A stretch of DNA of 64,000 nucleotides, taken from the NCBI GenBank assembly GCA_017516445.1, contig JAFXCZ010000013.1, forward strand, positions 210,416-274,415, written 5' to 3'. The position numbers and the translations under genes are program-made. Position 1 is the stretch's first letter, and each line of letters opens with the position of its first letter. Under the pieces are notes generated by a model. That model was not told where the DNA came from. It saw only the letters and a list, made by a program, of their open reading frames with translations, and ran no database searches. Of the stretch, positions 1 through 64,000 are shown piece by piece. This DNA is from Clostridia bacterium (GTDB lineage: Bacteria > Bacillota > Clostridia > Oscillospirales > Acutalibacteraceae).

Positions 1-61
1 GGTCGGCTATTGCAAATCAATACGATTTCTTCAATAATCAATAAAATTTCATTTTACTGCC

Positions 62-89
62 TTGCATTTTTAAAATTTAGCGGTATAAT
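62..89 (+). promoter_or_regulatory. Probable sigma-A promoter of the Mrp gene
   Basis: A TTGCAT -35-like box at 62-67 and a perfect TATAAT at 84-89 are separated by 16 bases. They lie about 35 bases before the start codon of the Mrp-like gene, whose ribosome site is TAGGAG. Confidence 0.5.
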
Positions 90-124
90 ATTATTGTTAT
101 ATTATTACTTTAGGAGTTTTTGAA

Positions 125-967
125 ATGGCAGACACAAAAAGCACAGGCTGTTCAGGCAATTGCAGCTCCTGCTCGCAAAACTGCAGCGACAGAAAGCAGG
201 AAAGCTTATTAGAACCTACAGGCGAATACAATAATATTAAACACGTTATTGGTGTTGTAAGCGGTAAAGGCGGTGTTGGTAAATCGCTGGTTACCTCTTC
301 CCTTGCAGTACTCATGCAACAAATGGGTTATAAGGTAGGTATCCTTGACGCCGATATTACAGGCCCGTCTATACCTAAAACCTTTGGCATAAACTCACGC
401 GCTATGCAAAACGAAATAGGCATTTTGCCGGCTGAGACCAAGACCGGTATTAAGCTTATGTCGATAAACCTTTTGCTCGAAGACAAGGAATCCCCTGTTT
501 TATGGCGCGGTCCTGTTATCGCAGGCGCTGTAAAGCAGTTCTGGCACGACGTTGTATGGGGCGACCTTGACTATCTGTTTGTGGACTGCCCTCCAGGCAC
601 GGGCGATGTTCCGCTTACCGTTTTCCAAAGCCTGCCGCTTGACGGCATTGTTATAGTTACCTCTCCGCAGGATTTAGTTTCTATGATAGTTAAAAAGGCT
701 TACAATATGGCTGAAATGATGAAAATTCCCGTACTCGGCTTGGTTGAGAATATGAGCTACGTTGTATGCCCCGAATGCGGTGAAGAGTTCAAGATTTTCG
801 GCAGCGGCAGTGAAAGCATTGCCGAGGAATTAAACATTGACCTTTTAGGCAAAATGCCAATTGACGTAAATGTTGCCCGTATGGTAGATAACGGTAATTT
901 TGAAATGTATGAAAACCGCTACCTCAAAGCCGCAGCAGAAGCTATTGACAATAGAATTAACAACTGA
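125..967 (+). CDS. Mrp/NBP35-family iron-sulfur cluster carrier ATPase (ApbC-like)
   Basis: This 280-residue cytoplasmic P-loop ATPase belongs to the Mrp/ApbC/NBP35 family, whose members bind and transfer iron-sulfur clusters to apo-proteins. Residues 9-20 hold a cysteine-rich cluster (CSGNCSSCSQNC). The deviant Walker A GKGGVGKS is at about residues 47-54 and a DCPPGTGD motif follows in mid-protein. A CPEC pair near residue 218 matches the conserved CxxC that bridges a cluster in family dimers. The extra N-terminal cysteines resemble the NBP35-type extension and could hold a second cluster. The start follows a TAGGAG ribosome site. It stands alone between its own promoter and a strong hairpin. 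The family call is secure; the client proteins are unknown. Confidence 0.93.
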   Translation: MADTKSTGCSGNCSSCSQNCSDRKQESLLEPTGEYNNIKHVIGVVSGKGGVGKSLVTSSLAVLMQQMGYKVGILDADITGPSIPKTFGINSRAMQNEIGILPAETKTGIKLMSINLLLEDKESPVLWRGPVIAGAVKQFWHDVVWGDLDYLFVDCPPGTGDVPLTVFQSLPLDGIVIVTSPQDLVSMIVKKAYNMAEMMKIPVLGLVENMSYVVCPECGEEFKIFGSGSESIAEELNIDLLGKMPIDVNVARMVDNGNFEMYENRYLKAAAEAIDNRINN

Positions 968-970
968 CAA

Positions 971-1004
971 AAAATGCAAAGGTGTAGCCTTTGCATTTTT
1001 ATTT
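971..1004. terminator. Bidirectional terminator between convergent genes
   Basis: The 12-base arms AAAATGCAAAGG and CCTTTGCATTTT flank a 5-base loop, and T-rich sequence follows on both strands. It serves the Mrp gene from the left and the convergent minus-strand gene whose stop codon lies at its edge. Confidence 0.85.
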
Positions 1005-1832
1005 TAACATTTTTTCAATATTTTCATTAATCTCTGCGACTAATGTATGTTCGCCTATCATATGGTCGACACCCTTATAAAAATCGCTTGGCAGCCTTGT
1101 TATAGATGGCGAAGAGAAAATTTTAATACTGTTTTGTTTTATTTGCTTTAGAAATTCCAAAAAGGTTATATTAAGATACTTAAACTCTTCAAAAATTTGT
1201 GCTAAGGCGCTTTTCTTTATTGGCTTTTTCAAAGAAGACAGTTCAAAATTAATGCGGTTAAAGGAATTGCAAATTTCAGTAAGAAGTTCCTTTGCGTAAC
1301 CGTTTATCGCATTATAAAAGGCATTGTTACCCATAATAAGCGATGGGTGCATTGCACCTATTATACTCCAGAAATACATCTGGTTGTAAAAGCAATTTAT
1401 ACTTTGATTTAAAAATGGCAAAAAATATGCCGTAATAAGCACATTGCCCGCCATATTTTTATTGCCGAAAACTGCATTTATATACCTTTGCTCGTATATG
1501 TAATGAAAAACCGACTGCTGTAGTACCGGATAGCCCGAAAAGCCCTCAAATTTAATTCTTTCAAGCAGGTTTATAAAGCCTTGATTAAGCCTTAAAAATC
1601 CCACATAGCTTGAATTGGGCATATTTTTTTCTTTAAAGGCTTGATTTATAGCAACAAAGCTTTCGTAAAAGCCTTTTAACTGCTCTCTAAAAAAGGGCTG
1701 CAAAACCGCGGTAGTGCCGTTTGTTGATTTTAATAATGATGAAATATGCTGATAACTGTTCTCGCTCCAGAAAATAACCGTTTTTCGCAAAAGCTCAGGC
1801 GATGAATTACCGCCGCAATTTATAAAATTCAT
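999..1832 (-). CDS. Helical protein, possible DUF2935 (hemerythrin-like bundle) relative
   Basis: This 277-residue protein has no signal peptide or membrane segment and appears all-helical. Two similar halves open with an aromatic-rich FWSENSYQHI and YFWSIIGAMH, and the C-terminus carries DHMIGEHTLVAEI. That layout recalls DUF2935 proteins of Firmicutes, which contain two four-helix bundles with E/H metal ligands, but several of the usual EH pairs are altered here, so a metal site may be lost. The ATG at 1832 is chosen because GGGGGATTAG sits just upstream; a TTG at 1850 extends the frame by six residues but lacks a ribosome site. It is transcribed convergently with the Mrp gene. Function is unknown. 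Confidence 0.55.
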   Translation of the reverse strand: MNFINCGGNSSPELLRKTVIFWSENSYQHISSLLKSTNGTTAVLQPFFREQLKGFYESFVAINQAFKEKNMPNSSYVGFLRLNQGFINLLERIKFEGFSGYPVLQQSVFHYIYEQRYINAVFGNKNMAGNVLITAYFLPFLNQSINCFYNQMYFWSIIGAMHPSLIMGNNAFYNAINGYAKELLTEICNSFNRINFELSSLKKPIKKSALAQIFEEFKYLNITFLEFLKQIKQNSIKIFSSPSITRLPSDFYKGVDHMIGEHTLVAEINENIEKMLK

Positions 1833-1900
1833 ACTAATCCCCCATATCAATCTTATGCAAAAAAAGGCGGTAAAATTATATTTTTTGTTGATTTCTACAG

Positions 1901-1929
1901 TTGTTATAGCGCGGAATATTTAGTATAAT
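1901..1929 (+). promoter_or_regulatory. Probable promoter of the CapA-like gene
   Basis: TTGTTA at 1901-1906 and TATAAT at 1924-1929 with 17-base spacing, 30 bases before the capA-like start codon. Confidence 0.6.
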
Positions 1930-1958
1930 AATTTTATCTGCAAATTTAGGAGAAAATA

Positions 1959-3095
1959 ATGAAAAAAATCATATATTTATGCATAGCTTTAAGCTTGATT
2001 TTCACCCTAACGGGCTGTTCGTACATTGGGGATTTTTTGGAAGATACTTCTGCCTTTGCACCGAGTGAATATGAAACAACCTCAAAAGAAGAAGTACTGT
2101 CTTCCCAAGCCGTAAGCGAAAGTCTGCCGCAACAAACGGTTACACAAGAGATTTCAAGCCAAGAAGAGCCCGAAACCTTTGACATAACCCTTTCGTTTGT
2201 GGGTGACGTGATGCTCGCGTGCCTTAAAAATGAAACCACAAAAGGAAGCTTTAACGAATACGCCCAAAAAAATAAACCTGAATACTTCTTAAAAGAGGTT
2301 CAATCGGTCTTTGCGAATGACGATTTTACAACAATAAATCTTGAAAATGTTTTAACCGACGAGGAGCTCGAAGAAAGCGAAAAGGACCACGACCCTGCTT
2401 ACTGGTTTTACTCTAAAACCGATAACACTAAAATTTTACTTGCGGGCAGTGTTGAGGGTGTGTCACTTGCCAACAACCATACCTATGACTACGGCTATAC
2501 GGGTTATAAACACACCGCTGCCGCTGTAAAGAATGCAGGGCTTAATTTCGGTAATTATGAGAATATAATGTATTACCAAAAGGAAGGCTTTAAAATTGCC
2601 GTAATCTGCTACGGACTTTGGCGACCTAACGGCGTTCCCATACTTAAAAACCTTATTAAAAAAGCCGAAAAACAGTCCGACTATCAGATTATATACTTCC
2701 ACGGCGGTAAAGAGCGCATTTATGAGCCTGAGGAATGGAAAGTAGAAGCCTGCCACAATCTTGTAGACGCAGGCGCCGACCTTATTATTGGCAATCATCC
2801 TCACGTATTACAGCCAAGGGAAATTTATAACGGTACTGAAATTATTTATTCGCTCGGTAACTTCTGCTTCGGCGGTAACAAAAAGCCGGGCAAAAACACC
2901 GTTATCTACCAAATGAAGCTTACCGTCCTTAAAGAAAGCCTTGAATTAAAGCAGGAAAGCTCTGAATTTATCCCTTGCTATGTTTATGACGGCAAATGGA
3001 ACAACTACCAGCCCTGTCTTATAAAAGACAAAGAAGAAAAGGCAAGGATTATAGATTTTATGAACGGTAAAGCAAAAACTCCATATTTAGATTAA
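1959..3095 (+). CDS. CapA-family lipoprotein (poly-gamma-glutamate capsule type metallophosphatase fold)
   Basis: This 378-residue protein has a lipoprotein signal ending in the lipobox LTGC at about residues 17-20, then a Ser/Glu-rich linker. A CapA-type domain follows from about residue 75, with the expected motifs FVGDVMLA, NLENVLT, LANNHTYDYG, IIGNHPHVLQP and YSLGNFCFG. In Bacillus, CapA helps export or assemble poly-gamma-glutamate; many clostridial homologues occur without the capBC synthetase, as here, and their substrate is unknown. The protein should be tethered outside the membrane. It has its own promoter, and murD follows after a gap with a separate promoter. The family is certain, capsule synthesis is not. 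Confidence 0.85.
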   Translation: MKKIIYLCIALSLIFTLTGCSYIGDFLEDTSAFAPSEYETTSKEEVLSSQAVSESLPQQTVTQEISSQEEPETFDITLSFVGDVMLACLKNETTKGSFNEYAQKNKPEYFLKEVQSVFANDDFTTINLENVLTDEELEESEKDHDPAYWFYSKTDNTKILLAGSVEGVSLANNHTYDYGYTGYKHTAAAVKNAGLNFGNYENIMYYQKEGFKIAVICYGLWRPNGVPILKNLIKKAEKQSDYQIIYFHGGKERIYEPEEWKVEACHNLVDAGADLIIGNHPHVLQPREIYNGTEIIYSLGNFCFGGNKKPGKNTVIYQMKLTVLKESLELKQESSEFIPCYVYDGKWNNYQPCLIKDKEEKARIIDFMNGKAKTPYLD

Positions 3096-3101
3096 AAACC
3101 G

Positions 3102-3130
3102 TTGATATTTTTTCCTATTTTAAGTATAAT
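3102..3130 (+). promoter_or_regulatory. Promoter of the murD-peptidase operon
   Basis: TTGATA at 3102-3107 and a perfect TATAAT at 3125-3130 with a 17-base spacer, about 40 bases before the likely murD start. Confidence 0.65.
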
Positions 3131-3170
3131 ATAAAGATAAGGTATAAATAAAATATTGGGGGCAGTTATT

Positions 3171-4550
3171 TTGGATTGCATACAATTTTTTGAACAGATA
3201 AAGGGTAAAAAAATCGCAATGTGCGGTATCGGGGTTAGTAACACTCCGCTTATTATGAATTTTTTAAGCAAGGGCGCAAAGGTTTATGCCTGTGACCGCA
3301 GAAGCCGAGAGATGCTTGGTGAAATTGCAGACACCCTCGAAAAAGCGGGTGCAGAGCTTCGCCTAGGTGAACAGTACCTCGAAAATTTAGAGGTTGATAT
3401 GATTTTCCGCACCCCAGGTATGAATTTCCACCTGCCTGAGCTTGATGACGCGCGCAAAAAAGGCATTGCCGTTACAAGCGAAATGGAAGTGTTTTTTGAT
3501 TTGTGCCCTGCCACTGTTTTTGCAATAACAGGCTCTGACGGTAAGACCACCACAACCACCCTTATTGCCAAAATGCTTGAGGCTGAGGGCAAGCGTGTTT
3601 TTGTGGGCGGTAATATCGGCACACCTCTTTTGCCCGAAATTGAAAATATAACCAAGGATGACTTTGTTGTGGTTGAGCTTTCGTCCTTCCAACTTATTTC
3701 AATGCGCAAAAGCCCCGATATTGCGGTGGTTACAAATGTTGCGCCAAATCACCTTGATGTGCATAAGGATATGGACGAATATGTTGAAGCCAAGAAAAAC
3801 ATCATTCTCCACCAGAATGCTTTTTCTCGCACAGTACTTAATAAGGATAACGAAATAACAAACAGCTTCAAACCCTTTGTTCGCGGACAGTCGCTTTCAT
3901 TCAGTATGGAAACCCCCCTTAAAAACGGTGCTTGGCTTGACGCAAACGGTATTATTCATATGTCCTACCGCGGTATTGATGCACCAATTATGCACCGCGA
4001 TGAAATTGCCATCTTGGGCGACCATAATGTTGAAAACTATTTATCAGCCATAACTGCCGTATGGGGTTATGTAGGGGTTGATTCGATTAAAAGGGTAGCA
4101 CGTGAGTTTAAGGGTGTAGAGCACCGCATTGAGTTTGTACGCGAAGTTAACGGTGTAAAATATTATAACGATTCTATTGCCTCAAGCCCGACAAGAACTA
4201 TTGCAGGGCTCAAGGCTTTTCCGAAAAAGGTATGGCTTATTGCAGGCGGTTATGATAAGCATATCCCCTACGAGCCTATGGTGCCGTATGTACTCCAAAA
4301 GGTAGAAAAGCTTTTACTTTGCGGCGATACCGCCGAAAAGATTGAAAATGCAGTAAGAACAGATAAAAATTATAACGGCAAACCCGAAATAATAAGGGTT
4401 GAGGATATTGCCGAGGCGGTAAATTATGCATATAAAACTGCAAAAAGCGGCGATATTGTAACCCTTTCCCCTGCATCTGCAAGCTTTGATAAATTCCCCA
4501 ACTTTGTAGCCCGCGGCAACTATTTTAAAGAACAGGTAAATAAACTGTAA
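3171..4550 (+). CDS. murD: UDP-N-acetylmuramoyl-L-alanine--D-glutamate ligase
   Basis: MurD adds D-glutamate to UDP-MurNAc-L-alanine in the cytoplasmic phase of peptidoglycan synthesis. About 459 residues carry the N-terminal Rossmann-type UDP-binding domain, the Mur ligase ATP loop GSDGKTTTT and a central VELSSFQL motif. YNDSIASSPTRT and the C-terminal SPASASFDKF motif complete the family pattern, and the length is normal. No ATG is available. The TTG at 3171 is preferred because GGGGG lies 8 bases upstream; a TTG at 3156 would add five residues. It opens an operon running to about 9190. The next gene starts on the last base of the murD stop codon, so translation is probably coupled. Confidence 0.95.
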   Translation: MDCIQFFEQIKGKKIAMCGIGVSNTPLIMNFLSKGAKVYACDRRSREMLGEIADTLEKAGAELRLGEQYLENLEVDMIFRTPGMNFHLPELDDARKKGIAVTSEMEVFFDLCPATVFAITGSDGKTTTTTLIAKMLEAEGKRVFVGGNIGTPLLPEIENITKDDFVVVELSSFQLISMRKSPDIAVVTNVAPNHLDVHKDMDEYVEAKKNIILHQNAFSRTVLNKDNEITNSFKPFVRGQSLSFSMETPLKNGAWLDANGIIHMSYRGIDAPIMHRDEIAILGDHNVENYLSAITAVWGYVGVDSIKRVAREFKGVEHRIEFVREVNGVKYYNDSIASSPTRTIAGLKAFPKKVWLIAGGYDKHIPYEPMVPYVLQKVEKLLLCGDTAEKIENAVRTDKNYNGKPEIIRVEDIAEAVNYAYKTAKSGDIVTLSPASASFDKFPNFVARGNYFKEQVNKL

Positions 4551-5563
4551 TGGAAATAAAAGACTTATTATTCACGCTTTCGGGTAAAACAGGTATTGGA
4601 AGTATAACCGAGGCGCAGAAAACAGCATACGAAATTTTGGGAGAATATTTAGAACCCCAAATCACAGATGATTTTAATGTAATCGGCTTTCTTTCGGGGA
4701 AGTCCGATTATGCTATTATGCTTGATGCCCACATTGACCAAATAGGCTTTGTGGTAACCGATATTGACGAAAACGGATTTCTGACCGTAAGTAATGCGGG
4801 CGGTATTGATATACGCGCTTTGCCTTCAAGGGCGGTTACTGTTCACGGCAAGCAAAAAATCACAGCAGTTTTCTGTTCAACCCCTCCACACCTTGCAAAC
4901 GGCGATACCGAATATACCGATATTACAGAAATTAAGCTTGATACCGCTTTAGGCGAAAAAGCCAAAGAAATTGTGTCAATAGGTGACTATGTAACCTTTA
5001 CGGGCGACTGCTTCCCAATTGCAAACGGCCGTGTTTGCGGGCCCTCGTTTGATGACCGCGCAGGTGTTGCCTGTGTTTTAGAGCTTGCAAAGAGACTTAG
5101 CGGGAAAGAACTGCCCGTAAATGTTGTTTTTTGTTTGAGTAACGGCGAAGAATTAGGGCTTCGCGGTGTGCGTACCGCTGCCTTTTCGGTAGAGCCGAAT
5201 GAAGCAATTGCAATAGACGTAACCTTTGGTGACGGCCTTAATATTTCGGCAGACGAAGCTTGTGGCTTAGGCGAGGGCGGTATGATAGGAATATCACCCG
5301 TTTTGGATAAAAAGGTAAGCCAAAAGCTTATAAGCGTTGCAAAGGAAAACAATATCCCCTACGGCTTAGAGGTTATGGGCAGTAAAACAGGCACCAATGC
5401 GGATATGCTTGGTATTTCGCGCAAGGGTGTCAAAGCCGCAACCCTTTCAATTCCGCTTCGTAATATGCATACAGCAGTAGAGATACTTGATTTGGGCGAC
5501 CTTTCGGCTGTTTGCGATTTGTTGGAAAGCTATATCTTATCGGGAGGTGTTTCAAATGACTGA
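4550..5563 (+). CDS. M42-family zinc aminopeptidase (first of two)
   Basis: This 337-residue protein is related to the tetrahedral aminopeptidases and YsdC. These cytoplasmic di-metal enzymes trim short peptides. Expected metal and catalytic positions are visible: H in MLDAHIDQIGF, D in SFDDRAG, the EE pair in NGEELGLRG, and H in NMHTAVE. Its start codon overlaps the murD stop by one base, and its end overlaps the next gene by 8 bases. The following gene is a paralogue, so the two may form a hetero-oligomer or differ in substrate. The family also includes deblocking and glutamyl aminopeptidases; specificity cannot be read. Confidence 0.88.
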   Translation: MEIKDLLFTLSGKTGIGSITEAQKTAYEILGEYLEPQITDDFNVIGFLSGKSDYAIMLDAHIDQIGFVVTDIDENGFLTVSNAGGIDIRALPSRAVTVHGKQKITAVFCSTPPHLANGDTEYTDITEIKLDTALGEKAKEIVSIGDYVTFTGDCFPIANGRVCGPSFDDRAGVACVLELAKRLSGKELPVNVVFCLSNGEELGLRGVRTAAFSVEPNEAIAIDVTFGDGLNISADEACGLGEGGMIGISPVLDKKVSQKLISVAKENNIPYGLEVMGSKTGTNADMLGISRKGVKAATLSIPLRNMHTAVEILDLGDLSAVCDLLESYILSGGVSND

Positions 5564-6566
5564 TTTATTAAAACACCTTTGCCTTATAGACGGTACTTCG
5601 GGTGATGAGGACAGCGTGCGCGAGTTTGTAATCTCACAAATCAAGGATTACTGCGAATATAAAACCGATAACTTAGGCAATATTATTTGCTTTAAAAAGG
5701 GTAAAAAAAGACCGCTTAAAAAGGTTATGGTTGACGCACATTTGGATGAAGTAGGTATTATAATCACTTCTGTTACCGAGAATGGATTTTTAAAATTCTC
5801 GGTTGTGGGCGGCATCGATACCACTGCGTTAATGTTCAGAAAGGTTAAAATTTGTGACAGAGTAAACGGTGTTATAAGCGGAAAGCCTTATCACCTTTTA
5901 AGCGGTGAAAGCCGTAAAAAAGCGCCCCAAACTGACAGCCTTTATATTGATATCGGTGCTAAGAGCAAAAGCGAAGCCTTAGAGCTTGTAAATATTGGTG
6001 ACCGCGCAGTTTTAACAAGTGATTTTGAAGTTTTAGGCGATAATATTAAATCAAAAGCACTTGATGACCGCATAGGCTGCCTCGTGCTTATAAGCCTTTT
6101 AAAAGAGGATAGCGAGTATGACTTTTATGCAACCTTTACCGTACAGGAGGAGGTTGGTCTTCGCGGTGCCAAAACTGCCACTTACGCTATAGAGCCTGAC
6201 GCGGCAATAGCCTTAGAGGCTACCACCGCCGCAGATATCCCCTCTTCTGCCGACGATAAAAAGGTGTGCTGTGTGGGTAAGGGTGTAGCAGTTTCGTTTA
6301 TGGATAAAGCAACCGTTTACGATAAGGAATACTATAAAGCCGCTATTGGTAGTGGCATCCCCTGTCAGCCAAAGGCGGCAGTTGCAGGCGGTAATAACTC
6401 AGGCTCAATCCACCTAAGCGGTAAAGGTGTGCGCACTATTGCACTCTCTGCACCGTGCAGGTATATACACACTTCAAGCAGCATTGCTTCGCTTACAGAT
6501 ATTGAAAATATGCTATCTCTCGCACGTTATATGCTAAACGGTATTGCAGGCGGTAGTATTAAATGA
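5556..6566 (+). CDS. M42-family zinc aminopeptidase (second of two)
   Basis: This 336-residue paralogue of the preceding gene has the metal-site motifs DAHLDEVGI, LDDRIG, QEEVGLRGA and YIHTSSS. The ATG at 5556 is chosen over an upstream in-frame codon at 5487 because GGGAGG lies just before it and the homologous part begins there. That leaves an 8-base overlap with the upstream stop. The end overlaps the next start codon by four bases (ATGA). Tandem M42 genes inside a cell-wall operon suggest a role in peptide turnover, but no sequence feature ties them to wall peptides. Confidence 0.88.
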   Translation: MTDLLKHLCLIDGTSGDEDSVREFVISQIKDYCEYKTDNLGNIICFKKGKKRPLKKVMVDAHLDEVGIIITSVTENGFLKFSVVGGIDTTALMFRKVKICDRVNGVISGKPYHLLSGESRKKAPQTDSLYIDIGAKSKSEALELVNIGDRAVLTSDFEVLGDNIKSKALDDRIGCLVLISLLKEDSEYDFYATFTVQEEVGLRGAKTATYAIEPDAAIALEATTAADIPSSADDKKVCCVGKGVAVSFMDKATVYDKEYYKAAIGSGIPCQPKAAVAGGNNSGSIHLSGKGVRTIALSAPCRYIHTSSSIASLTDIENMLSLARYMLNGIAGGSIK

Positions 6567-7255
6567 TTACCCTTACAGAGAAAATACCCTTTTTAGACTT
6601 CCTCTCAGCCGAGGCTGTAAAGCTCAACTGCCTTTATGAGAGCTATAAGGATGACCGTTCGGTTCTTTTTTGGACGCAGGACAATGATAAGGCATATATC
6701 TCACTTACCGACGGCAATATGATAATATTCAACCAAAACGCCGACATCGAGGAATTAAAAAATTTTGTGGCAGTAATTAACCCCGTTTGTATTTTCAGTG
6801 ACTATGAAACACTTGAAAAAATTGGCAAAACTCCGCCCGAAAATATTAATATTATGTACCGAAGCGCTGATATTTTAGGACAAGCAGAGTGTGACATCCT
6901 TTCAAGCAGAGAAATCTATGACCTGCTTGATGTAAAAGGACTTTCTCTGCCTGAGTATCCTTACTTTGCGGTGGATTACTGCCGACGGCTGAATAAAGGC
7001 TATGCAAATTATTTTGCCTTGAAAGACAAATGCGCGGCGGTAACCTTTAACTGCGGCAATTACGCCATTATAAACGGGCTTGCAAGCCATGAAAAAGGCT
7101 ATGGCAGTGTTGCGCTTAAAGGTATTTTACAAAAAAATCACGGCAAGCAGTTTTTAGTATGCTGTCGCGATTCTGTCAAAGGATTTTACCAAAAAAACGG
7201 ATTTAAAAAACTATACAATGCAGGATATTGGGTGAAAAACAATGAACGTAAATGA
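6563..7255 (+). CDS. GNAT-like N-acetyltransferase
   Basis: This 230-residue protein has a GNAT-type acetyl-CoA fold in its C-terminal half. GYGSVALKGIL fits the pyrophosphate-binding loop after the core strand, and the terminal VKGFYQKNGFKKLYNAGYW matches the usual last motif (FYxKxGF). The N-terminal 130 residues are less conserved and may bind the acceptor. It overlaps the upstream peptidase by four bases and the downstream lyase gene by 14 bases, so it is an internal operon member. The acceptor substrate is unknown. Confidence 0.7.
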   Translation: MITLTEKIPFLDFLSAEAVKLNCLYESYKDDRSVLFWTQDNDKAYISLTDGNMIIFNQNADIEELKNFVAVINPVCIFSDYETLEKIGKTPPENINIMYRSADILGQAECDILSSREIYDLLDVKGLSLPEYPYFAVDYCRRLNKGYANYFALKDKCAAVTFNCGNYAIINGLASHEKGYGSVALKGILQKNHGKQFLVCCRDSVKGFYQKNGFKKLYNAGYWVKNNERK

Positions 7256-8516
7256 ATTTTTTAATATAAACCAAAATCTTTTAGAGCTTGATAAAATTGC
7301 TTTAGACAAATGCACGGAGCAGTTTTCTCATATAGAAAGCACTACCGAATACAATCAGTTAAAGGTTTTAAAGGCTTTTATCGATAACGGGGTAAGCGAA
7401 TCCTATTTTACCGCCTCAACAGGCTACGGATATGATGACCGCGGACGCGAAATTTTAGAAAGCGTAATGGCGCAGTGTATGGGCGCCGAAGACTCACTCA
7501 TAAGACATAATTTTGTTTCAGGTACACATACCCTTACCGTTGCCCTTTTCGGTGTTTTAAGACCCGATGACAAGGTGTTAGTCCTCACAGGCAGACCTTA
7601 CGATACTATAACGGGTGTTTTCGGTATAGACGGAAAAACCGACGGCTCGCTTAGTGACTTTGGCGTAAAATATGCTCAGGTAGACCTACTGGCAGACGGC
7701 ACACCCGACCTTAAGGAAATCAGAAAACGCCTGTCAAGTGATAAATATAAAATGGCTTATATTCAGCGTTCACGCGGCTACAGCACAAGACCTACGCTTA
7801 CCATTGACGATATTGAGGTGCTTTGCAATATAGTAAAGGAAGCTTCACCCGAAACCGTAATAATGGTTGATAACTGCTACGGAGAATTTGTGGAAAAGAA
7901 GGAGCCTTGCGAAGTAGGTGCAGACCTCATTGCAGGCTCACTTATTAAAAACCCAGGCGGCGGAATTGCGCCCACAGGCGGATATATTGCAGGCAGAAAA
8001 GACTTGGTTGAAAAGTGCTCATACCGTTTAACCTGTGCAGGTGTAGGTAAAGAGGTGGGTGCTACTCTCGGTCACTCGCGTGAATTGTATTTAGGTCTTT
8101 TCTCGGCTCCCCACGTTGTAGGCGAAGCCCTTAAAACTGCCGTTTATACCTCGGCTTTATTCTCTCAGTTAGGATTTGAGGTATCCCCCCGTACAGACGA
8201 AAAACGCGGTGATATTATACAGTGCATCACCTTAAACACCGCCGAAAATTTGGTAGCTTTCTGCCAAGGTATGCAAAGCGGTGCTCCTGTAGACTCTTTC
8301 GTAGTGCCTGAGCCTTGGGATATGCCCGGTTATACCGACCCAGTAATTATGGCGGCGGGTGCCTTTACACTAGGCGCTTCTATTGAGCTTTCGGCAGACG
8401 GACCTCTTCGTCCGCCTTTTGCTGCTTGGATGCAAGGCGGTCTTAACTTCCACAGCGCCCATGCAGGTGTACTTTTAGCTGCCCAAAAAATGCTATCAAA
8501 AATCAAAGGAGAGTAA
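7242..8516 (+). CDS. PLP-dependent lyase, COG4100 (YnbB-like, 'aluminum resistance' family)
   Basis: This 424-residue fold-type-I PLP enzyme is related to cystathionine beta/gamma-lyases. Members are usually annotated as methionine gamma-lyase family or aluminum resistance protein. The probable Schiff-base lysine is in GSLIKNPGG, followed by GIAPTGGYIAGR. VDNCYGEF supplies the aspartate that contacts the pyridine ring, and HNFVSGTHT contributes to the phosphate pocket. The N-terminal FTASTGYGYDDRGRE is typical of this clade. The start overlaps the acetyltransferase end. In many Firmicutes this gene sits elsewhere, so the link with murD and peptidases may simply be local. The physiological substrate is not established. 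Confidence 0.85.
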   Translation: MNVNEFFNINQNLLELDKIALDKCTEQFSHIESTTEYNQLKVLKAFIDNGVSESYFTASTGYGYDDRGREILESVMAQCMGAEDSLIRHNFVSGTHTLTVALFGVLRPDDKVLVLTGRPYDTITGVFGIDGKTDGSLSDFGVKYAQVDLLADGTPDLKEIRKRLSSDKYKMAYIQRSRGYSTRPTLTIDDIEVLCNIVKEASPETVIMVDNCYGEFVEKKEPCEVGADLIAGSLIKNPGGGIAPTGGYIAGRKDLVEKCSYRLTCAGVGKEVGATLGHSRELYLGLFSAPHVVGEALKTAVYTSALFSQLGFEVSPRTDEKRGDIIQCITLNTAENLVAFCQGMQSGAPVDSFVVPEPWDMPGYTDPVIMAAGAFTLGASIELSADGPLRPPFAAWMQGGLNFHSAHAGVLLAAQKMLSKIKGE

Positions 8517-8518
8517 AT

Positions 8519-9190
8519 ATGAAACAGATTTTCGAGGGTGAGGTCTACGAAATTTTACCTTTATCTAACGGAATAATTTTTTCATATTGCAAAGAAACCA
8601 CTGACGATAACAAGCTTGTAATTGCTTATAAAATGATTTCATTTGATAACGGACGTTTCAGCGACGTTGCTAAAAACATTTACTTAATGGCTAAATTCGG
8701 CAACAATTATCAGGCTATCGTAAAGCATTGCGATAACTATATTACAGTAAAATCAATAGTTCTGCCAAGCGGCAAGGTTTTGCTTTTATTAAAGGACGGC
8801 ACAGTAAAGCTTATTGACACCGACTCAACAATTATCTGGCAAGGCAACCTTAACTACCGCACATTTACCGCGTCGGATATTGTTATTTACAAAAACAGCC
8901 TATGGGCTTGCTTTAGCGAATGTAATGTTTTACTTAGGTATAACCTTAACACTATGCGCGAGGAACTGCGTATAGGCGGTAAAAAATCCCCCTTTGATAA
9001 GCCATCTCGTATGTTTTTGGACGGTGAGAACGTTACTGTTTGTAACAAAGGCTCAAAACAGCTTACTACAGTAAATCTTGAAAGCTACACTGTCCTTACA
9101 GACGAAAGCTTTGAAGAAGAGGTTTCGCAGTATATAAAATCCGATATTTATAAATTTGTTATACTTAGTACAGGACTATATATGTTATAG
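8519..9190 (+). CDS. Unknown 223-residue protein, beta-rich
   Basis: Not recognised. It has no signal peptide or transmembrane segment. Alternating short strands (for example VLLLLKDGTVKLIDTDSTII and LWACFSECNVLLRYNL) suggest WD/Kelch-like or other beta-propeller blades. It starts two bases after the upstream stop with GGAGAG as ribosome site, so it is the last gene of the murD operon. A strong hairpin follows. Codon use matches its neighbours. Confidence 0.75.
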   Translation: MKQIFEGEVYEILPLSNGIIFSYCKETTDDNKLVIAYKMISFDNGRFSDVAKNIYLMAKFGNNYQAIVKHCDNYITVKSIVLPSGKVLLLLKDGTVKLIDTDSTIIWQGNLNYRTFTASDIVIYKNSLWACFSECNVLLRYNLNTMREELRIGGKKSPFDKPSRMFLDGENVTVCNKGSKQLTTVNLESYTVLTDESFEEEVSQYIKSDIYKFVILSTGLYML

Positions 9191-9204
9191 TTATATAAAA
9201 AATT

Positions 9205-9232
9205 AAACGGCACTTATGTGCCGTTTTTTAAT
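9205..9232. terminator. Bidirectional terminator, murD operon / bioY
   Basis: AAACGGCAC and GTGCCGTTT flank a TTAT loop, with a T-run on the plus side. The bioY stop codon lies in the loop, so this hairpin ends both convergent units. Confidence 0.8.
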
Positions 9233-9744
9233 ATCCGTTTAAGTATTATTTTTGAAATATAGAAAGCAAACGCTGTTAAAAAAACATCCTTTATAAAAAC
9301 GCCTATAAACATTAAAAGCGCAACTAAAAGCGATTTTGTATCGGTAATAAACATAAAATGAATAATACCAAGGGTAAACATTATTGCAACACCCAGAATA
9401 CCCATTAAAATTTTTTGAATATTCCCTTTAAATTTATAAGAAAGTGCACAAAATAACACCAAAAGCGGAAAACCTAAAACAAAGCCGCCTGCAGGACCTG
9501 AAATATGATGAAAGCCGCCGCAAAATCCCGAAAAAACAGGCGCGCCTGCAACACCTAAAAGCATATACGCAATAACCGAAAAAAGCGAATACTTTATGCC
9601 TAAAGTGTAGCCGCAGACAGCTATCGCAAAGGTTTGCAGGGTTATGGGGAAAAACGGGGTGGGAATTTGTATTTGAGCAAAAACTGCCATTAATGCAGTG
9701 AAAAGCGCCGCCAAAATCATATAAAGCGGTTTGCTTTTTTTCAT
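9214..9744 (-). CDS. bioY: BioY-type biotin transporter (ECF substrate-binding subunit)
   Basis: This 176-residue integral membrane protein has about six hydrophobic segments. The N-terminal PLYMILAALFTALMAVFAQI, the central QTFAIAVCGYTLGI and the glycine-rich GGFHHISGPAGGFVLGF are the BioY signature. BioY captures biotin and normally works with the shared ECF module (EcfT plus two ATPases), which is not in this window. It is divergent from pepD, and both promoters share an inverted repeat at their -35 regions. No biotin biosynthesis genes are nearby, consistent with uptake of the vitamin. Confidence 0.9.
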   Translation of the reverse strand: MKKSKPLYMILAALFTALMAVFAQIQIPTPFFPITLQTFAIAVCGYTLGIKYSLFSVIAYMLLGVAGAPVFSGFCGGFHHISGPAGGFVLGFPLLVLFCALSYKFKGNIQKILMGILGVAIMFTLGIIHFMFITDTKSLLVALLMFIGVFIKDVFLTAFAFYISKIILKRILKNGT

Positions 9745-9776
9745 ATCTACCCCACCCTTCGCAATATTACTTTTAA

Positions 9777-9851
9777 ATTATACCAAAGCTTTTAAGTTTT
9801 TTCAATTAAAATATATTTCTAATTGAAAAAAACCTTAATTTATGGTATACT
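9777..9851. promoter_or_regulatory. Divergent bioY/pepD promoters sharing an inverted repeat
   Basis: bioY (minus): TTGAAA at 9805-9800 and TATAAT at 9782-9777, 17-base spacer. pepD (plus): TTGAAA at 9823-9828 and TATACT at 9846-9851, 17-base spacer. Both -35 boxes lie inside 11-base inverted arms TTTTTTCAATT (9797-9807) and AATTGAAAAAA (9821-9831), 13 bases apart. A protein bound there could control both genes; alternatively the symmetry just reflects two back-to-back -35 boxes. Confidence 0.65.
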
Positions 9852-9881
9852 TTTTAAGTATGTTATAAAAAGGAGAATTTT

Positions 9882-11339
9882 ATGCTAAATTTAGCGGATT
9901 TAAACCTTACACCGCAAGCCCAAAGGGTTTTTGAAATCTTTGAAGAGATTAGCGCTATACCGCGCGGCTCAGGCAATAGGTCTAAAATTGCTGATTACTG
10001 CGAAAGCTTTGCTAAAAAGCACGGTCTTAGATATGTGCACGATAATGAAGAAAATATCATTATTTTTAAAAAAGCAACTGAGAATAAGCCTGCAGAGCCT
10101 ATAATACTGCAAGGCCATCTTGATATTGTCTTCCAAAAAACCGCTGAATGTGAACTTGATTTTTTAAATGACGGTTTAAAAATCTACCGCGACGGTGATT
10201 TCATAAAAGCTGACGGCACAACCTTAGGCGCCGATAACGGAATTGCTGTAGCCTCTATTTTAGCAATTCTCGAATCGGATAATATCCCCCACCCACCGAT
10301 TGAGGCGGTTTTCACTGCCGATGAGGAAATAGGTCTTTTGGGTGCTGCCGCTCTCGATAAAAGCTTGCTTTCAGCTAAACAGATGATAAATCTCGACTCA
10401 GAAGAGGATGACACGCTCACCGTTTCCTGTGCAGGCGGTAACGATGTTATATTGGATATCCCCCTTTGCCGCGAAACTGTAGACGGATATTTAATCAACT
10501 TAAGTATTAAAGGTCTTATGGGCGGTCACTCGGGCGTGGAAATAAACAAAGGCAGAACTAATGCTAATGTATTAATGAGCAAAATCTTAAAGCATCTTAA
10601 AGAGGAATGCTTTGTTAATATAATTTCCGTAAACGGCGGTACAAAGCCAAATGCTATACCGAATAACTGCACGGCTTCGATTTGTGTAAAGGACAAGGAA
10701 AAGGTTTTATTGTGGCTTCAAAATATTGAAACTATGTACCTTGATGCTATCAGGCAAAACGAACCGGATTTTTGCTTAGAAGTGCAAAAAGGCGACGATA
10801 GAGATTATCTTTGCTTTGATAGTAAATCAACCGAAAAAATAATAAACCTTTTAACCACCGCACCAAACGGTGTTGTTAAAATGAGTGAGGAAATTGACGG
10901 TTTGGTTGAAACCTCGCTCAATTTAGGTATTATTACTACCTATGACGATAAGCTTACAGCGCATTACTCACTTAGAAGCAGTAAGGAAACCGAGCTTAAA
11001 AATTTAACCCAACAAATTTTGCAGGCAGGCAAAAATGCCAATGCCAACACTTCTGTTGTAGGCTTTTATCCACCTTGGGAATATAATGCCGTATCCCCTT
11101 TGCGTGAGCTTTACAAACACTGCTATAAAGAACTTTACGGCAAGGAAATTAAGGTGGAAGCAATTCACGCAGGTCTCGAATGTGCAGTTTTTGCCTCGGC
11201 AGTTAAAAATCTTGATTGCATTTCGGTAGGACCTAATATTTTTGATGTTCATACAACTAATGAACGGCTTAGTATTTCTTCAACAGTTAACTTTTTCGGA
11301 CTGTTATTAAACGTTCTTAAAAAATGCTGTGAAATATAA
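9882..11339 (+). CDS. pepD: Aminoacyl-histidine dipeptidase (PepD, M20 family)
   Basis: This 485-residue cytoplasmic zinc dipeptidase (beta-Ala-His dipeptidase/PepD group) is of usual length. Metal-site motifs are in order: LQGHLDIV, GTTLGADNGIAVA, TADEEIGLLGA, and a C-terminal AIHAGLECAVF. The lid and dimer domain lies between, with GLMGGHSGVEINKGR. The enzyme hydrolyses a wide range of dipeptides, often with N-terminal beta-Ala or Gly. The start follows AAAAGGAG. An OPT-family peptide transporter gene begins 26 bases after it with its own GGAGAG site, suggesting an uptake-and-cleave pair. Confidence 0.93.
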   Translation: MLNLADLNLTPQAQRVFEIFEEISAIPRGSGNRSKIADYCESFAKKHGLRYVHDNEENIIIFKKATENKPAEPIILQGHLDIVFQKTAECELDFLNDGLKIYRDGDFIKADGTTLGADNGIAVASILAILESDNIPHPPIEAVFTADEEIGLLGAAALDKSLLSAKQMINLDSEEDDTLTVSCAGGNDVILDIPLCRETVDGYLINLSIKGLMGGHSGVEINKGRTNANVLMSKILKHLKEECFVNIISVNGGTKPNAIPNNCTASICVKDKEKVLLWLQNIETMYLDAIRQNEPDFCLEVQKGDDRDYLCFDSKSTEKIINLLTTAPNGVVKMSEEIDGLVETSLNLGIITTYDDKLTAHYSLRSSKETELKNLTQQILQAGKNANANTSVVGFYPPWEYNAVSPLRELYKHCYKELYGKEIKVEAIHAGLECAVFASAVKNLDCISVGPNIFDVHTTNERLSISSTVNFFGLLLNVLKKCCEI

Positions 11340-11364
11340 AAATTTTATATAAGTAGGAGAGATT

Positions 11365-13272
11365 ATGGAAAACAAAACTGAATTTAAACCCTATGTTCCG
11401 GCAAGTAAAATCACTCCCGAAATTACTGTAACCTCAATTATTATGGGTGTTTTACTTTCAGTAATATTCGGTGCGGCTAATGCCTATTTAGGCTTACGCG
11501 TTGGTATGACTGTGTCGGCATCAATCCCAGCCGCTGTTATTTCTATGGGTGTTATCCGCATTCTTTTGCGCCGTAACTCCATTTTAGAAAGCAACATTGT
11601 ACAAACTGTAGGCTCTGCAGGTGAATCACTTGCGGCAGGCGCAATTTTCACACTTCCCGCTCTGTTTTTGTGGGCTTCTGAAGGCAAGATGGACAAGCCC
11701 GACATTATAGAAATTACACTTATTGCCCTTATCGGCGGTCTTTTGGGTGTATTCTTTATGGTGCCGCTTCGCAACGCATTAATCGTTAAAGAACACGGCA
11801 TACTTCCTTATCCCGAGGGTACTGCTTGCGCCGAAGTTCTTTTAGCAGGCGAAAAGGGCGGTGCAAATGCTTCTACCGTTTTTGCAGGTATGGGCTTTGC
11901 TGCTTTATTCAAATTTATTATTGACGGACTTAAGGTAGTTTCGGGCGAGGTTTCGGGCAGAGTCAAAGGCTTTGCAGGTGAAATCGGTACACAGATTTAT
12001 CCCGCTGTAATGAGCGTTGGCTACATTTGCGGTGCGAGAATTTCCTCATATATGTTTGCCGGCGGTGTTTTAAGCTGGTTAGTACTTATTCCGCTTATTG
12101 TTCTGTTTGGTGAAAATAGCATCCTCTACCCCAGTGTTGACGCTACTATCGGTCAGCTCTACGCCGAGGGTGGTGCAGGTGCTATCTGGGGCTCGTATAT
12201 ACGTTATATCGGTGCGGGTGCATTAGCCGCAGGTGGTATTATAAGCCTTATAAAATCCTTACCGCTTATTGTGAAAACCTTCTCAGGCGCATTAAAAAGT
12301 ATGTCGGGCGTCGGTGCTTCGACCGGTGAGCGCACAGCAAAAGAAATAAACATTAAGGTTGTGCTTATTGTTATTGCAGTGCTTACACTTCTTATCTGGC
12401 TTATCCCTGCTATTCCCGTAAACCCCATAGGCGCAATTATTATTGTAGTATTCGGCTTCTTCTTTGCTACCGTTTCTTCACGTATGGTAGGCCTTGTAGG
12501 AAGCTCTAACAACCCTGTTTCCGGTATGGCTATTGCCACAGTTTTAATCGCTACACTTATTCTTAAATTCACAGGCTCTACAGGTATCAAGGGTATGATA
12601 AGCGCTATCGCTATCGGCTCAATTATATGCATTGTTTCTGCTATTGCAGGCGATACCTCGCAGGACCTTAAAACAGGTTATATTTTAGGCGCTACACCGA
12701 GAAAACAGCAGTACGGTGAAATCATCGGTGTTGTAGCAGCTGCTCTTGCTATTGGCGGCACACTCTTCTTGCTTGATAAAGCTTGGGGCTTTGGCAGTGA
12801 TGCATTAGCAGCACCGCAAGCAACCCTTATGAAGCTTATTATTGAGGGCGTTATGGGCGGTAATCTGCCTTGGGCACTTGTATTTACAGGCGTATTTATT
12901 GCGGTTGTGGTTGAGCTTATAGGCATACCTGTTCTTCCCTTTGCTATTGGTGTATATCTGCCTGTACAGCTTAACGCTTGCATTATGGTGGGCGGTATTA
13001 TCCGTTTAGTTCTTGACAAGCTCAAAAAAGACAAGGAAGAAAAGGACGCCATTGTAAACGACGGCATACTATTCTGCTCAGGTATGATAGCGGGCGAAGG
13101 CCTTGTAGGTATTGTTTTGGCGCTCTTTGCGATTATGGGCATTGATAAGCTTATAAACCTTTCGGGCTTTGTTTCCCCTGCTGTTTCAAACATCGGCGGA
13201 TTGGTACTCTTCGGTATTATTATACTGACACTTCTCAAATTCACCGTTTGGAAAAAGCGTAACAAAAGCTAA
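11365..13272 (+). CDS. OPT-family oligopeptide transporter
   Basis: This 635-residue polytopic membrane protein has about 14-16 hydrophobic segments. The N-terminal VTSIIMGVLLSVIFGAANAY and LGLRVGMTVSASIPAAVI match the bacterial OPT family, as do ESNIVQTVGSAGESLAAG and LPYPEGTACAEVL. Bacterial OPT members import oligopeptides and sometimes metal chelates, probably proton-coupled. It sits between pepD and a PqqD-like gene. Its last stop base is the first base of the next start codon, implying coupling. Substrate is inferred from the pepD neighbour only. Confidence 0.9.
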   Translation: MENKTEFKPYVPASKITPEITVTSIIMGVLLSVIFGAANAYLGLRVGMTVSASIPAAVISMGVIRILLRRNSILESNIVQTVGSAGESLAAGAIFTLPALFLWASEGKMDKPDIIEITLIALIGGLLGVFFMVPLRNALIVKEHGILPYPEGTACAEVLLAGEKGGANASTVFAGMGFAALFKFIIDGLKVVSGEVSGRVKGFAGEIGTQIYPAVMSVGYICGARISSYMFAGGVLSWLVLIPLIVLFGENSILYPSVDATIGQLYAEGGAGAIWGSYIRYIGAGALAAGGIISLIKSLPLIVKTFSGALKSMSGVGASTGERTAKEINIKVVLIVIAVLTLLIWLIPAIPVNPIGAIIIVVFGFFFATVSSRMVGLVGSSNNPVSGMAIATVLIATLILKFTGSTGIKGMISAIAIGSIICIVSAIAGDTSQDLKTGYILGATPRKQQYGEIIGVVAAALAIGGTLFLLDKAWGFGSDALAAPQATLMKLIIEGVMGGNLPWALVFTGVFIAVVVELIGIPVLPFAIGVYLPVQLNACIMVGGIIRLVLDKLKKDKEEKDAIVNDGILFCSGMIAGEGLVGIVLALFAIMGIDKLINLSGFVSPAVSNIGGLVLFGIIILTLLKFTVWKKRNKS

Positions 13273-13610
13273 TGAAAAAACAAACTGAAAACTATTTGGA
13301 TAAAATCCCACAGCGTAAAGAGGGTATTAACTGGTCTGTAGCCGAAGACGGTGCAGTAACCCTTGAAATTGAAAACAAAGGCATTTATAACAAAATAGCG
13401 CAAAAGCTTTTTAAAAAGCCCAAAATCAGCTTTATACACCTTGAAGCAATAGGAAGCTTTGTATGGCCTATAATTGACGGTATGAAAGATATTGCCGCAA
13501 TAGGCGTTGAGGTTAAGGAGCATTTTGGTGACGAGGCCCAGCCGTTATATCCGCGCCTTGCAAAGTATTTTCAAATTCTTGAAACTTACGGATTTATAAC
13601 ATTTAAGTGA
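13272..13610 (+). CDS. PqqD-like peptide-binding protein
   Basis: This 112-residue soluble protein resembles PqqD-family chaperones, which hand precursor peptides to radical-SAM enzymes. The region FIHLEAIGSFVWPIIDGMKDIAAI, followed by VKEHFG and YFQILETYGFI, fits the PqqD winged-helix pattern (LDxxGxxIWxxldG). No radical-SAM maturase or obvious precursor peptide is nearby. Its start overlaps the OPT transporter stop by one base, suggesting joint expression. A strong hairpin follows. Whether it handles peptides brought in by the transporter is only a guess. Confidence 0.7.
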   Translation: MKKQTENYLDKIPQRKEGINWSVAEDGAVTLEIENKGIYNKIAQKLFKKPKISFIHLEAIGSFVWPIIDGMKDIAAIGVEVKEHFGDEAQPLYPRLAKYFQILETYGFITFK

Positions 13611-13618
13611 TACAAAAA

Positions 13619-13652
13619 ACTGACTTATGCAAAGCATAAGTCAGTTTTTATT
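13619..13652. terminator. Bidirectional terminator between the PqqD-like gene and rpoC
   Basis: Perfect 12-base arms ACTGACTTATGC and GCATAAGTCAGT with an AAA loop, T-rich on the plus side and A-rich before it. It ends both the pepD unit and the rpoBC unit. Confidence 0.88.
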
Positions 13653-13667
13653 TTACAATAAATTTTA

Positions 13668-16600
13668 TTATTGTGCTACTTCAGCCTGAGCTTCTTCGGG
13701 AATTTCAGGCACTTGCGCAACATCGGTTTCTTCGGGGATTTCCTCCTCAAATAATGAGGGGTTAATCTCTTCAGATTTCATACCTGTACCTGCAGGTACG
13801 AGCTTACCGATAATAACATTTTCCTTAAGACCAAAGAGCGGGTCAACCTTACCCTTAATAGCAGCTTCGGTAAGAACACGTGTGGTTTCTTGGAAAGAAG
13901 CAGCCGACAGGAAGGATTCAGTAGCCAACGAAGCCTTAGTAATACCGAGAAGTGTTACCTTGTAGGTAGCCTTTGTAAGTCCCTCTTCACCTGCAGCAAT
14001 ACGTGCTTCAATAGCAGCGTTTGCATCGGCAATTTCCTTATATTCGTAGCTTGAATTCTGGATAAGGTCGGTAGAGCCCGAATCAACAATACGAAGCTTC
14101 TTCATCATCTGACGAATGATAACCTCGATATGCTTATCGTTGATATCAACACCTTGTGTACGGTAAGCGTTCTGAATCTCAGCAATGATATATTCCTGAA
14201 CAGCCTCAGGTCCCTGTGCTTCAAGAATATCCTGCGGATACTTAGAGCCGGGGATTAACATATCGCCTGCTTTTACATAGTCGCCTTCACTAACAAGCTG
14301 TCTTACACCGTAAGGAATAGTTACCTTTTCCTCTTCCATGGTTTCTTCGTTTGTAATAACAATTACATTGCTCTTCTTTTCTTCGGTAATACGTACCCTA
14401 CCGTCAATCTTAGCAATAAGACCGCAACGCTTGGGACGTCTTGCTTCAAAGAGCTCTTCAACACGTGGAAGACCCTGTGTAATATCTTCAGTAGAAGCGA
14501 TACCACCGGTATGGAAGGTACGCATTGTAAGCTGTGTACCAGGCTCACCGATAGACTGAGCCGCAACGATACCAACAGCCTCACCTGTAGTAACAGGCTT
14601 AGCAGTAGCAAGGTTTTTACCGTAGCACTTCTTACATACGCCGTGGTGGCTGTGGCAAGTAAGCACTGAACGGATAGTAACCGAGGTTACACCTGCGTCA
14701 ACAATCTTCTTAGCACCGTCGGAGGTAATCATATCCTCCTTAGACCAGATAAGCTTACCGTCAACATAAAGGTCGTCCATAAGATAACGGCCTTCAAGAC
14801 GTTCTTCTAACGGCTCAAGAATATGGTTGCCGTCCTTAATATCAGAAATAGTGAGACCTTCTTCAGTGCCGCAATCATCCTCGCGAACGATTACGTCCTG
14901 AGCAACGTCAACAAGACGGCGGGTAAGATAACCCGAGTCAGCAGTACGAAGCGCGGTATCGGCAAGACCTTTACGAGCACCACGTGAGGAAATAAAGTAT
15001 TCCAAAACGTTAAGACCTTCACGGTAGTTAGCACGAATCGGAACTTCAATAACCTTACCTGCGGTATTAGCAATAAGACCACGCATACCTGCGAGCTGAC
15101 GAATCTGGCTCATAGAACCACGCGCACCTGAGTCAGCCATCATAAAGATGGGGTTAAACTCATCAAGGTTGCCCTTAAGTGCATCAGCAACATCTTCTGT
15201 AGCCTTGTTCCAAATTTCAATAATATGACGGCTTCTTTCATCATCATTGATAAGACCGCGGCGGTAGTTCTTTGTAACCTTATCAATCTGCTCTTCTGCA
15301 GCGGCTAAGATTTCTTTCTTAGCAGGCGGAATTACAGCATCGATAACCGCAACAGTGATAGCACCCTTAGTAGAATACTTAAAGCCGGTCTGCTTAACAT
15401 TATCAAGAACGATTGCAGATTCGCTTGTGCCGTGGATTTCGATACATTTATCTATAATCTTTCCAAGCTGTTTCTTGCCAACCTTGTTCTGAATAATATC
15501 GTCATTGCTTTCAACAAAGTTTTTGCTTGCATCCTTAAACTTAAAGCACCATTCAAGGTCAAACGCATTTTCAGGATTGCTTCTGTCAACAAAGCCTAAA
15601 TCCTGCGGAATGGCTTCATTGAAGATGATGAAGCCTACGGTACACCATATAAGCTTATGCTCGCCTGCTTCATTGGTCATTCTAACGCGGATAGGCGCAT
15701 GAAGACCGATTACACCGTCGTTATAAGCCATAATAGCTTCATTTTTATCGCGGAATACCTTGTTTGTACCCTTTTCTTCAGCCTTAACAAGTGTTAAATA
15801 GTAAGAACCGAGTACCATATCCTGTGTAGGAACAGTTACAGGCTTACCGTCAGAAGGCTTCAAAAGGTTATTAGCCGCAAGCATAAGGAAGCGTGCCTCT
15901 GCCTGTGCTTCTGCAGAAAGGGGTACGTGAACAGCCATCTGGTCGCCGTCAAAGTCAGCATTGTAGGCTGTACATACAAGCGGATGGAGCTTAAGTGCCT
16001 TACCCTCAACAAGTACAGGCTCAAACGCCTGAATACCTAAACGGTGAAGTGTAGGAGCACGGTTTAAAAGAACGGGATGTTCTTTAATAACAAGCTCTAA
16101 CGCATCCCATACTTCAGCTGAAGCACGGTCTACCATCTTTCTTGCAGTTTTAATATTAGTAACAATCTTGGTTTCAACAAGACGTTTCATTACAAAAGGC
16201 TTAAAGAGCTCAAGTGCCATTTCCTTAGGAAGACCGCACTGATACATCTTAAGCTCAGGACCTACTACGATAACCGAACGTCCCGAATAGTCAACACGCT
16301 TACCGAGAAGATTTTGACGGAAGCGTCCCTGCTTACCCTTAAGCATATCTGACAAAGACTTAAGCGGACGGTTGTTAGGGCCGGTTACAGGCTTACCGCG
16401 TCTGCCGTTATCGATAAGAGCGTCAACAGCTTCCTGTAGCATTCTCTTTTCGTTACGTACAATTATATCGGGAGCGTGAAGCTCTAAAAGTCTCTTAAGG
16501 CGGTTATTACGGTTGATAACACGTCTATAAAGGTCATTAAGGTCACTTGTTGCAAAACGGCCGCCGTCAAGCTGTACCATAGGACGTAAATCGGGCGGAA

Positions 16601-17297
16601 TTACCGGAATTACATCAAGAATCATCCATTCAGGACGGTTGCCCGACTGTCTGAATGCTTCTAAAACCTCAAGTCTTCTTAAAATACGGGTGCGCTTTTG
16701 ACCAACACTGTCTTCAAGCTCTGCACGAAGCTCTTCGCAAAGCTTATCAAGGTCAATTTCCGAAAGCAATTCCTTAATTGCCTCGGCACCCATACCTGCC
16801 TTAAAGTCATCCTCATATTTTTCGCGCATATCGGTATATTGCTTTTCGTTGAGAAGCTGTTTCTTCTCAAGGGGTGTTGTACCTGGGTCGATTACAATAT
16901 ACTGAGAGAAGTAAAGTACCTGTTCAAGCGCTTTAGGTGTAACGTCAAGCACCAAGCCCATCTTTGACGGGATAGTCTTAAAGTACCAGATATGAGATAC
17001 AGGAGCTGCAAGCTCAATTGTACCCATACGCTCACGGCGTACTTTAGCACGGGTAACCTCAACGCCGCAGCGTTCACAGACCTTACCCTTATAACGAATA
17101 CGCTTATATTTTCCGCAGTGACATTCCCAGTCCTTCTGAGGTCCAAAAATGCGTTCGCAGAAAAGACCGCCCTGCTCGGGCTTTAAGGTACGGTAGTTAA
17201 TGGTTTCGGGCTTTGTTACTTCCCCGTGTGACCAACTTCTGATTTGTTCGGGAGATGCAAGTCCTATTTTTATGGATTCAAATTCAATTTCTGCCAT
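13668..17297 (-). CDS. rpoC: RNA polymerase beta' subunit
   Basis: This is the full-length 1209-residue beta' subunit. The N-terminal zinc site is CHCGKY...CERCG near residues 58-80. The catalytic magnesium loop is [12 protein letters not shown]. The bridge-helix/trigger-loop region contains [17 protein letters not shown] and TRTFHTGG-like sequence ([11 protein letters not shown]). The second zinc site is formed by C in DDCGTEEG and [11 protein letters not shown]. The C-terminus adds an acidic Glu/Pro tail. It begins 17 bases after rpoB with GGAGGGGC as ribosome site. No insertion or intein is seen. Confidence 0.99.
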
Positions 17298-17314
17298 TAT
17301 ATGCCCCTCCTTAA

Positions 17315-20300
17315 TTATTGGTCATAAGACTCATCTGAGTTTTGTGTTTCTTCGATTGCATCGCCGTTTTCGTCCTGAAGAGTGTAACCCTCCAAGCCGT
17401 CAACAACGGTTTCTTCCTGGAATTCGCTCGGCTCAGGTAAAGCAGGTGTGCCTATACCTAAATCGTCATCGTCAAAGGTCTGCTTTAAGTCGATTTCTTC
17501 ATCAAACTTATCAAGCACCTTAACGTCAAGACCTAACGACTGCAATTCCTTAATAAGAACCTTAAATGATTCCGGAACGCCGGGGGCAGGAATATTCTGT
17601 CCCTTAACGATAGACTCATAGGTCTTAACACGTCCAACAACATCGTCCGACTTAACAGTAAGGATTTCCTGCAAGGTGTAAGCCGCACCGTAAGCCTCAA
17701 GTGCCCAAACTTCCATTTCACCGAAACGCTGACCGCCGAACTGTGCTTTACCACCGAGCGGCTGCTGTGTTACAAGTGAGTACGGGCCTGTAGAACGTGC
17801 GTGAATCTTATCGTCAACCAAGTGGTGAAGCTTAAGATAATACATATAACCAACGGTTACAGGGTTGTCAAACGGCTCACCTGTACGTCCGTCATAAAGC
17901 TGAGTTTTAGCATCCTCTGTAAGAGGGATACGTGAGAAATCGAGAGCGGCAGAGTTCTTATACTTATAATCGTCTGCCTTGGTTTCATTTTCAGCCATTC
18001 TAAAGCATTCGCGGATGTCGCCCTCGTGCGCACCGTCAAATACAGGTGTGCAGATGTGCCAGCCGAGAGCCTTAGCAGCATAGCCTAAGTGAACTTCAAG
18101 TACCTGACCGATGTTCATACGTGAAGGTACGCCCAACGGATTGAGTACGATATCAAGCGGAGTACCATCGGGTAAGAAAGGCATATCCTCGCTCGGTAAA
18201 ATGCGGGAAACAACGCCCTTGTTACCGTGGCGGCCTGCCATCTTATCGCCGACAGAGATCTTACGCTTCTGTGCGATATAGCAACGTACAACAACGTTAA
18301 CGCCTGGTGAAAGCTCCGAAGAATTTTCTCTTGTGAATACCTTTACGTCAACGATTGTACCATATTCACCGTGAGGTACACGCAATGAGGTATCCCTTAC
18401 CTCGCGTGCCTTTTCGCCGAAGATAGCACGTAAAAGTCTTTCTTCAGCAGTAAGCTCAGTTTCACCCTTAGGTGTAACCTTACCTACAAGGATATCACCC
18501 GAAGTCACCTCTGCACCAATACGGATAATACCGCGCTCATCCAAATCCTTAAGCGCGTCATCACCAACGTTTGGAATATCGCGGGTAATTTCTTCAGGTC
18601 CTAATTTAGTATCACGGCATTCAATTTCATATTCTTCAATATGAATAGAAGTATAAATATCTTCACGAACAAGACGCTCATTAATAAGAACAGCGTCCTC
18701 GTAGTTGTAGCCTTCCCAAGTCATAAAGCCGATAAGGGCATTACGTCCAAGAGAAATTTCACCGCCCGAAGTTGCAGGGCCGTCAGCAATAACCTGTTTT
18801 TCGGTTACCTGTTCGCCAACCTCAACGATAGGCTTCTGGTTAATACAGGTGCCGTGGTTTGAACGTAAGAACTTGATAAGATTATACTCATCAATTTCAC
18901 CGTTCTTAGCGCGGATTTTAATAGTATCAGCCGAAACGAAGGTAACCTCACCTGCGCGTTTTGCCAATACAACAACGCCGGAGTCAACCGCAGCCTTATA
19001 TTCCATACCTGTAGCAACGAACGGATTTTCGGGCTTTAAGAGCGGTACTGCCTGCTTCTGCATGTTCGAGCCCATGAGCGCACGGTTAGTATCGTCGTTT
19101 TCAAGGAACGGAATCATAGCAGTAGCAACAGAAACTACCATCTTAGGCGAAACGTCAATAAACTCAGCATTTTTGGCTTCAACTTCCATAAAGCTGTCAC
19201 GGAAGCGGGCATTAACCTTTTTATTAACAAAGTAGCCGTTTTCGTCTAAAGGCTCATTAGCCTGAGCTACAATATAATCGTCCTCTTCGTCAGCGGTCAT
19301 ATAAACCACTTCATCCAATACCTTGCCGTTTTCAATCTTACGGAAAGGAGTTTCAATAAAGCCGTACTTGTTTATTTTAGCAAAGGTTGCCAAATACGAA
19401 ATAAGACCGATGTTAGGACCTTCTGGTGTTTCAATCGGACACATACGGCCGTAGTGTGTATAGTGAACGTCACGAACCTCGAATGAAGCGCGGTCACGCG
19501 ACAAACCACCGGGGCCGAGCGCTGACAAGCGGCGCTTGTGGGTAAGCTCGGAAAGTGGGTTAGTCTGGTCCATAAACTGTGAAAGCGGTGAAGAACCGAA
19601 AAATTCTTTAATAGCAGCCACAACAGGACGGATATTTATAAGGAACTGAGGTGTGATATTCTCAGCATCCTGAGCCTGTAAGGTCATCTTTTCACGAACA
19701 ACTCTTTCCATACGGGAAATACCGATACGGAACTGGTTCTGTAAAAGCTCACCTACAGAGCGGATACGACGGTTGCCCAAGTGGTCGATATCATCTACCG
19801 AGCCTACGTTATGGGGCAAGCCTAAGAAATAGCTTATTGAAGCGAAAATATCATCAATACAAATGCTCTTCGGAATAAGGTCATCTGCATTTTCGAGAAT
19901 AGCCTCACGTAAGGCTTCCTTAGAATCGCTGTTTTCAATCAATTCCTTGAGTACGCCAAAAGAAACCTGCTCGTTAATTCCAAGTTCGTCAAGCTCAGCC
20001 AATTCTTCAGCAGTGAAATCGGTAAAGTCACCTAAATTTACCATTCCGTTTGAGAGAACCTTAACCTCGCTTACGTTACCCTCATTATCCATTACGTTAA
20101 CATAAACGCTGTTTACACCCTTGGTTTCAATAAGCTGTGCGAGCTCTTTATTAACAGTGGTTTCAGCATCTGCCAAAATTTCGCCTGTGAGAGGATCAAT
20201 AACAGGGCGTGACAAAACTGCACCAGCGATACGGGCGCCAATGCTTAACTTTTTATTGTATTTATATCTGCCCACGCGTGAGATATCATAACGGTGTGGG

Positions 20301-21097
20301 TCAAAGAACAACTGCTCAATATAGTTCTTAGCGCCCTCTACAGTTACAGGCTCACTCGGACGGAGCTTTTTATAAACCTCAATAAGTGCTTCCTCAACCG
20401 ACTTTGTATCGTCAACCTCTAAGGTAGCGGCAAGACGCTCGTCCTCACCGAAAAGCTCTCTAATTTGCTCATTAGTAGCAATACCTAAAGAACGGATAAA
20501 GGTAGTGAGCGGAAGCTTACGGTTTTTATCAATACGAACAGAAAGCACATCATTAACCGAGGTCTCATACTCAAGCCATGCACCGCGGTTTGGAATAATA
20601 GTAGAGGAATATAATCTCTTACCTGTTTTTTCGTCAATCTTTTCAGCATAATAAACGCCGGGAGAACGAACAAGCTGAGAAACAACAGCACGCTCAGCAC
20701 CGTTGATAACAAAGGTGCCTGATTCGGTCATAATCGGGAAATCACCCATTGAAACTTCGCTTTCTTTAATTTCGCCGGTTTCATTATTTACAAGACGGGC
20801 TGTTACGCGTAAGGGTGCTGCGTATGTTGCATCACGTGCCTTACATTCTGTAACGTCGTACTTCGGTTTTTCATCAAACCGATAGTCAACAAAGCTTAAC
20901 TGAAGATTACCGCTATAGTCGGTTATAGCCGACATATCTCTGAAAACTTCCTTTAAGCCTTCGGTTACAAACCACTTGTACGAATCCTTTTGGATTTCAA
21001 TAAGGTTGGGCATATCAATTACTTCATTGATTTTGGAAAATGTCTGTCTTACATTTTTACCCAACGCAACCGGTTTTACCATTGAAGTTGATTCCAT
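17315..21097 (-). CDS. rpoB: RNA polymerase beta subunit
   Basis: This is the full-length 1260-residue beta subunit. Standard regions are visible: the rifampicin pocket [20 protein letters not shown] followed by [14 protein letters not shown], then [13 protein letters not shown], and the C-terminal [15 protein letters not shown] and [22 protein letters not shown]. The ribosome site GAGGAG lies 13-14 bases from the ATG used here, longer than usual; the next in-frame ATG is six codons in. The gene has its own promoter and a leader of about 140 bases. The usual rplJ-rplL genes are not upstream; an unrelated membrane protein gene is. Confidence 0.99.
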
Positions 21098-21247
21098 AGG
21101 TTTTAAATCACTCCTCTGAAAATTTTACGGCTTTAAACACCGCAAGAGAAACATAAATGACGGGTTTTTGTTACATTTTTTTAGTCAAAAAATACATTAA
21201 TTTTTTGAAAAGAACGCACAATCCCCCATCATCATTAGTAATTTACA

Positions 21248-21276
21248 ATTATATACCAAAAAAAATCAATAGTCAA
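21248..21276 (-). promoter_or_regulatory. rpoBC promoter
   Basis: TTGACT at 21276-21271 and perfect TATAAT at 21253-21248 on the minus strand, spacer 17 bases. It gives rpoB a leader of about 140 bases with no obvious attenuator. The rest of the 21098-21455 gap holds only AT-rich DNA and the hairpin listed next. Confidence 0.75.
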
Positions 21277-21379
21277 GCACTTTTTCTAAATAATTGTTAA
21301 TTTTTTGAAAAAAATAAAAAACCGGTAGATTTTTATCGTTTTTGGTCATCACAGTATCTTTTGCCTCTTATCTGAAACA

Positions 21380-21440
21380 AAAAACTCCGCCGAAGCGCAA
21401 TGTCATTAAGTTAAGATATTGCGCCGCAGCGGAGCTTTTA
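21380..21440 (-). terminator. Terminator after the permease-like gene
   Basis: A long interrupted stem, GCTCCGC...GCGCAAT paired with ATTGCGC...GCGGAG, is followed by a T-run on the minus strand. It lies 15 bases after the stop codon of the permease-like gene and separates it from rpoB. Confidence 0.75.
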
Positions 21441-21455
21441 CAATTTTAAATAATT

Positions 21456-23087
21456 TTAATTTGACAAGCTTTCAGTATTTTTTCGATATGAAAGATAAAG
21501 CACAAGCAATAGTGCTAAAGGAATGATTACTACTGCTATAGTTGCAAGTATCATTAACATATCATTCGCGGCGGCAATATTAATTCTCGCCACGCCACCT
21601 GCCGCAATAAGCGAAGATATGTCACGCCAAGTCTTAAGTCCCTCGTTATATACAACGCCGTTACTGCTGCACCATATACCTCTTATCACACCTATAGCAT
21701 AAAAAGAGGTCAACACGAAAAAGATACCGATTATCAGGTTTTTTGCGCGTAGCTTTTGACCGTTAAAAACAAGCCTTACTGCAAGATACACCACAAAAAC
21801 AGTCGTCCAAAGCGTAATACTCGATAAAAATTTAACCATATAAGCCGAATAAGTATCAAGCATTCCAAGTTGACTTATAGTTAAGTAGCCGCCTACAAAT
21901 AAGAATGGTACAAAGCAAAGTAAAAGTAGCCTTTGCTTTGTAGATACATTAAATAATCCAAAGCCTACGCCCGACGGAAGCACAACCAAATAATATACTA
22001 TTGTTAAGGCAAGCGGAATAGCAACCAAGCTATTAATTAATATTTGTGAAAATGGCGCCTCACTGCCTAACATTTGGAACAAATTAGAAAAATTTTCAAA
22101 CGTAGGTTTCTTTGGTAAAAAACCATTTGGCAGGGTGAATAATTCATCAAGCGGCACAAACGCTTTTAACAAATAATTTACAGCGTAATACGAAGCCACA
22201 ATAGTCAAAAACATAGAAAGCGCAAAGGTTACAAGGCCAAGCACCTTAAATACGCGGTGCTCTGAGCTGACATTTTTGCAAATAGCCCAAGCCCCGAAAG
22301 CAATAGCACAAGCTATCAAGCACCAAACCGAAAGCATTATAAGTCCTACAACCAAAATAGCATAAGCAAAGCCAACATCATACCTTACCATAAGGTAATC
22401 GTTAAATATTGTATAAAGCCAATCTGCAGAATAATCCAATGACGGTGCACCCACAACGCCTGTCACAATATTGCCGCCGCTATACATTAAAACTGGGATT
22501 AAACAAACAGCAATCGCGGTACCTAAAAAGCTATGCTTCATTCTTGCAGCAATATATGTAACCGAAAACACAGGTGCCAAGCAATAAAGCCACATTATAA
22601 TTATCGCAAGCTCCATTGTGTATACTTCTTTAAATGCTATCGGCTCGGTTATAATACCGCCGCTTAAAAGTATAGAATTAATCATACCGTAGCTATCGCC
22701 GCTAAAAATCATATTAAAAAGATTAGGAAGCATAGCACAAAGGCTTACAAGCCAAAATGCACCCATAACACCAAGTCCAAACGGAAGCTTAAGCCTTGCC
22801 GTAAAAAGTGCAGGCAAAATCGCAGAAAATAAAAGCAATACCGCCACAACACAAACCATACTTGCCGTATTGCTAAGGCATATTCCGATTACATCGTCTT
22901 TAAAAATATTTGAATAATTTTGAAGCCCGACAAACGACGGAGCTTCTATCATATTAAACTTAGTAAGGCTATAATAAAGCATTTCAATTAACTTATACAC
23001 GCCAAAGGTAGCCACCAAGAACACAGGTATTTGAAAAAGTATTCCAAAGCGTGAGTTTATTTGTCCTTTTTTTAATACTTTATCCAT
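21456..23087 (-). CDS. Orphan fused sugar-ABC permease-like membrane protein
   Basis: This protein of about 543 residues has roughly 13-14 hydrophobic segments. The first half resembles MalF/UgpA permeases: YSLTKFNMIEAPSFVGLQNY, then SNTASMVC. The second half resembles MalG/UgpE: FLPKKPTFENFSNLF followed by QILINSLVAIPLALTIVYYL and a final VVIIPLALLLVLYLSYRK. The two permease types thus seem fused in one chain. I cannot find the cytoplasmic EAA loop (EAAxxDGA) that docks the ATPase in either half, and no binding protein or ATPase gene is adjacent. It may be a degenerate or repurposed permease. The ATG at 23087 follows TGGAGG; an upstream codon at 23105 lacks a site. Confidence 0.7.
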   Translation of the reverse strand: MDKVLKKGQINSRFGILFQIPVFLVATFGVYKLIEMLYYSLTKFNMIEAPSFVGLQNYSNIFKDDVIGICLSNTASMVCVVAVLLLFSAILPALFTARLKLPFGLGVMGAFWLVSLCAMLPNLFNMIFSGDSYGMINSILLSGGIITEPIAFKEVYTMELAIIIMWLYCLAPVFSVTYIAARMKHSFLGTAIAVCLIPVLMYSGGNIVTGVVGAPSLDYSADWLYTIFNDYLMVRYDVGFAYAILVVGLIMLSVWCLIACAIAFGAWAICKNVSSEHRVFKVLGLVTFALSMFLTIVASYYAVNYLLKAFVPLDELFTLPNGFLPKKPTFENFSNLFQMLGSEAPFSQILINSLVAIPLALTIVYYLVVLPSGVGFGLFNVSTKQRLLLLCFVPFLFVGGYLTISQLGMLDTYSAYMVKFLSSITLWTTVFVVYLAVRLVFNGQKLRAKNLIIGIFFVLTSFYAIGVIRGIWCSSNGVVYNEGLKTWRDISSLIAAGGVARINIAAANDMLMILATIAVVIIPLALLLVLYLSYRKNTESLSN

Positions 23088-23112
23088 ATAAAAGCCTCCA
23101 ATCATTTTCTAA

Positions 23113-23150
23113 AAAAAGCCAATAAAACAAGCGTTTTATTGGCTTTTTAA
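23113..23150 (-). terminator. Terminator after guaA
   Basis: 16-base arms AAAAAGCCAATAAAAC and GTTTTATTGGCTTTTT around a 4-base loop, between the guaA stop and the start of the permease-like gene. T-rich on the minus strand. Confidence 0.85.
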
Positions 23151-23155
23151 TAAGT

Positions 23156-24139
23156 TTATTCAAATTCTATTGTACCAACGGGTTTAGGTGTGATATCCAT
23201 AAGCACACGGCTTATGCCCTTAACCTCGCTTGTGATACGAGCGGTAATGTGGTGCAAAAGCGCATACGGAATTTCTTCAATAGTAGCGGTCATAGCGTCG
23301 GTTGTATTGACCGCGCGGATGATTGCGCACCAACCGTCAAGACGCTTTCCGTCAATAACACCTACTGCGGTCATATCAGGAATAGCAATAAAATACTGCC
23401 AAACCTTGCCTGCAAGACCGTTTTTATCAAACTCTTCACGCAAGACGGCATCCGCCTCACGCAAAGCCTCAAGTCTGTCACGTGTGATAGCACCAAGACA
23501 GCGTACACCAAGACCTGGGCCTGGGAATGGCTGACGGTAAACCATCTCATGCGGGAGACCTAAAGCCTCACCTACAACGCGTACCTCGTCCTTGTAAAGC
23601 AGCTTTACAGGCTCTACAAGCTCCATTTCCATATCCTCAGGAAGACCGCCTACGTTGTGGTGTGCCTTAACGCCGTCAGATTCCAATATATCGGGATAAA
23701 TTGTACCCTGTGCCAAGAAAGAAATGTCGTCAAGCTTGCTTGCTTCCTCGTCGAATACCTTTATAAACTCACCGCCGATAATCTTTCGCTTTTTCTCGGG
23801 ATCGCTTACACCCTTAAGCAAATCAAGAAAACGGTCGGTAGCATCAATATAAATAAGGTTAGCATCAAGTCCGTTTTTAAACACCTCAATAACCTGCTCG
23901 CTCTCACCCTTACGCATAAGGCCGTGGTTAACGTGAACACAAACAAGCTGTTTGCCGATAGCCTTAATAAGAAGTGCGGCTACAACCGATGAATCAACAC
24001 CGCCTGAAAGAGCCAATAAAACCTTTTTATCGCCAACCTGAGCGCGCACCTCTTTAACCTGTTCTTCAATAAAAGCATCTGCTAAAGCCTTGGTTGTGAT
24101 GCGCTCCATACTTTCGGGACGTACATTACTGTTTGCCAT
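23156..24139 (-). CDS. guaA: GMP synthase, ATP-pyrophosphatase/synthase subunit without amidotransferase domain
   Basis: GMP synthase aminates XMP to GMP. This 327-residue protein starts with a short leader and the FIEEQVKEVRAQVG helix. The PP-loop LALSGGVDSSVVA follows near residues 42-55, then HVNHGLMRKGE, RQPFPGPGLGVRCLG and the C-terminal dimerisation domain ending TPKPVGTIEFE. It lacks the roughly 190-residue glutamine amidotransferase domain that precedes this in ordinary bacterial GuaA. It therefore resembles the separate archaeal synthase subunit. A partner amidotransferase should be encoded elsewhere, or ammonia is used directly. The start follows AAGGGGGAT. It lies 13 bases downstream of a CofE-like gene in the same direction. 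Confidence 0.92.
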   Translation of the reverse strand: MANSNVRPESMERITTKALADAFIEEQVKEVRAQVGDKKVLLALSGGVDSSVVAALLIKAIGKQLVCVHVNHGLMRKGESEQVIEVFKNGLDANLIYIDATDRFLDLLKGVSDPEKKRKIIGGEFIKVFDEEASKLDDISFLAQGTIYPDILESDGVKAHHNVGGLPEDMEMELVEPVKLLYKDEVRVVGEALGLPHEMVYRQPFPGPGLGVRCLGAITRDRLEALREADAVLREEFDKNGLAGKVWQYFIAIPDMTAVGVIDGKRLDGWCAIIRAVNTTDAMTATIEEIPYALLHHITARITSEVKGISRVLMDITPKPVGTIEFE

Positions 24140-24152
24140 TTTAAAATCCCCC

Positions 24153-25343
24153 TTAGTTAGTATAGTTATCGAAATAGCCCTGAACGAGTATTACAGGTGT
24201 ACCCTTATCGCCCGAGCCGGAAGTTAAGTCACAAAGTGAGCCGATAAGGTCGGTAAGCTGACGGGGCGTTGTACCCTGTGCTGCCATATTACCAACAAGG
24301 TCGCTTCCTTTTTCTTTAATACTCTTAGAAATAGCAGCCTTTAATTCTTCACCCGATAAATCCTTAAAATCATTATCAGCCAAATATTTAAGCTTTAATT
24401 CGTTAGGTGTACCAACAAGACCGTCGGTAAATGCGGGGGAAACACAGGGGTCTGCCAATTCCCAAATTTTGCCCTGTGGGTCCTTGAAAGCGCCATCGCC
24501 GTAAACCATTACTTCAATTTTCTTGCCTGTTTTCTCAAGCAAAAGCTTCTGCACCTCTAAAACAAGACCTTTACACTCATTCGGGAAGAGCTTTATAGAT
24601 TCCTCTGTAGCTTTATTGGAGCCTAAAAGACCGAATTTAGAGTTATAGCCGCTGCCGTCAACCGAAGAGGTGAGAATTTCATCAAGACCGTAAACAATTT
24701 TAGCACCGCCCTCTTTCAAAAGACGCTTTGTACGGGCGCGGGTATGAATATCGCAAGCGAGTACGCAGTCGGTATAGTTTAAAATTGCCTTTGCCTGATT
24801 AGCAAAAATAATTTCTACCTCGGCACCGCATTCTTCAATAAGGTCCTTATAATACTGAACATAGTCAACACCCGTAAATTTAAGCGGATGCACACCGAAA
24901 ACCTCTCGATAGCGTTCTAAAGACAGAACGTCAGCGTAAGGGTTGATACCTGCGGCATCAAGCTTATCCCAATCTGCAAGCTCATTACCAACCTCATCCG
25001 AAGGATACGCAAGCATTAAAACAATTTTCTTAGCACCCTTTGCAATACCCTTTAAGCAGATTGCAAAACGGTTACGCGATAAAATCGGGAAAATAACACC
25101 GACTGTGTTATCGCCGAATTTAGCCTTAATGTCCTTAGCGATTGCATCAACCGAAGCATAATTGCCTTGTGAGCGGGCAACTATAGACTCGGTCATAGCA
25201 ACAACATCGCGGTCACGAAGTGAGAAGCCCTCCCACTCGGCAGCCTCTAAAACGCTGTCTGCTACGATTTTCGCCAAATCGTCTCCCTCACGGATAATGG
25301 GGCAACGAATACCCCTTGAAACAGTACCAACTTTTCTTTCCAT
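24153..25343 (-). CDS. CofE-like ligase (coenzyme F420-0:L-glutamate ligase family)
   Basis: This 396-residue protein belongs to the family that in methanogens and actinobacteria attaches gamma-glutamyl residues to F420-0 using GTP. Family motifs include VAMTESIVARSQGNY, SRNRFAICLKGIAKGAKKIVLML, LACDIHTRARTKRLL, YGDGAFKDP and LADPCVSPAFTDGL. It is longer than CofE of methanogens (about 250 residues). No other F420 biosynthesis gene is in the window, and clostridia of this kind are not known F420 producers. The true substrate is therefore probably another glutamyl acceptor. It is cotranscribed with guaA. Confidence 0.8.
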   Translation of the reverse strand: MERKVGTVSRGIRCPIIREGDDLAKIVADSVLEAAEWEGFSLRDRDVVAMTESIVARSQGNYASVDAIAKDIKAKFGDNTVGVIFPILSRNRFAICLKGIAKGAKKIVLMLAYPSDEVGNELADWDKLDAAGINPYADVLSLERYREVFGVHPLKFTGVDYVQYYKDLIEECGAEVEIIFANQAKAILNYTDCVLACDIHTRARTKRLLKEGGAKIVYGLDEILTSSVDGSGYNSKFGLLGSNKATEESIKLFPNECKGLVLEVQKLLLEKTGKKIEVMVYGDGAFKDPQGKIWELADPCVSPAFTDGLVGTPNELKLKYLADNDFKDLSGEELKAAISKSIKEKGSDLVGNMAAQGTTPRQLTDLIGSLCDLTSGSGDKGTPVILVQGYFDNYTN

Positions 25344-25464
25344 TTAAAGTCCCTCTTATCTAAAATTAAGATTACATAATATTTTACCACAAAAACACTG
25401 TAAAATCTACTTTTTTTTATAACTTTTTGAATTTTTTGCAATATGCACAAAAATATATAAACCC

Positions 25465-25493
25465 TTGACAAAAATGTTTTATTATGCTAAAGT
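25465..25493 (+). promoter_or_regulatory. Promoter of the lysine-riboswitch unit
   Basis: Perfect TTGACA at 25465-25470 and TAAAGT at 25488-25493 with a 17-base spacer, just upstream of the aptamer. Confidence 0.65.
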
Positions 25494-25502
25494 ATATTGG
25501 TA

Positions 25503-25666
25503 AGATAGAGGCGCGGTATGTTAATAGTAAGTTTTGGATGCTAATCACGGCGGTGAGAAGCCAAAACCCAAAGGAGCAGCCGCCGAAGAGGGTTGCCGGC
25601 AGGCGCTACTCTGGTAAGACGGAATAATATTCGGCTTACTGTCGCATTTGCGGAGTGCTATCAGCT
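25503..25666 (+). ncRNA. Lysine riboswitch (L-box) aptamer
   Basis: The conserved core is present in order: AGATAGAGGCGCG, a TAGTAAG element, GGTGAGAAGCC, CGCCGAAGAGGGTTGCCGGC, GGCGCTACTCTGGTAAGAC and TTACTGTCGC. The closing 3' strand GCGGAGTGCTATC pairs with the start. When lysine is bound, the downstream hairpin at 25700 should form and stop transcription, so dapA and lysA are repressed by lysine. Confidence 0.95.
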
Positions 25667-25699
25667 TTGGGAACGCTATATTGTTTTCTTAATGTTTGG

Positions 25700-25725
25700 T
25701 AGCCGAGCAATCGGCTATTTTTTAT
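25700..25725 (+). terminator. Riboswitch expression-platform terminator
   Basis: TAGCCGA and TCGGCTA with a GCAA tetraloop, followed by a run of six T, between the lysine aptamer and dapA. Confidence 0.9.
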
Positions 25726-25745
25726 TGTATATCGGAGGAAAAATT

Positions 25746-26633
25746 ATGAAAAAGACAATTTTTGAAGGCATTGCTACCGCCCTTATTACCCCAATTACCG
25801 AAAATGGTATTGACTATGAGGCTTTTAAAAGACTTATCGACTGGCAGATTGAAGAGGGTGTTAACGCACTTGTTGTTGCAGGTACTACAGGCGAGGCCTC
25901 AACCTTTAGTGATGACGAGCACCGCGAGGCTATTGATTTTGCGGTAAAATACGTAAATGGCAGAGTTCCCGTAATTGCAGGTACAGGCTCTAACGATACC
26001 GCTTACGCTTTAGACCTGACCCGCTGCGCCTGCCGTTCAGGTGCGGATGCAGTTTTGGTGGTTACACCCTACTACAACAAAGCCACCCAAAAGGGACTTA
26101 TTAAAATGTTTACCGCTATTGCGGATGAATCTACCGTTCCGGTAATTCTTTATGACGTACCCTCAAGAACAGGTATGGCTATTGAGCCTGAGACGGTTGC
26201 CGTTTTGGCAGAGCATCCCAATATTGTAGCCTTAAAGGCGGCAAGCGGTAATATTTCAAAAATTGCTAAAACCGCTCAGCTTTGCGGTGATAAGATTGAT
26301 ATTTACTCGGGCAACGATGACCAAATCGTACCTATTATGTCATTGGGCGGTAAGGGTTGTATTTCGGTGCTTTCCAACCTTTTACCCAAGGAAACTGTAA
26401 AAATGGCAGATACATTTTTTAAGGGTGACGTTAAGGCTGCCGCTAAAATGCAGCTAGACTTCATCCCCCTTGTTGATGCACTTTTCTGCGAGGTTAACCC
26501 CATTCCCGTAAAGGCGGCAATGGCTAAGATGGGCTTCTGTGAAGATTATTTGCGTCTACCCCTTACTCCTATGGAGGATGAGCACCGCGCAGTTTTATAT
26601 GAAGAAATGAGAAAGAACGGAATAGATATTTAA
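25746..26633 (+). CDS. dapA: 4-hydroxy-tetrahydrodipicolinate synthase
   Basis: DapA condenses pyruvate with aspartate semialdehyde, the first committed step to diaminopimelate and lysine. The 295-residue TIM barrel has the substrate motif GTTGEASTF, the catalytic tyrosine in LYDVPSRTG and the Schiff-base lysine in VALKAASGN. ATG at 25746 is the true start because GGAGG lies 9 bases upstream and homology begins there; the upstream in-frame extension runs back into the riboswitch. The stop codon overlaps the lysA start by one base. Expression is controlled by the lysine riboswitch. Confidence 0.97.
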   Translation: MKKTIFEGIATALITPITENGIDYEAFKRLIDWQIEEGVNALVVAGTTGEASTFSDDEHREAIDFAVKYVNGRVPVIAGTGSNDTAYALDLTRCACRSGADAVLVVTPYYNKATQKGLIKMFTAIADESTVPVILYDVPSRTGMAIEPETVAVLAEHPNIVALKAASGNISKIAKTAQLCGDKIDIYSGNDDQIVPIMSLGGKGCISVLSNLLPKETVKMADTFFKGDVKAAAKMQLDFIPLVDALFCEVNPIPVKAAMAKMGFCEDYLRLPLTPMEDEHRAVLYEEMRKNGIDI

Positions 26634-27928
26634 TGATTTGTGATAATATCAGCATAAACAGTAAAGGGCATTTGACCTTTGCGGGCTTTGATACAGTTGA
26701 TTTAGCAAAAAAATACGGCACACCTCTTTACCTTATGGATGAAAATAAAATCCGCGAGCATATAAGGGAATATAAAACGGCTTTCAGCAAATATTTCCCC
26801 GAGGGCTCTTGTCCCGAATTTGCTTCTAAAGCCCTTTCGTGCAAGCAGATTTACCGTATTTTAGCCGAAGAAAAAATGAATATTGACGTGGTGTCCTGCG
26901 GTGAAATTTATACCGCCGTTTCGGTTGATTTTCCAATGGAGCACTGCTTTTTCCACGGCAACAACAAGACCGACAGCGATATTGCCTTTGCTATGGAAAA
27001 CGGTGTAGGCTACTTTGTTGCCGACAGCGAGGATGAGCTTTTTGCAATAAACCAAATTGCAAAAGAAAAGGGCATTACACAGAAAATCCTGCTTCGTGTA
27101 ACACCCGGTATTGACACCCACACCCACCAAAAAATTTCAACAGGTAATGTTGATTCTAAATTCGGCATTGCTATTAGCACCGGTCAGGCAAAAGAAACAG
27201 TCGAAAATATCTTAAAGCTTAGCAATATTAAGCTTTGCGGTTTTCACTGTCATATCGGCTCTCAGATTTTTGAGAGCGAGCCGTTTGCCACCGCGTCCGA
27301 GCTTATGCTTTCCTTTATTGCCGAGGTGCAAAAAGATTTAAAGCTTGAAACCGAAATTTTAAACTTAGGCGGCGGCTTTGGTGTGAGATATTTAGAAAGC
27401 CACCCCGAAATAAACTATACCGAAAAAATTGAAGAGATCTCAAAAATACTTAAAATTCAGTGCGATTTCTTGGGTATTGCAATCCCGAAAATCGCAATGG
27501 AGCCGGGCAGAAGCATTGTAGCCGATGCAGGTATGACACTTTACACCGTAGGCTCGGTTAAAGAAATTACGGGCTATAAGAATTATGTTTCGGTAGACGG
27601 TGGTATGACCGATAATCCGCGCTATACCCTCTATGAAGCGCCCTATACCGTAATGCTCGCCTCTCGCGCAAATGAAGAAAAGAACTTTTGCGCCACAATT
27701 GCCGGCAGATGCTGTGAATCGGGCGATATTTTACAGGAAAATGTAATGCTACCCAAACCCCAACGAAATGATATTTTAGCGGTGCTTACAACTGGTGCTT
27801 ATAACTATTCAATGGCGTCTAATTATAACCGTGTTCCCCGCCCGCCGATAATTATGCTAAACGATAACGGCGACTATTTAGCCGTAAAACGCGAAACTTA
27901 CCAAGACGTTTGCTCTCTTGATGTATGA
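26633..27928 (+). CDS. lysA: Diaminopimelate decarboxylase
   Basis: LysA converts meso-diaminopimelate to lysine with PLP. The 431-residue protein has the N-terminal PLP lysine in FASKALSC, the glycine-rich phosphate loop LNLGGGFGVRY, EPGRSIVADAG, and the partner active-site cysteine in CCESGDIL. It is translationally coupled to dapA and under the same lysine riboswitch, so first and last steps of the pathway are regulated together. The intermediate dap genes are not in the window. Confidence 0.97.
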   Translation: MICDNISINSKGHLTFAGFDTVDLAKKYGTPLYLMDENKIREHIREYKTAFSKYFPEGSCPEFASKALSCKQIYRILAEEKMNIDVVSCGEIYTAVSVDFPMEHCFFHGNNKTDSDIAFAMENGVGYFVADSEDELFAINQIAKEKGITQKILLRVTPGIDTHTHQKISTGNVDSKFGIAISTGQAKETVENILKLSNIKLCGFHCHIGSQIFESEPFATASELMLSFIAEVQKDLKLETEILNLGGGFGVRYLESHPEINYTEKIEEISKILKIQCDFLGIAIPKIAMEPGRSIVADAGMTLYTVGSVKEITGYKNYVSVDGGMTDNPRYTLYEAPYTVMLASRANEEKNFCATIAGRCCESGDILQENVMLPKPQRNDILAVLTTGAYNYSMASNYNRVPRPPIIMLNDNGDYLAVKRETYQDVCSLDV

Positions 27929-27952
27929 CAATATTCAGTTGTGTGTGGTATG

Positions 27953-27990
27953 ACGAACCCACCCTTGATTACAAGGGTGGGTTCGTTAAT
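27953..27990 (+). terminator. Terminator after lysA
   Basis: Perfect 15-base arms ACGAACCCACCCTTG and CAAGGGTGGGTTCGT with an ATTA loop. The following T-tract is broken, so termination may be less efficient. Confidence 0.7.
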
Positions 27991-28026
27991 TAATCTTAAT
28001 TATTTATATTTTGCAACCAATTGCAT

Positions 28027-28491
28027 TTAATTTGTCATTTCAAAACACAAGGAACTACCACTTGCGTTTTCTAGAATATTAGCTTGCTCTAATATTTCTT
28101 CAACTTGCAATTTGTTAATACCATCTAAAATATCATCAATATTATTAACTGACATATTAGGTAATAATACAGTCCATTTTGTATTATAAATCAATATATC
28201 ATCTTTTGTAAGGCTTTGTAAAAACTTTAATGTATTACCTTTTGTTCTACAAGCGCAAATATACAAATCACAGTTTCCTAATTTTTTAAAATCCTCAGTC
28301 AAAGCAGCATCGGTATCTCCACGTGTAGTAATACCGATAATTCTGCCATTAATTATTACTTTTGCAACTCTATCTCTTCCAATATGATTCAAAACCGTAA
28401 CATTATTATTTTGACTTAGTTTATCAATCAATAAATTGAGCGTTGTTGTTTTACCATATCCACTATGTCCTCGTAAAGCAATAATTTTCAT
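28027..28491 (-). CDS. Small P-loop ATP/GTP-binding protein of unknown role
   Basis: This 154-residue soluble protein has a Walker A motif GHSGYGKTT at residues 8-16 directly after the first strand (MKIIALRGHSG). It looks like the core of a small NTPase or kinase, reminiscent of MobB/ParA-like folds, but has no specific family motif I recognise. ATG at 28491 follows AAGGAG. It lies about 48 bases after the collagen-like gene in the same direction and could be cotranscribed with it. The context suggests an accessory island; no function is claimed. Confidence 0.6.
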   Translation of the reverse strand: MKIIALRGHSGYGKTTTLNLLIDKLSQNNNVTVLNHIGRDRVAKVIINGRIIGITTRGDTDAALTEDFKKLGNCDLYICACRTKGNTLKFLQSLTKDDILIYNTKWTVLLPNMSVNNIDDILDGINKLQVEEILEQANILENASGSSLCFEMTN

Positions 28492-28539
28492 TTTAATACT
28501 CCTTAAACTTTCTACTTGATTATAATATAAAACCATAAT

Positions 28540-31500
28540 TTATTCAGTGCGAGACCACACCTTGTTATAAAAGATTACATCTCTATAAGAATATGTACTA
28601 CTTCCCCAACTTTTATGATATCGTACAGAAACAGGTTCAATAAATGCTTTAGCCGCATTCTCCGCATTAGAAAGTCCATATTTTGCTGTGTATTCTTTGT
28701 TACCAGCAGTTCCCCCTTGCTCAACAGTATATGTATAAGTCAAATCCCAACCTGAAGATTTTTCAAAAATAGCAGATGTTAAATTTGTTCTGTAAAAAGC
28801 ATATTCACCTATAGAAGTGACATTAGCCGGTATAGTAATTTCTGTTAAAGATGTTCCGCAAAATGATGATTTTCCTATTTTAGTTAATGTTGAGGGCAAT
28901 GTAACCTTTTGCAAACTTACACAATTATAAAAAGTATGATTATCTATCTCAGTTATTCCTTCAGGTATATTAGCCTCTGTTAATAATATTCCATTAATAA
29001 ATAATTGCCCATTATTTATACACGGATTGGAATTGCCATCACCAAAATTGATTTTACACCAATCTGTTAAATCGCCGCTAAAATATGCTGTAATTAAATC
29101 TTCACAATTCAAAAAAGCATCTGTTCCAATCTCATTAATCGTTTTTGGAAGAGTTATTTGAATTAAATCTACACAGGTAGTAAAGCCTTCATCTAAAATT
29201 TTTGTTACTGTAATTCCATTATATGTTTCAGGTATCTCTAACACAGTACACAAGGGGGCTGCTTCTCCTGCAGATACAGCATATGTACCATCAGGTAGTA
29301 ACGAATAAATAAGATAATCTGTTGTTACAACATTTTCTGCATTAGCATCAATTTTTATTGTTTGAGTCGTTCCATCATCAAAAATAATAGTAATTACACC
29401 ATTACTATAGGTTATATTTGAAATTCCTCTGCCATCAGCGCCATCTTTACCTGCGGCACCAGTGTCGCCCTTGTCACCTTTATCGCCCTTCGGACCTTGA
29501 GAACCGGTATCACCTTTGTCGCCTTTCGGTCCCTTAACAGAGCCGAGATTCTTTGTATTACCATTAGTATAGGTGATAACAAGTTCGCCATTGGCATCAA
29601 TTTCAGTATTTTCAATACCGACACCATCTTCACCGTCTTGACCTTTAATGTTGCCAAGAGGAATGGTTTCACCAGAGGAGAATGTCATAGAAAGGTCGCC
29701 ATCAACTGTAAGAGTAACTGCAGTAATACTTACACCTTGTTCGCCTTGTTCGCCTTTTTCACCCTTGGCACCCTTAATATTGCCAAGGTTAATAACAGTA
29801 GTATCAGAAAGGGTTATTACAAGCTTATCTTCAATAATTTCAACCATGGAGACACCTGTGCCCGTATCGCCCTTCTCACCTTGGGCACCTTGTTGACCGG
29901 TAGCACCGGTTTCACCTTTATCCCCCTTTTGGCCTTGGGGACCCTGAATTCCCTGTGCACCTTGGGGTCCAATAATTTTGCCAAGATTTACAGGCTCACC
30001 CTCGGTATAGGTAATAATAAGCTCGCCATCGTTATTGATATCAATAGAAGCAACACCTACACCAGTGTCACCTTTATCGCCTTTATCTCCCTTGTTACCT
30101 TGAATACCTTGCTCACCCTGTGCACCTGCAGAACCTGTCGCACCGGTTTCGCCCTTGGCTCCCACAACTTTGCCAAGGTTGATTTTATCGCCATTGGTAT
30201 AAAGAATAACAAGTTCGCCGAGTTCGTTTATAGTAGTGGATGAAATACCGTTACCGGTTTCACCCTGAACGCCTTGCTCACCTTGTACACCGGTAGCACC
30301 CGTTGCACCAATATCGCCTTTGTCACCCTTTTCACCCTTGATATTACCAAGGTTAAGAGTTGTTCCGGTAGTAAGGGTTATTTTAAGGTTGCCGTTTTCT
30401 ATAACGATGGTTTCAATACCCGTACCGTCTTTACCAACTTTACCATCTTGACCTGCAGCACCAGCTTCACCTTTTTCGCCCTTGTCGCCTTTTTCACCTT
30501 TGGCTCCAACTACAACACCAAGGTTTGAAACAGTATTATCTGAAAGGGTAATAACTAGTTCGCCCTTGTTGTTGATTTCGGTCTTGGTTACACTTACACC
30601 GTCTTGACCCGCGGCACCTTTGTCACCTTTGGCTCCTATCACATCGCCGAGTTCATCTCTTTGACCGTTGGAAAAATAAATTACCAAATTGCCGCTAGAG
30701 TTAATCTCGGCACCGGTTACGCTAATGCCTCGCTCACCTTGAACGCCTTGAATGCCTTGGATACCTTGTTCACCTTGGTCTCCCTTATCGCCCTTGTCAC
30801 CTTTATCGCCCTTTGCTCCAACTACGACACCAAGGTTTGAAACAGTATTATCTGAAAGGGTAATAACAAGTTCACCCTTGTTGTTAATTTCAGTCTTGGT
30901 TACACTTACACCGTGTTGACCTGCGGCACCAGTGTCGCCCTTATCTCCCTTTTCGCCTTGGACACCTTGAATTCCTTGTGCGCCAATGTCACCCTTATCA
31001 CCTTTAACACCAACTACAACACCAAGATTTGCGGTTTGACCGTTTGTATATGTAATAACGAGCTCGCCGTCTGTATTGATGTTTGCGGATGAAACGCCAA
31101 TTCCGTCTTTACCGTTCATACCTACAACTTTATCGAGGTTGACAGTCTTACCATCGGAGAAAGACAGCACAAGCTGACCGTCGGCATTAATATTTGCCGC
31201 GGTTATTCCTACTCCATCATTACCCTTTTCGCCCTGAGCACCATCCTGTCCGTCAACTCCGTTGGTACCATCTTTACCGTTATTACCATCTACACCGTCA
31301 GCGCCGTCTTTACCTTTAGCAACACCCAAATTCAATACGCTACCGTCAGTTAAGGTTATCAACAACTCATTTTTATCAGAAAAAGCTGCGGTTTTTATTC
31401 CAACTCCATCTTTGCCTGCGCTAGCCTTAAGCGAAGCCAACCAATCCGACTGAGTACCTGAATATCCATTTTCAACCGCTATTTCATAAGCAGATTTTCC

Positions 31501-31701
31501 GCCAAGGCTTTGTAACCATTCCTGTACAGTACCTTCATAACCATACTTTACAGCAAGCTCATAAGCAGAAAGTCCGTTTTCAACTTTTACAGCAGCAGGT
31601 TTTGTCTCATTTTTGTGGATATATACAGACACTCCTACCGAAATGCCAAGCAACAGAACTATACAAACAACCACTGCGAGTATTTTCTTGAAAATTTTCA
31701 T
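28540..31701 (-). CDS. Giant surface protein: collagen-like repeats, beta-hairpin modules and BspA-type LRR
   Basis: About 1053 residues. Residues 6-28 form an N-terminal membrane anchor. Two copies of a SAYE-A--NGY-GT--WL-SL motif follow. From about residue 88 to 790, collagen-like Gly-X-Y tracts (GEKGDKGD type) alternate with some 13 copies of a 30-32 residue unit of the form GVGI--A-IN--GELVITYTNG--NLG-V-G. Two of those units are identical. The C-terminal part has BspA-type leucine-rich repeats (LQKVTLPSTLTKIGKSSF, LTEITIPANVTSIGEYAF). There is no LPXTG anchor. ATG at 31701 follows GGAGG. Such proteins are thought to be surface adhesins. The highly repeated DNA is prone to copy-number change. 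Confidence 0.85.
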   Translation of the reverse strand: MKIFKKILAVVVCIVLLLGISVGVSVYIHKNETKPAAVKVENGLSAYELAVKYGYEGTVQEWLQSLGGKSAYEIAVENGYSGTQSDWLASLKASAGKDGVGIKTAAFSDKNELLITLTDGSVLNLGVAKGKDGADGVDGNNGKDGTNGVDGQDGAQGEKGNDGVGITAANINADGQLVLSFSDGKTVNLDKVVGMNGKDGIGVSSANINTDGELVITYTNGQTANLGVVVGVKGDKGDIGAQGIQGVQGEKGDKGDTGAAGQHGVSVTKTEINNKGELVITLSDNTVSNLGVVVGAKGDKGDKGDKGDQGEQGIQGIQGVQGERGISVTGAEINSSGNLVIYFSNGQRDELGDVIGAKGDKGAAGQDGVSVTKTEINNKGELVITLSDNTVSNLGVVVGAKGEKGDKGEKGEAGAAGQDGKVGKDGTGIETIVIENGNLKITLTTGTTLNLGNIKGEKGDKGDIGATGATGVQGEQGVQGETGNGISSTTINELGELVILYTNGDKINLGKVVGAKGETGATGSAGAQGEQGIQGNKGDKGDKGDTGVGVASIDINNDGELIITYTEGEPVNLGKIIGPQGAQGIQGPQGQKGDKGETGATGQQGAQGEKGDTGTGVSMVEIIEDKLVITLSDTTVINLGNIKGAKGEKGEQGEQGVSITAVTLTVDGDLSMTFSSGETIPLGNIKGQDGEDGVGIENTEIDANGELVITYTNGNTKNLGSVKGPKGDKGDTGSQGPKGDKGDKGDTGAAGKDGADGRGISNITYSNGVITIIFDDGTTQTIKIDANAENVVTTDYLIYSLLPDGTYAVSAGEAAPLCTVLEIPETYNGITVTKILDEGFTTCVDLIQITLPKTINEIGTDAFLNCEDLITAYFSGDLTDWCKINFGDGNSNPCINNGQLFINGILLTEANIPEGITEIDNHTFYNCVSLQKVTLPSTLTKIGKSSFCGTSLTEITIPANVTSIGEYAFYRTNLTSAIFEKSSGWDLTYTYTVEQGGTAGNKEYTAKYGLSNAENAAKAFIEPVSVRYHKSWGSSTYSYRDVIFYNKVWSRTE

Positions 31702-31801
31702 TTGATATGCCTCCGTATTTTTAGCAAACAATCTTTAATTTAAAAAACTATATTCATATTATACATCCCAAAAATTATAAAGTCTTATGCTTTGAGCATA
31801 G

Positions 31802-31830
31802 TTGAAAAATTTTGTCGAATATAGTATACT
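31802..31830 (+). promoter_or_regulatory. Promoter of the HTH/LRR/kinase operon
   Basis: TTGAAA at 31802-31807 and TATACT at 31825-31830, 17-base spacer. A small inverted repeat TATGC-TTTGA-GCATA (31786-31800) lies immediately upstream, in the region shared with the divergent surface-protein gene. Confidence 0.6.
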
Positions 31831-31860
31831 TATATCATAAGTTTCAAGGGGATGGTTAAC

Positions 31861-32283
31861 TTGGCAAAGGATACTTCGAAAATAGTTGAAGAATTAGAAC
31901 TTTGCGATAATTTTAAAACCTTTTATAACGAAAATCGCAATTATATGATAACTGATTCCTTGTCGGTACTGCTAAATCGATTTATAACCGAAAAAGGACT
32001 TGGAAAATCACAAGTTATAAAAAACAGCGAATTATCTGAGGTTTATGCTTACCAGATTTTTTCAGGGCTTCGCACACCCGACCGCAAAAAGCTTTTATGC
32101 CTTGCAATAGGTATGAAGCTTAATCTTGATGAAGTACAAACCTTGCTAAAATGCGCAGGCTACCCTACTCTTTATGTAAAGCACCCATTTGACAGTGTTA
32201 TAACCTACGGTATTTGCAAAAAACTTTCGGTTGTGGAAATTAACGAGTTGCTTTTTAACTACGATTTGGAAACCTTGGGGTAG
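31861..32283 (+). CDS. Helix-turn-helix protein of a kinase/LRR operon
   Basis: About 140 residues. The centre looks like an XRE-type helix-turn-helix: LNRFITEKGLGKSQVIKNSE, then SEVYAYQIFSGLRTPDRKKLL and AIGMKLNLDEVQTLLKCAG. The C-terminal tail (SVVEINELLFNYDLETLG) is typical of a clostridial group of these proteins. A TTG at 31861, nine bases after AAGGGG, seems the better start; the ATG at 31852 has the purine tract only one base away. It begins an operon with a zinc-ribbon/LRR membrane protein and a protein kinase. It may be a regulator or a kinase substrate. Confidence 0.7.
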   Translation: MAKDTSKIVEELELCDNFKTFYNENRNYMITDSLSVLLNRFITEKGLGKSQVIKNSELSEVYAYQIFSGLRTPDRKKLLCLAIGMKLNLDEVQTLLKCAGYPTLYVKHPFDSVITYGICKKLSVVEINELLFNYDLETLG

Positions 32284-32289
32284 TAAAAT

Positions 32290-33348
32290 ATGAAAACCTG
32301 TCCGTTTTGTAAGGCGGAAATTGCTGAAAACGCGCGCTTTTGCCTTCACTGTATGACAACACTTGAAGAAAAAGAAAAAATTCAAATCCCAACAAATAAC
32401 AAACGGTGGATATTTCACTTATCCACCGCTTTGGTCTTTATATCTATTTTAACTATAGTCCTTGTAATTGTTGACAAAAATTCACACCCTAACATGCCAC
32501 CAAAGACAGTCAGTACAGTTCAAAGCACTTATGAAAATGTATCCTCTCACACAAACACAAGCCACACATTAGTATCAAATTCTTCTGCCACAAATTCCGA
32601 AATAACCAGTAGCGAAAATTCCGAAAGTTCAGTAACAAAGAAACCAAAAAAGGCAAATAGCAGTTCCTCCAAAGCATCAAGCTCTAAAAAAACAAATAGT
32701 AGTTCTTCTAAGGCTTCAAGCTCAAGCTCTTCTTCAGAAGCTCCTGCTCCCCCTTTTACTTATACACTTACGGACAATGAAATTCACATCGTTAAAGGAA
32801 ACGAAAACTTAAGCGGTGCCATAAATATACCAAATACTATTGATGGGTACCCCGTGACACAGATCTTAGCAGGTGCTTTTTTAGAAAACACAAATATCAC
32901 ATCTGTAACCATACCTGAAAACATAAAAAGTATTGAGCAATACGCCTTTATGGATTGCAAAAATCTTGCTGTTGTAAATTTTTCAGAAGGATTGAATTTT
33001 ATTGGTGCCGATGCTTTCAACGGTTGTAATATTAAAACCTTAACCCTACCCAACAGTATCATTAGTATTAATAATAATGCTTTTGATAATTGCCGAAATT
33101 TAACCAATGTAATTCTACCAAACAATCTAGAAAGAATAGAACTTGAATTATTTGCAGGGTGTACCAACCTTACTACAATAACACTGCCTAAAGAATTAAA
33201 ATTAGTTGTTGAATGCGCTTTTACGGGTTGTAATAACATCACCGCAGTTTATTATCCGGGCAATGAAGCCGATAGAGAAAAAATTGTATGGGGATGTAAT
33301 GACTACCCATTAGATCACGCCACTTGGTATTATGGAATTGAAAGATAA
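32290..33348 (+). CDS. Zinc-ribbon, single-pass membrane protein with external LRR domain
   Basis: This 352-residue protein has a clear order. A zinc ribbon comes first (CPFCKAEI...FCLHCM, residues 4-22), then a transmembrane helix at about 41-60 (FHLSTALVFISILTIVLVIV). A low-complexity Ser/Thr/Lys linker runs from about 75 to 150. BspA-type leucine-rich repeats follow from about 155 to 340 (ITSVTIPENIKSIEQYAF and similar). The zinc ribbon should be cytoplasmic and the LRR outside, as in a receptor. It lies between an HTH gene (6-base gap) and a kinase gene. The LRR type matches the C-terminus of the divergent collagen-like protein. Role is unknown. Confidence 0.75.
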   Translation: MKTCPFCKAEIAENARFCLHCMTTLEEKEKIQIPTNNKRWIFHLSTALVFISILTIVLVIVDKNSHPNMPPKTVSTVQSTYENVSSHTNTSHTLVSNSSATNSEITSSENSESSVTKKPKKANSSSSKASSSKKTNSSSSKASSSSSSSEAPAPPFTYTLTDNEIHIVKGNENLSGAINIPNTIDGYPVTQILAGAFLENTNITSVTIPENIKSIEQYAFMDCKNLAVVNFSEGLNFIGADAFNGCNIKTLTLPNSIISINNNAFDNCRNLTNVILPNNLERIELELFAGCTNLTTITLPKELKLVVECAFTGCNNITAVYYPGNEADREKIVWGCNDYPLDHATWYYGIER

Positions 33349-33365
33349 AGTTGGACGAAAATATT

Positions 33366-34067
33366 ATGACAAAGGAACAATTTTTTAAGAACTTATTGAA
33401 TGAATATTCCTTAGTATCAGTACTAAGCGACAAAAACAATTGTACGGTTTACAGAGTAAGAAACAAAAAACTTAAAAAAGATATGATAGTACGCTTTCTG
33501 CCGTTGGGTATTAACGCTTACGAAGAGCTTTGCAATATAAGCTGTGATAATTTGCCTCTTATTTATGATGTAATTGCACTTGATGATGGGCAAATTGTTT
33601 TAGAAGAATTTATAGACGGTATAAATTTAGCACAAGCAATGGAATGTAAAAAATTCACCTACAAAACCGCAAAGCCAATCATTTACTCTGTTTGTAACGC
33701 CTTAAGTGTGTTACATAAAATGGGTTTTGTACACCGAGATGTCAAACCCGAAAATATCATGATAGACAAAAACGGACGGGTTGTGCTAATCGACTTTAAT
33801 GCCTCAAGAAAAATCTCTAATGCAAGTAAGGATACTGTTATAATCGGTACGGTAGGCTACGCTTCACCCGAGCAATTAGGTATCCGTGAAAGCGATTCAC
33901 GTACAGACATTTATGCACTTAGTATTATGCTAAACGTAATGATAACAGGAAAGCACCCAAGTGAAAAAATCGCCAACGGAAAAGCAGGTAGGATTGTGCG
34001 AAAATGCACAAACGTAAATCCTGACGAACGTTATCAAACTATTAAAAAATTAAGCGATGCACTTTAA
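33366..34067 (+). CDS. Atypical Ser/Thr protein kinase
   Basis: About 233 residues of a soluble Hanks-type kinase domain with no membrane or PASTA segments. The catalytic loop HRDVKPENIMID, the activation/substrate motif GTVGYASPEQ and the later SRTDIYALSIML are typical. Three positions are not. The metal-binding DFG is DFN (LIDFNASRK). The usual VAIK lysine position reads IVRF. The glycine-rich loop is LSDKNNCTVY. ATG at 33366 is used; TTG at 33351 is an alternative. It follows the LRR protein gene by less than 20 bases. It may be active with altered metal binding, or a regulatory pseudokinase. Confidence 0.8.
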   Translation: MTKEQFFKNLLNEYSLVSVLSDKNNCTVYRVRNKKLKKDMIVRFLPLGINAYEELCNISCDNLPLIYDVIALDDGQIVLEEFIDGINLAQAMECKKFTYKTAKPIIYSVCNALSVLHKMGFVHRDVKPENIMIDKNGRVVLIDFNASRKISNASKDTVIIGTVGYASPEQLGIRESDSRTDIYALSIMLNVMITGKHPSEKIANGKAGRIVRKCTNVNPDERYQTIKKLSDAL

Positions 34068-34114
34068 TCCCACCGATTTTGACAGCACATTATCACTTTT
34101 AACTATTAACTAAT

Positions 34115-34170
34115 AAAAGCGCCCAAAGGGTTACTCTTTGTGAGAAAGAAAACTCTTTGGGCGCTTTTTA
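34115..34170. terminator. Bidirectional terminator after the kinase gene
   Basis: AAAAGCGCCCAAAG pairs with CTTTGGGCGCTTTT, with an interrupted inner stem and T-runs on both outer sides. It separates the kinase operon from the convergent zinc-ribbon protein gene. Confidence 0.8.
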
Positions 34171-34180
34171 AATAAGCTTA

Positions 34181-34798
34181 TTATCCTTGAATATTTTGAT
34201 TTTTCATAATTCTTTCAATAGCTTTACGATTAACTTTCATTCTAACGAAATTGATTATAAAGAAAATTGGAGAAACAACGCCAAAAATAACGTTAAAAAC
34301 AAGCATACCAATATTTCCGCAACGTTTATAAGAAATGGAGAAATCGGTGTAAACAGTGTTTATGTATTGTGGAAGCCTTTGTGCTGCCTTTTTATTTACT
34401 ATACCAAAGCCAATAAACGTGCCGCCACAAAATAATGCGAAAACAATTCCAAATCCTGTGAAAAATCCGCCAACAAAGTGATTTTCCACAGACATTGCCA
34501 TTCCAATAAGAGCGTAAAGCGAAAAAATAACCGCATAGACTATACCCATAACAATCCAGAACTTAGAAGCAATACTCCAAGCCTTAAGCTCCCAACGAAG
34601 AAGCTTATGCGTATTATCAAGAAACTCACGTTCTTCCGTGTTAAATTCCTCATTAAAAGTCTGAGGCTTTGCGGAAACGGCAAGAGCTTCATTCTGTTCA
34701 GAGGCAGTAGGGATTTCTTTTTCTACGGGTGCTCCGCATTCAATACAAAAAGCAGCACCCTCTTTTATTTCTTTTCCACATTTAATGCAATAACTCAT
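34181..34798 (-). CDS. Zinc-ribbon membrane protein
   Basis: This 205-residue protein has an N-terminal zinc ribbon (YCIKCGKEI...FCIECGAPV, residues 3-25) followed by a variable linker. A region with three to four hydrophobic segments follows (WIVMGIVYAVIFSLYALIG, GFFTGFGIVFALFCGG, IGMLVFNVIFGVVSPIFFII). Zinc-ribbon-plus-membrane proteins are common and mostly uncharacterised in clostridia. It is convergent with the kinase operon, which also encodes a zinc-ribbon protein, so the two may belong to one envelope-related module, but this is only proximity. Confidence 0.7.
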   Translation of the reverse strand: MSYCIKCGKEIKEGAAFCIECGAPVEKEIPTASEQNEALAVSAKPQTFNEEFNTEEREFLDNTHKLLRWELKAWSIASKFWIVMGIVYAVIFSLYALIGMAMSVENHFVGGFFTGFGIVFALFCGGTFIGFGIVNKKAAQRLPQYINTVYTDFSISYKRCGNIGMLVFNVIFGVVSPIFFIINFVRMKVNRKAIERIMKNQNIQG

Positions 34799-34869
34799 AA
34801 CTATATACCACCTTTTAAGTTTACAACACTATATTAACATATATTACTTAAAAATTCAATAAGCCACGC

Positions 34870-34898
34870 AAAAAACTCCGCTCTCGCGGAGTTTTTTG
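34870..34898 (-). terminator. Terminator after the CHAP-domain gene
   Basis: AAAAAACTCCGC and GCGGAGTTTTTT with a TCTC loop, next to the stop codon of the CHAP gene. Confidence 0.85.
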
Positions 34899-34902
34899 TT
34901 TT

Positions 34903-36663
34903 TTATTTCGTCTTTTTATACTTATAGCTTGACCAATCCGAATAATACTTCTCACCGTCAACAGTCTTATAGGTACGAACACGTACATAATAGGTTTTTT
35001 TAGCTTTTAACGACTTGATTGTGTAAGAAGTAGTCTTATAGCTCTTAATTGTTTTTGTCTTTGCCGACTTAAACTTCTTAGAGGTTGAATACTCTATCTG
35101 GTATCCTGTTGTCTGCGAAGACTGCTTTTTAATCTTAACCCTTAAGCTTTTCTTAGCGGCAGTCACCTTAGAAACATTTGTTTCTTTTGGATTGATTTTA
35201 AAGTATAGTGTTTTAGTGCCTGAATAATTACCCTTAAATGTGATTGTTACTTTATATTTGCCAACTTTTTTTCTGCCACTTGCATACTTGACAGTATAAT
35301 CAACATCATTTTTAAGTTTCTTGCCTTTAGCGTCATACACCGTTACACTTGGCTTTTTTGCTTTTCCGTTATATGTATACTCATTAGCAGATAACTTAAC
35401 TGATTTTATCTTGTTAACAGTAGCCGTGCTTGCAATTTTGCCGCAAACTGTGCACTTCTTAGCAATTATGCCACTTTTGGAAGTAGTCGCTTTTTCAGTA
35501 GTGGTTTTATATGAATGAGTTATAGTTCTTGACTTGCCACAAACATTACAGGTACTATCACATTTATTGCTGTAGGTATGGTCATTTGTGGCTAGAATAG
35601 TCGTTATAGAAGTTTTTGAACCACAACGTGAACAATGCTTTGATTTAATTCCATCTTTACCACAAGTAGCATTCGTATCAACAGTATAAGCAGAAGAATA
35701 ATTATGACCTAATGCAGTTATTGTTTTTGTTTCTGTTTTAGAACAACCTTTACATTTGCGGGATTGTTTACCTGCTACAGTACAACTTGCCGATTTTGTA
35801 ACCGACCACGCTCCATAAGAATGAGAGCCGCCAGTAGTGAACGAAGCTTCTTTACTCCAATATTCCGTTCCGTTTACAATTGCAAAAAACTTATAATAGT
35901 ATTTTGTCGAGTGAATAAGGGTTAAATTTAATTCCGTATTCATATTGTAATACGGCAGCATATAAGTATGCCCTGCATACGATTGACTGGGTGCTTCATA
36001 TTTTGACCATCCGTCAGAATAAGTGCCTCCATCCTTTCGGATTTTAATACCTATTTTAGTAACCGTATAACTTGAAGGCTTATCGACTCTACCATAAAGA
36101 ATTGCATTAGTTTCAGTAATTGTATTTCTGCTTGACTCGATAGATAAGCTAACTGAACTAGAAGCATTTTCTGTAAGATAAATAAAACCTACCAAAACAC
36201 TCGATGAATAGCTTGATTTATTACTACCAACTGTACTATTGCAAGTAGATCCATTTATAATTCCATCTCCATTGTAAGCCGTACCATTCGTATTTAGCAT
36301 TCCGCCTTCATTTACAGTCATTTTTGCGCCGTTAACACTTACAACATACCCTACGTGACCGTATCCGCTGTTTGTCCATACTGCAATCGACTTTGCCGTT
36401 GGGGTAGTTCCTACAGAATAACCTGCATTTTGAGCTGATGTATACCAATTCTTTGCGTTACCAAAATTAGGTAAAGCAACACCCGTATTATCATATGCCT
36501 GTTGCCAAGCATAATAAGTACATCTTACAGTAGTTACTCCGCTGATTGTTTGCCATTTTCCATAAGGATTTGTTTCAGCATTAACAATCACTCCAAATGG
36601 GACTATTGCAATTATCAAAATTATCGACAAAATGAGTGCGGTTATTTTTCTAATCTTTTTCAT
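34903..36663 (-). CDS. Secreted CHAP-domain protein with Cys-pair repeats, Ig-like and FN3 domains
   Basis: About 586 residues. A signal peptide (LILSIILIIAIVPFGVIVNA) is followed by a CHAP-type cysteine peptidase/amidase domain, residues ~30-165. Its likely nucleophile is C in TVRCTYYAWQQ and its histidine is in GYGHVGYVVSV. A fibronectin-like segment comes next, then several CxxC-containing modules with GHNYS and HTYS spacers. An MBG/Ig-like region (YTYNGKAKKPSVTVYD) and a C-terminal FN3 domain ending in a lysine-rich tail complete it. It probably cleaves peptidoglycan or peptides outside the cell. The start follows GGAGGAGA. It is divergent from an XRE regulator across two palindromes. Confidence 0.8.
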   Translation of the reverse strand: MKKIRKITALILSIILIIAIVPFGVIVNAETNPYGKWQTISGVTTVRCTYYAWQQAYDNTGVALPNFGNAKNWYTSAQNAGYSVGTTPTAKSIAVWTNSGYGHVGYVVSVNGAKMTVNEGGMLNTNGTAYNGDGIINGSTCNSTVGSNKSSYSSSVLVGFIYLTENASSSVSLSIESSRNTITETNAILYGRVDKPSSYTVTKIGIKIRKDGGTYSDGWSKYEAPSQSYAGHTYMLPYYNMNTELNLTLIHSTKYYYKFFAIVNGTEYWSKEASFTTGGSHSYGAWSVTKSASCTVAGKQSRKCKGCSKTETKTITALGHNYSSAYTVDTNATCGKDGIKSKHCSRCGSKTSITTILATNDHTYSNKCDSTCNVCGKSRTITHSYKTTTEKATTSKSGIIAKKCTVCGKIASTATVNKIKSVKLSANEYTYNGKAKKPSVTVYDAKGKKLKNDVDYTVKYASGRKKVGKYKVTITFKGNYSGTKTLYFKINPKETNVSKVTAAKKSLRVKIKKQSSQTTGYQIEYSTSKKFKSAKTKTIKSYKTTSYTIKSLKAKKTYYVRVRTYKTVDGEKYYSDWSSYKYKKTK

Positions 36664-36686
36664 ACTTATCTCCTCCAAAACGAAAA

Positions 36687-36728
36687 TGTAACAATTCGTT
36701 ACATAATTATTGTAACAAAATGTTACAA
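36687..36728. promoter_or_regulatory. Paired palindromic operators
   Basis: Two 17-base palindromes, TGTAAC-AATTC-GTTACA (36687-36703) and TGTAAC-AAAAT-GTTACA (36711-36727), have identical half-sites and centres 24 bases apart. They lie in the short divergent gap between the CHAP gene and the XRE regulator gene, where they would cover promoters. The XRE protein encoded next to them is the likely ligand. Confidence 0.75.
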
Positions 36729-36761
36729 TAAAGTCAAGAGATTATTGGAGAAGATTCGCCT

Positions 36762-36980
36762 ATGAATAAAAATTCTGGTTTAATCGGTTTGAAAATAATT
36801 CGGAAACAAAAGCATCTTAATCAGCAGAAAGTTGCAATGGATTTAAACATAAGCCGTGAAGTTATATCTTACTATGAAAACGGCAAACGCAATCCTGATA
36901 TAGATATGCTTAGAACACTATCAAAATATTTTAATGTATCAATTGATTTTTTGGTAAATGGTGAAGAATATAAAAAATAA
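36762..36980 (+). CDS. Small XRE-family transcriptional regulator
   Basis: This 72-residue protein consists of a single Cro/C1-type helix-turn-helix: GLKIIRKQKHLNQQKVAMDL, NISREVISYYENGKRNPDID and LRTLSKYFNVSIDFLVNG. It has no sensing domain. It is transcribed divergently from the CHAP-domain gene, and two palindromes sit between them. Autoregulation with control of the CHAP gene is the simplest model. A ribosome site (TGGAGAA) precedes the ATG. Confidence 0.88.
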   Translation: MNKNSGLIGLKIIRKQKHLNQQKVAMDLNISREVISYYENGKRNPDIDMLRTLSKYFNVSIDFLVNGEEYKK

Positions 36981-37044
36981 ATTTTTATATCCCTCGGCTT
37001 TGCCGACACATTAACTCTTCACTATTCACTATTATCTATTCACT

Positions 37045-37072
37045 AAAAAACTCCCTTTCGGGAGTTTTTTCA
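37045..37072. terminator. Bidirectional terminator, XRE gene / ypeB
   Basis: AAAAAACTCCC and GGGAGTTTTTT around a TTTC loop. The preceding 40 bases contain short repeats of a TTCACTATT type that are also seen, more loosely, before the hairpin at 34115. Confidence 0.85.
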
Positions 37073-38389
37073 TTTTGCCAGTGTTCCGCCGTCGCCTTTA
37101 AGAAGAATTAAAATTTCCTCTTCTTCAAGTGTTAACACATTTATATAAACCAAAACCTCGGTGTCGCCGTCTATACAGGTAAACTCATAGCAACGCTCTT
37201 CTGTACCCTTTTCTGTGGGGATAAGCGCCACCGCAGTTTTATTTACCTTTAAATCACGGTCTACCTTATCTTTGGCTTGGTCGGGTGTATAAACGGCGGT
37301 TTCAAACGCTCTCTTTTTATGGTTGGATAAATATCCGCTTGCCTCATAAAGCATAACCTCGCCGTTATCCATAGCAATACCCACTTTCAAAAGGTCGGTA
37401 TAGCATATAGTTTCACCGTCAAGGAAAGCAAAATTTATAACGCAAACACCCTCGTCTATAAAATAATAGGTTTCTAAAAAATTATTAAGGCTGTTTTTGT
37501 CTAAAAATCTTTTCGCCTTTTCGAGTGCTTGGTTGTAAGAAATTATATGCTGTTCGATTTCTCTGCTTTTGCGCATATATACAACCTGACCGCCCGCTTT
37601 ACTAACCGTGATATCGGTATTTTTATTTGAAAAACGGTAGGTTTCAAGTCTGCCCTTTTCTTCGGCGGCAAACTGAAGCTGCGACTCGTTATAATCTAAA
37701 AATGCACAAGCAATGCTCTTTGCCTCGGTTTCGGTAACGGTATCGGCGTCCGCTAACATTGTAGGCTCCTTTTTGAGCAAATGGTCGGAATACGGGCCGT
37801 CATAAACCAAGGTGGGATAATCGCCGAATTCCCCCTCAAGCTCCTGCAAAGAGGCGGTAAGATTATCATCTATACCAATATCAATTTTCTGCTCTATTTC
37901 CTTTACCCAGTAATCAGGGTTATCGTAGCTTATCTGCGCGGTGCTTACTATTTGTGAAACCTTTTCGGCAGTTTTACTTAAGGATGCAATATTATTTGAA
38001 AAATCACGAGGAAGCTGCTCCCCCTTATAAAGCTTACCCGATACCGCAAAGGCGTAATTACCCGCCTGTGACAAAAAGCGGTTAAGCCCGTCAAGATGAG
38101 CACTTGACGGAAGCTGTGATAATGCTGTTTTTGACATTTCGGCTTCGGTAAGCAGCTCGGCGGCGTATCGACTTAACTGATTAGGACTTGTAACATACTG
38201 CGCCTTTTTAAGTATTAATGAAATATTATTAAGCGAAGCCGAAAAATCATTAAGGCTTCGGGAATAGTTGTTTTCAAGCTGAAGCTTTAAGCCCTCATTC
38301 TTTTGCCACATTTTAACGCACACGCCCGAAACCACAACTATAGCCGCACTCAAAAAAGAAATGAGCCTTACAATATTTCGTCTTTTCAT
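37070..38389 (-). CDS. ypeB: Germination protein YpeB
   Basis: About 439 residues. An N-terminal membrane anchor (IVRLISFLSAAIVVVSGVCV) is followed by the helical YpeB domain with LSQLPSSAHLDGLNRFLSQAGNYA. Repeated PepSY-like regions fill the C-terminal half. In Bacillus, YpeB is needed to hold and protect the cortex-lytic enzyme SleB in spores; sleB is usually adjacent but is not seen in this window. ATG at 38389 is preceded by GGGTGA; two more in-frame start codons lie just upstream. Its presence indicates a spore-forming ancestry or lifestyle. Confidence 0.88.
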   Translation of the reverse strand: MKRRNIVRLISFLSAAIVVVSGVCVKMWQKNEGLKLQLENNYSRSLNDFSASLNNISLILKKAQYVTSPNQLSRYAAELLTEAEMSKTALSQLPSSAHLDGLNRFLSQAGNYAFAVSGKLYKGEQLPRDFSNNIASLSKTAEKVSQIVSTAQISYDNPDYWVKEIEQKIDIGIDDNLTASLQELEGEFGDYPTLVYDGPYSDHLLKKEPTMLADADTVTETEAKSIACAFLDYNESQLQFAAEEKGRLETYRFSNKNTDITVSKAGGQVVYMRKSREIEQHIISYNQALEKAKRFLDKNSLNNFLETYYFIDEGVCVINFAFLDGETICYTDLLKVGIAMDNGEVMLYEASGYLSNHKKRAFETAVYTPDQAKDKVDRDLKVNKTAVALIPTEKGTEERCYEFTCIDGDTEVLVYINVLTLEEEEILILLKGDGGTLAK

Positions 38390-38451
38390 AAACATCACCC
38401 GAAGGTATTATTTACAAAATTTAACAAAATATTTGTAAGGCACGAAAAAAT

Positions 38452-39078
38452 CTAATCCTCTTTTTTGCGAAGCTCTTTAATAATAAGCACAGCCGCTACC
38501 GCCGCAGCACAGCCGAAAATCACAACACCCACAATTACAAAAGGCTTGTAATTTATATCCGCTTTAAACTGTTCTTTTACAATACTGTCAATATAATCAC
38601 GCTCAGTACCGACATTTGTATAAAAGCTTAAGGTGATTCTTTTAGAATTTTTAACCGTTATATAGGTTGTAAGATAATATTCATTATCCTCGGTTTTTAA
38701 TTCATACTTAAGCAGCTTAAAGCCGTCAAGACTCACCACTCTGCCTTTGGCATCACTAAAATGCGAAAGCTCATACGAGAGTGTCTGAATATTCTCATCA
38801 CTTAAAACCGATAAATCTACAATACGTTTAGAAAAATCGTCAGTTATTTCAACCCTTTTTACAAGCTTTGTGTTATCGGGGTTAACTGCAAGATATGTTA
38901 CATTATTCTGCTTGCAATAATCTGCTATATCACAGTCGTTCATATCTAAGGCATTGCAAATACCCTCTATATCATCCTCGCCGTAAACCAACAAATCATC
39001 CACAGCAGAAACCGAAAGCGAAAATATAACCGTAAGCACCGCTATAAGACAAATAATCCTTTTAAGCACTAAAATCAC
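38452..39078 (-). CDS. Unknown secreted or membrane-anchored protein
   Basis: Not recognised. The 208-residue protein has an N-terminal signal peptide ([18 protein letters not shown]). An extracytoplasmic domain of about 140 residues and a C-terminal transmembrane helix ([20 protein letters not shown]) follow, with a short KELRKKED tail inside. It overlaps folD by four bases, so it is cotranscribed with folD and lgt. The topology suggests a type I membrane protein facing the cell wall. Confidence 0.7.
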
Positions 39079-39920
39079 CTTTTGTTTTGTTTTTTAGCGG
39101 CGGTAAGAGTGTTTTGCATAAGCATAGCAATAGTCATAGGTCCTACACCGCCGGGAACGGGGGTAATAGCCTCGCACTTGTCCTTAACACCCTCAAAATC
39201 AACATCGCCTACAAGCTTACCGTCTACGCGGTTAATACCAACATCTATTACAACTGCGCCGTCCTTAACCATATCGGCAGTGACAAACCTCGGTTTGCCA
39301 ACAGCGGCAACCAGAATATCTGCATTTTTGCAGACCTCTTTTAAATCCTTTGTTCTTGAATGGCAGATAGTAACTGTACCGTTTTTATGAAGCAGTAGCA
39401 TACCCATAGGCTTGCCTACAATATTCGACCTACCGATTACAACACAGGTTTTACCCGTAATATCAATATTCTCATATTCGAGCATTTCCATAATACCCGC
39501 AGGGGTACAGGGAACAAAATCATAATCGCCGAGCATAATTTTACCCACATTCTGCGGATGAAAAGCATCAACATCCTTTTCGGGTAAAATTGCATTTATA
39601 ACAGCCTGTTCGTCAAGATGCTTCGGTAGTGGCAGCTGACACAAAATACCGTTTATGCTTTCTTTATTATTAAGCTCATCAATAAGAGCTAAAAGCTCCT
39701 CTTGAGTGGTGCTTTCGGGCAAAGCGTATTCCTCCGAAATAATACCCAAAGCCTCGCAAGCCTTTTTCTTATTTGCAACATAAACCTTTGATGCGGGGTC
39801 TTCGCCCACAATAATAACCGCAAGGCCTGTGGTTATACCCTCACGCTTTAGTAAAGCTACCTCGTTTTTAACGCGTTCCTTAACGCTTGCCGAAATTACC
39901 TTTCCGTCAATCAGCCTCAT
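39075..39920 (-). CDS. folD: Methylenetetrahydrofolate dehydrogenase/cyclohydrolase
   Basis: FolD interconverts methylene-, methenyl- and 10-formyl-tetrahydrofolate. The 281-residue protein has the catalytic lysine region [17 protein letters not shown], the substrate motif [12 protein letters not shown], the NADP loop [11 protein letters not shown] and the C-terminal [14 protein letters not shown] at 39920 is chosen because GGAGGAAG lies upstream and homology begins at MRLIDGK; it overlaps the end of lgt by 14 bases. It sits in an operon with two M16 peptidases and lgt. Confidence 0.97.
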
Positions 39921-40782
39921 TTTCTTCTTCCTCCGCATTCTCACTAAAAACAGCAACATATTCTTCTTCGGGTTTTAATTTTCTTCTTATAAGCATTATT
40001 GCAGCAACGCTTGCGACACACAGCAAAAAGGCTAAAAGGCAAGAAACCTTAACACTACCCCACATAAGACTGTCAGTTCTTAAAATTTCAATAAAGCCTC
40101 TGCCGAAGCCGTACCAAGCGCAGTACATTAAAAATACTTCACCGCTGAAACGGCGTTTTTTGCTTAAAAAGTGGATTAAGAAAAAGCCCGCAATACACCA
40201 AACCGATTCATACAAAAAGCACGGGTGCACAAGTCCCTCGCCCATTTCGGCAATGGTTTTATTGCTCTGCATACCCCAAAAGCTGCTACCCGTAAAAGCA
40301 CCGTAAGCCTCTTGATTGACAAAGTTGCCCCAACGGCCTATACCTTGTCCTATAAGGAAGCCGAGCGCGCCCAAGTCGAACATATCAGTTATTTTTATCT
40401 TGCGTAATTTACACATTATACCGCCCGAAACAAAGGCACCTATAACTGCGCCGTAAATAGCAATACCCGCAAAGCCCGAAGACTGCCCGAAGCCAAAGAA
40501 ATCGGCAATGCTTTCGCACTTTTCACCGTCAAATATAACATAATAAGCGCGAGCGCAAAGTATTGCAACAGGGGTTGCTACAAGTACAACATCAAGCATA
40601 CGGTCCTTGTCAATATTAAAACGCTTAGCATTTCTTATACCATATATTATTGCAAACATAAAGCCTGTTGCAATAAGGATACCGTACCAATAAACATCCC
40701 ACGTTCTGCTACCTAAGGCTAAGCTAAAAGCAATCGGCTTTAGGGTTATATCTATACCAAAAATTGTAACATCATAAGTCAT
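39907..40782 (-). CDS. lgt: Prolipoprotein diacylglyceryl transferase
   Basis: Lgt transfers diacylglycerol from phosphatidylglycerol to the lipobox cysteine of lipoprotein precursors at the membrane. The 291-residue polytopic protein has the Lgt signature [23 protein letters not shown] and [17 protein letters not shown] are also present. Its start overlaps the upstream M16 peptidase gene by four bases. The window encodes at least one substrate, the CapA-like lipoprotein. Confidence 0.96.
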
Positions 40783-42053
40783 TTTTTATCTTCCTTTAAC
40801 GGATTTATTACCGATAACACCGTTTTTTCATTGCAGAATAACTGCAGTCTTTTAAAAACATCATCAGTTGTGACCGACTTTAAATACTTAATTTCATCAA
40901 AAATATTGGTATCATTCATAGCGCAGTCAACAAACTGCATTGCAATGCTTTCCACACTGTTAAAGCTCCTTACAGCGTTACCGTAAAGACCGCTTCTGAC
41001 AGCAGCAAAAAGCTTTTTATTAATACCGTCTTGCTGTAGGCGGGTAATCTCAGCCTTAATTTCATCGGCTACCTTTTTGGGATTTTCCGACTCACCCTCA
41101 AAAATCACAGCACTATAGCCGTCACCGCAGAAGTATTCACTCGAAAAATCATCATTTATAAGACCGTCATCCATAAGCTTTTTATAAAGGGGTGAGCAAT
41201 CCCCGGCTATGATTTCAAGCAAAATATCCATACACACCTTATCCTTAACGGTAGGTGCTTTATCGGCATTATGCTTATAACCGAAACAGAACATCGGCTG
41301 TGCTACCGCCAACGACTGTTCCACCAAAGGCTTTATTACCTCTTGCGGTTCTTCGGGTTTAATACGCTCTATCTCAAGCGGATTACTTTGCTTAATGCCG
41401 CTCTCAACCATTTTTAGTATCTTATCGGTTTCAACATTACCCGCAATACACAAAAACATATTTGACGGATTGTAAAATGTATTATAGCAGCGATAAAGTA
41501 AATCAGCATTGATTTTTGCGATACTGTCGGTAGTACCTGCAATATCAATTCTTACAGGATGGTTTTTATACATACAAAGCAGCATATTAAACATAACGCG
41601 CCAAGCAGGACTGTCGTCATACATACGTATTTCCTGACCGATTATGCCTTGCTCCTTTTGTACGGTAGCCTCAGTAAAATAGGGCGACTGTACGAAGTTA
41701 AGCAAAATTTCCAAATTCTCGTAAAATAAATTTGAGCAAGAGAACAAATAACAGGTTTTATCAAAAGAAGTAAAGGCATTAGCATAAGCACCTGTCTTTG
41801 CATATTTTGAAAAAGCGTCACCGTCTTCGCTTTCAAATAACTTATGCTCTAAAAAGTGGGCAATACCCTCAGGCACCTGTGTGGTTTCACCGTCAACCGA
41901 AAAGCAGGTGTCTATAGAGCCGTATTTTGTACCGAAAATTGCATAACAGGAATTATACTGCGGTTTTTCGAGAATATAAACCTTAAGCCCCGAAGAGTGT
42001 ACCGCTTTTACATAGCTTTCGCCAATGTCGCTTGTAATTGTTTCCTTTAGCAT
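40779..42053 (-). CDS. M16-family zinc metallopeptidase (YmfH/YfmH-like)
   Basis: This 424-residue protein has the inverted zinc-binding motif HFLEH (in GIAHFLEHKLFE), followed about 70 residues later by the third ligand region VQKEQGIIGQEIRMYDD. It resembles the clostridial and Bacillus insulinase-type peptidases that are encoded in tandem with an inactive partner. The start overlaps the upstream M16-like gene by seven bases. The protein appears cytoplasmic. Substrates are unknown. Confidence 0.9.
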   Translation of the reverse strand: MLKETITSDIGESYVKAVHSSGLKVYILEKPQYNSCYAIFGTKYGSIDTCFSVDGETTQVPEGIAHFLEHKLFESEDGDAFSKYAKTGAYANAFTSFDKTCYLFSCSNLFYENLEILLNFVQSPYFTEATVQKEQGIIGQEIRMYDDSPAWRVMFNMLLCMYKNHPVRIDIAGTTDSIAKINADLLYRCYNTFYNPSNMFLCIAGNVETDKILKMVESGIKQSNPLEIERIKPEEPQEVIKPLVEQSLAVAQPMFCFGYKHNADKAPTVKDKVCMDILLEIIAGDCSPLYKKLMDDGLINDDFSSEYFCGDGYSAVIFEGESENPKKVADEIKAEITRLQQDGINKKLFAAVRSGLYGNAVRSFNSVESIAMQFVDCAMNDTNIFDEIKYLKSVTTDDVFKRLQLFCNEKTVLSVINPLKEDKK

Positions 42054-43330
42054 ATTACACCCTCCTTTGGTAAAAGCTTGTAAACCGTGTGCAATTTTAC
42101 ACCCTTTGCGGCGTAAATGACATCTTCTTTTGTCACAGCCTTGATTTTTTCTATAATATCCTCAGGCGAATAAAGATTTTGGTTATTTATCTTTAACGCA
42201 TACCACAAATCAAGCGAATTTTGGCTGTCATAGTAGGTCTTAAGCGAATCACAGATGCTCTTTATAGAAGACTGGAATTCACTGTCAGAAAACTCACCGT
42301 TTTGCATTATTTTAAGCTGATTCATAATTTCATCAATTGCCTTGTCGGCATTTTCACATTCAACACCCGAATCAACCGTTAAAAGCCCCTTATAGCGAAC
42401 TGACGAGGCTGAACAATAGTAGCAAAGACTCATTTTTTCGCGTACATTAGTGAATAGACGGGAATACGGTCCGCCGCCGAAAATATCACACATAACCATA
42501 AGCGGAAGTGATAAATCGTCATCGCCGTACACATCACTCGTAAAGCCCATAACAAGCTTACCTTGTTTTACATCCATTTTCTCAAAAACAGTATTGACCT
42601 TATCTGTTGCCAAAGCGGGCTTACATATTTTGCAGTCGGTAATATTATGGCGGTCTATTACCGCAAATTTTTCATCAATCTCCTCAAAAAGCTTTGAGGG
42701 TACAGCCGCGCCCACCACGTGTATACGCACAAAGGCAGTCCTTAGCATATTCTGCCACGCCTTATAAAGACTTTGCGGTGTGACTGCATTGACATCCTCT
42801 ACAGTGCCGCATTTGGGTATTCCGTAAGCGGTGCCCTTAAACATTTCACTTATAAGACGGGTTTTAGCATAGATACGCTTTTCGGCAATCTCACCCTTGA
42901 TATGCTCAATAGCCTTACGCTTTTCCCTGTCAACATCCTTCTGCAAAAAGGCTTCTTCCTCAACATTGGGGCTGAAAATCAGCTTTAAAAGCAGTTCGCT
43001 TGCCTGCTTCACAAGCGAATCACTGTCAAAAGAAAAATTATCGTTAATAACCGAAACGGTCATACGAAGCAGCTGGCAGTCACCGTATTTTTCACAGCTT
43101 GCATCAAGCCTTGCACCGTAAAGCTTGTTAAGTTTAAGGTTAAGAAGTGAAAAATCGGGATAATCCTTACTGCAGGAAGTTAAAATAAATGGCAGTAAAG
43201 CATTATTGGCTACCGTTTCAGCCTTAAGCGGTAAATAAAAATTGAACGATACTGAGGTTGTATTAAACCTGTGGTTTGCAATAAAAAGGCCCTCTACACC
43301 CTCGCTTGAGAGCATTATCTTTTTCGACAT
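42047..43330 (-). CDS. M16-like protein lacking the zinc motif (YmfF/YfmF-like)
   Basis: This 427-residue protein has the M16 fold pattern (for example DIFGGGPYSRLFTNVREKMSLCYYCSA near the C-terminal half) but no HxxEH in its N-terminal domain. It is therefore probably the non-catalytic half of a heterodimer with the next gene. Active/inactive M16 pairs are well known (mitochondrial processing peptidase, YmfF/YmfH). It is the first gene of the operon leading to lgt and folD, and overlaps the next gene by seven bases. Confidence 0.85.
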   Translation of the reverse strand: MSKKIMLSSEGVEGLFIANHRFNTTSVSFNFYLPLKAETVANNALLPFILTSCSKDYPDFSLLNLKLNKLYGARLDASCEKYGDCQLLRMTVSVINDNFSFDSDSLVKQASELLLKLIFSPNVEEEAFLQKDVDREKRKAIEHIKGEIAEKRIYAKTRLISEMFKGTAYGIPKCGTVEDVNAVTPQSLYKAWQNMLRTAFVRIHVVGAAVPSKLFEEIDEKFAVIDRHNITDCKICKPALATDKVNTVFEKMDVKQGKLVMGFTSDVYGDDDLSLPLMVMCDIFGGGPYSRLFTNVREKMSLCYYCSASSVRYKGLLTVDSGVECENADKAIDEIMNQLKIMQNGEFSDSEFQSSIKSICDSLKTYYDSQNSLDLWYALKINNQNLYSPEDIIEKIKAVTKEDVIYAAKGVKLHTVYKLLPKEGVIC

Positions 43331-43398
43331 TTTGCTACCTCTCTAAAAGTTTATTCAATAAAAGTATACCATATAAATCATATTTTTTCTACTACTAA

Positions 43399-43427
43399 TT
43401 GAAAAATTGAGATAAATATGGTAAAAT
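43399..43427 (+). promoter_or_regulatory. Promoter of the cardiolipin synthase gene
   Basis: TTGAAA at 43399-43404 and TAAAAT at 43422-43427, 17-base spacer, 45 bases before the start codon. Confidence 0.6.
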
Positions 43428-43471
43428 ATATTCTAACTTATATAATTTTAACCGTAAAAGGAGGGCAAAGT

Positions 43472-45004
43472 ATGAAAAAACAGCACAACCGACGCATAAG
43501 AATGCAAAACAGAATTATAGTTTCTGCTTTGCTTTTGGTGTTACAGTTAGCCTTTTTATTCTTCATTATTTACGATTCAAGCCTTTATTCTGTTTGGGGC
43601 TTCACTACATCTATGTTTATAGGTGTTATAACCGCTATTTTTATAATTAACAAGCGCGGAAATGCCGACCATAAGATTGGCTGGATAATATTTATTCTTA
43701 TTTTCCCTATTTTCGGTATATCGGTATATATTTTATGGGGCGGCGGAAGAGTTCTACCCCATCTACGCAAAAAAATGGCAATTTGCGAGTCGCACTACAC
43801 GCCATATCTAAGTGACGGCGAGGCCGCTTTACAAAGCATAAAATACTTTGATTTGCCGCACTCCCGCCAAGCCGATTATTTAACTAACGAATCGGAGTTT
43901 CCGCTATACAACAACACCTCTGCTGAATATTTGCCAAGCGGTGAAAAATTTCAAGCCCGTCTTTTAGAGGAGCTTGAAAACGCAAAGGAATATATTTACC
44001 TTGAATTTTTTATAGTTGCAGAGGGCTATATGTGGGAGCAGATACACTCTGTTTTAAAGAAAAAGGTACGTGAGGGCGTTGAAGTTAAAATTATTTTTGA
44101 TGACTTTGGCTCAATCAAGCGTCAGCACCGCGACTTTATAAGCCGACTGCGAAAAGAAGGTATTGAAATTTCGGTATTCAACCCCATATATCCGCTTTTC
44201 AATAACTTTTTAAACAACCGCAACCACCGAAAAATTGTGGTTATAGACGGTCTCTTGGCATTTACAGGCGGTATTAATATCGGAGATGAATATATTAACC
44301 ATCAAGAGCGGTTCGGTCATTGGATGGACAGCGGTGTTATTATTAAAGGTGAAGCGGTAAACAGCTTTTTGTGTATGTTCTGCACTATGTGGGAATTTAT
44401 TACAGGCAATGGCATTGATATGAAGCCCCGTATGAAGCAGCACGAGATTGTAGACGACGGTTTTGCACTGCCTTATAGCGACGGTCCGCTCAACGAACGC
44501 AACCCAGCCGAAGGCATATATATGCAGATTATAAACTCCGCGCAGAAATATGTATATATTATGACGCCCTACCTTGTAATTGACGATATGATGACCTCCG
44601 CACTTTGTATGGCGGCAAAGGCAGGCATTGAGGTTTGTATTGTGACACCGCATATCCCTGATAAATGGTATGTTCACAATGTTACGCAATATAACTATCT
44701 TGAGCTTTTACAGGCAGGCGTAAGGATTTATGAATATACCCCAGGCTTTTTACATTCAAAGATATTTTTATCGGACGACTGTATTTCAACCGTGGGCTCT
44801 GTCAATATGGACTACCGCAGCTTTGTTTTCCATTTTGAATGCGGTGTATGGCTTTCAAACAAGGAAGCCGCACTTGATATAAAACAGCACTTCCGCGAGG
44901 TTTTGGCGGTATCAAAGGAAATAAAATTAAGCTGGTGGAAAAAACGCCCACTAGGCAAAAGAATAAAACAAGGTATTTTGCACATTTTCGGACCATTAAT
45001 GTAA
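43472..45004 (+). CDS. cls: Cardiolipin synthase
   Basis: This 510-residue phospholipase-D-type enzyme condenses two phosphatidylglycerol molecules to cardiolipin at the membrane. Two N-terminal hydrophobic segments (LLVLQLAFLFFIIYDSSLY and WIIFILIFPIFGISVYILWG) precede two HKD motifs, HRKIVVIDG and HSKIFLSDD, each followed by the expected GG or GS. ATG at 43472 has an excellent AAAGGAGGG site; the upstream frame to 43418 contains the promoter and is not coding. Length and order are normal. Confidence 0.95.
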   Translation: MKKQHNRRIRMQNRIIVSALLLVLQLAFLFFIIYDSSLYSVWGFTTSMFIGVITAIFIINKRGNADHKIGWIIFILIFPIFGISVYILWGGGRVLPHLRKKMAICESHYTPYLSDGEAALQSIKYFDLPHSRQADYLTNESEFPLYNNTSAEYLPSGEKFQARLLEELENAKEYIYLEFFIVAEGYMWEQIHSVLKKKVREGVEVKIIFDDFGSIKRQHRDFISRLRKEGIEISVFNPIYPLFNNFLNNRNHRKIVVIDGLLAFTGGINIGDEYINHQERFGHWMDSGVIIKGEAVNSFLCMFCTMWEFITGNGIDMKPRMKQHEIVDDGFALPYSDGPLNERNPAEGIYMQIINSAQKYVYIMTPYLVIDDMMTSALCMAAKAGIEVCIVTPHIPDKWYVHNVTQYNYLELLQAGVRIYEYTPGFLHSKIFLSDDCISTVGSVNMDYRSFVFHFECGVWLSNKEAALDIKQHFREVLAVSKEIKLSWWKKRPLGKRIKQGILHIFGPLM

Positions 45005-45033
45005 TTGACATTTTAAAAAACAATTGGTATAAT
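45005..45033 (+). promoter_or_regulatory. Perfect consensus sigma-A promoter
   Basis: TTGACA at 45005-45010 and TATAAT at 45028-45033 with exactly 17 bases between. It starts on the base after the cls stop codon and drives a 47-codon ORF. Confidence 0.85.
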
Positions 45034-45070
45034 AATTATAATATAAATTTTGTGAAAGGCGGTACACGTT

Positions 45071-45214
45071 ATGAAGAGTTTTTTGAAAATGATTGTTTCT
45101 TTATTGGCAGTTTTCGGTGCCTTAGTCGGAGCACTTGCAATTTTTGACAAGGTGCAAAATAAAAACCGCATTAAAGGCGATTATTTAGAGTGTGATACCG
45201 AAGAAACCGAATAA
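45071..45214 (+). CDS. Small 47-residue membrane protein
   Basis: The ORF begins with ATG after AAAGGCGG. The N-terminal helix FLKMIVSLLAVFGALVGALA is hydrophobic, followed by a charged stretch (FDKVQNKNRIKGDYLEC) and an acidic tail. This is the layout of small YtxH-like or stress-related membrane proteins. A perfect consensus promoter lies upstream and a strong hairpin follows, so it is very probably transcribed alone and at a high level. Function is unknown. Confidence 0.7.
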   Translation: MKSFLKMIVSLLAVFGALVGALAIFDKVQNKNRIKGDYLECDTEETE

Positions 45215-45221
45215 ATAACTT

Positions 45222-45254
45222 AAACCCCGAAGTTCTGGACTTCGGGGTTTTGTT
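45222..45254 (+). terminator. Terminator after the 47-residue ORF
   Basis: AACCCCGAAGT and ACTTCGGGGTT with a short loop, followed by TTGTTT. Confidence 0.85.
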
Positions 45255-45303
45255 TATAACTTATTCAATAATATAATCTTCACATTTTCACAATATACAC
45301 AGT

Positions 45304-45801
45304 TTACTTTTTCACATTAAATCTGCTTTTTTTCCGCTCAGTCTCTCCTATGATTCCTTTCTTCCAAAATTCGTTCAAGCACTTTTTAATTTTAAAAGAC
45401 AAAGGTAAAATCAAGCTCGTTCTAATAACTCTTTCTTTATAAGGTCTATCATAAAAAACTTCATACCCCATTATTTTTCTATATCCAATAAAGCGCAAAA
45501 AATTATGCTTAACTATTTTTGAAACATAAAACCAAGGCAAGCGCTTTTTATAGCCCCAAAAATGCACAAAATAAATTTCTTCTTTAGTAAATATATAAAA
45601 AAACGCATCTAAAATCAACAACGCACCAAAAACAACAGAAAGAAATAGTAAAATCCAAGAAAATTTATTTTCTTCTGAAAACAAATAATTATTTCCCCAT
45701 ATAGTAATACCTAAACCCACTAGCCATAATATATAATTAGTATTAAATGCTATGGCGCTTTTAAAATTCTTTTGCTCTTGCTTTTTCTTTGTTTTTCCCA
45801 T
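45304..45801 (-). CDS. Unknown membrane protein with a PH-like cytoplasmic domain
   Basis: This 165-residue protein starts with a lysine-rich tail, then has two transmembrane segments (NYILWLVGLGITIWGNNYLF and WILLFLSVVFGALLILDAFF). A basic domain follows (EEIYFVHFWGYKKRLPWFYV and beyond) that resembles the short bacterial PH domains following paired helices. No enzymatic motif is present. It is a monocistronic minus-strand gene with high A+T content compared with its neighbours. Function is unknown. Confidence 0.65.
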   Translation of the reverse strand: MGKTKKKQEQKNFKSAIAFNTNYILWLVGLGITIWGNNYLFSEENKFSWILLFLSVVFGALLILDAFFYIFTKEEIYFVHFWGYKKRLPWFYVSKIVKHNFLRFIGYRKIMGYEVFYDRPYKERVIRTSLILPLSFKIKKCLNEFWKKGIIGETERKKSRFNVKK

Positions 45802-45897
45802 TGCATACTTACTCCTGATTTTCCTTTAATAAAAGTATAGCACAAATCACACATCATTGCAAATCAAAACATATTATAACAAAAATTTTGCTAATAA

Positions 45898-45925
45898 AAA
45901 ATACCCTGAGTACTCAGGGTATTTT
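45898..45925 (-). terminator. Terminator of the valine T-box operon
   Basis: A near-continuous palindrome AATACCCTGAG-TACTCAGGGTATT with T-rich sequence on the minus strand, immediately after the ilvE stop codon region. Confidence 0.75.
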
Positions 45926-45934
45926 AATTTACTA

Positions 45935-46999
45935 CTATTTTATTGGATATGTCCAACCGAATGTATCTTCAAGCTTACCCCACTGGATACCTGTTAAGGT
46001 ATCGTAAAGCATTTGGGTAACCTCACCGATTTCACCATTGTTTACAGGGTATTTAACACCCTTGTAGCAAAGCTCACCTATAGGAGAAACAACAGCCGCT
46101 GTGCCGCAGCCCCAAGCTTCTTCAAGCTTGCCGTTCTCTAAAGCGTCTGCCAGCTCGTCAATGCTTAAAAGACGTTCTTCTACATCATAGCCCTTTTCTT
46201 TAAGCACTGCAATACATGACATACGGGTAATACCGGGTAAAATTGAGCCGGAAAGCATAGGCGTTACGATTTTGCCGTCAATTTTGAACATTACGTTCAT
46301 AGCGCCAACTTCTTCGATATACTTACGTTCTACACCGTCAAGCCATAATACCTGTGAATAGCCCTGCTTAGCCGCACGCTCACCTGCACGGTTAGAAGCG
46401 GCATAGTTACCGCCACATTTAGCGTAACCTGTACCGCCGCGTACTGCACGAACGTCCTCGTCCTCAATCATAATTCTAACAGGGTTAATACCCTCTGCAT
46501 AATAACTTCCAACAGGGGAAGCAATTATTACATAAGTAGCATTATGAACAGCGTGAACGCCTAATGACTCGTCATTGCCGAACATAAAGGGACGAAGATA
46601 GAGCGATGTGCCTTCTGCAGAAGGTGTCCAATCCTGCTCAAGCTCGACAAACTTTTCAAGCACCTCTAAAGCCATATCTTCGGGAATTTCGGGAAGGCAT
46701 AAACGCTCAGCCGAGCGGTTCATTCTTCTGATATTCTCAATCGGGCGGAACAACTGCACCTTGCCGTCTTTACGGCGGTAAGCCTTTAAGCCCTCGAAAA
46801 TTTCACTGCCGTAATGCAAAACAGTTGATGCGGGGTGGATTGAAAGATTCTCAAAAGGAACTATGCGGGCATTGTACCAGCCCTTTTCGCTGTTCCAATC
46901 CATCATAAACATATGGTCAGTGAAAATTTTACCGAAGCCTAATGTACTGCTATCAGGCTTTTCCTTTAAAGCGGAAGCCTTTGTGATTTTTATTTCCAT
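45935..46999 (-). CDS. ilvE: Branched-chain amino acid aminotransferase
   Basis: IlvE exchanges the amino group between glutamate and the 2-oxoacids of valine, isoleucine and leucine using PLP. The 354-residue fold-IV enzyme shows HYGSEIFEGLKAYR, the PLP lysine in GYAKCGGNYAAS, the EEVGAMNVMF motif and SGSILPGITR. Its length fits the longer (type II) group. It is the last gene of a unit that starts with an acyl-CoA synthetase and contains a ferredoxin-dependent 2-oxoacid oxidoreductase, 11 bases after the gamma subunit gene. Transcription should depend on the valine-type T-box at 52.6-52.9 kb. No ilvBCD genes are present nearby. Confidence 0.95.
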   Translation of the reverse strand: MEIKITKASALKEKPDSSTLGFGKIFTDHMFMMDWNSEKGWYNARIVPFENLSIHPASTVLHYGSEIFEGLKAYRRKDGKVQLFRPIENIRRMNRSAERLCLPEIPEDMALEVLEKFVELEQDWTPSAEGTSLYLRPFMFGNDESLGVHAVHNATYVIIASPVGSYYAEGINPVRIMIEDEDVRAVRGGTGYAKCGGNYAASNRAGERAAKQGYSQVLWLDGVERKYIEEVGAMNVMFKIDGKIVTPMLSGSILPGITRMSCIAVLKEKGYDVEERLLSIDELADALENGKLEEAWGCGTAAVVSPIGELCYKGVKYPVNNGEIGEVTQMLYDTLTGIQWGKLEDTFGWTYPIK

Positions 47000-47010
47000 A
47001 ATAACATCTC

Positions 47011-47544
47011 CTAATTATTAGCACCGATACTCATTGCTTTTTTGTTGATTTCAAGCATATCAGCACGTTTAGCAGAAATAACCTTTGAGAGTGCGGCGTT
47101 AACAGTTTCCTCATTATAACCGCCAAGCTCTTTTAAAATCTTACCAACAATAATCATATTAGCCAAGGTAGGCATACCGTTGTCGCTTGCAAGACGTGTT
47201 GCAGGAATATAATGAACGGTAACGTCGTCTCTCTTAACCTTGCGTTCAATTAAAGCTGAATCTACAAAAATTGTACCGCCCGAAACAACGCTGTCTTCAT
47301 ATTTGTCAAGTGACGGAAGATTCATAGCAACCAAAACATCAGGCTTAGAAACGATAGGTGAGCCTACGGGAGTATCACTTAAAATAACACTGCAGCTTGC
47401 GGTACCGCCGCGCATTTCGGGGCCGTAGGACGGAAGCCAGCTTACCTGTTTATCCTCGGTAAGTCCCTTATAAGCCAAGAATTTACCCGAAAAGAGTATA
47501 CCCTGACCGCCAAAGCCTGCAAATAAATACTGTGTAGTAGCCAT
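47011..47544 (-). CDS. 2-oxoacid:ferredoxin oxidoreductase, gamma subunit
   Basis: This 177-residue subunit belongs to the POR/VOR/KOR gamma family. The opening [19 protein letters not shown] and [18 protein letters not shown] are diagnostic. The gamma subunit helps bind CoA and closes the heterotetramer. It starts on the last base of the beta subunit stop. The order delta-alpha-beta-gamma followed by ilvE indicates a branched-chain oxoacid enzyme (VOR type). Confidence 0.93.
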
Positions 47545-48293
47545 TATTCTGCCTCCTTTGCGCTACGGTCCTTATAAACACCTAAGGGATAATAAGGAAT
47601 CATCTTTTCGTCTATCCATTCGAGCGCTTTTTTGGGAGTAAGTCCCCAGTTAGTAGGACAGCTTGAAATAACCTCAACAAGAGAGAAGCCCTTGCCGTCT
47701 ATCTGATTCTGGAATGCCTTTTTAATAGCCTTTTTAGCATTTTTAACATTCTTTACATTGTTAACAGCTACACGCTCTAAATACTCGGCGCCGTCAACCT
47801 CAGAGAGCATTTCGCAAACCTTAATCGGAAAACCGCAATGGTCGGTATCTCTGCCGTAAGGTGAAGTCTGGGTAATCTGACCGGGGAGAGATGTAGGAGC
47901 CATCTGACCGCCTGTCATACCGTAAATTGCGTTATTGATAAAGATGATTGTGATATTTTCGTTTCTAGCAGCAGCGTGCACAGTTTCAGCCATACCGATT
48001 GATGCTAAGTCGCCATCACCCTGATATGTAAATACAATATTTTCGGGGAGGGCGCGTTTAACACCTGTAGCAACAGCAGGTGCTCTACCGTGAGCCGCCT
48101 CAATCATATCACAGTTAAAATAGTTATAAGCCATAACCGAGCAACCAACAGGTGCAATACCTACAGTTTTACCCTCTATGCCTAATTCATCCATAACCTC
48201 GGCAACAAGGCGGTGTACTATACCATGGGTACAGCCGGGGCAGTAATGAAGCGGTACATCGGTTAATGCGTGGGGTTTTTCAAAAACTACCAT
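47544..48293 (-). CDS. 2-oxoacid:ferredoxin oxidoreductase, beta (TPP-binding) subunit
   Basis: This 249-residue thiamine-diphosphate subunit has the N-terminal YCPGCTHGIVHRL, which holds a cluster-related cysteine pair. The TPP motif GDGDLASIGMAETVHAA ends in INNAIYGMTGGQ. It is shorter than pyruvate:ferredoxin beta subunits and matches the VOR/KOR group. The reaction, 2-oxoacid + CoA + oxidised ferredoxin to acyl-CoA + CO2, is reversible with low-potential ferredoxin. It overlaps its neighbours by one base on each side. Confidence 0.93.
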   Translation of the reverse strand: MVVFEKPHALTDVPLHYCPGCTHGIVHRLVAEVMDELGIEGKTVGIAPVGCSVMAYNYFNCDMIEAAHGRAPAVATGVKRALPENIVFTYQGDGDLASIGMAETVHAAARNENITIIFINNAIYGMTGGQMAPTSLPGQITQTSPYGRDTDHCGFPIKVCEMLSEVDGAEYLERVAVNNVKNVKNAKKAIKKAFQNQIDGKGFSLVEVISSCPTNWGLTPKKALEWIDEKMIPYYPLGVYKDRSAKEAE

Positions 48294-49354
48294 TATTTGT
48301 TACCTCCGTTTGCTTTTTCTATAGCGGCAAGTACCTCTTCTGGTGACGGAATCATACCGCCAACACGGTTGCAAAGTACATATTCACCGCTGCATTTGGT
48401 AGCAAGCTTAACATCGTCAATCATCTGACCCATTGAAAGCTCTACTGAAATATAAGTTTTAATCTTGCCGATTGTCTTTTCAAACGGCTTATTGGGGAAC
48501 GGCCACAGGGTGATAGGTCTAATCATACCAACCTTTATACCCTTTTTACGAGCTTCAACAATAGCGTTTTTAGCAACACGTGAAGCAATACCAAAAGCGG
48601 TGATGCAAATTTCTGCATCGTCCATCATATATTCTTCATACATAGCTTCGTTTTCTTCTATGTACTTATAACGCTCAAAGCGCTCGTTGTTTGATTTTTC
48701 AAGCTCGTCAGGCTGTAAGAAAAGTGAGTTTACGATATTATGCTCTCTCTCCATCTTAGTGCCTGTGGTAGCCCAAGGCTTTTCGGGTGCCTTTGCAATT
48801 TCATAATCTAAGGATACGGGCTCCATCATCTGTCCCATAGTACCGTCTGCCAAAATCATAGATGTCATACGGTATTTATCAGCAAGCTCAAAGCCCTTTA
48901 CAGTAAGGTCAGCCATTTCCTGAACAGAAGCGGGTGCTAAAACTAGCATTCTAAAGTCACCGTGACCGCCAGCCTTTGTAGCTTGATAATAGTCAGACTG
49001 TGAGGGCTGAATACCGCCAAGGCCCGGACCGCCTCTTTGTACATTGATTACAAGTGACGGTAAATCCGCACCTGCAAGGTACGAAAGTCCCTCACCCTTT
49101 AAGGATATACCAGGGCTTGAAGACGAGGTCATAACTCTATAACCTGTAGAAGCCACGCCGTAAACCATATTTATTGCGGCAACTTCACTTTCAGCCTGTA
49201 AAAAGCAACCGCCGATTTTGGGCATTCTCTTTGCCATATAAGCGGCAATCTCAGTCTGAGGGGTAATAGGATAACCGAAGTAATGACGGCAGCCTGCAAT
49301 AATAGCGGCTTCGGCAATAGCTTCGTTACCTTTCATTAAAACTTTATCTGCCAT
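48293..49354 (-). CDS. vorB: 2-oxoacid:ferredoxin oxidoreductase, alpha subunit (VorB-like)
   Basis: This 353-residue alpha subunit has the TPP-contact motif GYPITPQTEIAAYM. ESEVAAINMVYGVASTGYRV, the TSSSSPGISLKGEG turn and GIQPSQSDYYQATK are also present. The length and sequence are most like 3-methyl-2-oxobutanoate:ferredoxin oxidoreductase VorB. Substrate assignment to branched oxoacids is supported by ilvE in the same unit and the BCAA-type T-box upstream, not by active-site proof. A 10-base gap separates it from the ferredoxin-like delta subunit gene. Confidence 0.88.
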   Translation of the reverse strand: MADKVLMKGNEAIAEAAIIAGCRHYFGYPITPQTEIAAYMAKRMPKIGGCFLQAESEVAAINMVYGVASTGYRVMTSSSSPGISLKGEGLSYLAGADLPSLVINVQRGGPGLGGIQPSQSDYYQATKAGGHGDFRMLVLAPASVQEMADLTVKGFELADKYRMTSMILADGTMGQMMEPVSLDYEIAKAPEKPWATTGTKMEREHNIVNSLFLQPDELEKSNNERFERYKYIEENEAMYEEYMMDDAEICITAFGIASRVAKNAIVEARKKGIKVGMIRPITLWPFPNKPFEKTIGKIKTYISVELSMGQMIDDVKLATKCSGEYVLCNRVGGMIPSPEEVLAAIEKANGGNK

Positions 49355-49364
49355 TTTTAACTTC

Positions 49365-49571
49365 CTACCTTTCTACTGTAATTATACAATCCGGACACAT
49401 AGTAGCACAGAATGCACAAGCAATGCAGTCGTCGGGATTTACTGCTTCTACGGGGTGGTGTCCCTTAGCGTTGATTTTATCAGCACTTAGAGCCAAAACT
49501 TTCTTAGGGCATACATCTACACAAAGACCACAGCCCTTGCATTTGTCTGTTTTAAAGGTTAATTTTGCCAT
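49365..49571 (-). CDS. 2-oxoacid:ferredoxin oxidoreductase, delta (2x[4Fe-4S]) subunit
   Basis: This 68-residue ferredoxin-like protein has two cluster motifs, CKGCGLCVDVCP and CIACAFCATMCPDC, typical of the electron-transfer subunit of VOR/KOR enzymes. It starts 13 bases after the P-loop ATPase gene and precedes the alpha subunit. It should pass electrons between the TPP subunit and free ferredoxin. Confidence 0.93.
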   Translation of the reverse strand: MAKLTFKTDKCKGCGLCVDVCPKKVLALSADKINAKGHHPVEAVNPDDCIACAFCATMCPDCIITVER

Positions 49572-49584
49572 TTTTTACACTCCT

Positions 49585-50247
49585 TTAATTAATCTTACTC
49601 TGTAAATTAAGAGGAAATACATCTTTGATTTTTGATTTTACGCTCTCATAAATTTCACCGTAAACACAGGTGCATTTTATGGGAAGTCCCGTAATTTTTG
49701 ATACCTCATTTGCATAAGGCACCGAATTTATAACATCCTCCGCCGTGGTTTCATTACCAAGGTTAGAGTTATTAACAATAGCAGTGAATTTGCACTTACA
49801 CGCCTGCTCAATCTCACGCATAACCTCAAGTGTAGACTCGGCGTCACGTGTTAAGGGACGGTAGCAGTTGATTACAAAAAGCATTTCGTAATCATTTTCC
49901 TCCATAATAGCGGGCGCAATGCGACCTAGCGCCAAAGCGCCGCGGTCATCACCGCCAACGTCTATTACAGCGTGCAAATTCTTATTGTCGGTTATCATAT
50001 ACATTTGCTGCGGCATTGCAGGGATATCAACATTTGTACCCGCATACTCGGACGAGATAAGAGTTATTCCTCTCTGCTCTAGGTCATCCTTACTGTCCTT
50101 AGTGCGAAAATATGGATTTACGATATCCAAATCGGCAATAACAACATCGCTGTACTGACTTTTAAGATCATACGCCATATTTACAGCAACGTTTGTTTTG
50201 CCGCTTCCGTAATGGCCGCACAAAAGTGTTACTCTTTTATATATCAT
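49585..50247 (-). CDS. P-loop ATPase (MinD/CobQ-like) inside the VOR operon
   Basis: This 220-residue protein has a Walker A motif LLCGHYGSGKTNVAVN at about residues 8-23. VVIADLDIVNPYFRTKD follows, as in SIMIBI-class ATPases of the MinD/ParA/CooC type, and the later VIDVGGDDRGA corresponds to the Walker B region. It overlaps the acyl-CoA synthetase gene by four bases and precedes the VOR delta subunit. CooC-like relatives assist metal-centre maturation, so a role in activating the oxidoreductase is possible, but no direct evidence exists here. Confidence 0.75.
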   Translation of the reverse strand: MIYKRVTLLCGHYGSGKTNVAVNMAYDLKSQYSDVVIADLDIVNPYFRTKDSKDDLEQRGITLISSEYAGTNVDIPAMPQQMYMITDNKNLHAVIDVGGDDRGALALGRIAPAIMEENDYEMLFVINCYRPLTRDAESTLEVMREIEQACKCKFTAIVNNSNLGNETTAEDVINSVPYANEVSKITGLPIKCTCVYGEIYESVKSKIKDVFPLNLQSKIN

Positions 50248-52538
50248 AATTTATTTCTCTGGATTTTACCGCTTGTAGTCTTAGGTAAGCTATCACGGAA
50301 TTCCACAATTCGCGGATACTTATAAGGTGCGGTTCTTTCCTTAACATAGGTTTGGATTTGCTTTTTAAGTTCTTCTGTAGGCTCGGTGCCATTTACCAGC
50401 ACAATGCTTGCCTTTACAACCTGACCGCGAACCTCATCGGGAGCGGCAGAAACACCACATTCTAAAACGTAAGGAAGCTCCATAATAACGCTCTCAATTT
50501 CAAACGGTCCTATGCGGTAGCCCGAAGACTTGATAACGTCATCAATTCTGCCAACATACCAATAAAAGCCGTCCTCATCGCACCAAGCGGTATCGCCTGT
50601 GTGGTAGTATTTCTCTCCCCAGGTTTCACGGGTTTTCTCCTCGTCACCATAGTAGCCAATAGCAAGACCGCAGGGTGTGCCGTTACTGATATCAATAACA
50701 ATTTCGCCTGTTTCACCCACTGGGACATCATTGCCGTCGGGGTCAACAATATGAACATCGTAAATAGGCGCCGGCTTACCCATTGAGCCGATTTTATGAG
50801 GAGCGCCTATCATATTACCGATTATCATTGTACTTTCGGTCTGACCAAAGCCTTCCAAAATCTGAAGACCTGTAATCTTTTCAAATTGACGGTAAACTTC
50901 AGGGTTTAATGCTTCGCCCGCAGTAGTCATATGCTTAACCGAAGATAAATCATATTTCGAAATATCCTGTTTGATAAGCATACGAAGCATTGTAGGCGGT
51001 GCGCAGAAGGTTGTAATGCCGTATTTGTGGAACATCGGCAAAATATCTGCCGCATCAAAACGGTCAAAGTCGTAAACAAAAATTGCCGCCTCTGCCAACC
51101 ATTGTCCGTAAAGCTTACCCCACATAGCCTTTGCCCAGCCTGTATCGGAAATGGTGAAATGAAGTCCCTCAGGGTCAACATCGTGCCAATACTTAGCTGT
51201 GTGGAAGTGGCCTAACGGATATTTATATGTATGGGTTGCAATCTTAGGATATCCGCTTGTACCCGAAGTGAAGTACATAAGCATTAAATCATCACCGCAG
51301 GGTGAATCTTCAGTACGCTTAAAGTGGGTTGAATAAAGTGGGTATTCGCTGTCAAAATCACGCCAACCGTCACGCTTACCATTAACTATAAGCTTATGCT
51401 TTAAGCAATCGCACTTTTGAGCGGCTAAATCAACCTGAGCGGCAGTGTCGCCATCGGCAGTACAAACAATAGCCGTAACACCCGCCGATTTAAAGCGGTA
51501 TTCAAAATCGTGCTCTTGAAGCTGGTTAGTAGCAGGAATAACAACCGCACCAAGCTTATTAAGAGCCATCATACAATACCAGAACTGATAGTGCCTTTTA
51601 AGAACAAGCATTACCCTGTCGCCCTTTTTAATACCTAAAGACTTAAAATAGTTAGCGCACTGATTTGAAGCCTTTTTAATATCCTTAAAGGTAAGGCGAC
51701 GTTCGGTGCCGTCCTTAGAAATATGTAGCATTGCTAATTTCTCAGGCTCTTTTTCAGCCAGAGCATCTACCAAATCGTAAGCAAAGTTAAACCCTTCGGT
51801 ATTCTTAAAGGTAATCGAAAGGGGTGTGCCCTTGTCATTCTCAACTATATCAATATACTTGCTGTAAATACGCTCCTTACGGTCTTTGCGGACACGGGTT
51901 GAAATCTTACCGTCAACCGTTTTGTCGGGCTCCAATTCAGGAATAGGCTCACCCGTAGGATTAAGAACAATAGCATAGAAAGTGCAATCCTCGCCGCCAA
52001 CAGCAATCATACCGTGAGGTGTGTTAGAGTCAAAATAAATACTGTCCCCAGGTCCTAATACCTCGCTGTGATTACCTATTTGAACCTTTAAATGACCTGA
52101 AATGATGAGGTCGCATTCCTGACCCGAGTGGGTAGTACATTCAATAGGTTTATTCTGAAGCTCCTCACTGTATACGCTCTTAACATAAAGCGGCTCGGCA
52201 ATTCTGTTCTTAAAGGCAGAAGCCAAATTATAATAGGTCATACCGTGTGCTTTTTCAATACGCTGACCTTCGCCGCGACGTGTTACCGTAAAGGATTTAA
52301 GCTTAGGACTATAACCCTCAATAATATCAGTAACATCAACATTGAAAGCATTGGCACAACGGTAAATAAAGGCAAAGTGTAAATCACTCTCACCCTTTTC
52401 GCAAGCAAGATATTCCTCCTCGCTTACACCCGTTTTTTCTGCCATTACAGCAACTGATAAATTTTCAATTTCACGCAGTTCCTTAATACGTCCTGCTATT
52501 TCCTTGATTTTAAAATCAAGCTCCTTAATCTGTTCCAT
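50244..52538 (-). CDS. XRE-cupin-acyl-CoA synthetase fusion, valine T-box unit
   Basis: 764 residues in three parts. Residues ~15-70 are an XRE-type helix-turn-helix (IKELREIENLSVAVMAEKTG). Residues ~75-195 are a cupin with THSGQECDLIISGHLKVQIG and GDSIYFDSNTPHGM. Residues ~240-764 are an AMP-forming acyl-CoA synthetase of the medium-chain type, with MYFTSGTSGYPKIATH, EGFGQTES, YHTGDTAW, GRIDDVIKSSGYRIGPFEIE and the terminal lysine motif TTSGKIQRNKL. XRE-cupin proteins are normally stand-alone repressors, so this joins a sensor/DNA-binder to the enzyme. It is preceded by a T-box with Val specifier. It is predicted to activate isobutyrate. Confidence 0.88.
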   Translation of the reverse strand: MEQIKELDFKIKEIAGRIKELREIENLSVAVMAEKTGVSEEEYLACEKGESDLHFAFIYRCANAFNVDVTDIIEGYSPKLKSFTVTRRGEGQRIEKAHGMTYYNLASAFKNRIAEPLYVKSVYSEELQNKPIECTTHSGQECDLIISGHLKVQIGNHSEVLGPGDSIYFDSNTPHGMIAVGGEDCTFYAIVLNPTGEPIPELEPDKTVDGKISTRVRKDRKERIYSKYIDIVENDKGTPLSITFKNTEGFNFAYDLVDALAEKEPEKLAMLHISKDGTERRLTFKDIKKASNQCANYFKSLGIKKGDRVMLVLKRHYQFWYCMMALNKLGAVVIPATNQLQEHDFEYRFKSAGVTAIVCTADGDTAAQVDLAAQKCDCLKHKLIVNGKRDGWRDFDSEYPLYSTHFKRTEDSPCGDDLMLMYFTSGTSGYPKIATHTYKYPLGHFHTAKYWHDVDPEGLHFTISDTGWAKAMWGKLYGQWLAEAAIFVYDFDRFDAADILPMFHKYGITTFCAPPTMLRMLIKQDISKYDLSSVKHMTTAGEALNPEVYRQFEKITGLQILEGFGQTESTMIIGNMIGAPHKIGSMGKPAPIYDVHIVDPDGNDVPVGETGEIVIDISNGTPCGLAIGYYGDEEKTRETWGEKYYHTGDTAWCDEDGFYWYVGRIDDVIKSSGYRIGPFEIESVIMELPYVLECGVSAAPDEVRGQVVKASIVLVNGTEPTEELKKQIQTYVKERTAPYKYPRIVEFRDSLPKTTSGKIQRNKL

Positions 52539-52571
52539 GATTTTCCTCCGTCAACCTCTTTTAATAGAGCT

Positions 52572-52856
52572 TAGTGGGACGAAATAACAAAACCCGTCCC
52601 AAAGTTATGACTTTGAGACGAGCATTGATTTATAATCTATACCCGCGGTACCACTCAAATTGCGGTTTTATCCGCCACTCTTGGAATCAAACAATCCCTA
52701 TGCCTTTACGCAGCAATCACGAAGGGGTTCTACTGACTTTCGCTTTCTTCCCCTTTGCTCAGAAGTTACAACGTAAAACCCGCATAAATGACTCGCACCG
52801 ACCGTCACTTCTCTGATACACGAAAAATTACGCACTCTTCGTCAAAGCTTTTTAAC
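52572..52856 (-). ncRNA. T-box leader, valine-type (specifier GUA)
   Basis: On the minus strand, a Stem I region begins near AAGCTTTGACGAAGAG and carries the distal GGTCGGTGCGAG element. The specifier-loop strand is followed by CTTCTGAGCAAAG. With the same register as glyQS leaders, one base separates the specifier from this helix, giving GUA at 52769-52767. The antiterminator box AATTTGAGTGGTACCGCGG is at 52663-52643; its UGGU pairs with an ACCA acceptor end, as expected for tRNA-Val. The terminator hairpin (CTCAAAG/CTTTGGGAC, then TTTTGTTATTT) is at about 52621-52585. Uncharged tRNA should allow readthrough. Confidence 0.9.
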
Positions 52857-52862
52857 TCATTT

Positions 52863-52891
52863 AGTATATCACAACATTGGAAAATTGTCAA
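52863..52891 (-). promoter_or_regulatory. Promoter of the valine T-box operon
   Basis: TTGACA at 52891-52886 and TATACT at 52868-52863, 17-base spacer, minus strand. It lies within 35 bases of the stop codon of the upstream synthetase gene, so the downstream unit has its own initiation. Confidence 0.8.
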
Positions 52892-52894
52892 TAA

Positions 52895-55162
52895 TTATAA
52901 TTTATTTCTTTGTATTTTTCCACTGATTGTTTTGGGCAGCTCATCGCGGAAAACAATCACACGCGGATACTTGTAAGGCGCTGTATGGGTTTTAACATAG
53001 TTCTGAATCTCTTTTTTAAGCTCTTCAGTACCCTCAGTCCCCTTAGTAAGCACAATGCTTGCCTTTACAACCTGACCGCGAACCTCGTCCGGAGCGGCAG
53101 AAACACCGCACTCGAGAACATAGGGCAATTCCATTATAACACTTTCGATTTCAAACGGTCCTATACGGTAGCCCGAAGACTTAATAACGTCATCTATACG
53201 GCTTACATACCAGAAATAACCGTCCTCATCACGCCAAGCGGTATCGCCTGTATGGTACATATCGTCATACCAAGCTTCATTAGTCTTTTCTTGGTCGCGG
53301 TAATATTCATTAAACAATCCGCAAGGAACGCCGTCCTTTGTTCTTATAACAATTTCTCCAACCTCGCCGTCTGCTACCGAGTTTCCGTCAAGGTCAACTA
53401 TATCCACATCATACTGTGGAGAAGCCTTACCCATAGCACCAATCTTAGGCACTGTACCCCAAAGGTTTGCTATTGTAAGGGTGGTTTCGGTCTGACCGAA
53501 GCCCTCCATTATCTGAAGGCCTGTAGCCTCCTCGAACTGACGGAAAACTTCGGGATTGAGCGCTTCGCCCGCGGTAGTCATATGATGAATTGAAGACAAA
53601 TCAAACTTAGAAAGGTCACTCTTTACAAGCATACGGAGCATTGTAGGCGGTGCACAGAATGTGGTTATATTGTACTTTGCAAACATAGGCAAAATATCAT
53701 CCGCATCAAATTTATCAAAGTCGTAAACGAACACCGCGCCCTCACACAGCCACTGACCGTAAAGCTTACCCCAAAGTGATTTACCCCAGCCTGTATCGGA
53801 GATTGTAAGGTGCAAGCCGTCACGCTCGCAGCAGTGCCAGTACTTAGCGGTAACAAAATGACCTAAAGCGTAAGTATGCTTATGAGCCGCCATTTTAGGA
53901 TTACCTGTTGTACCCGAGGTAAAGAACATGAGCGCATTTTCGTCACCCGCAGAAGCATCTTCGGGACGGTCAAATTTACCTGAAAACAGCTTATATTCGT
54001 TATCAAAATCGCGCCAACCGTCACGCTTGCCGCCAACCATAATAAGCTCTTTAACGCAGTCACAATTCTTTGCGGCACGCTGTGCTATTTCAGCAGTATC
54101 GCCGTCAGCCGTACAGATTATAGCGCTAACACCTGCAGCATTGTATCTGTACTCAAAATCGTGCTCCTTGAGCTGATTTGTAGCAGGGATTGCCACCGCA
54201 CCGATTTTATGAAGTGCTACCATACTGAACCAGAACTGATAATGGCGTTTAAGCACAAGCATTACCCTATCACCACGCTTTATACCCAAGGATGTAAAGT
54301 AATTAGCACACTGGTTTGAAGCACGTTTAATATCCTTAAAGGTAAAACGGCGTTCGGTTTTGTTTTTATCAATATGAAGCATAGCAAGCTTTTCTGGGTA
54401 TTTATCTGCTATACCGTCAACAACGTCAAAGCCAAAGTTGAAAACATCGGTATTTTTAAACTTAATATCCTGTAATGCGCCGTTTTCATCCTCCACAGTT
54501 TCAACAAACTTTTCGCAAACAAGCTTTTCGGAAGCCTTTGCCGATGCAATACTGCGGCGAACAGTTTCTTCCTTTACCTCTTCTCCTGGGAGAACTACCG
54601 CACAGAAAACGCAGTCCTCACCCTCAACCGCTATCATACCGTGGGGCACTGAGGAATTATAATAAATGCTGTCACCCTCATGCAAAATTTCGGTATGCTC
54701 ACCTACTTGCACCTTTAACGAGCCGCTCAACACATAGTCAAACTCCTGTCCGGAGTGGGTAGAAAGGTGTATAGGCTTATTCTGCTGCGAAGCCGAATAT
54801 TCATAGCGTACAAAATAAGGCTCTGCAATCTTGTCACGGAACTTAGGTGCTAAATTGGTAATATCAATTCCGTCTTCCTTAGCGGTTTTTTGTCCTTTAC
54901 CCTTACGGGTAACAGTATAGGTAGAAAGCTTTGCTGTTCTGCCCTCTAAAAGCTCGGTCATTTCAACATCAAACGCTACAGCGCATTTGTGAATAAATGA
55001 AAAGGGAATATCAGCATTTGCGCTCTCGAATGTAATATATTTTTCTTCGCTCACTTCGGTCTTCTCTGCCATCTCAGCTACAGTCCAACCCATAATTTCG
55101 CGTAACTCCTTTATTCGAGACGCAATCTCCATTAACTGTTCTTTTGCGGTGTTGGTAGTCAT
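52895..55162 (-). CDS. XRE-cupin-acyl-CoA synthetase fusion, isoleucine T-box unit
   Basis: 755 residues, a paralogue of the 50.2-52.5 kb protein with the same order: helix-turn-helix ~10-65 (IKELREIMGWTVAEMAEKTE), cupin ~70-190 (THSGQEFDYVLSGSLKVQVG, GDSIYYNSSVPHGM) and synthetase ~230-755. The synthetase has FFTSGTTGNPKMAAH, EGFGQTET, YHTGDTAW, SRIDDVIKSSGYRIGPFEIE and SGKIQRNKL. The C-terminal 100 residues of the two are nearly identical, while the binding-pocket regions differ more. It stands alone behind a T-box whose specifier reads AUC (Ile). It is predicted to activate 2-methylbutyrate, the isoleucine precursor; the substrate is inference. No terminator separates it from the next T-box unit. 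Confidence 0.88.
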   Translation of the reverse strand: MTTNTAKEQLMEIASRIKELREIMGWTVAEMAEKTEVSEEKYITFESANADIPFSFIHKCAVAFDVEMTELLEGRTAKLSTYTVTRKGKGQKTAKEDGIDITNLAPKFRDKIAEPYFVRYEYSASQQNKPIHLSTHSGQEFDYVLSGSLKVQVGEHTEILHEGDSIYYNSSVPHGMIAVEGEDCVFCAVVLPGEEVKEETVRRSIASAKASEKLVCEKFVETVEDENGALQDIKFKNTDVFNFGFDVVDGIADKYPEKLAMLHIDKNKTERRFTFKDIKRASNQCANYFTSLGIKRGDRVMLVLKRHYQFWFSMVALHKIGAVAIPATNQLKEHDFEYRYNAAGVSAIICTADGDTAEIAQRAAKNCDCVKELIMVGGKRDGWRDFDNEYKLFSGKFDRPEDASAGDENALMFFTSGTTGNPKMAAHKHTYALGHFVTAKYWHCCERDGLHLTISDTGWGKSLWGKLYGQWLCEGAVFVYDFDKFDADDILPMFAKYNITTFCAPPTMLRMLVKSDLSKFDLSSIHHMTTAGEALNPEVFRQFEEATGLQIMEGFGQTETTLTIANLWGTVPKIGAMGKASPQYDVDIVDLDGNSVADGEVGEIVIRTKDGVPCGLFNEYYRDQEKTNEAWYDDMYHTGDTAWRDEDGYFWYVSRIDDVIKSSGYRIGPFEIESVIMELPYVLECGVSAAPDEVRGQVVKASIVLTKGTEGTEELKKEIQNYVKTHTAPYKYPRVIVFRDELPKTISGKIQRNKL

Positions 55163-55199
55163 CTTGGTTACTCCCTTTCATTTAATAATTTTCAAAATA

Positions 55200-55463
55200 A
55201 AAAACACCCATCTCAAACTTCTTTGAGACGGGTGATAATAAACACTCGCGGTACCACTCAAATTGCAGTAAAACTGCCACTCTTGGAATCCAACAATTCC
55301 TATGCCTTTACGCAGCAATCACGGAAAAGCCTACTGTTATTTCAGCCTTTCAGCTCAGAAGGGATGGGTTATACGGACTCTCGCTATCGGCTCACAGCAA
55401 CCGCCGACTCTCTGAAAACAAGCATTCCAAACCGTCTTCGTCAAAGCTTTTATAATTTGGTTA
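55200..55463 (-). ncRNA. T-box leader, isoleucine-type (specifier AUC)
   Basis: The minus-strand leader begins AAGCTTTGACGAAGACGG, with an AGAGAGTCGGCGG distal element. The specifier-loop strand ends in CCCATCC before CTTCTGAGC, so in the same register as the neighbouring leader the specifier is AUC at 55365-55363. The antiterminator box AATTTGAGTGGTACCGCGAG is at 55266-55244, again with UGGU for a discriminator A. The terminator has 13-base arms CACCCGTCTCAAA and TTTGAGATGGGTG with loop GAAG and a TTTT tail at 55234-55201. Confidence 0.9.
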
Positions 55464-55469
55464 TTGGTT

Positions 55470-55498
55470 ATTATAGCACTCTATTTTTTGTTTGTCAA
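55470..55498 (-). promoter_or_regulatory. Consensus promoter of the isoleucine T-box unit
   Basis: TTGACA at 55498-55493 and TATAAT at 55475-55470 with a 17-base spacer: a perfect match on the minus strand. Confidence 0.88.
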
Positions 55499-55506
55499 CA
55501 ATTTTA

Positions 55507-55535
55507 TTGATTTTTCAAAAAAAAATTTGTATAAT
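55507..55535 (+). promoter_or_regulatory. Promoter of the isomerase/LtaS-like unit
   Basis: TTGATT at 55507-55512 and TATAAT at 55530-55535, 17-base spacer, divergent from the isoleucine T-box promoter with only eight bases between the two -35 boxes. Confidence 0.65.
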
Positions 55536-55567
55536 TACATTATATTATACGGACGGAGGAATAAATC

Positions 55568-56377
55568 GTGCAAAAATTAGGTATAAATATTGATGCACTA
55601 GAAGATTTTGCTTTAGCTCCACTAAAGCTGCCTAATTATGAGAACACTGTAAAAATGATTGCCGATTTAGGCTTCGGTGCAGTCTTTAGCGATATATCCT
55701 TTGGCGCTAAGACCGAAAAAATTGCTGAGCTTTGCAGTCAATATGCGCTCGAATATCAATTTGTTCACACTGTGTATAAGGGCATTAATAATATGTGGCT
55801 TGACAATATAGACGGCCAGCAAATGTTTGAAACCTTATTATCCAATATTGACAGCTGCAGCCGCGCAAATGTACCCATCGCGGTTGTGCATATTTCCTCG
55901 GGATTTACTCCGCCGCCAATTACACAACTCGGCATTGCCCGCTTTACAGCACTTGTAGAGCACGCACAAAATAAAAACGTAAAAATCGCATTTGAAAACC
56001 TGCGTGTTCCTAAATATTTAAAATGGGCTATGGACAACTTTAAGGAAAACGACTTTGTGGGTTTTTGTTGGGATATAGGCCACGAAAACTGCTTTACTAA
56101 GGGTATAGAATATATGTCACTTTACGGTGACAGACTGCTTTGCACCCATATTCACGATAATTATAAAAAGCTCGGCGGGGACCTGCATCTTATACCCTTT
56201 GACGGCAAAATTGATTACAAAAAAGCCGCCTTACACCTTAAAAAAAGCGATTATAACGGACCCCTAATGCTTGAGGTTTTTTCAAAAAACGAAATTTATA
56301 AAGACGTAACCGATATAGAATTTTTAACCAAAGCGTACAACGCGATTAAAAAATTCCAAAAACTAATACTTGACTGA
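55568..56377 (+). CDS. Sugar phosphate isomerase/epimerase-like TIM barrel
   Basis: This 269-residue protein is of the xylose-isomerase-like / AP endonuclease 2 superfamily. Metal-binding type motifs are spaced around the barrel: VVHISSG, IAFENLRVP, FCWDIGHENC, THIHDNYKKLGGDLHLIPFDG and LMLEVFSKNE. The GTG start follows GGAGG at 8 bases. It is eleven bases upstream of an LtaS-like gene, so the two are probably cotranscribed. Substrate unknown. Confidence 0.85.
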   Translation: MQKLGINIDALEDFALAPLKLPNYENTVKMIADLGFGAVFSDISFGAKTEKIAELCSQYALEYQFVHTVYKGINNMWLDNIDGQQMFETLLSNIDSCSRANVPIAVVHISSGFTPPPITQLGIARFTALVEHAQNKNVKIAFENLRVPKYLKWAMDNFKENDFVGFCWDIGHENCFTKGIEYMSLYGDRLLCTHIHDNYKKLGGDLHLIPFDGKIDYKKAALHLKKSDYNGPLMLEVFSKNEIYKDVTDIEFLTKAYNAIKKFQKLILD

Positions 56378-56388
56378 AGGCGCAATTA

Positions 56389-57834
56389 ATGCTTAAAAAA
56401 ACAATTAAAAACATATTAATAGTTATAGCTTTTTTTCTCAGCTTTACTGCCTTTTTCTCAGCAAAATGGTACATAGACGTATACGGTGATATTGGCTTTA
56501 GGTCTATTCTTTTTACCCTGTTTTCCTCTATGCAAGGCACCGCGGCTGAGCTTATTTACGATTGGCTTTTAAAGGGACTTTTGCCGTCGGTACTGTGTAC
56601 CGCGCTATTATCTGTGTTTTATTATTTAAACCTGAATATAAAAAAGGTTTTAAAAAAGGCAACCTGTATTTTACTGTGTATAAGTCTGTGGGCTTACGGT
56701 ATTTTTGTAACGGGTATTCCCTACTTTTTAATAGGCAACTTTTCTAAGACCGATATTTACGACAATTATTACGTCGCACCCGAAAACACCAAAATAACCT
56801 TTCCAAAGCAAAAGCAAAACCTTGTATATATTTTGCTTGAATCGATGGAAACCACATATTTTTCGGAAGCTGAGGGCGGCGGACTTGAGGAGAATGTTAT
56901 ACCAAGGCTTTATGATTTAGCAAAGGATAATACCAACTTTTCACATAATGACGGTATCGGCGGTTGGCAATTTATAACCAACACAAGCTGGACCTCTGCC
57001 GCAATTGTAGCGCAAACCTCGGGCGTTCCGCTTACAATGCCGATTAGAAAAACCGTTCCTAAAGCTAATAGCAATTTTCTGCCATCTATTACCACCTTAA
57101 GCGATATACTTCACCAAAACGGTTACACACAAACAGTTATGTTTGGCTCGATAGCCTCCTACGGAGGAAGACAAAACTACTTCGCACAGCACGGCACTGA
57201 CAAAATCCTCGATTACTCTACAGCTAAAAAGGAAGGCTTAATCCCCGAAGATTATTTCGTATGGTGGGGAATGGAGGATGAAAAGCTGTTTTCTTATGCC
57301 AAGCAGGAAATCACACAACTCGCAAACGGCGACAAGCCTTTCAGCTTCACTATGCTAACCGCTGATACTCACCACATTGCAGGCTACACCTGCCCCGACT
57401 GTGAGAGCAAATTCGATTCAAAATATAAAAATGTGCTTTCGTGCTCGTCAAATAAGGTTTGCGAATTTGTAGAATGGATAAAAACGCAACCGTTTTATGA
57501 AAACACCACTATTGTTGTAATAGGCGACCATTTAAGTATGGATGCACAGTTTTTTAAAGAAAATATGAAAAGCGGATACACAAGACGGGTTTATAACTGC
57601 TTTATAAATCCAAAAGCCACCGCCAAAAATCCTAAAAACAGGTGCTTTACTCCTATGGATATAATGCCTACAACACTGGCAGCTCTCGGCTGTGAAATTG
57701 AGGGCGAGCGCTTAGGTCTTGGCACAAACCTTTTTTCAAAAAGCCCCACCCTTGCCGAAAAATTAAGCCTTAAAAAGCTTAAAAAAGAAATTAATAAAAG
57801 CTCCGACTACTATATTGAAAACTTTATTAAATAG
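56389..57834 (+). CDS. LtaS/MdoB-family phosphoglycerol transferase
   Basis: This 481-residue protein has about three N-terminal transmembrane segments and an external sulfatase-fold domain from about residue 140. Active-site features: VYILLESMETT for the first metal ligand, NTSWTSAAIVAQTSG with the nucleophile threonine, MFGSIASYGGRQNYF, and VVIGDHLSMDAQFF for the second metal site. LtaS polymerises glycerophosphate from phosphatidylglycerol; MdoB-like members decorate glycans. It is shorter than LtaS of Bacillus, with fewer membrane helices. Pairing with a sugar isomerase hints at glycan modification. Confidence 0.87.
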   Translation: MLKKTIKNILIVIAFFLSFTAFFSAKWYIDVYGDIGFRSILFTLFSSMQGTAAELIYDWLLKGLLPSVLCTALLSVFYYLNLNIKKVLKKATCILLCISLWAYGIFVTGIPYFLIGNFSKTDIYDNYYVAPENTKITFPKQKQNLVYILLESMETTYFSEAEGGGLEENVIPRLYDLAKDNTNFSHNDGIGGWQFITNTSWTSAAIVAQTSGVPLTMPIRKTVPKANSNFLPSITTLSDILHQNGYTQTVMFGSIASYGGRQNYFAQHGTDKILDYSTAKKEGLIPEDYFVWWGMEDEKLFSYAKQEITQLANGDKPFSFTMLTADTHHIAGYTCPDCESKFDSKYKNVLSCSSNKVCEFVEWIKTQPFYENTTIVVIGDHLSMDAQFFKENMKSGYTRRVYNCFINPKATAKNPKNRCFTPMDIMPTTLAALGCEIEGERLGLGTNLFSKSPTLAEKLSLKKLKKEINKSSDYYIENFIK

Positions 57835-57836
57835 CA

Positions 57837-57865
57837 AAAGGCAGACTCGAACGAGTCTGCCTTTC
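57837..57865. terminator. Terminator between the LtaS-like gene and the spoIIID fragment
   Basis: AAAGGCAGACTCG and CGAGTCTGCCTTT form a strong hairpin immediately downstream of the LtaS-like stop, also next to the stop codon of the convergent spoIIID fragment. Confidence 0.8.
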
Positions 57866-58013
57866 AAATTCCCTTATACTTTTTTCTAGTTGCCATACCA
57901 CCGCGGATATGACGCTCCTGCTTGTTTTTTTCGAGTACCTCTTTCACCTGTCGGTACAACTGCGGATTATCATGCGATAGCCGCTCGGTGACATCCTTAT
58001 GTGTAGTTGTCAT
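57864..58013 (-). pseudogene. spoIIID: spoIIID 3' fragment (C-terminal 49 codons only)
   Basis: The minus strand encodes HKDVTERLSHDNPQLYRQV and KEVLEKNKQERHIRGGMATR, ending KKYKGI. This closely matches the C-terminal half of SpoIIID (compare HKDLTERLPEINPDLANEV and RHLRGGEATKLKY in Bacillus subtilis, recalled from memory). SpoIIID is the mother-cell sporulation regulator of about 80-95 residues. The first ~35 residues, including most of the helix-turn-helix, are missing. The homology stops exactly where the large serine recombinase gene ends, and the recombinase stop codon lies inside the spoIIID codons. The gene therefore appears to be split by insertion. The 5' half is not in the window. 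It could be restored by excision. Confidence 0.8.
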
Positions 58014-59532
58014 GTATTAGAACTGTTGAATCTAAACCAAGATCTCCAAATAACCGCAAATATATTTCTACATTGCCTTCTTTATCGACCTCTATTTTCT
58101 GAATAATCTTTTTAAGTTGCGCATTATTCATCTGTCGGACATCTGCAATATCAGCAACTTCTTTGAAAGTATTATTTAAAATAGATTCCAACTGCTCGCC
58201 TTTAGTCAAATGATAAGATACCATTTTAAGTTCATTTTCAAGTCTTTGAATTTCTTTTTTGCTTCCGCCTATCTTTTCATTCAGTTCTTCTCTTGTAATC
58301 AAATCATCGGTATACATATCCATATACTTCTGTCGCACATTTTGTAATTTCGCAAGTTGTATTTTCAAATCCTTTTCATAAGAAATATTCTCGTCCTTTG
58401 CCTTATACACCTTTTGAAATTCATCTACAACATATTTTATAACATTCTTTTTCTGTGTTAAAAGTTGCGAAAAGTAATTCTGCAACACTTCAATAAGCTC
58501 ATTTTCGTCTACAGTCACAGCATTAGGACAACTATCCGCACCCTTACCGTTATGACCCGAGCATACCCATTTAACATATGTATTCTTATATTGTCTGACA
58601 CTTCGTCTGAAAGACCATCCACAATCCTTACACTTAATAATTGTAGAAAACAGATGCAGATTGCTATGACGAGTTTTATCTAATTTAAATTTCTTTCCCC
58701 GTTCTTTCATTATTTGCTGTACCTTTTCAAACAATTCGGGTTCTATTATTCGAAGTTCCGGCTTTTCAACTACCATCCATTCGGTTTCATCTCGCTCTGC
58801 CCGTCTGCCCGTAAGAAAATCTGCCACTTCTTCCTTACCATTAATAATTTTTCCTGTATATAACTCATTAGTAAGAATTCGACAAATGGCGTTCTGGCTC
58901 CAATTACAATCACGCTTTGTCTTTATTTTTTGTTCATTAAGCATATTAGAAATTTTAGCGGCGCCATACCCATCATTCGCATACCAACTAAATATTTTTC
59001 TTACAACATCTGCTTCCGATTCATTTATTGTCAAATTGAAATAATCTCCCAATATTTTATCATACCCGAACACAATATTAGGTACTCGACCCTTTTCGGC
59101 ATTTATCTTTTTGCCAAATTTAACCCTTTTTGAAGTATTCGCACTTTCTTCCTGTGCTAATGCTCCAAAAATAGTAAGCACAAACTCACTGTTACCCATA
59201 CTTGTCATATTAGCAGTTAAAAACTGTGTTTCAATACCTAACGATTTTAACTTGCGTATATTTTGAAGCAGGTCAACAGTATTACGTGCAAAACGGGAAA
59301 TATCTTTAACCACAACCATATCAAAAATACCCGACTCCGCATCAGACATCATTTGTAAAAATTGTTTGCGGTTTTTTATCTTAGTTCCAGATAACCCTTC
59401 GTCTGCATATAACCGTACAAGTGTATCGCCTGTTCTCTTAGTATATTCAGAAAAAAATTGTTTCTGCGCCTCTAACGAATTTAGTTGGTCTTCCTTGTCA
59501 GTTGAAACTCTGCAATAAGCTGCTATATTCAT
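57997..59532 (-). CDS. Large serine recombinase (site-specific integrase/excisionase)
   Basis: This 511-residue protein has an N-terminal resolvase domain: AAYCRVSTDKEDQLNSLEAQ with the catalytic serine near residue 10, then DEGLSGTKIKNR, KDISRFARN and NSEFVLTIFGALAQEES. The recombinase DNA-binding domain follows (residues ~160-260). A zinc ribbon comes next (CKDCGWSFRR...CSGHNGKGADSC), then a coiled coil and a short C-terminal domain. It is of the type found in phages, Tn4451-like elements and skin (SpoIVCA). Its last codons overlap the spoIIID fragment by 17 bases. ATG is preceded by AAGGAG; a TTGACT-17-TAAGAT promoter lies at 59601-59573. Confidence 0.95.
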   Translation of the reverse strand: MNIAAYCRVSTDKEDQLNSLEAQKQFFSEYTKRTGDTLVRLYADEGLSGTKIKNRKQFLQMMSDAESGIFDMVVVKDISRFARNTVDLLQNIRKLKSLGIETQFLTANMTSMGNSEFVLTIFGALAQEESANTSKRVKFGKKINAEKGRVPNIVFGYDKILGDYFNLTINESEADVVRKIFSWYANDGYGAAKISNMLNEQKIKTKRDCNWSQNAICRILTNELYTGKIINGKEEVADFLTGRRAERDETEWMVVEKPELRIIEPELFEKVQQIMKERGKKFKLDKTRHSNLHLFSTIIKCKDCGWSFRRSVRQYKNTYVKWVCSGHNGKGADSCPNAVTVDENELIEVLQNYFSQLLTQKKNVIKYVVDEFQKVYKAKDENISYEKDLKIQLAKLQNVRQKYMDMYTDDLITREELNEKIGGSKKEIQRLENELKMVSYHLTKGEQLESILNNTFKEVADIADVRQMNNAQLKKIIQKIEVDKEGNVEIYLRLFGDLGLDSTVLIHDNYT

Positions 59533-59572
59533 TTTTTCTCCTTATGTTACTTCATTATTGTCTGTTACTACT

Positions 59573-59601
59573 ATCTTATAATAAGTAACTGTTTTAGTCA
59601 A
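59573..59601 (-). promoter_or_regulatory. Probable promoter of the serine recombinase
   Basis: TTGACT at 59601-59596 and TAAGAT at 59578-59573, 17-base spacer, about 40 bases upstream of the recombinase start. Confidence 0.5.
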
Positions 59602-59626
59602 GAAAAATTTTCATAACACCATTAAA

Positions 59627-59652
59627 CAGCCGTCCGAAAATTCGGACGGCTG
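59627..59652 (-). terminator. Hairpin after the 50-residue ORF
   Basis: Perfect 11-base arms CAGCCGTCCGA and TCGGACGGCTG with an AAAT loop. The T-tract on the minus strand is only three bases, so it may be a weak terminator or a structured site for a recombinase. Confidence 0.55.
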
Positions 59653-59655
59653 TAT

Positions 59656-59808
59656 TTATACGCTATTCTCTTTATGCACGGCTGTTTCTTTAATTGCTTC
59701 TTCCACTTTTGACAAACCCGAATCTATAAAAACTTTGAGTATGTAATCTGCTGATTTTTCGGGTGTATTTGGATTATGAAAAGTATATTTTAATTTCGGT
59801 TGTTTCAC
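59656..59808 (-). CDS. Small recombinase-associated ORF (50 residues)
   Basis: A GTG-started ORF of 50 codons opens KQPKLKYTFHNPNTPEKSAD and continues with a helix YILKVFIDSGLSKVEEAIKE. Short ORFs opening in this way (KYTFHNPNTPE) are, from memory, common next to recombinases in Firmicutes mobile elements, so it is likely real. It sits between the tyrosine recombinase and the serine recombinase, all on the minus strand. Possible roles are an excision factor or recombinase accessory, but none is shown. Confidence 0.6.
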   Translation of the reverse strand: MKQPKLKYTFHNPNTPEKSADYILKVFIDSGLSKVEEAIKETAVHKENSV

Positions 59809-59878
59809 AACTTCTTACACCCACCTTTCCTAAAAATTTCTTACAGTCAATTATATGAAACATATTATCAAAATAGAC

Positions 59879-60835
59879 CTATCTTATTTTCATAGCAAGA
59901 TATCTTCTTGTAGTGCTTCTACGGTTATGTCCAAGGTTGCGCGACACCTTTGCTTCTGCATCAAAGCCTTGGGCTTTATAATAGTTGTAGCACCACTGTG
60001 CATAGGAATAGCGAAGTCCATGCCAAGTAAGTTCTTTGCTGTGTGGTTTAAATCCCTTTGCGTTGATATTCTCTCTATCAGGCGTAGTGAACTTGTGCCT
60101 ATGGTTACGAAGCCAATGCTCCATTCTTTTCTCGGTATCGGCAGGACCGTATTTACGGCTCTCGCTAATAACAAACTCACCAGGCTGCATACCTTTCTTT
60201 TCGCACTTAGCAACAAGATCTACGAGCACCTTCCTTTGACCTTCTAAATCTATAGGAATATGTCTCGGTCTGCCGCCCTTGCCACTTCTTATATGAAGCT
60301 CGCCTGCAAAGATTGCTTTTTTAACATCCTCCAGTCTTAGACTACAAGCCTCGCTGATTCTAAGACCAAAGTTCAAAGCAATATCAACAAAATCACAAAT
60401 GTAAAACTTTCCTTGCTTTTTAGCCTCGGCTTTACACCCTTCAATATCAGTCGGATATATCCAACCGCGATTAACAGTTCCATTTGTACGCTTATCTAAA
60501 CTTAGTTTAGAATTTTCAGGCAGTTTATTTTTACTGCCTGATAGGTTGTGTGCAAACCTTATAGCAGAAATACGGGATATAATTGTAGCCGGTGCCAAAT
60601 CTCTCGACTGCATATACTCCACATAATCCACAAGGTGCTTTGCTCTTACGTTGGCAATACTTTGTATTCCGTAATTATCGGATACATAATAATAAAATTG
60701 CCGTACATTACATTCATAGGTGTGCCGTGTGGATGCACCGTTGTGGTTAGTTGTTCTAAACACCTTGTCAATTTGCGGATCAATATTTCGCCTGTTATTA
60801 ATTTGCTTTTCTGTTAAATGTTCTTCATATTTCAT
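59879..60835 (-). CDS. Tyrosine recombinase (phage-integrase family)
   Basis: This 318-residue protein has a core-binding domain (residues ~30-120, with TRHTYECNVRQFYYYVSDNYG) and a catalytic domain. Catalytic residues in order: R in LNFGLRISEACSLRL, K in SGKGGRPRHIP, H-x-x-R in LTWHGLRYSYA, H in RNLGHNRRSTTRRYL, with the tyrosine nucleophile in RRYLA. The chain ends a few residues after the tyrosine, as is normal. The start follows GAGGAG. It lies upstream of the serine recombinase in the same orientation, which is unusual: two unrelated recombinases within 3 kb. Confidence 0.92.
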   Translation of the reverse strand: MKYEEHLTEKQINNRRNIDPQIDKVFRTTNHNGASTRHTYECNVRQFYYYVSDNYGIQSIANVRAKHLVDYVEYMQSRDLAPATIISRISAIRFAHNLSGSKNKLPENSKLSLDKRTNGTVNRGWIYPTDIEGCKAEAKKQGKFYICDFVDIALNFGLRISEACSLRLEDVKKAIFAGELHIRSGKGGRPRHIPIDLEGQRKVLVDLVAKCEKKGMQPGEFVISESRKYGPADTEKRMEHWLRNHRHKFTTPDRENINAKGFKPHSKELTWHGLRYSYAQWCYNYYKAQGFDAEAKVSRNLGHNRRSTTRRYLAMKIR

Positions 60836-61068
60836 GATAAATTCTCCTCTAAGTTTTTACCGTCGAATGTACGGTATATAAAACTTGTAGAAAATTAAAA
60901 TCATTTCCAAGAAAACAATATTTTTTGAAAAAGCACTAATCAAATAACAAAGATCAAGAAAATCGACTATATTTATGAGTGCGCTTTTAGTATTAGAGTA
61001 ATAACTTCACTCAATCGCGTTTTCCCAACTACTTTATTAATATTATAAATTTTTTATATTTTAAATTC
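60836..61068. other. Intergenic region with a short inverted repeat
   Basis: AT-rich divergent gap between the tyrosine recombinase and an AlbA_2-type gene. The only structures seen are TACCGT-CGAATGT-ACGGTA (60858-60876), which overlaps the likely recombinase promoter region and could be an operator, and a plus-strand promoter just after it. No ORF with a ribosome site was found. Confidence 0.4.
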
Positions 61069-61097
61069 TTGATATTATCATTCAAAAGGAATATAAT
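61069..61097 (+). promoter_or_regulatory. Promoter of the AlbA_2-type gene
   Basis: TTGATA at 61069-61074 and perfect TATAAT at 61092-61097, 17-base spacer, 36 bases before the start codon. Confidence 0.65.
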
Positions 61098-61133
61098 GTA
61101 ATAAAAGAAAATTTATAGAAAGGATAACGATAA

Positions 61134-62627
61134 ATGCTAGACTTTTCAAATCTGAATAAATACCGCGAAAACAATCGTATAGAAGTTAAAAAAGCTCAGG
61201 GCGGACTCCCCCAAAGCATTTGGGAAACTTATTCTGCATTTGCAAATACTCTCGGTGGCATAATCCTTTTAGGTGTTGAAGAACTTTCTGACAAAACATT
61301 TAATCCTATCGGTCTTTCAAACCCCGAAAAAATTGAAAAGGAATTTTGGGATATCATAAACAATTCTAAAAAAGTTAACACAAATATCCTAACTTCAAAA
61401 AATGTTTATATAAAAAATATTAATAATAAGAATATTCTTATAATTGAAGTTCCCAAAGCAAAACGCTATGATAAACCTATTTATATAGACGGCAATCCCA
61501 TAACAGGAAGCTACCGAAGAAACGGTGAGGGTGACTATCACTGTTCTGAAAATGAAGTCAAATCAATGACACGTGATGCATCCTACAAAACACAGGATAT
61601 GCTGGTCTTGAACGAAATGACAACCGATGTTTTTAATTTTGAAAGTGTACGTAATTATCGTATGCGCATGAAAAATCTTAGACCAGGTCATGTTTGGGAA
61701 GCGCTCGAAGATTTAGATTTTCTTTATCGTCTCGGCGCTGCTGACAAAGGCGAAGACGGAAAACTCCATCCTACTGCTGCAGGACTTCTGATGTTCGGCA
61801 ACGAATATGAAATCGTAAAAGAATTTCCCCACTTTTTTCTTGATTACCAAGAACAATATAGTAATAACACAGATATTCGCTGGACTGACCGTATCTTCTC
61901 TTCATCAGGCGATTGGAGTGGAAACTTACACGACTTCTTTTTCCACACATATAACAAACTGACATTTGATTTAAAGAAACCGTTTAAAATAGAAAACGGT
62001 ACACGTGTTGACGAAACACCCATCCATACCGCTTTAAGAGAAGCACCTGCAAACAGTTTAATAAATGCCGATTATTACGGTTCGCGTGGATTAGTTGTAA
62101 TTAAAACACCCGATGCTATAACTATCTCAAACCCCGGAAGTTTTAGAATTGAGTTAGATGAAGCAAAAAGTGGTGGCATCTCCGACCCAAGGAATGCTTC
62201 TCTAATGAAAATGTTCAATCTTATAAATATTGGCGAACGAGCAGGAAGCGGTATCCCTACAATTTATCATACATGGATAGAACACGGTTGGTCTGAACCT
62301 ATTATATCAGAAGAATTCGACCCTGCACGCACAACACTAACATTGTTTATCCAAAATACTATTGTCACAAAACCGCCGATAAAAACCGCCGATAAAAAAC
62401 CGCCGATAAAAACCGCCGATAAAATCATCCATTCAAAAACAGCAATGCAATATGAGCTTATCGTAAGCCACTTGACAACTAATGTGACGGCAACTTCATC
62501 AGAACTTGCTGAATTAATAAATGTAAAAAATTCTCGTATAAAAGAAATTTTACGAGAACTTATTGCAAAAGAAATTATTATTGCAAATGGTTCAAACCGC
62601 AACAGAACGTATTCGCTCAAAAGTTAA
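61134..62627 (+). CDS. AlbA_2/Schlafen-type DNA-binding ATP-binding regulator
   Basis: This 497-residue protein begins with the AlbA_2 domain (ENNRIEVKKAQGGLPQSIWE, AFANTLGGIILLGVEE). A linking region and a GHKL-like ATPase segment follow (REAPANSLINADYYGSRGL, GERAGSGIPTIY). A short winged helix at the C-terminus (VTATSSELAELINVKNSRIKE) completes it. Such proteins are common on mobile elements and near defence loci; they are thought to act as regulators or helicase-like proteins. Between the ATPase part and the winged helix is a four-fold KPPIKTADK-like repeat. The start follows GAAAGGA. It is cotranscribed, if at all, only with itself: a hairpin follows. Confidence 0.85.
   Translation: MLDFSNLNKYRENNRIEVKKAQGGLPQSIWETYSAFANTLGGIILLGVEELSDKTFNPIGLSNPEKIEKEFWDIINNSKKVNTNILTSKNVYIKNINNKNILIIEVPKAKRYDKPIYIDGNPITGSYRRNGEGDYHCSENEVKSMTRDASYKTQDMLVLNEMTTDVFNFESVRNYRMRMKNLRPGHVWEALEDLDFLYRLGAADKGEDGKLHPTAAGLLMFGNEYEIVKEFPHFFLDYQEQYSNNTDIRWTDRIFSSSGDWSGNLHDFFFHTYNKLTFDLKKPFKIENGTRVDETPIHTALREAPANSLINADYYGSRGLVVIKTPDAITISNPGSFRIELDEAKSGGISDPRNASLMKMFNLINIGERAGSGIPTIYHTWIEHGWSEPIISEEFDPARTTLTLFIQNTIVTKPPIKTADKKPPIKTADKIIHSKTAMQYELIVSHLTTNVTATSSELAELINVKNSRIKEILRELIAKEIIIANGSNRNRTYSLKS
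62371..62424 (+). repeat. Short tandem repeat inside the AlbA_2-type gene
   Basis: Four copies of ACCGCCGATAAAA separated by zero or one extra A, encoding repeated KPPIKTADK/KTADK units. The repeat unit alternates between 13 and 14 bases, so gain or loss of one unit would shift the frame and remove the C-terminal winged helix. Confidence 0.8.
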
Positions 62628-62630
62628 TCT

Positions 62631-62660
62631 AAAACCGCCTTTAATAAGGCGGTTTTTAGT
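62631..62660 (+). terminator. Terminator after the AlbA_2-type gene
   Basis: AAAACCGCCTT and AAGGCGGTTTT with a TAAT loop, followed by TAG. The arms reuse the ACCGCC sequence of the internal repeat. Confidence 0.8.
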
Positions 62661-62729
62661 ATAAATTTAGTATTATAGTATTGCGTATTACTCAACCGAA
62701 TGTTAAAATAAATATAGGGAGTGATTTAT

Positions 62730-63533
62730 GTGGAAAAACAAGTAATGATTGCACTTGACCATAATATTTATAATCATCTGCAAACCGTACTAAAAGCTAC
62801 CGGTGAAAATGTTAATACGGTTATGGAAAATCTTATCAAAGTATATTTAAAGGAATATTTTGAAGAAGCTGCCAAGGAATGTGAAACAGATATTAAGCTC
62901 ACTAAAAACAATATTGGTGGAAAGGCGGCTCGCAAATTGCCTCGTTGGGCTGAAAGCAAAGACCTTAATACACATAAAATTATTCGTGCCTTCCTGCTAT
63001 TAGAGGATAAACATAAGAATGTAACTCTGGGTATGCTCAAAGATGCTTGTAACGATAAGACTCGTACTGATATTTATGTGCCAAAATTTAATATAAATTT
63101 TGCTCAAATGAAATTAGATACTGAAAAAAGTCTCGGTAAAGTATTTATCGAAAAAGACGGTTATGTTCGCATATCGCCCGATATTCGCAAACATATAACT
63201 AAGCTTAAGGACAAATTTGCGCCTGAATTGACTGAGAAGGAAAATAATATAGATTTTTCGTCATTAACTGTTCCTGAGCTTGTGAAAGGTCATTTCATTC
63301 AAATACTGCAGTCTGACAAGGTAACCCAAGATGAAATCGACTGGCTATGCACAAAAGGGGCTGCAGAACACTTTAATATTGATTCAACAATATTAGTCAA
63401 AGCAGATAAAAGCCAACCCGACAACTACTATTCAAAGAAAATTTCTAAATACGGTCAGGAATATTATCTTGCTGCAAACTGGACAAAGCGTTCTCGCAAA
63501 CAGCTTATTGAGTGGATTGACAAATACATTTAA
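62730..63533 (+). CDS. Unknown element-borne protein with possible N-terminal ribbon-helix-helix
   Basis: About 267 residues. The N-terminus (EKQVMIALDHNIYNHLQTVL, then VMENLIKVYLKEYFEE) has the strand-helix-helix pattern of ribbon-helix-helix DNA-binding proteins. The rest is basic and helical, with a domain around KVFIEKDGYVRISPDIRKHI and a C-terminal YYLAANWTKRSRKQLIEWID. No family is recognised. GTG at 62730 is preferred because AGGGAG lies 8 bases upstream; a GTG at 62721 overlaps that site. It lies downstream of the AlbA_2-type gene in the same direction, behind a terminator. Confidence 0.65.
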   Translation: MEKQVMIALDHNIYNHLQTVLKATGENVNTVMENLIKVYLKEYFEEAAKECETDIKLTKNNIGGKAARKLPRWAESKDLNTHKIIRAFLLLEDKHKNVTLGMLKDACNDKTRTDIYVPKFNINFAQMKLDTEKSLGKVFIEKDGYVRISPDIRKHITKLKDKFAPELTEKENNIDFSSLTVPELVKGHFIQILQSDKVTQDEIDWLCTKGAAEHFNIDSTILVKADKSQPDNYYSKKISKYGQEYYLAANWTKRSRKQLIEWIDKYI

Positions 63534-63615
63534 TTTATTGACGAAAATTATATTTTTAGCCGTAAATAAATTTGGCGGATTTATTTACGAAAATTTTTAA
63601 TTATAAAAAAATTTT

Positions 63616-63649
63616 GGCTCCCACAGACTGATTCCAGTCTATGGGAGCC
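63616..63649 (-). terminator. Terminator-like hairpin of a minus-strand unit entering from the right
   Basis: GGCTCCCACAGACTG pairs with CAGTCTATGGGAGCC (one mismatch) around an ATTC loop. On the minus strand it is followed by AAAATTTTTTT, as in a rho-independent terminator for transcription from beyond the window. Confidence 0.7.
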
Positions 63650-63650
63650 G

Positions 63651-63921
63651 TTCTATAAATGATAGTCATCTTTCCCGCGCTCATTTCGAAACGATAGTCA
63701 TCAATCATATCAAAAAGATAGGATAGATTCTTTATGGGATTATTGCAGATGTGGGTACATCCACTTTATATATCTTTGATTACTCTTATAAGATTCTGTT
63801 AGGAGCATTTCAAAAAGATAATCATATTTTCATACTAAGCACCGACAGTTAATTTCAAAAAGAATTTCGAAACGAGTTCTCTCAAAATGAACATCATATT
63901 TCTTTCAAAACGAGTATCATA
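63651..63921. repeat. Degenerate array of ~20-base repeats
   Basis: Six to eight imperfect copies of a unit close to ATTTCGAAACGATAGTCATC, for example at 63651-63670, 63683-63702, 63807-63826, 63864-63881, 63880-63899 and 63902-63921. Spacing is irregular and no cas gene is near. On the minus strand each copy begins ATGATnnTCnTTTTGAAA. The 63534-64000 stretch otherwise has no supported gene. Confidence 0.6.
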
Positions 63922-64000
63922 CTTATTTAGTTTTAGCAGTGGTTAGTCCGATGAGCTTAACATAAATTTTTATGTTATCTCCAGCGCATACCTTCATTGA

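What the first reader, a model, noticed from the sequence alone, without database searches (positions are those of the whole stretch)
45935..55500. T-box-controlled route for making valine and isoleucine from branched short-chain acids
Two T-box leaders with BCAA-type specifiers precede two acyl-CoA synthetase genes. The Val unit continues into a complete VOR-type oxidoreductase and ilvE. T-boxes switch on biosynthesis when a tRNA is uncharged, so this set should run in the reductive direction: acid, acyl-CoA, 2-oxoacid, amino acid. Rumen bacteria are known to need isobutyrate and 2-methylbutyrate and to carboxylate them, but a genetic unit regulated this way is, as far as I know, not well described. 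The direction and substrates are inference.
Basis: partly seen in the sequence, partly recalled or inferred. Interest (0 to 1): 0.87.

Follow-up and report, generated by a model that had tools for sequence, protein, structure and literature searches.

The report
tRNA-sensed branched-acid route to valine, isoleucine
These gut bacteria appear to make valine and isoleucine by adding carbon dioxide to branched acids taken from their surroundings, under RNA switches that sense shortage of each amino acid, in a group where the usual pathway is mostly missing.

Summary
Observation confirmed; interpretation well supported. Two T-box leaders (specifiers AUC=Ile, GUA=Val), each with promoter and terminator, precede two paralogous acyl-CoA synthetases; the Val unit continues into a P-loop ATPase, four VOR subunits and IlvE. 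Across related loci the parsed specifier was Ile before synthetase 1 (46 of 47 T-boxes) and Val before synthetase 2 (63 of 73); the rest were unparsed or misparsed. The window's genome is a 57%-complete MAG, so relatives carry the test: among 61 same-genus genomes ilvB, ilvC and ilvD occur in the same 11, while the fused synthetases occur in 49 of 50 ilv-lacking and 2 of 11 ilv-bearing genomes. A third unit, seen only in relatives, has a Leu (CUC) T-box, a LeuA relative without catalytic motifs and a third synthetase. Both synthetases are closest to the 2-methylbutyrate-preferring enzyme 3etc; one catalytic-domain position separates them completely (Gly versus Ala). The chemistry is known from 1960s-70s rumen work; ten searches of open-licence papers showed no description of these genes or of their T-box control. 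Substrates and direction are inferred.

The parts
55470..55498 (-). promoter of the Ile unit, TTGACA-17-TATAAT
   Evidence: 12 of 12 consensus positions; pattern match only
55221..55453 (-). T-box leader 1, specifier AUC (Ile) at 55363-55365
   Evidence: RF00230, 106.5 bits, E 1.6e-22; terminator hairpin 55205-55234
52895..55162 (-). ACS1: HTH-cupin-AMP-binding acyl-CoA synthetase, 755 aa, proposed 2-methylbutyrate:CoA ligase
   Evidence: Pfam AMP-binding, AMP-binding_C, Cupin_2 over cut-off; HTH_19 under it; best NCBIfam model MbcS, 439 bits, under its cut-off of 850; best PDB match 3etc, 618 bits
52863..52891 (-). promoter of the Val unit, TTGACA-17-TATACT
   Evidence: 11 of 12 consensus positions; pattern match only
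52611..52854 (-). T-box leader 2, specifier GUA (Val) at 52767-52769
   Evidence: RF00230, 87.3 bits, E 2.6e-18, gathering score 93; terminator hairpin 52592-52623
50244..52538 (-). ACS2: HTH-cupin-AMP-binding acyl-CoA synthetase, 764 aa, proposed isobutyrate:CoA ligase
   Evidence: best PDB match 3etc, 620 bits
49585..50247 (-). small P-loop ATPase, 220 aa, weak ParA/CbiA match, role unknown
   Evidence: Pfam matches under cut-off; present in 50 of 50 related loci that hold VorB
49365..49571 (-). VorD, ferredoxin-like delta subunit with two 4Fe-4S motifs, 68 aa
   Evidence: Fer4 families (given the first 55 residues only); end of frame read by hand
48293..49354 (-). VorB, 2-oxoacid:ferredoxin oxidoreductase alpha subunit
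   Evidence: NF005507 VorB subfamily 531.6 bits, cut-off 399
47544..48293 (-). VorA, TPP-binding beta subunit
   Evidence: PF02775
47011..47544 (-). VorC, gamma subunit
   Evidence: PF01558
45935..46999 (-). IlvE, branched-chain aminotransferase
   Evidence: NF009897 483 bits, cut-off 307; TIGR01123 400.5 bits, cut-off 250

Best explanation
A biosynthetic isoacid-assimilation system. Under shortage of charged tRNA-Ile, leader 1 antiterminates and ACS1 makes 2-methylbutyryl-CoA from 2-methylbutyrate. Under shortage of charged tRNA-Val, leader 2 antiterminates and ACS2 makes isobutyryl-CoA from isobutyrate, together with VOR and IlvE. VOR, driven by reduced ferredoxin, carboxylates the acyl-CoAs to 2-oxoacids, and IlvE aminates them to isoleucine and valine. 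In most members of the genus it replaces acetolactate synthase, ketol-acid reductoisomerase and dihydroxyacid dehydratase. Shown: leaders, specifiers, gene order, families, conservation, near-exclusion with ilvBCD. Inferred: substrates, flux direction, antitermination by these tRNAs.
For: T-boxes and specifiers. Gene families. Parsed specifiers: ATC in 46 of 47 T-boxes before ACS1; GTA, GTC or GTG in 63 of 73 before ACS2. ACS1 and ACS2 form separate clades of 52 and 83 sequences. In 61 same-genus genomes ilvC, ilvD and ilvB occur in the same 11 (the ilvB match of G059 is partial and under cut-off). Fused ACS in 49 of 50 without them and 2 of 11 with them, Fisher p 3e-8; VorB 45 of 50 and 2 of 11, p 5e-6; among genomes at least 90% complete and at most 5% contaminated, 28 of 28 and 2 of 7 for each. 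Closest solved relative 3etc, Macs, which prefers 2-methylbutyrate (PMC10455477, passages). MbcS, the best NCBIfam model, acts on 2-methylbutyrate and isobutyrate and poorly on isovalerate (PMC10026030, passages).
Against: No experiment. Own genome 57% complete. Fisher values ignore shared ancestry. G009 and G057 carry both routes; the G009 contigs have similar composition, so this is probably not contamination. VOR enzymes can also run oxidatively (general knowledge). T-box 2 is under the Rfam gathering score. Both synthetases miss the MbcS cut-off by far. In 80 related loci, 8 of 78 ACS2 and 5 of 46 ACS1 genes with a readable leader lack the T-box motif. 19 of 80 loci have no VorB beside ACS2 despite at least 4.5 kb downstream. 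VOR in the window is under Val control only, although Ile synthesis would need it too.
Confidence: 0.88

Rival explanations
1. Catabolic unit: IlvE and VOR oxidise valine and isoleucine to acyl-CoAs, and the synthetases, working in reverse or on other acids, release or recycle them.
For: VOR and IlvE are reversible, and oxidative use of VOR in amino-acid-fermenting anaerobes is general knowledge.
Against: T-box leaders with Ile and Val specifiers switch genes on under shortage. AMP-forming ligases do not save energy in the reverse sense (general knowledge). Near-exclusion with ilvBCD would leave these genomes with no known source of 2-oxoisovalerate.
Confidence: 0.06
2. Supply of branched acyl-CoA primers for membrane branched-chain fatty acids, as proposed for MbcS in Staphylococcus aureus.
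For: MbcS supports branched fatty acid synthesis (PMC10026030, passages) and is the best NCBIfam model for both synthetases.
Against: It does not explain separate Ile and Val specifiers, VOR and IlvE in the Val unit, or near-exclusion with ilvBCD. It could be a side use.
Confidence: 0.04
3. Salvage on top of imported amino acids: carriers live mainly on peptides, and the unit is a minor top-up.
For: Two genomes keep both routes. Uptake systems were not surveyed.
Against: 28 of 28 good-quality ilv-lacking genomes of the genus keep the synthetases, VorB and the Leu-type synthetase, which argues for a needed function.
Confidence: 0.12

Closest known systems
Reductive carboxylation of isoacids by rumen anaerobes (Allison, Robinson, Peel, 1966-1971)
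   Same: Isovalerate to Leu, isobutyrate to Val, 2-methylbutyrate to Ile; stated in PMC7356843 (passages), where the three original titles stand in the reference list; originals not read.
   Different: In the passages seen no gene set or regulation is given; here dedicated genes and tRNA-specific leaders are seen.
T-box-controlled ilv-leu operon of Bacillota
   Same: BCAA synthesis under T-box control with a CUC (Leu) specifier (PMC2494555, passages and reference list). A relative in the same genus (G025, L116) has a Leu T-box followed by a LeuA relative and frames that look like ilvB, ilvN, ilvC, ilvD, leuC, leuD, leuB (ilvB, C, D, the others named by eye).
   Different: Here separate Ile and Val leaders control synthetases and VOR in place of ilvBCD.
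Macs of Methanosarcina acetivorans (3etc)
   Same: Best solved match of both synthetases over 520 residues, 618 and 620 bits, with Trp and Gly at the pocket positions described in PMC10455477 (residue numbering offset by one judged by eye).
   Different: No HTH-cupin module in 3etc; other organism and context.
MbcS of Staphylococcus aureus
   Same: Best NCBIfam model; acts on 2-methylbutyrate and isobutyrate.
   Different: Scores 437-439 against a cut-off of 850; no fused module; serves fatty acid synthesis.
Methanobrevibacter ruminantium isoleucine route
   Same: 2-methylbutyrate requirement explained by reductive carboxylation (PMC2812497, passages).
   Different: Archaeon; only a probable Ile route stated in the passages seen; no T-box mentioned there.

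Membership tests
T-box leader (RF00230) | Stem I with specifier, T-box UGGN motif, antiterminator and terminator | tested here: met
   Full-length model matches 1-219 for both leaders; terminator hairpins. Leader 2 is 5.7 bits under the gathering score.
T-box leader (RF00230) | Response to uncharged tRNA of the specifier's amino acid | not testable with these tools
   Needs an expression or in vitro antitermination assay.
VOR-type 2-oxoacid:ferredoxin oxidoreductase | Four subunits with TPP, gamma and 4Fe-4S parts; alpha subunit of the VorB subfamily | tested here: met
   NF005507 531.6 bits over cut-off 399; PF02775, PF01558, Fer4. Other subunits stay under their NCBIfam cut-offs.
VOR-type 2-oxoacid:ferredoxin oxidoreductase | Branched-chain 2-oxoacid specificity | not testable with these tools
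   Needs an enzyme assay.
IlvE branched-chain aminotransferase | Score over equivalog cut-off | tested here: met
   NF009897 483 bits, cut-off 307; TIGR01123 400.5 bits, cut-off 250.
MbcS equivalog (NF047394) | Score over 850 bits | tested here: not met
   439.4 and 437.1 bits; relative of MbcS, not a member.
Macs-like acyl-CoA synthetase | Adenylate-forming fold with Macs-type acyl pocket | tested here: met
   By sequence only: 3etc at 618 and 620 bits; next PDB chain 359 bits for ACS2. No model was built.

The most novel reading that the evidence does not exclude
A complete three-branch isoacid pathway, each branch read out by its own tRNA (Ile, Val, Leu), is the only source of branched-chain carbon skeletons in most species of this genus. 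Each branch has its own synthetase, tuned to its acid (Gly to Ala in the acyl pocket of the Val enzyme), and a non-catalytic LeuA relative that keeps its leucine-binding domain acts as a leucine sensor on the third synthetase, while the HTH-cupin modules sense the Ile and Val branches.
Probability: 0.4. Interest if true: 0.87.

Novelty: new variant of a known kind. Interest (0 to 1): 0.74.

Why it matters
Rumen nutrition has long held that many gut bacteria need isobutyrate, 2-methylbutyrate and isovalerate. This gives a concrete, conserved gene set for that need and a regulatory reading of its direction, so the requirement can be predicted from genomes and tested. Surveys that look only for ilv and leu genes would score these species as plain BCAA auxotrophs; they would instead be isoacid-dependent, which ties them to amino-acid-fermenting neighbours.

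Tried and rejected
Catabolic and fatty-acid-primer readings were weighed and put second (see rivals). NifH-like electron delivery by the ATPase was considered and dropped: none of its six cysteines is conserved across 58 sequences (best 47 of 58). Contamination as the cause of the two dual-route genomes was checked by tetranucleotide composition: G009 contigs correlate at 0.947, G057 contigs at 0.871, so it is not supported for G009 and open for G057. A first specifier parser gave several wrong codons and was replaced by a stricter one, which still misread one leader (L012, CCT; by eye GTA) and left 16 unparsed (1 ACS1, 9 ACS2, 6 LeuA-like; leaders cut off by the locus end in at least four). 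The last line ('has ACS1 too') counts cross-hits and was not used; its downstream length for L051 is too large (5.2 kb). No structure prediction was run. Paper search terms joining T-box with VOR or isoacids gave nothing on point.
Full report
What is there. On the minus strand, 45935-55498, lie two transcription units. Ile unit: promoter, T-box with specifier AUC, terminator, ACS1. Val unit: promoter, T-box with specifier GUA, terminator, ACS2, P-loop ATPase, VorD, VorB, VorA, VorC, IlvE. The second T-box is 5.7 bits under Rfam's gathering score but matches the whole model with E 2.6e-18. Both synthetases carry an HTH-like and a cupin domain before the AMP-binding domain; the HTH match of ACS1 is under the Pfam cut-off.

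Relatives. A scan of genome contigs returned 80 loci (the best kept out of 581), many from ruminant gut MAGs by their titles. The order T-box, ACS1, T-box, ACS2, ATPase, VorD-B-A-C, IlvE recurs. Of the 80, 50 hold VorB, and all 50 of these also hold ATPase and synthetases; 41 of the 50 hold IlvE. Of the 30 without VorB, 11 end within 4.5 kb of ACS2, and 19 do not, so a solitary T-box-ACS2 gene is a real variant (seven examples viewed). The T-box core motif stands before 70 of 78 ACS2 and 41 of 46 ACS1 genes with a readable leader.

Specifiers. Over these loci, the window and stretches of same-genus genomes, the T-boxes before ACS1 read ATC in 46 of 47 (1 unparsed); before ACS2, GTA 54, GTC 8, GTG 1 of 73 (9 unparsed, 1 misparse that reads GTA by eye); before LeuA-like genes, CTC 34 and CTG 1 of 41 (6 unparsed). 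One of the 41 (L116) is the canonical ilv-leu operon of G025. The sets overlap in species; distinct stem I sequences number 46, 53, 8, 1, 34 and 1 for ATC, GTA, GTC, GTG, CTC and CTG. ACS labels come from the best tblastn hit to the window proteins; an independent FastTree tree of 135 sequences, rooted at the midpoint, separates 52 ACS1 from 83 ACS2 (support 1.0 and 0.62).

Natural experiment. The own assembly (0.96 Mb, 57% complete) has no ilvB, ilvC, ilvD or LeuA match at the thresholds used, which alone proves little. Among 99 relatives ilvC and ilvD occur in the same 27 genomes. Within the genus (61 genomes) ilvB, ilvC and ilvD occur in the same 11 (in G059 the ilvB match is partial, under cut-off and on another contig). 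Fused ACS (counted by hand; hits that start beyond residue 198 are unfused relatives and were not counted): 49 of 50 ilv-lacking, 2 of 11 ilv-bearing. VorB: 45 of 50 and 2 of 11. Leu-type synthetase: 47 of 50 and 2 of 11. Among 35 genomes at least 90% complete and at most 5% contaminated: 28 of 28 and 2 of 7 for each. The exceptions are G009 and G057; in G057 only one fused synthetase was found. Outside the genus (38 genomes of the order), fused ACS at 55% identity or more: 12 of 22 ilv-lacking and 1 of 16 ilv-bearing, p 0.002; four weaker full-length hits with stops (G061, G065, G075, G081) were left out. The p values ignore shared ancestry. The nearest relative, G013 (ACS2 94% identical, 95% complete), lacks ilvB, ilvC, ilvD and has the unit and the Leu synthetase.

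Leucine branch. In relatives a third T-box (Leu) precedes a LeuA-like gene (HMGL and LeuA_dimer domains), a fusion of an AP_endonuc_2 barrel with an AMP-binding synthetase, and an amidohydrolase. All 49 full-length LeuA-like proteins examined lack the three catalytic motifs searched (recalled patterns). No LeuA over the TIGR00973 cut-off was found in the 61 genus genomes; weaker matches (E up to 1e-40) occur near ilv genes in ilv-bearing members, and in a few others. In G041 (L119) the Leu genes sit in one run with ACS1, ACS2 and VOR, followed by a frame that looks like a leucine dehydrogenase (by eye). The Leu unit was not found in the window's own assembly.

Substrates. Both synthetases match 3etc best (618 and 620 bits; next chain 359 for ACS2). 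3etc is Macs, described as preferring 2-methylbutyrate (PMC10455477, passages; that 3etc is this protein is recalled and fits the text). Columns that separate ACS1 from ACS2 at 85% or more in each number 15, of which two lie in the AMP-binding domain; the only complete one is Gly460 (52 of 52) versus Ala469 (83 of 83), in the motif DTGW[GA]K. 3etc has Gly there, like ACS1. That this position lines the acyl pocket is recalled from acetyl-CoA synthetase structures and was not tested. A smaller pocket in the Val enzyme fits isobutyrate, one carbon shorter than 2-methylbutyrate.

Literature. The chemistry is old (PMC7356843 passages; PMC2812497 passages; PMC10658910 passages). The T-box survey PMC2494555 (passages) has no mention of ferredoxin, CoA or carboxylation in its main text. 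Ten searches of open-licence papers gave no description of this unit in the listings seen; subscription papers, among them two other T-box surveys I recall, were not available.

Verdict. It is a new genetic and regulatory variant of known chemistry, not a new chemistry.

Noticed in passing
L020:16937-21751, L081:16998-21802, L119:12526-17449: Leu (CUC) T-box unit in relatives: LeuA relative without catalytic motifs, AP_endonuc_2-AMP-binding fusion, amidohydrolase; in L119 joined to the Ile/Val genes and a leucine-dehydrogenase-like frame (L119 itself was not shown to have a Leu T-box).
   Followed up: partly
window 49585-50247: Small P-loop ATPase present in 50 of 50 related loci with VorB; role unknown, no conserved cysteines.
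   Followed up: partly
window 50244-55162: HTH-cupin modules fused to both synthetases; N-terminus resembles the regulator 1y9q only weakly (E 3e-5). Could sense acids or bind DNA.
   Followed up: partly
L086, L087: Relatives of ACS2 in records titled Spirochaetaceae and Spirochaetales; L087 has a GTA T-box, L086 no T-box motif before it. Possible transfer between phyla.
   Followed up: no
L001, L002, L118: Other T-boxes of the own genome precede frames that look like pheS, asnS and ileS (named by eye).
   Followed up: partly
window 25498-25668: Lysine riboswitch, 75.3 bits.
   Followed up: no
L053:12295-13080, L047:12305-13090, L082:12289-13068: A carbon-nitrogen hydrolase gene follows ACS2 in some relatives (Pfam for L053 only; others by eye).
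   Followed up: no
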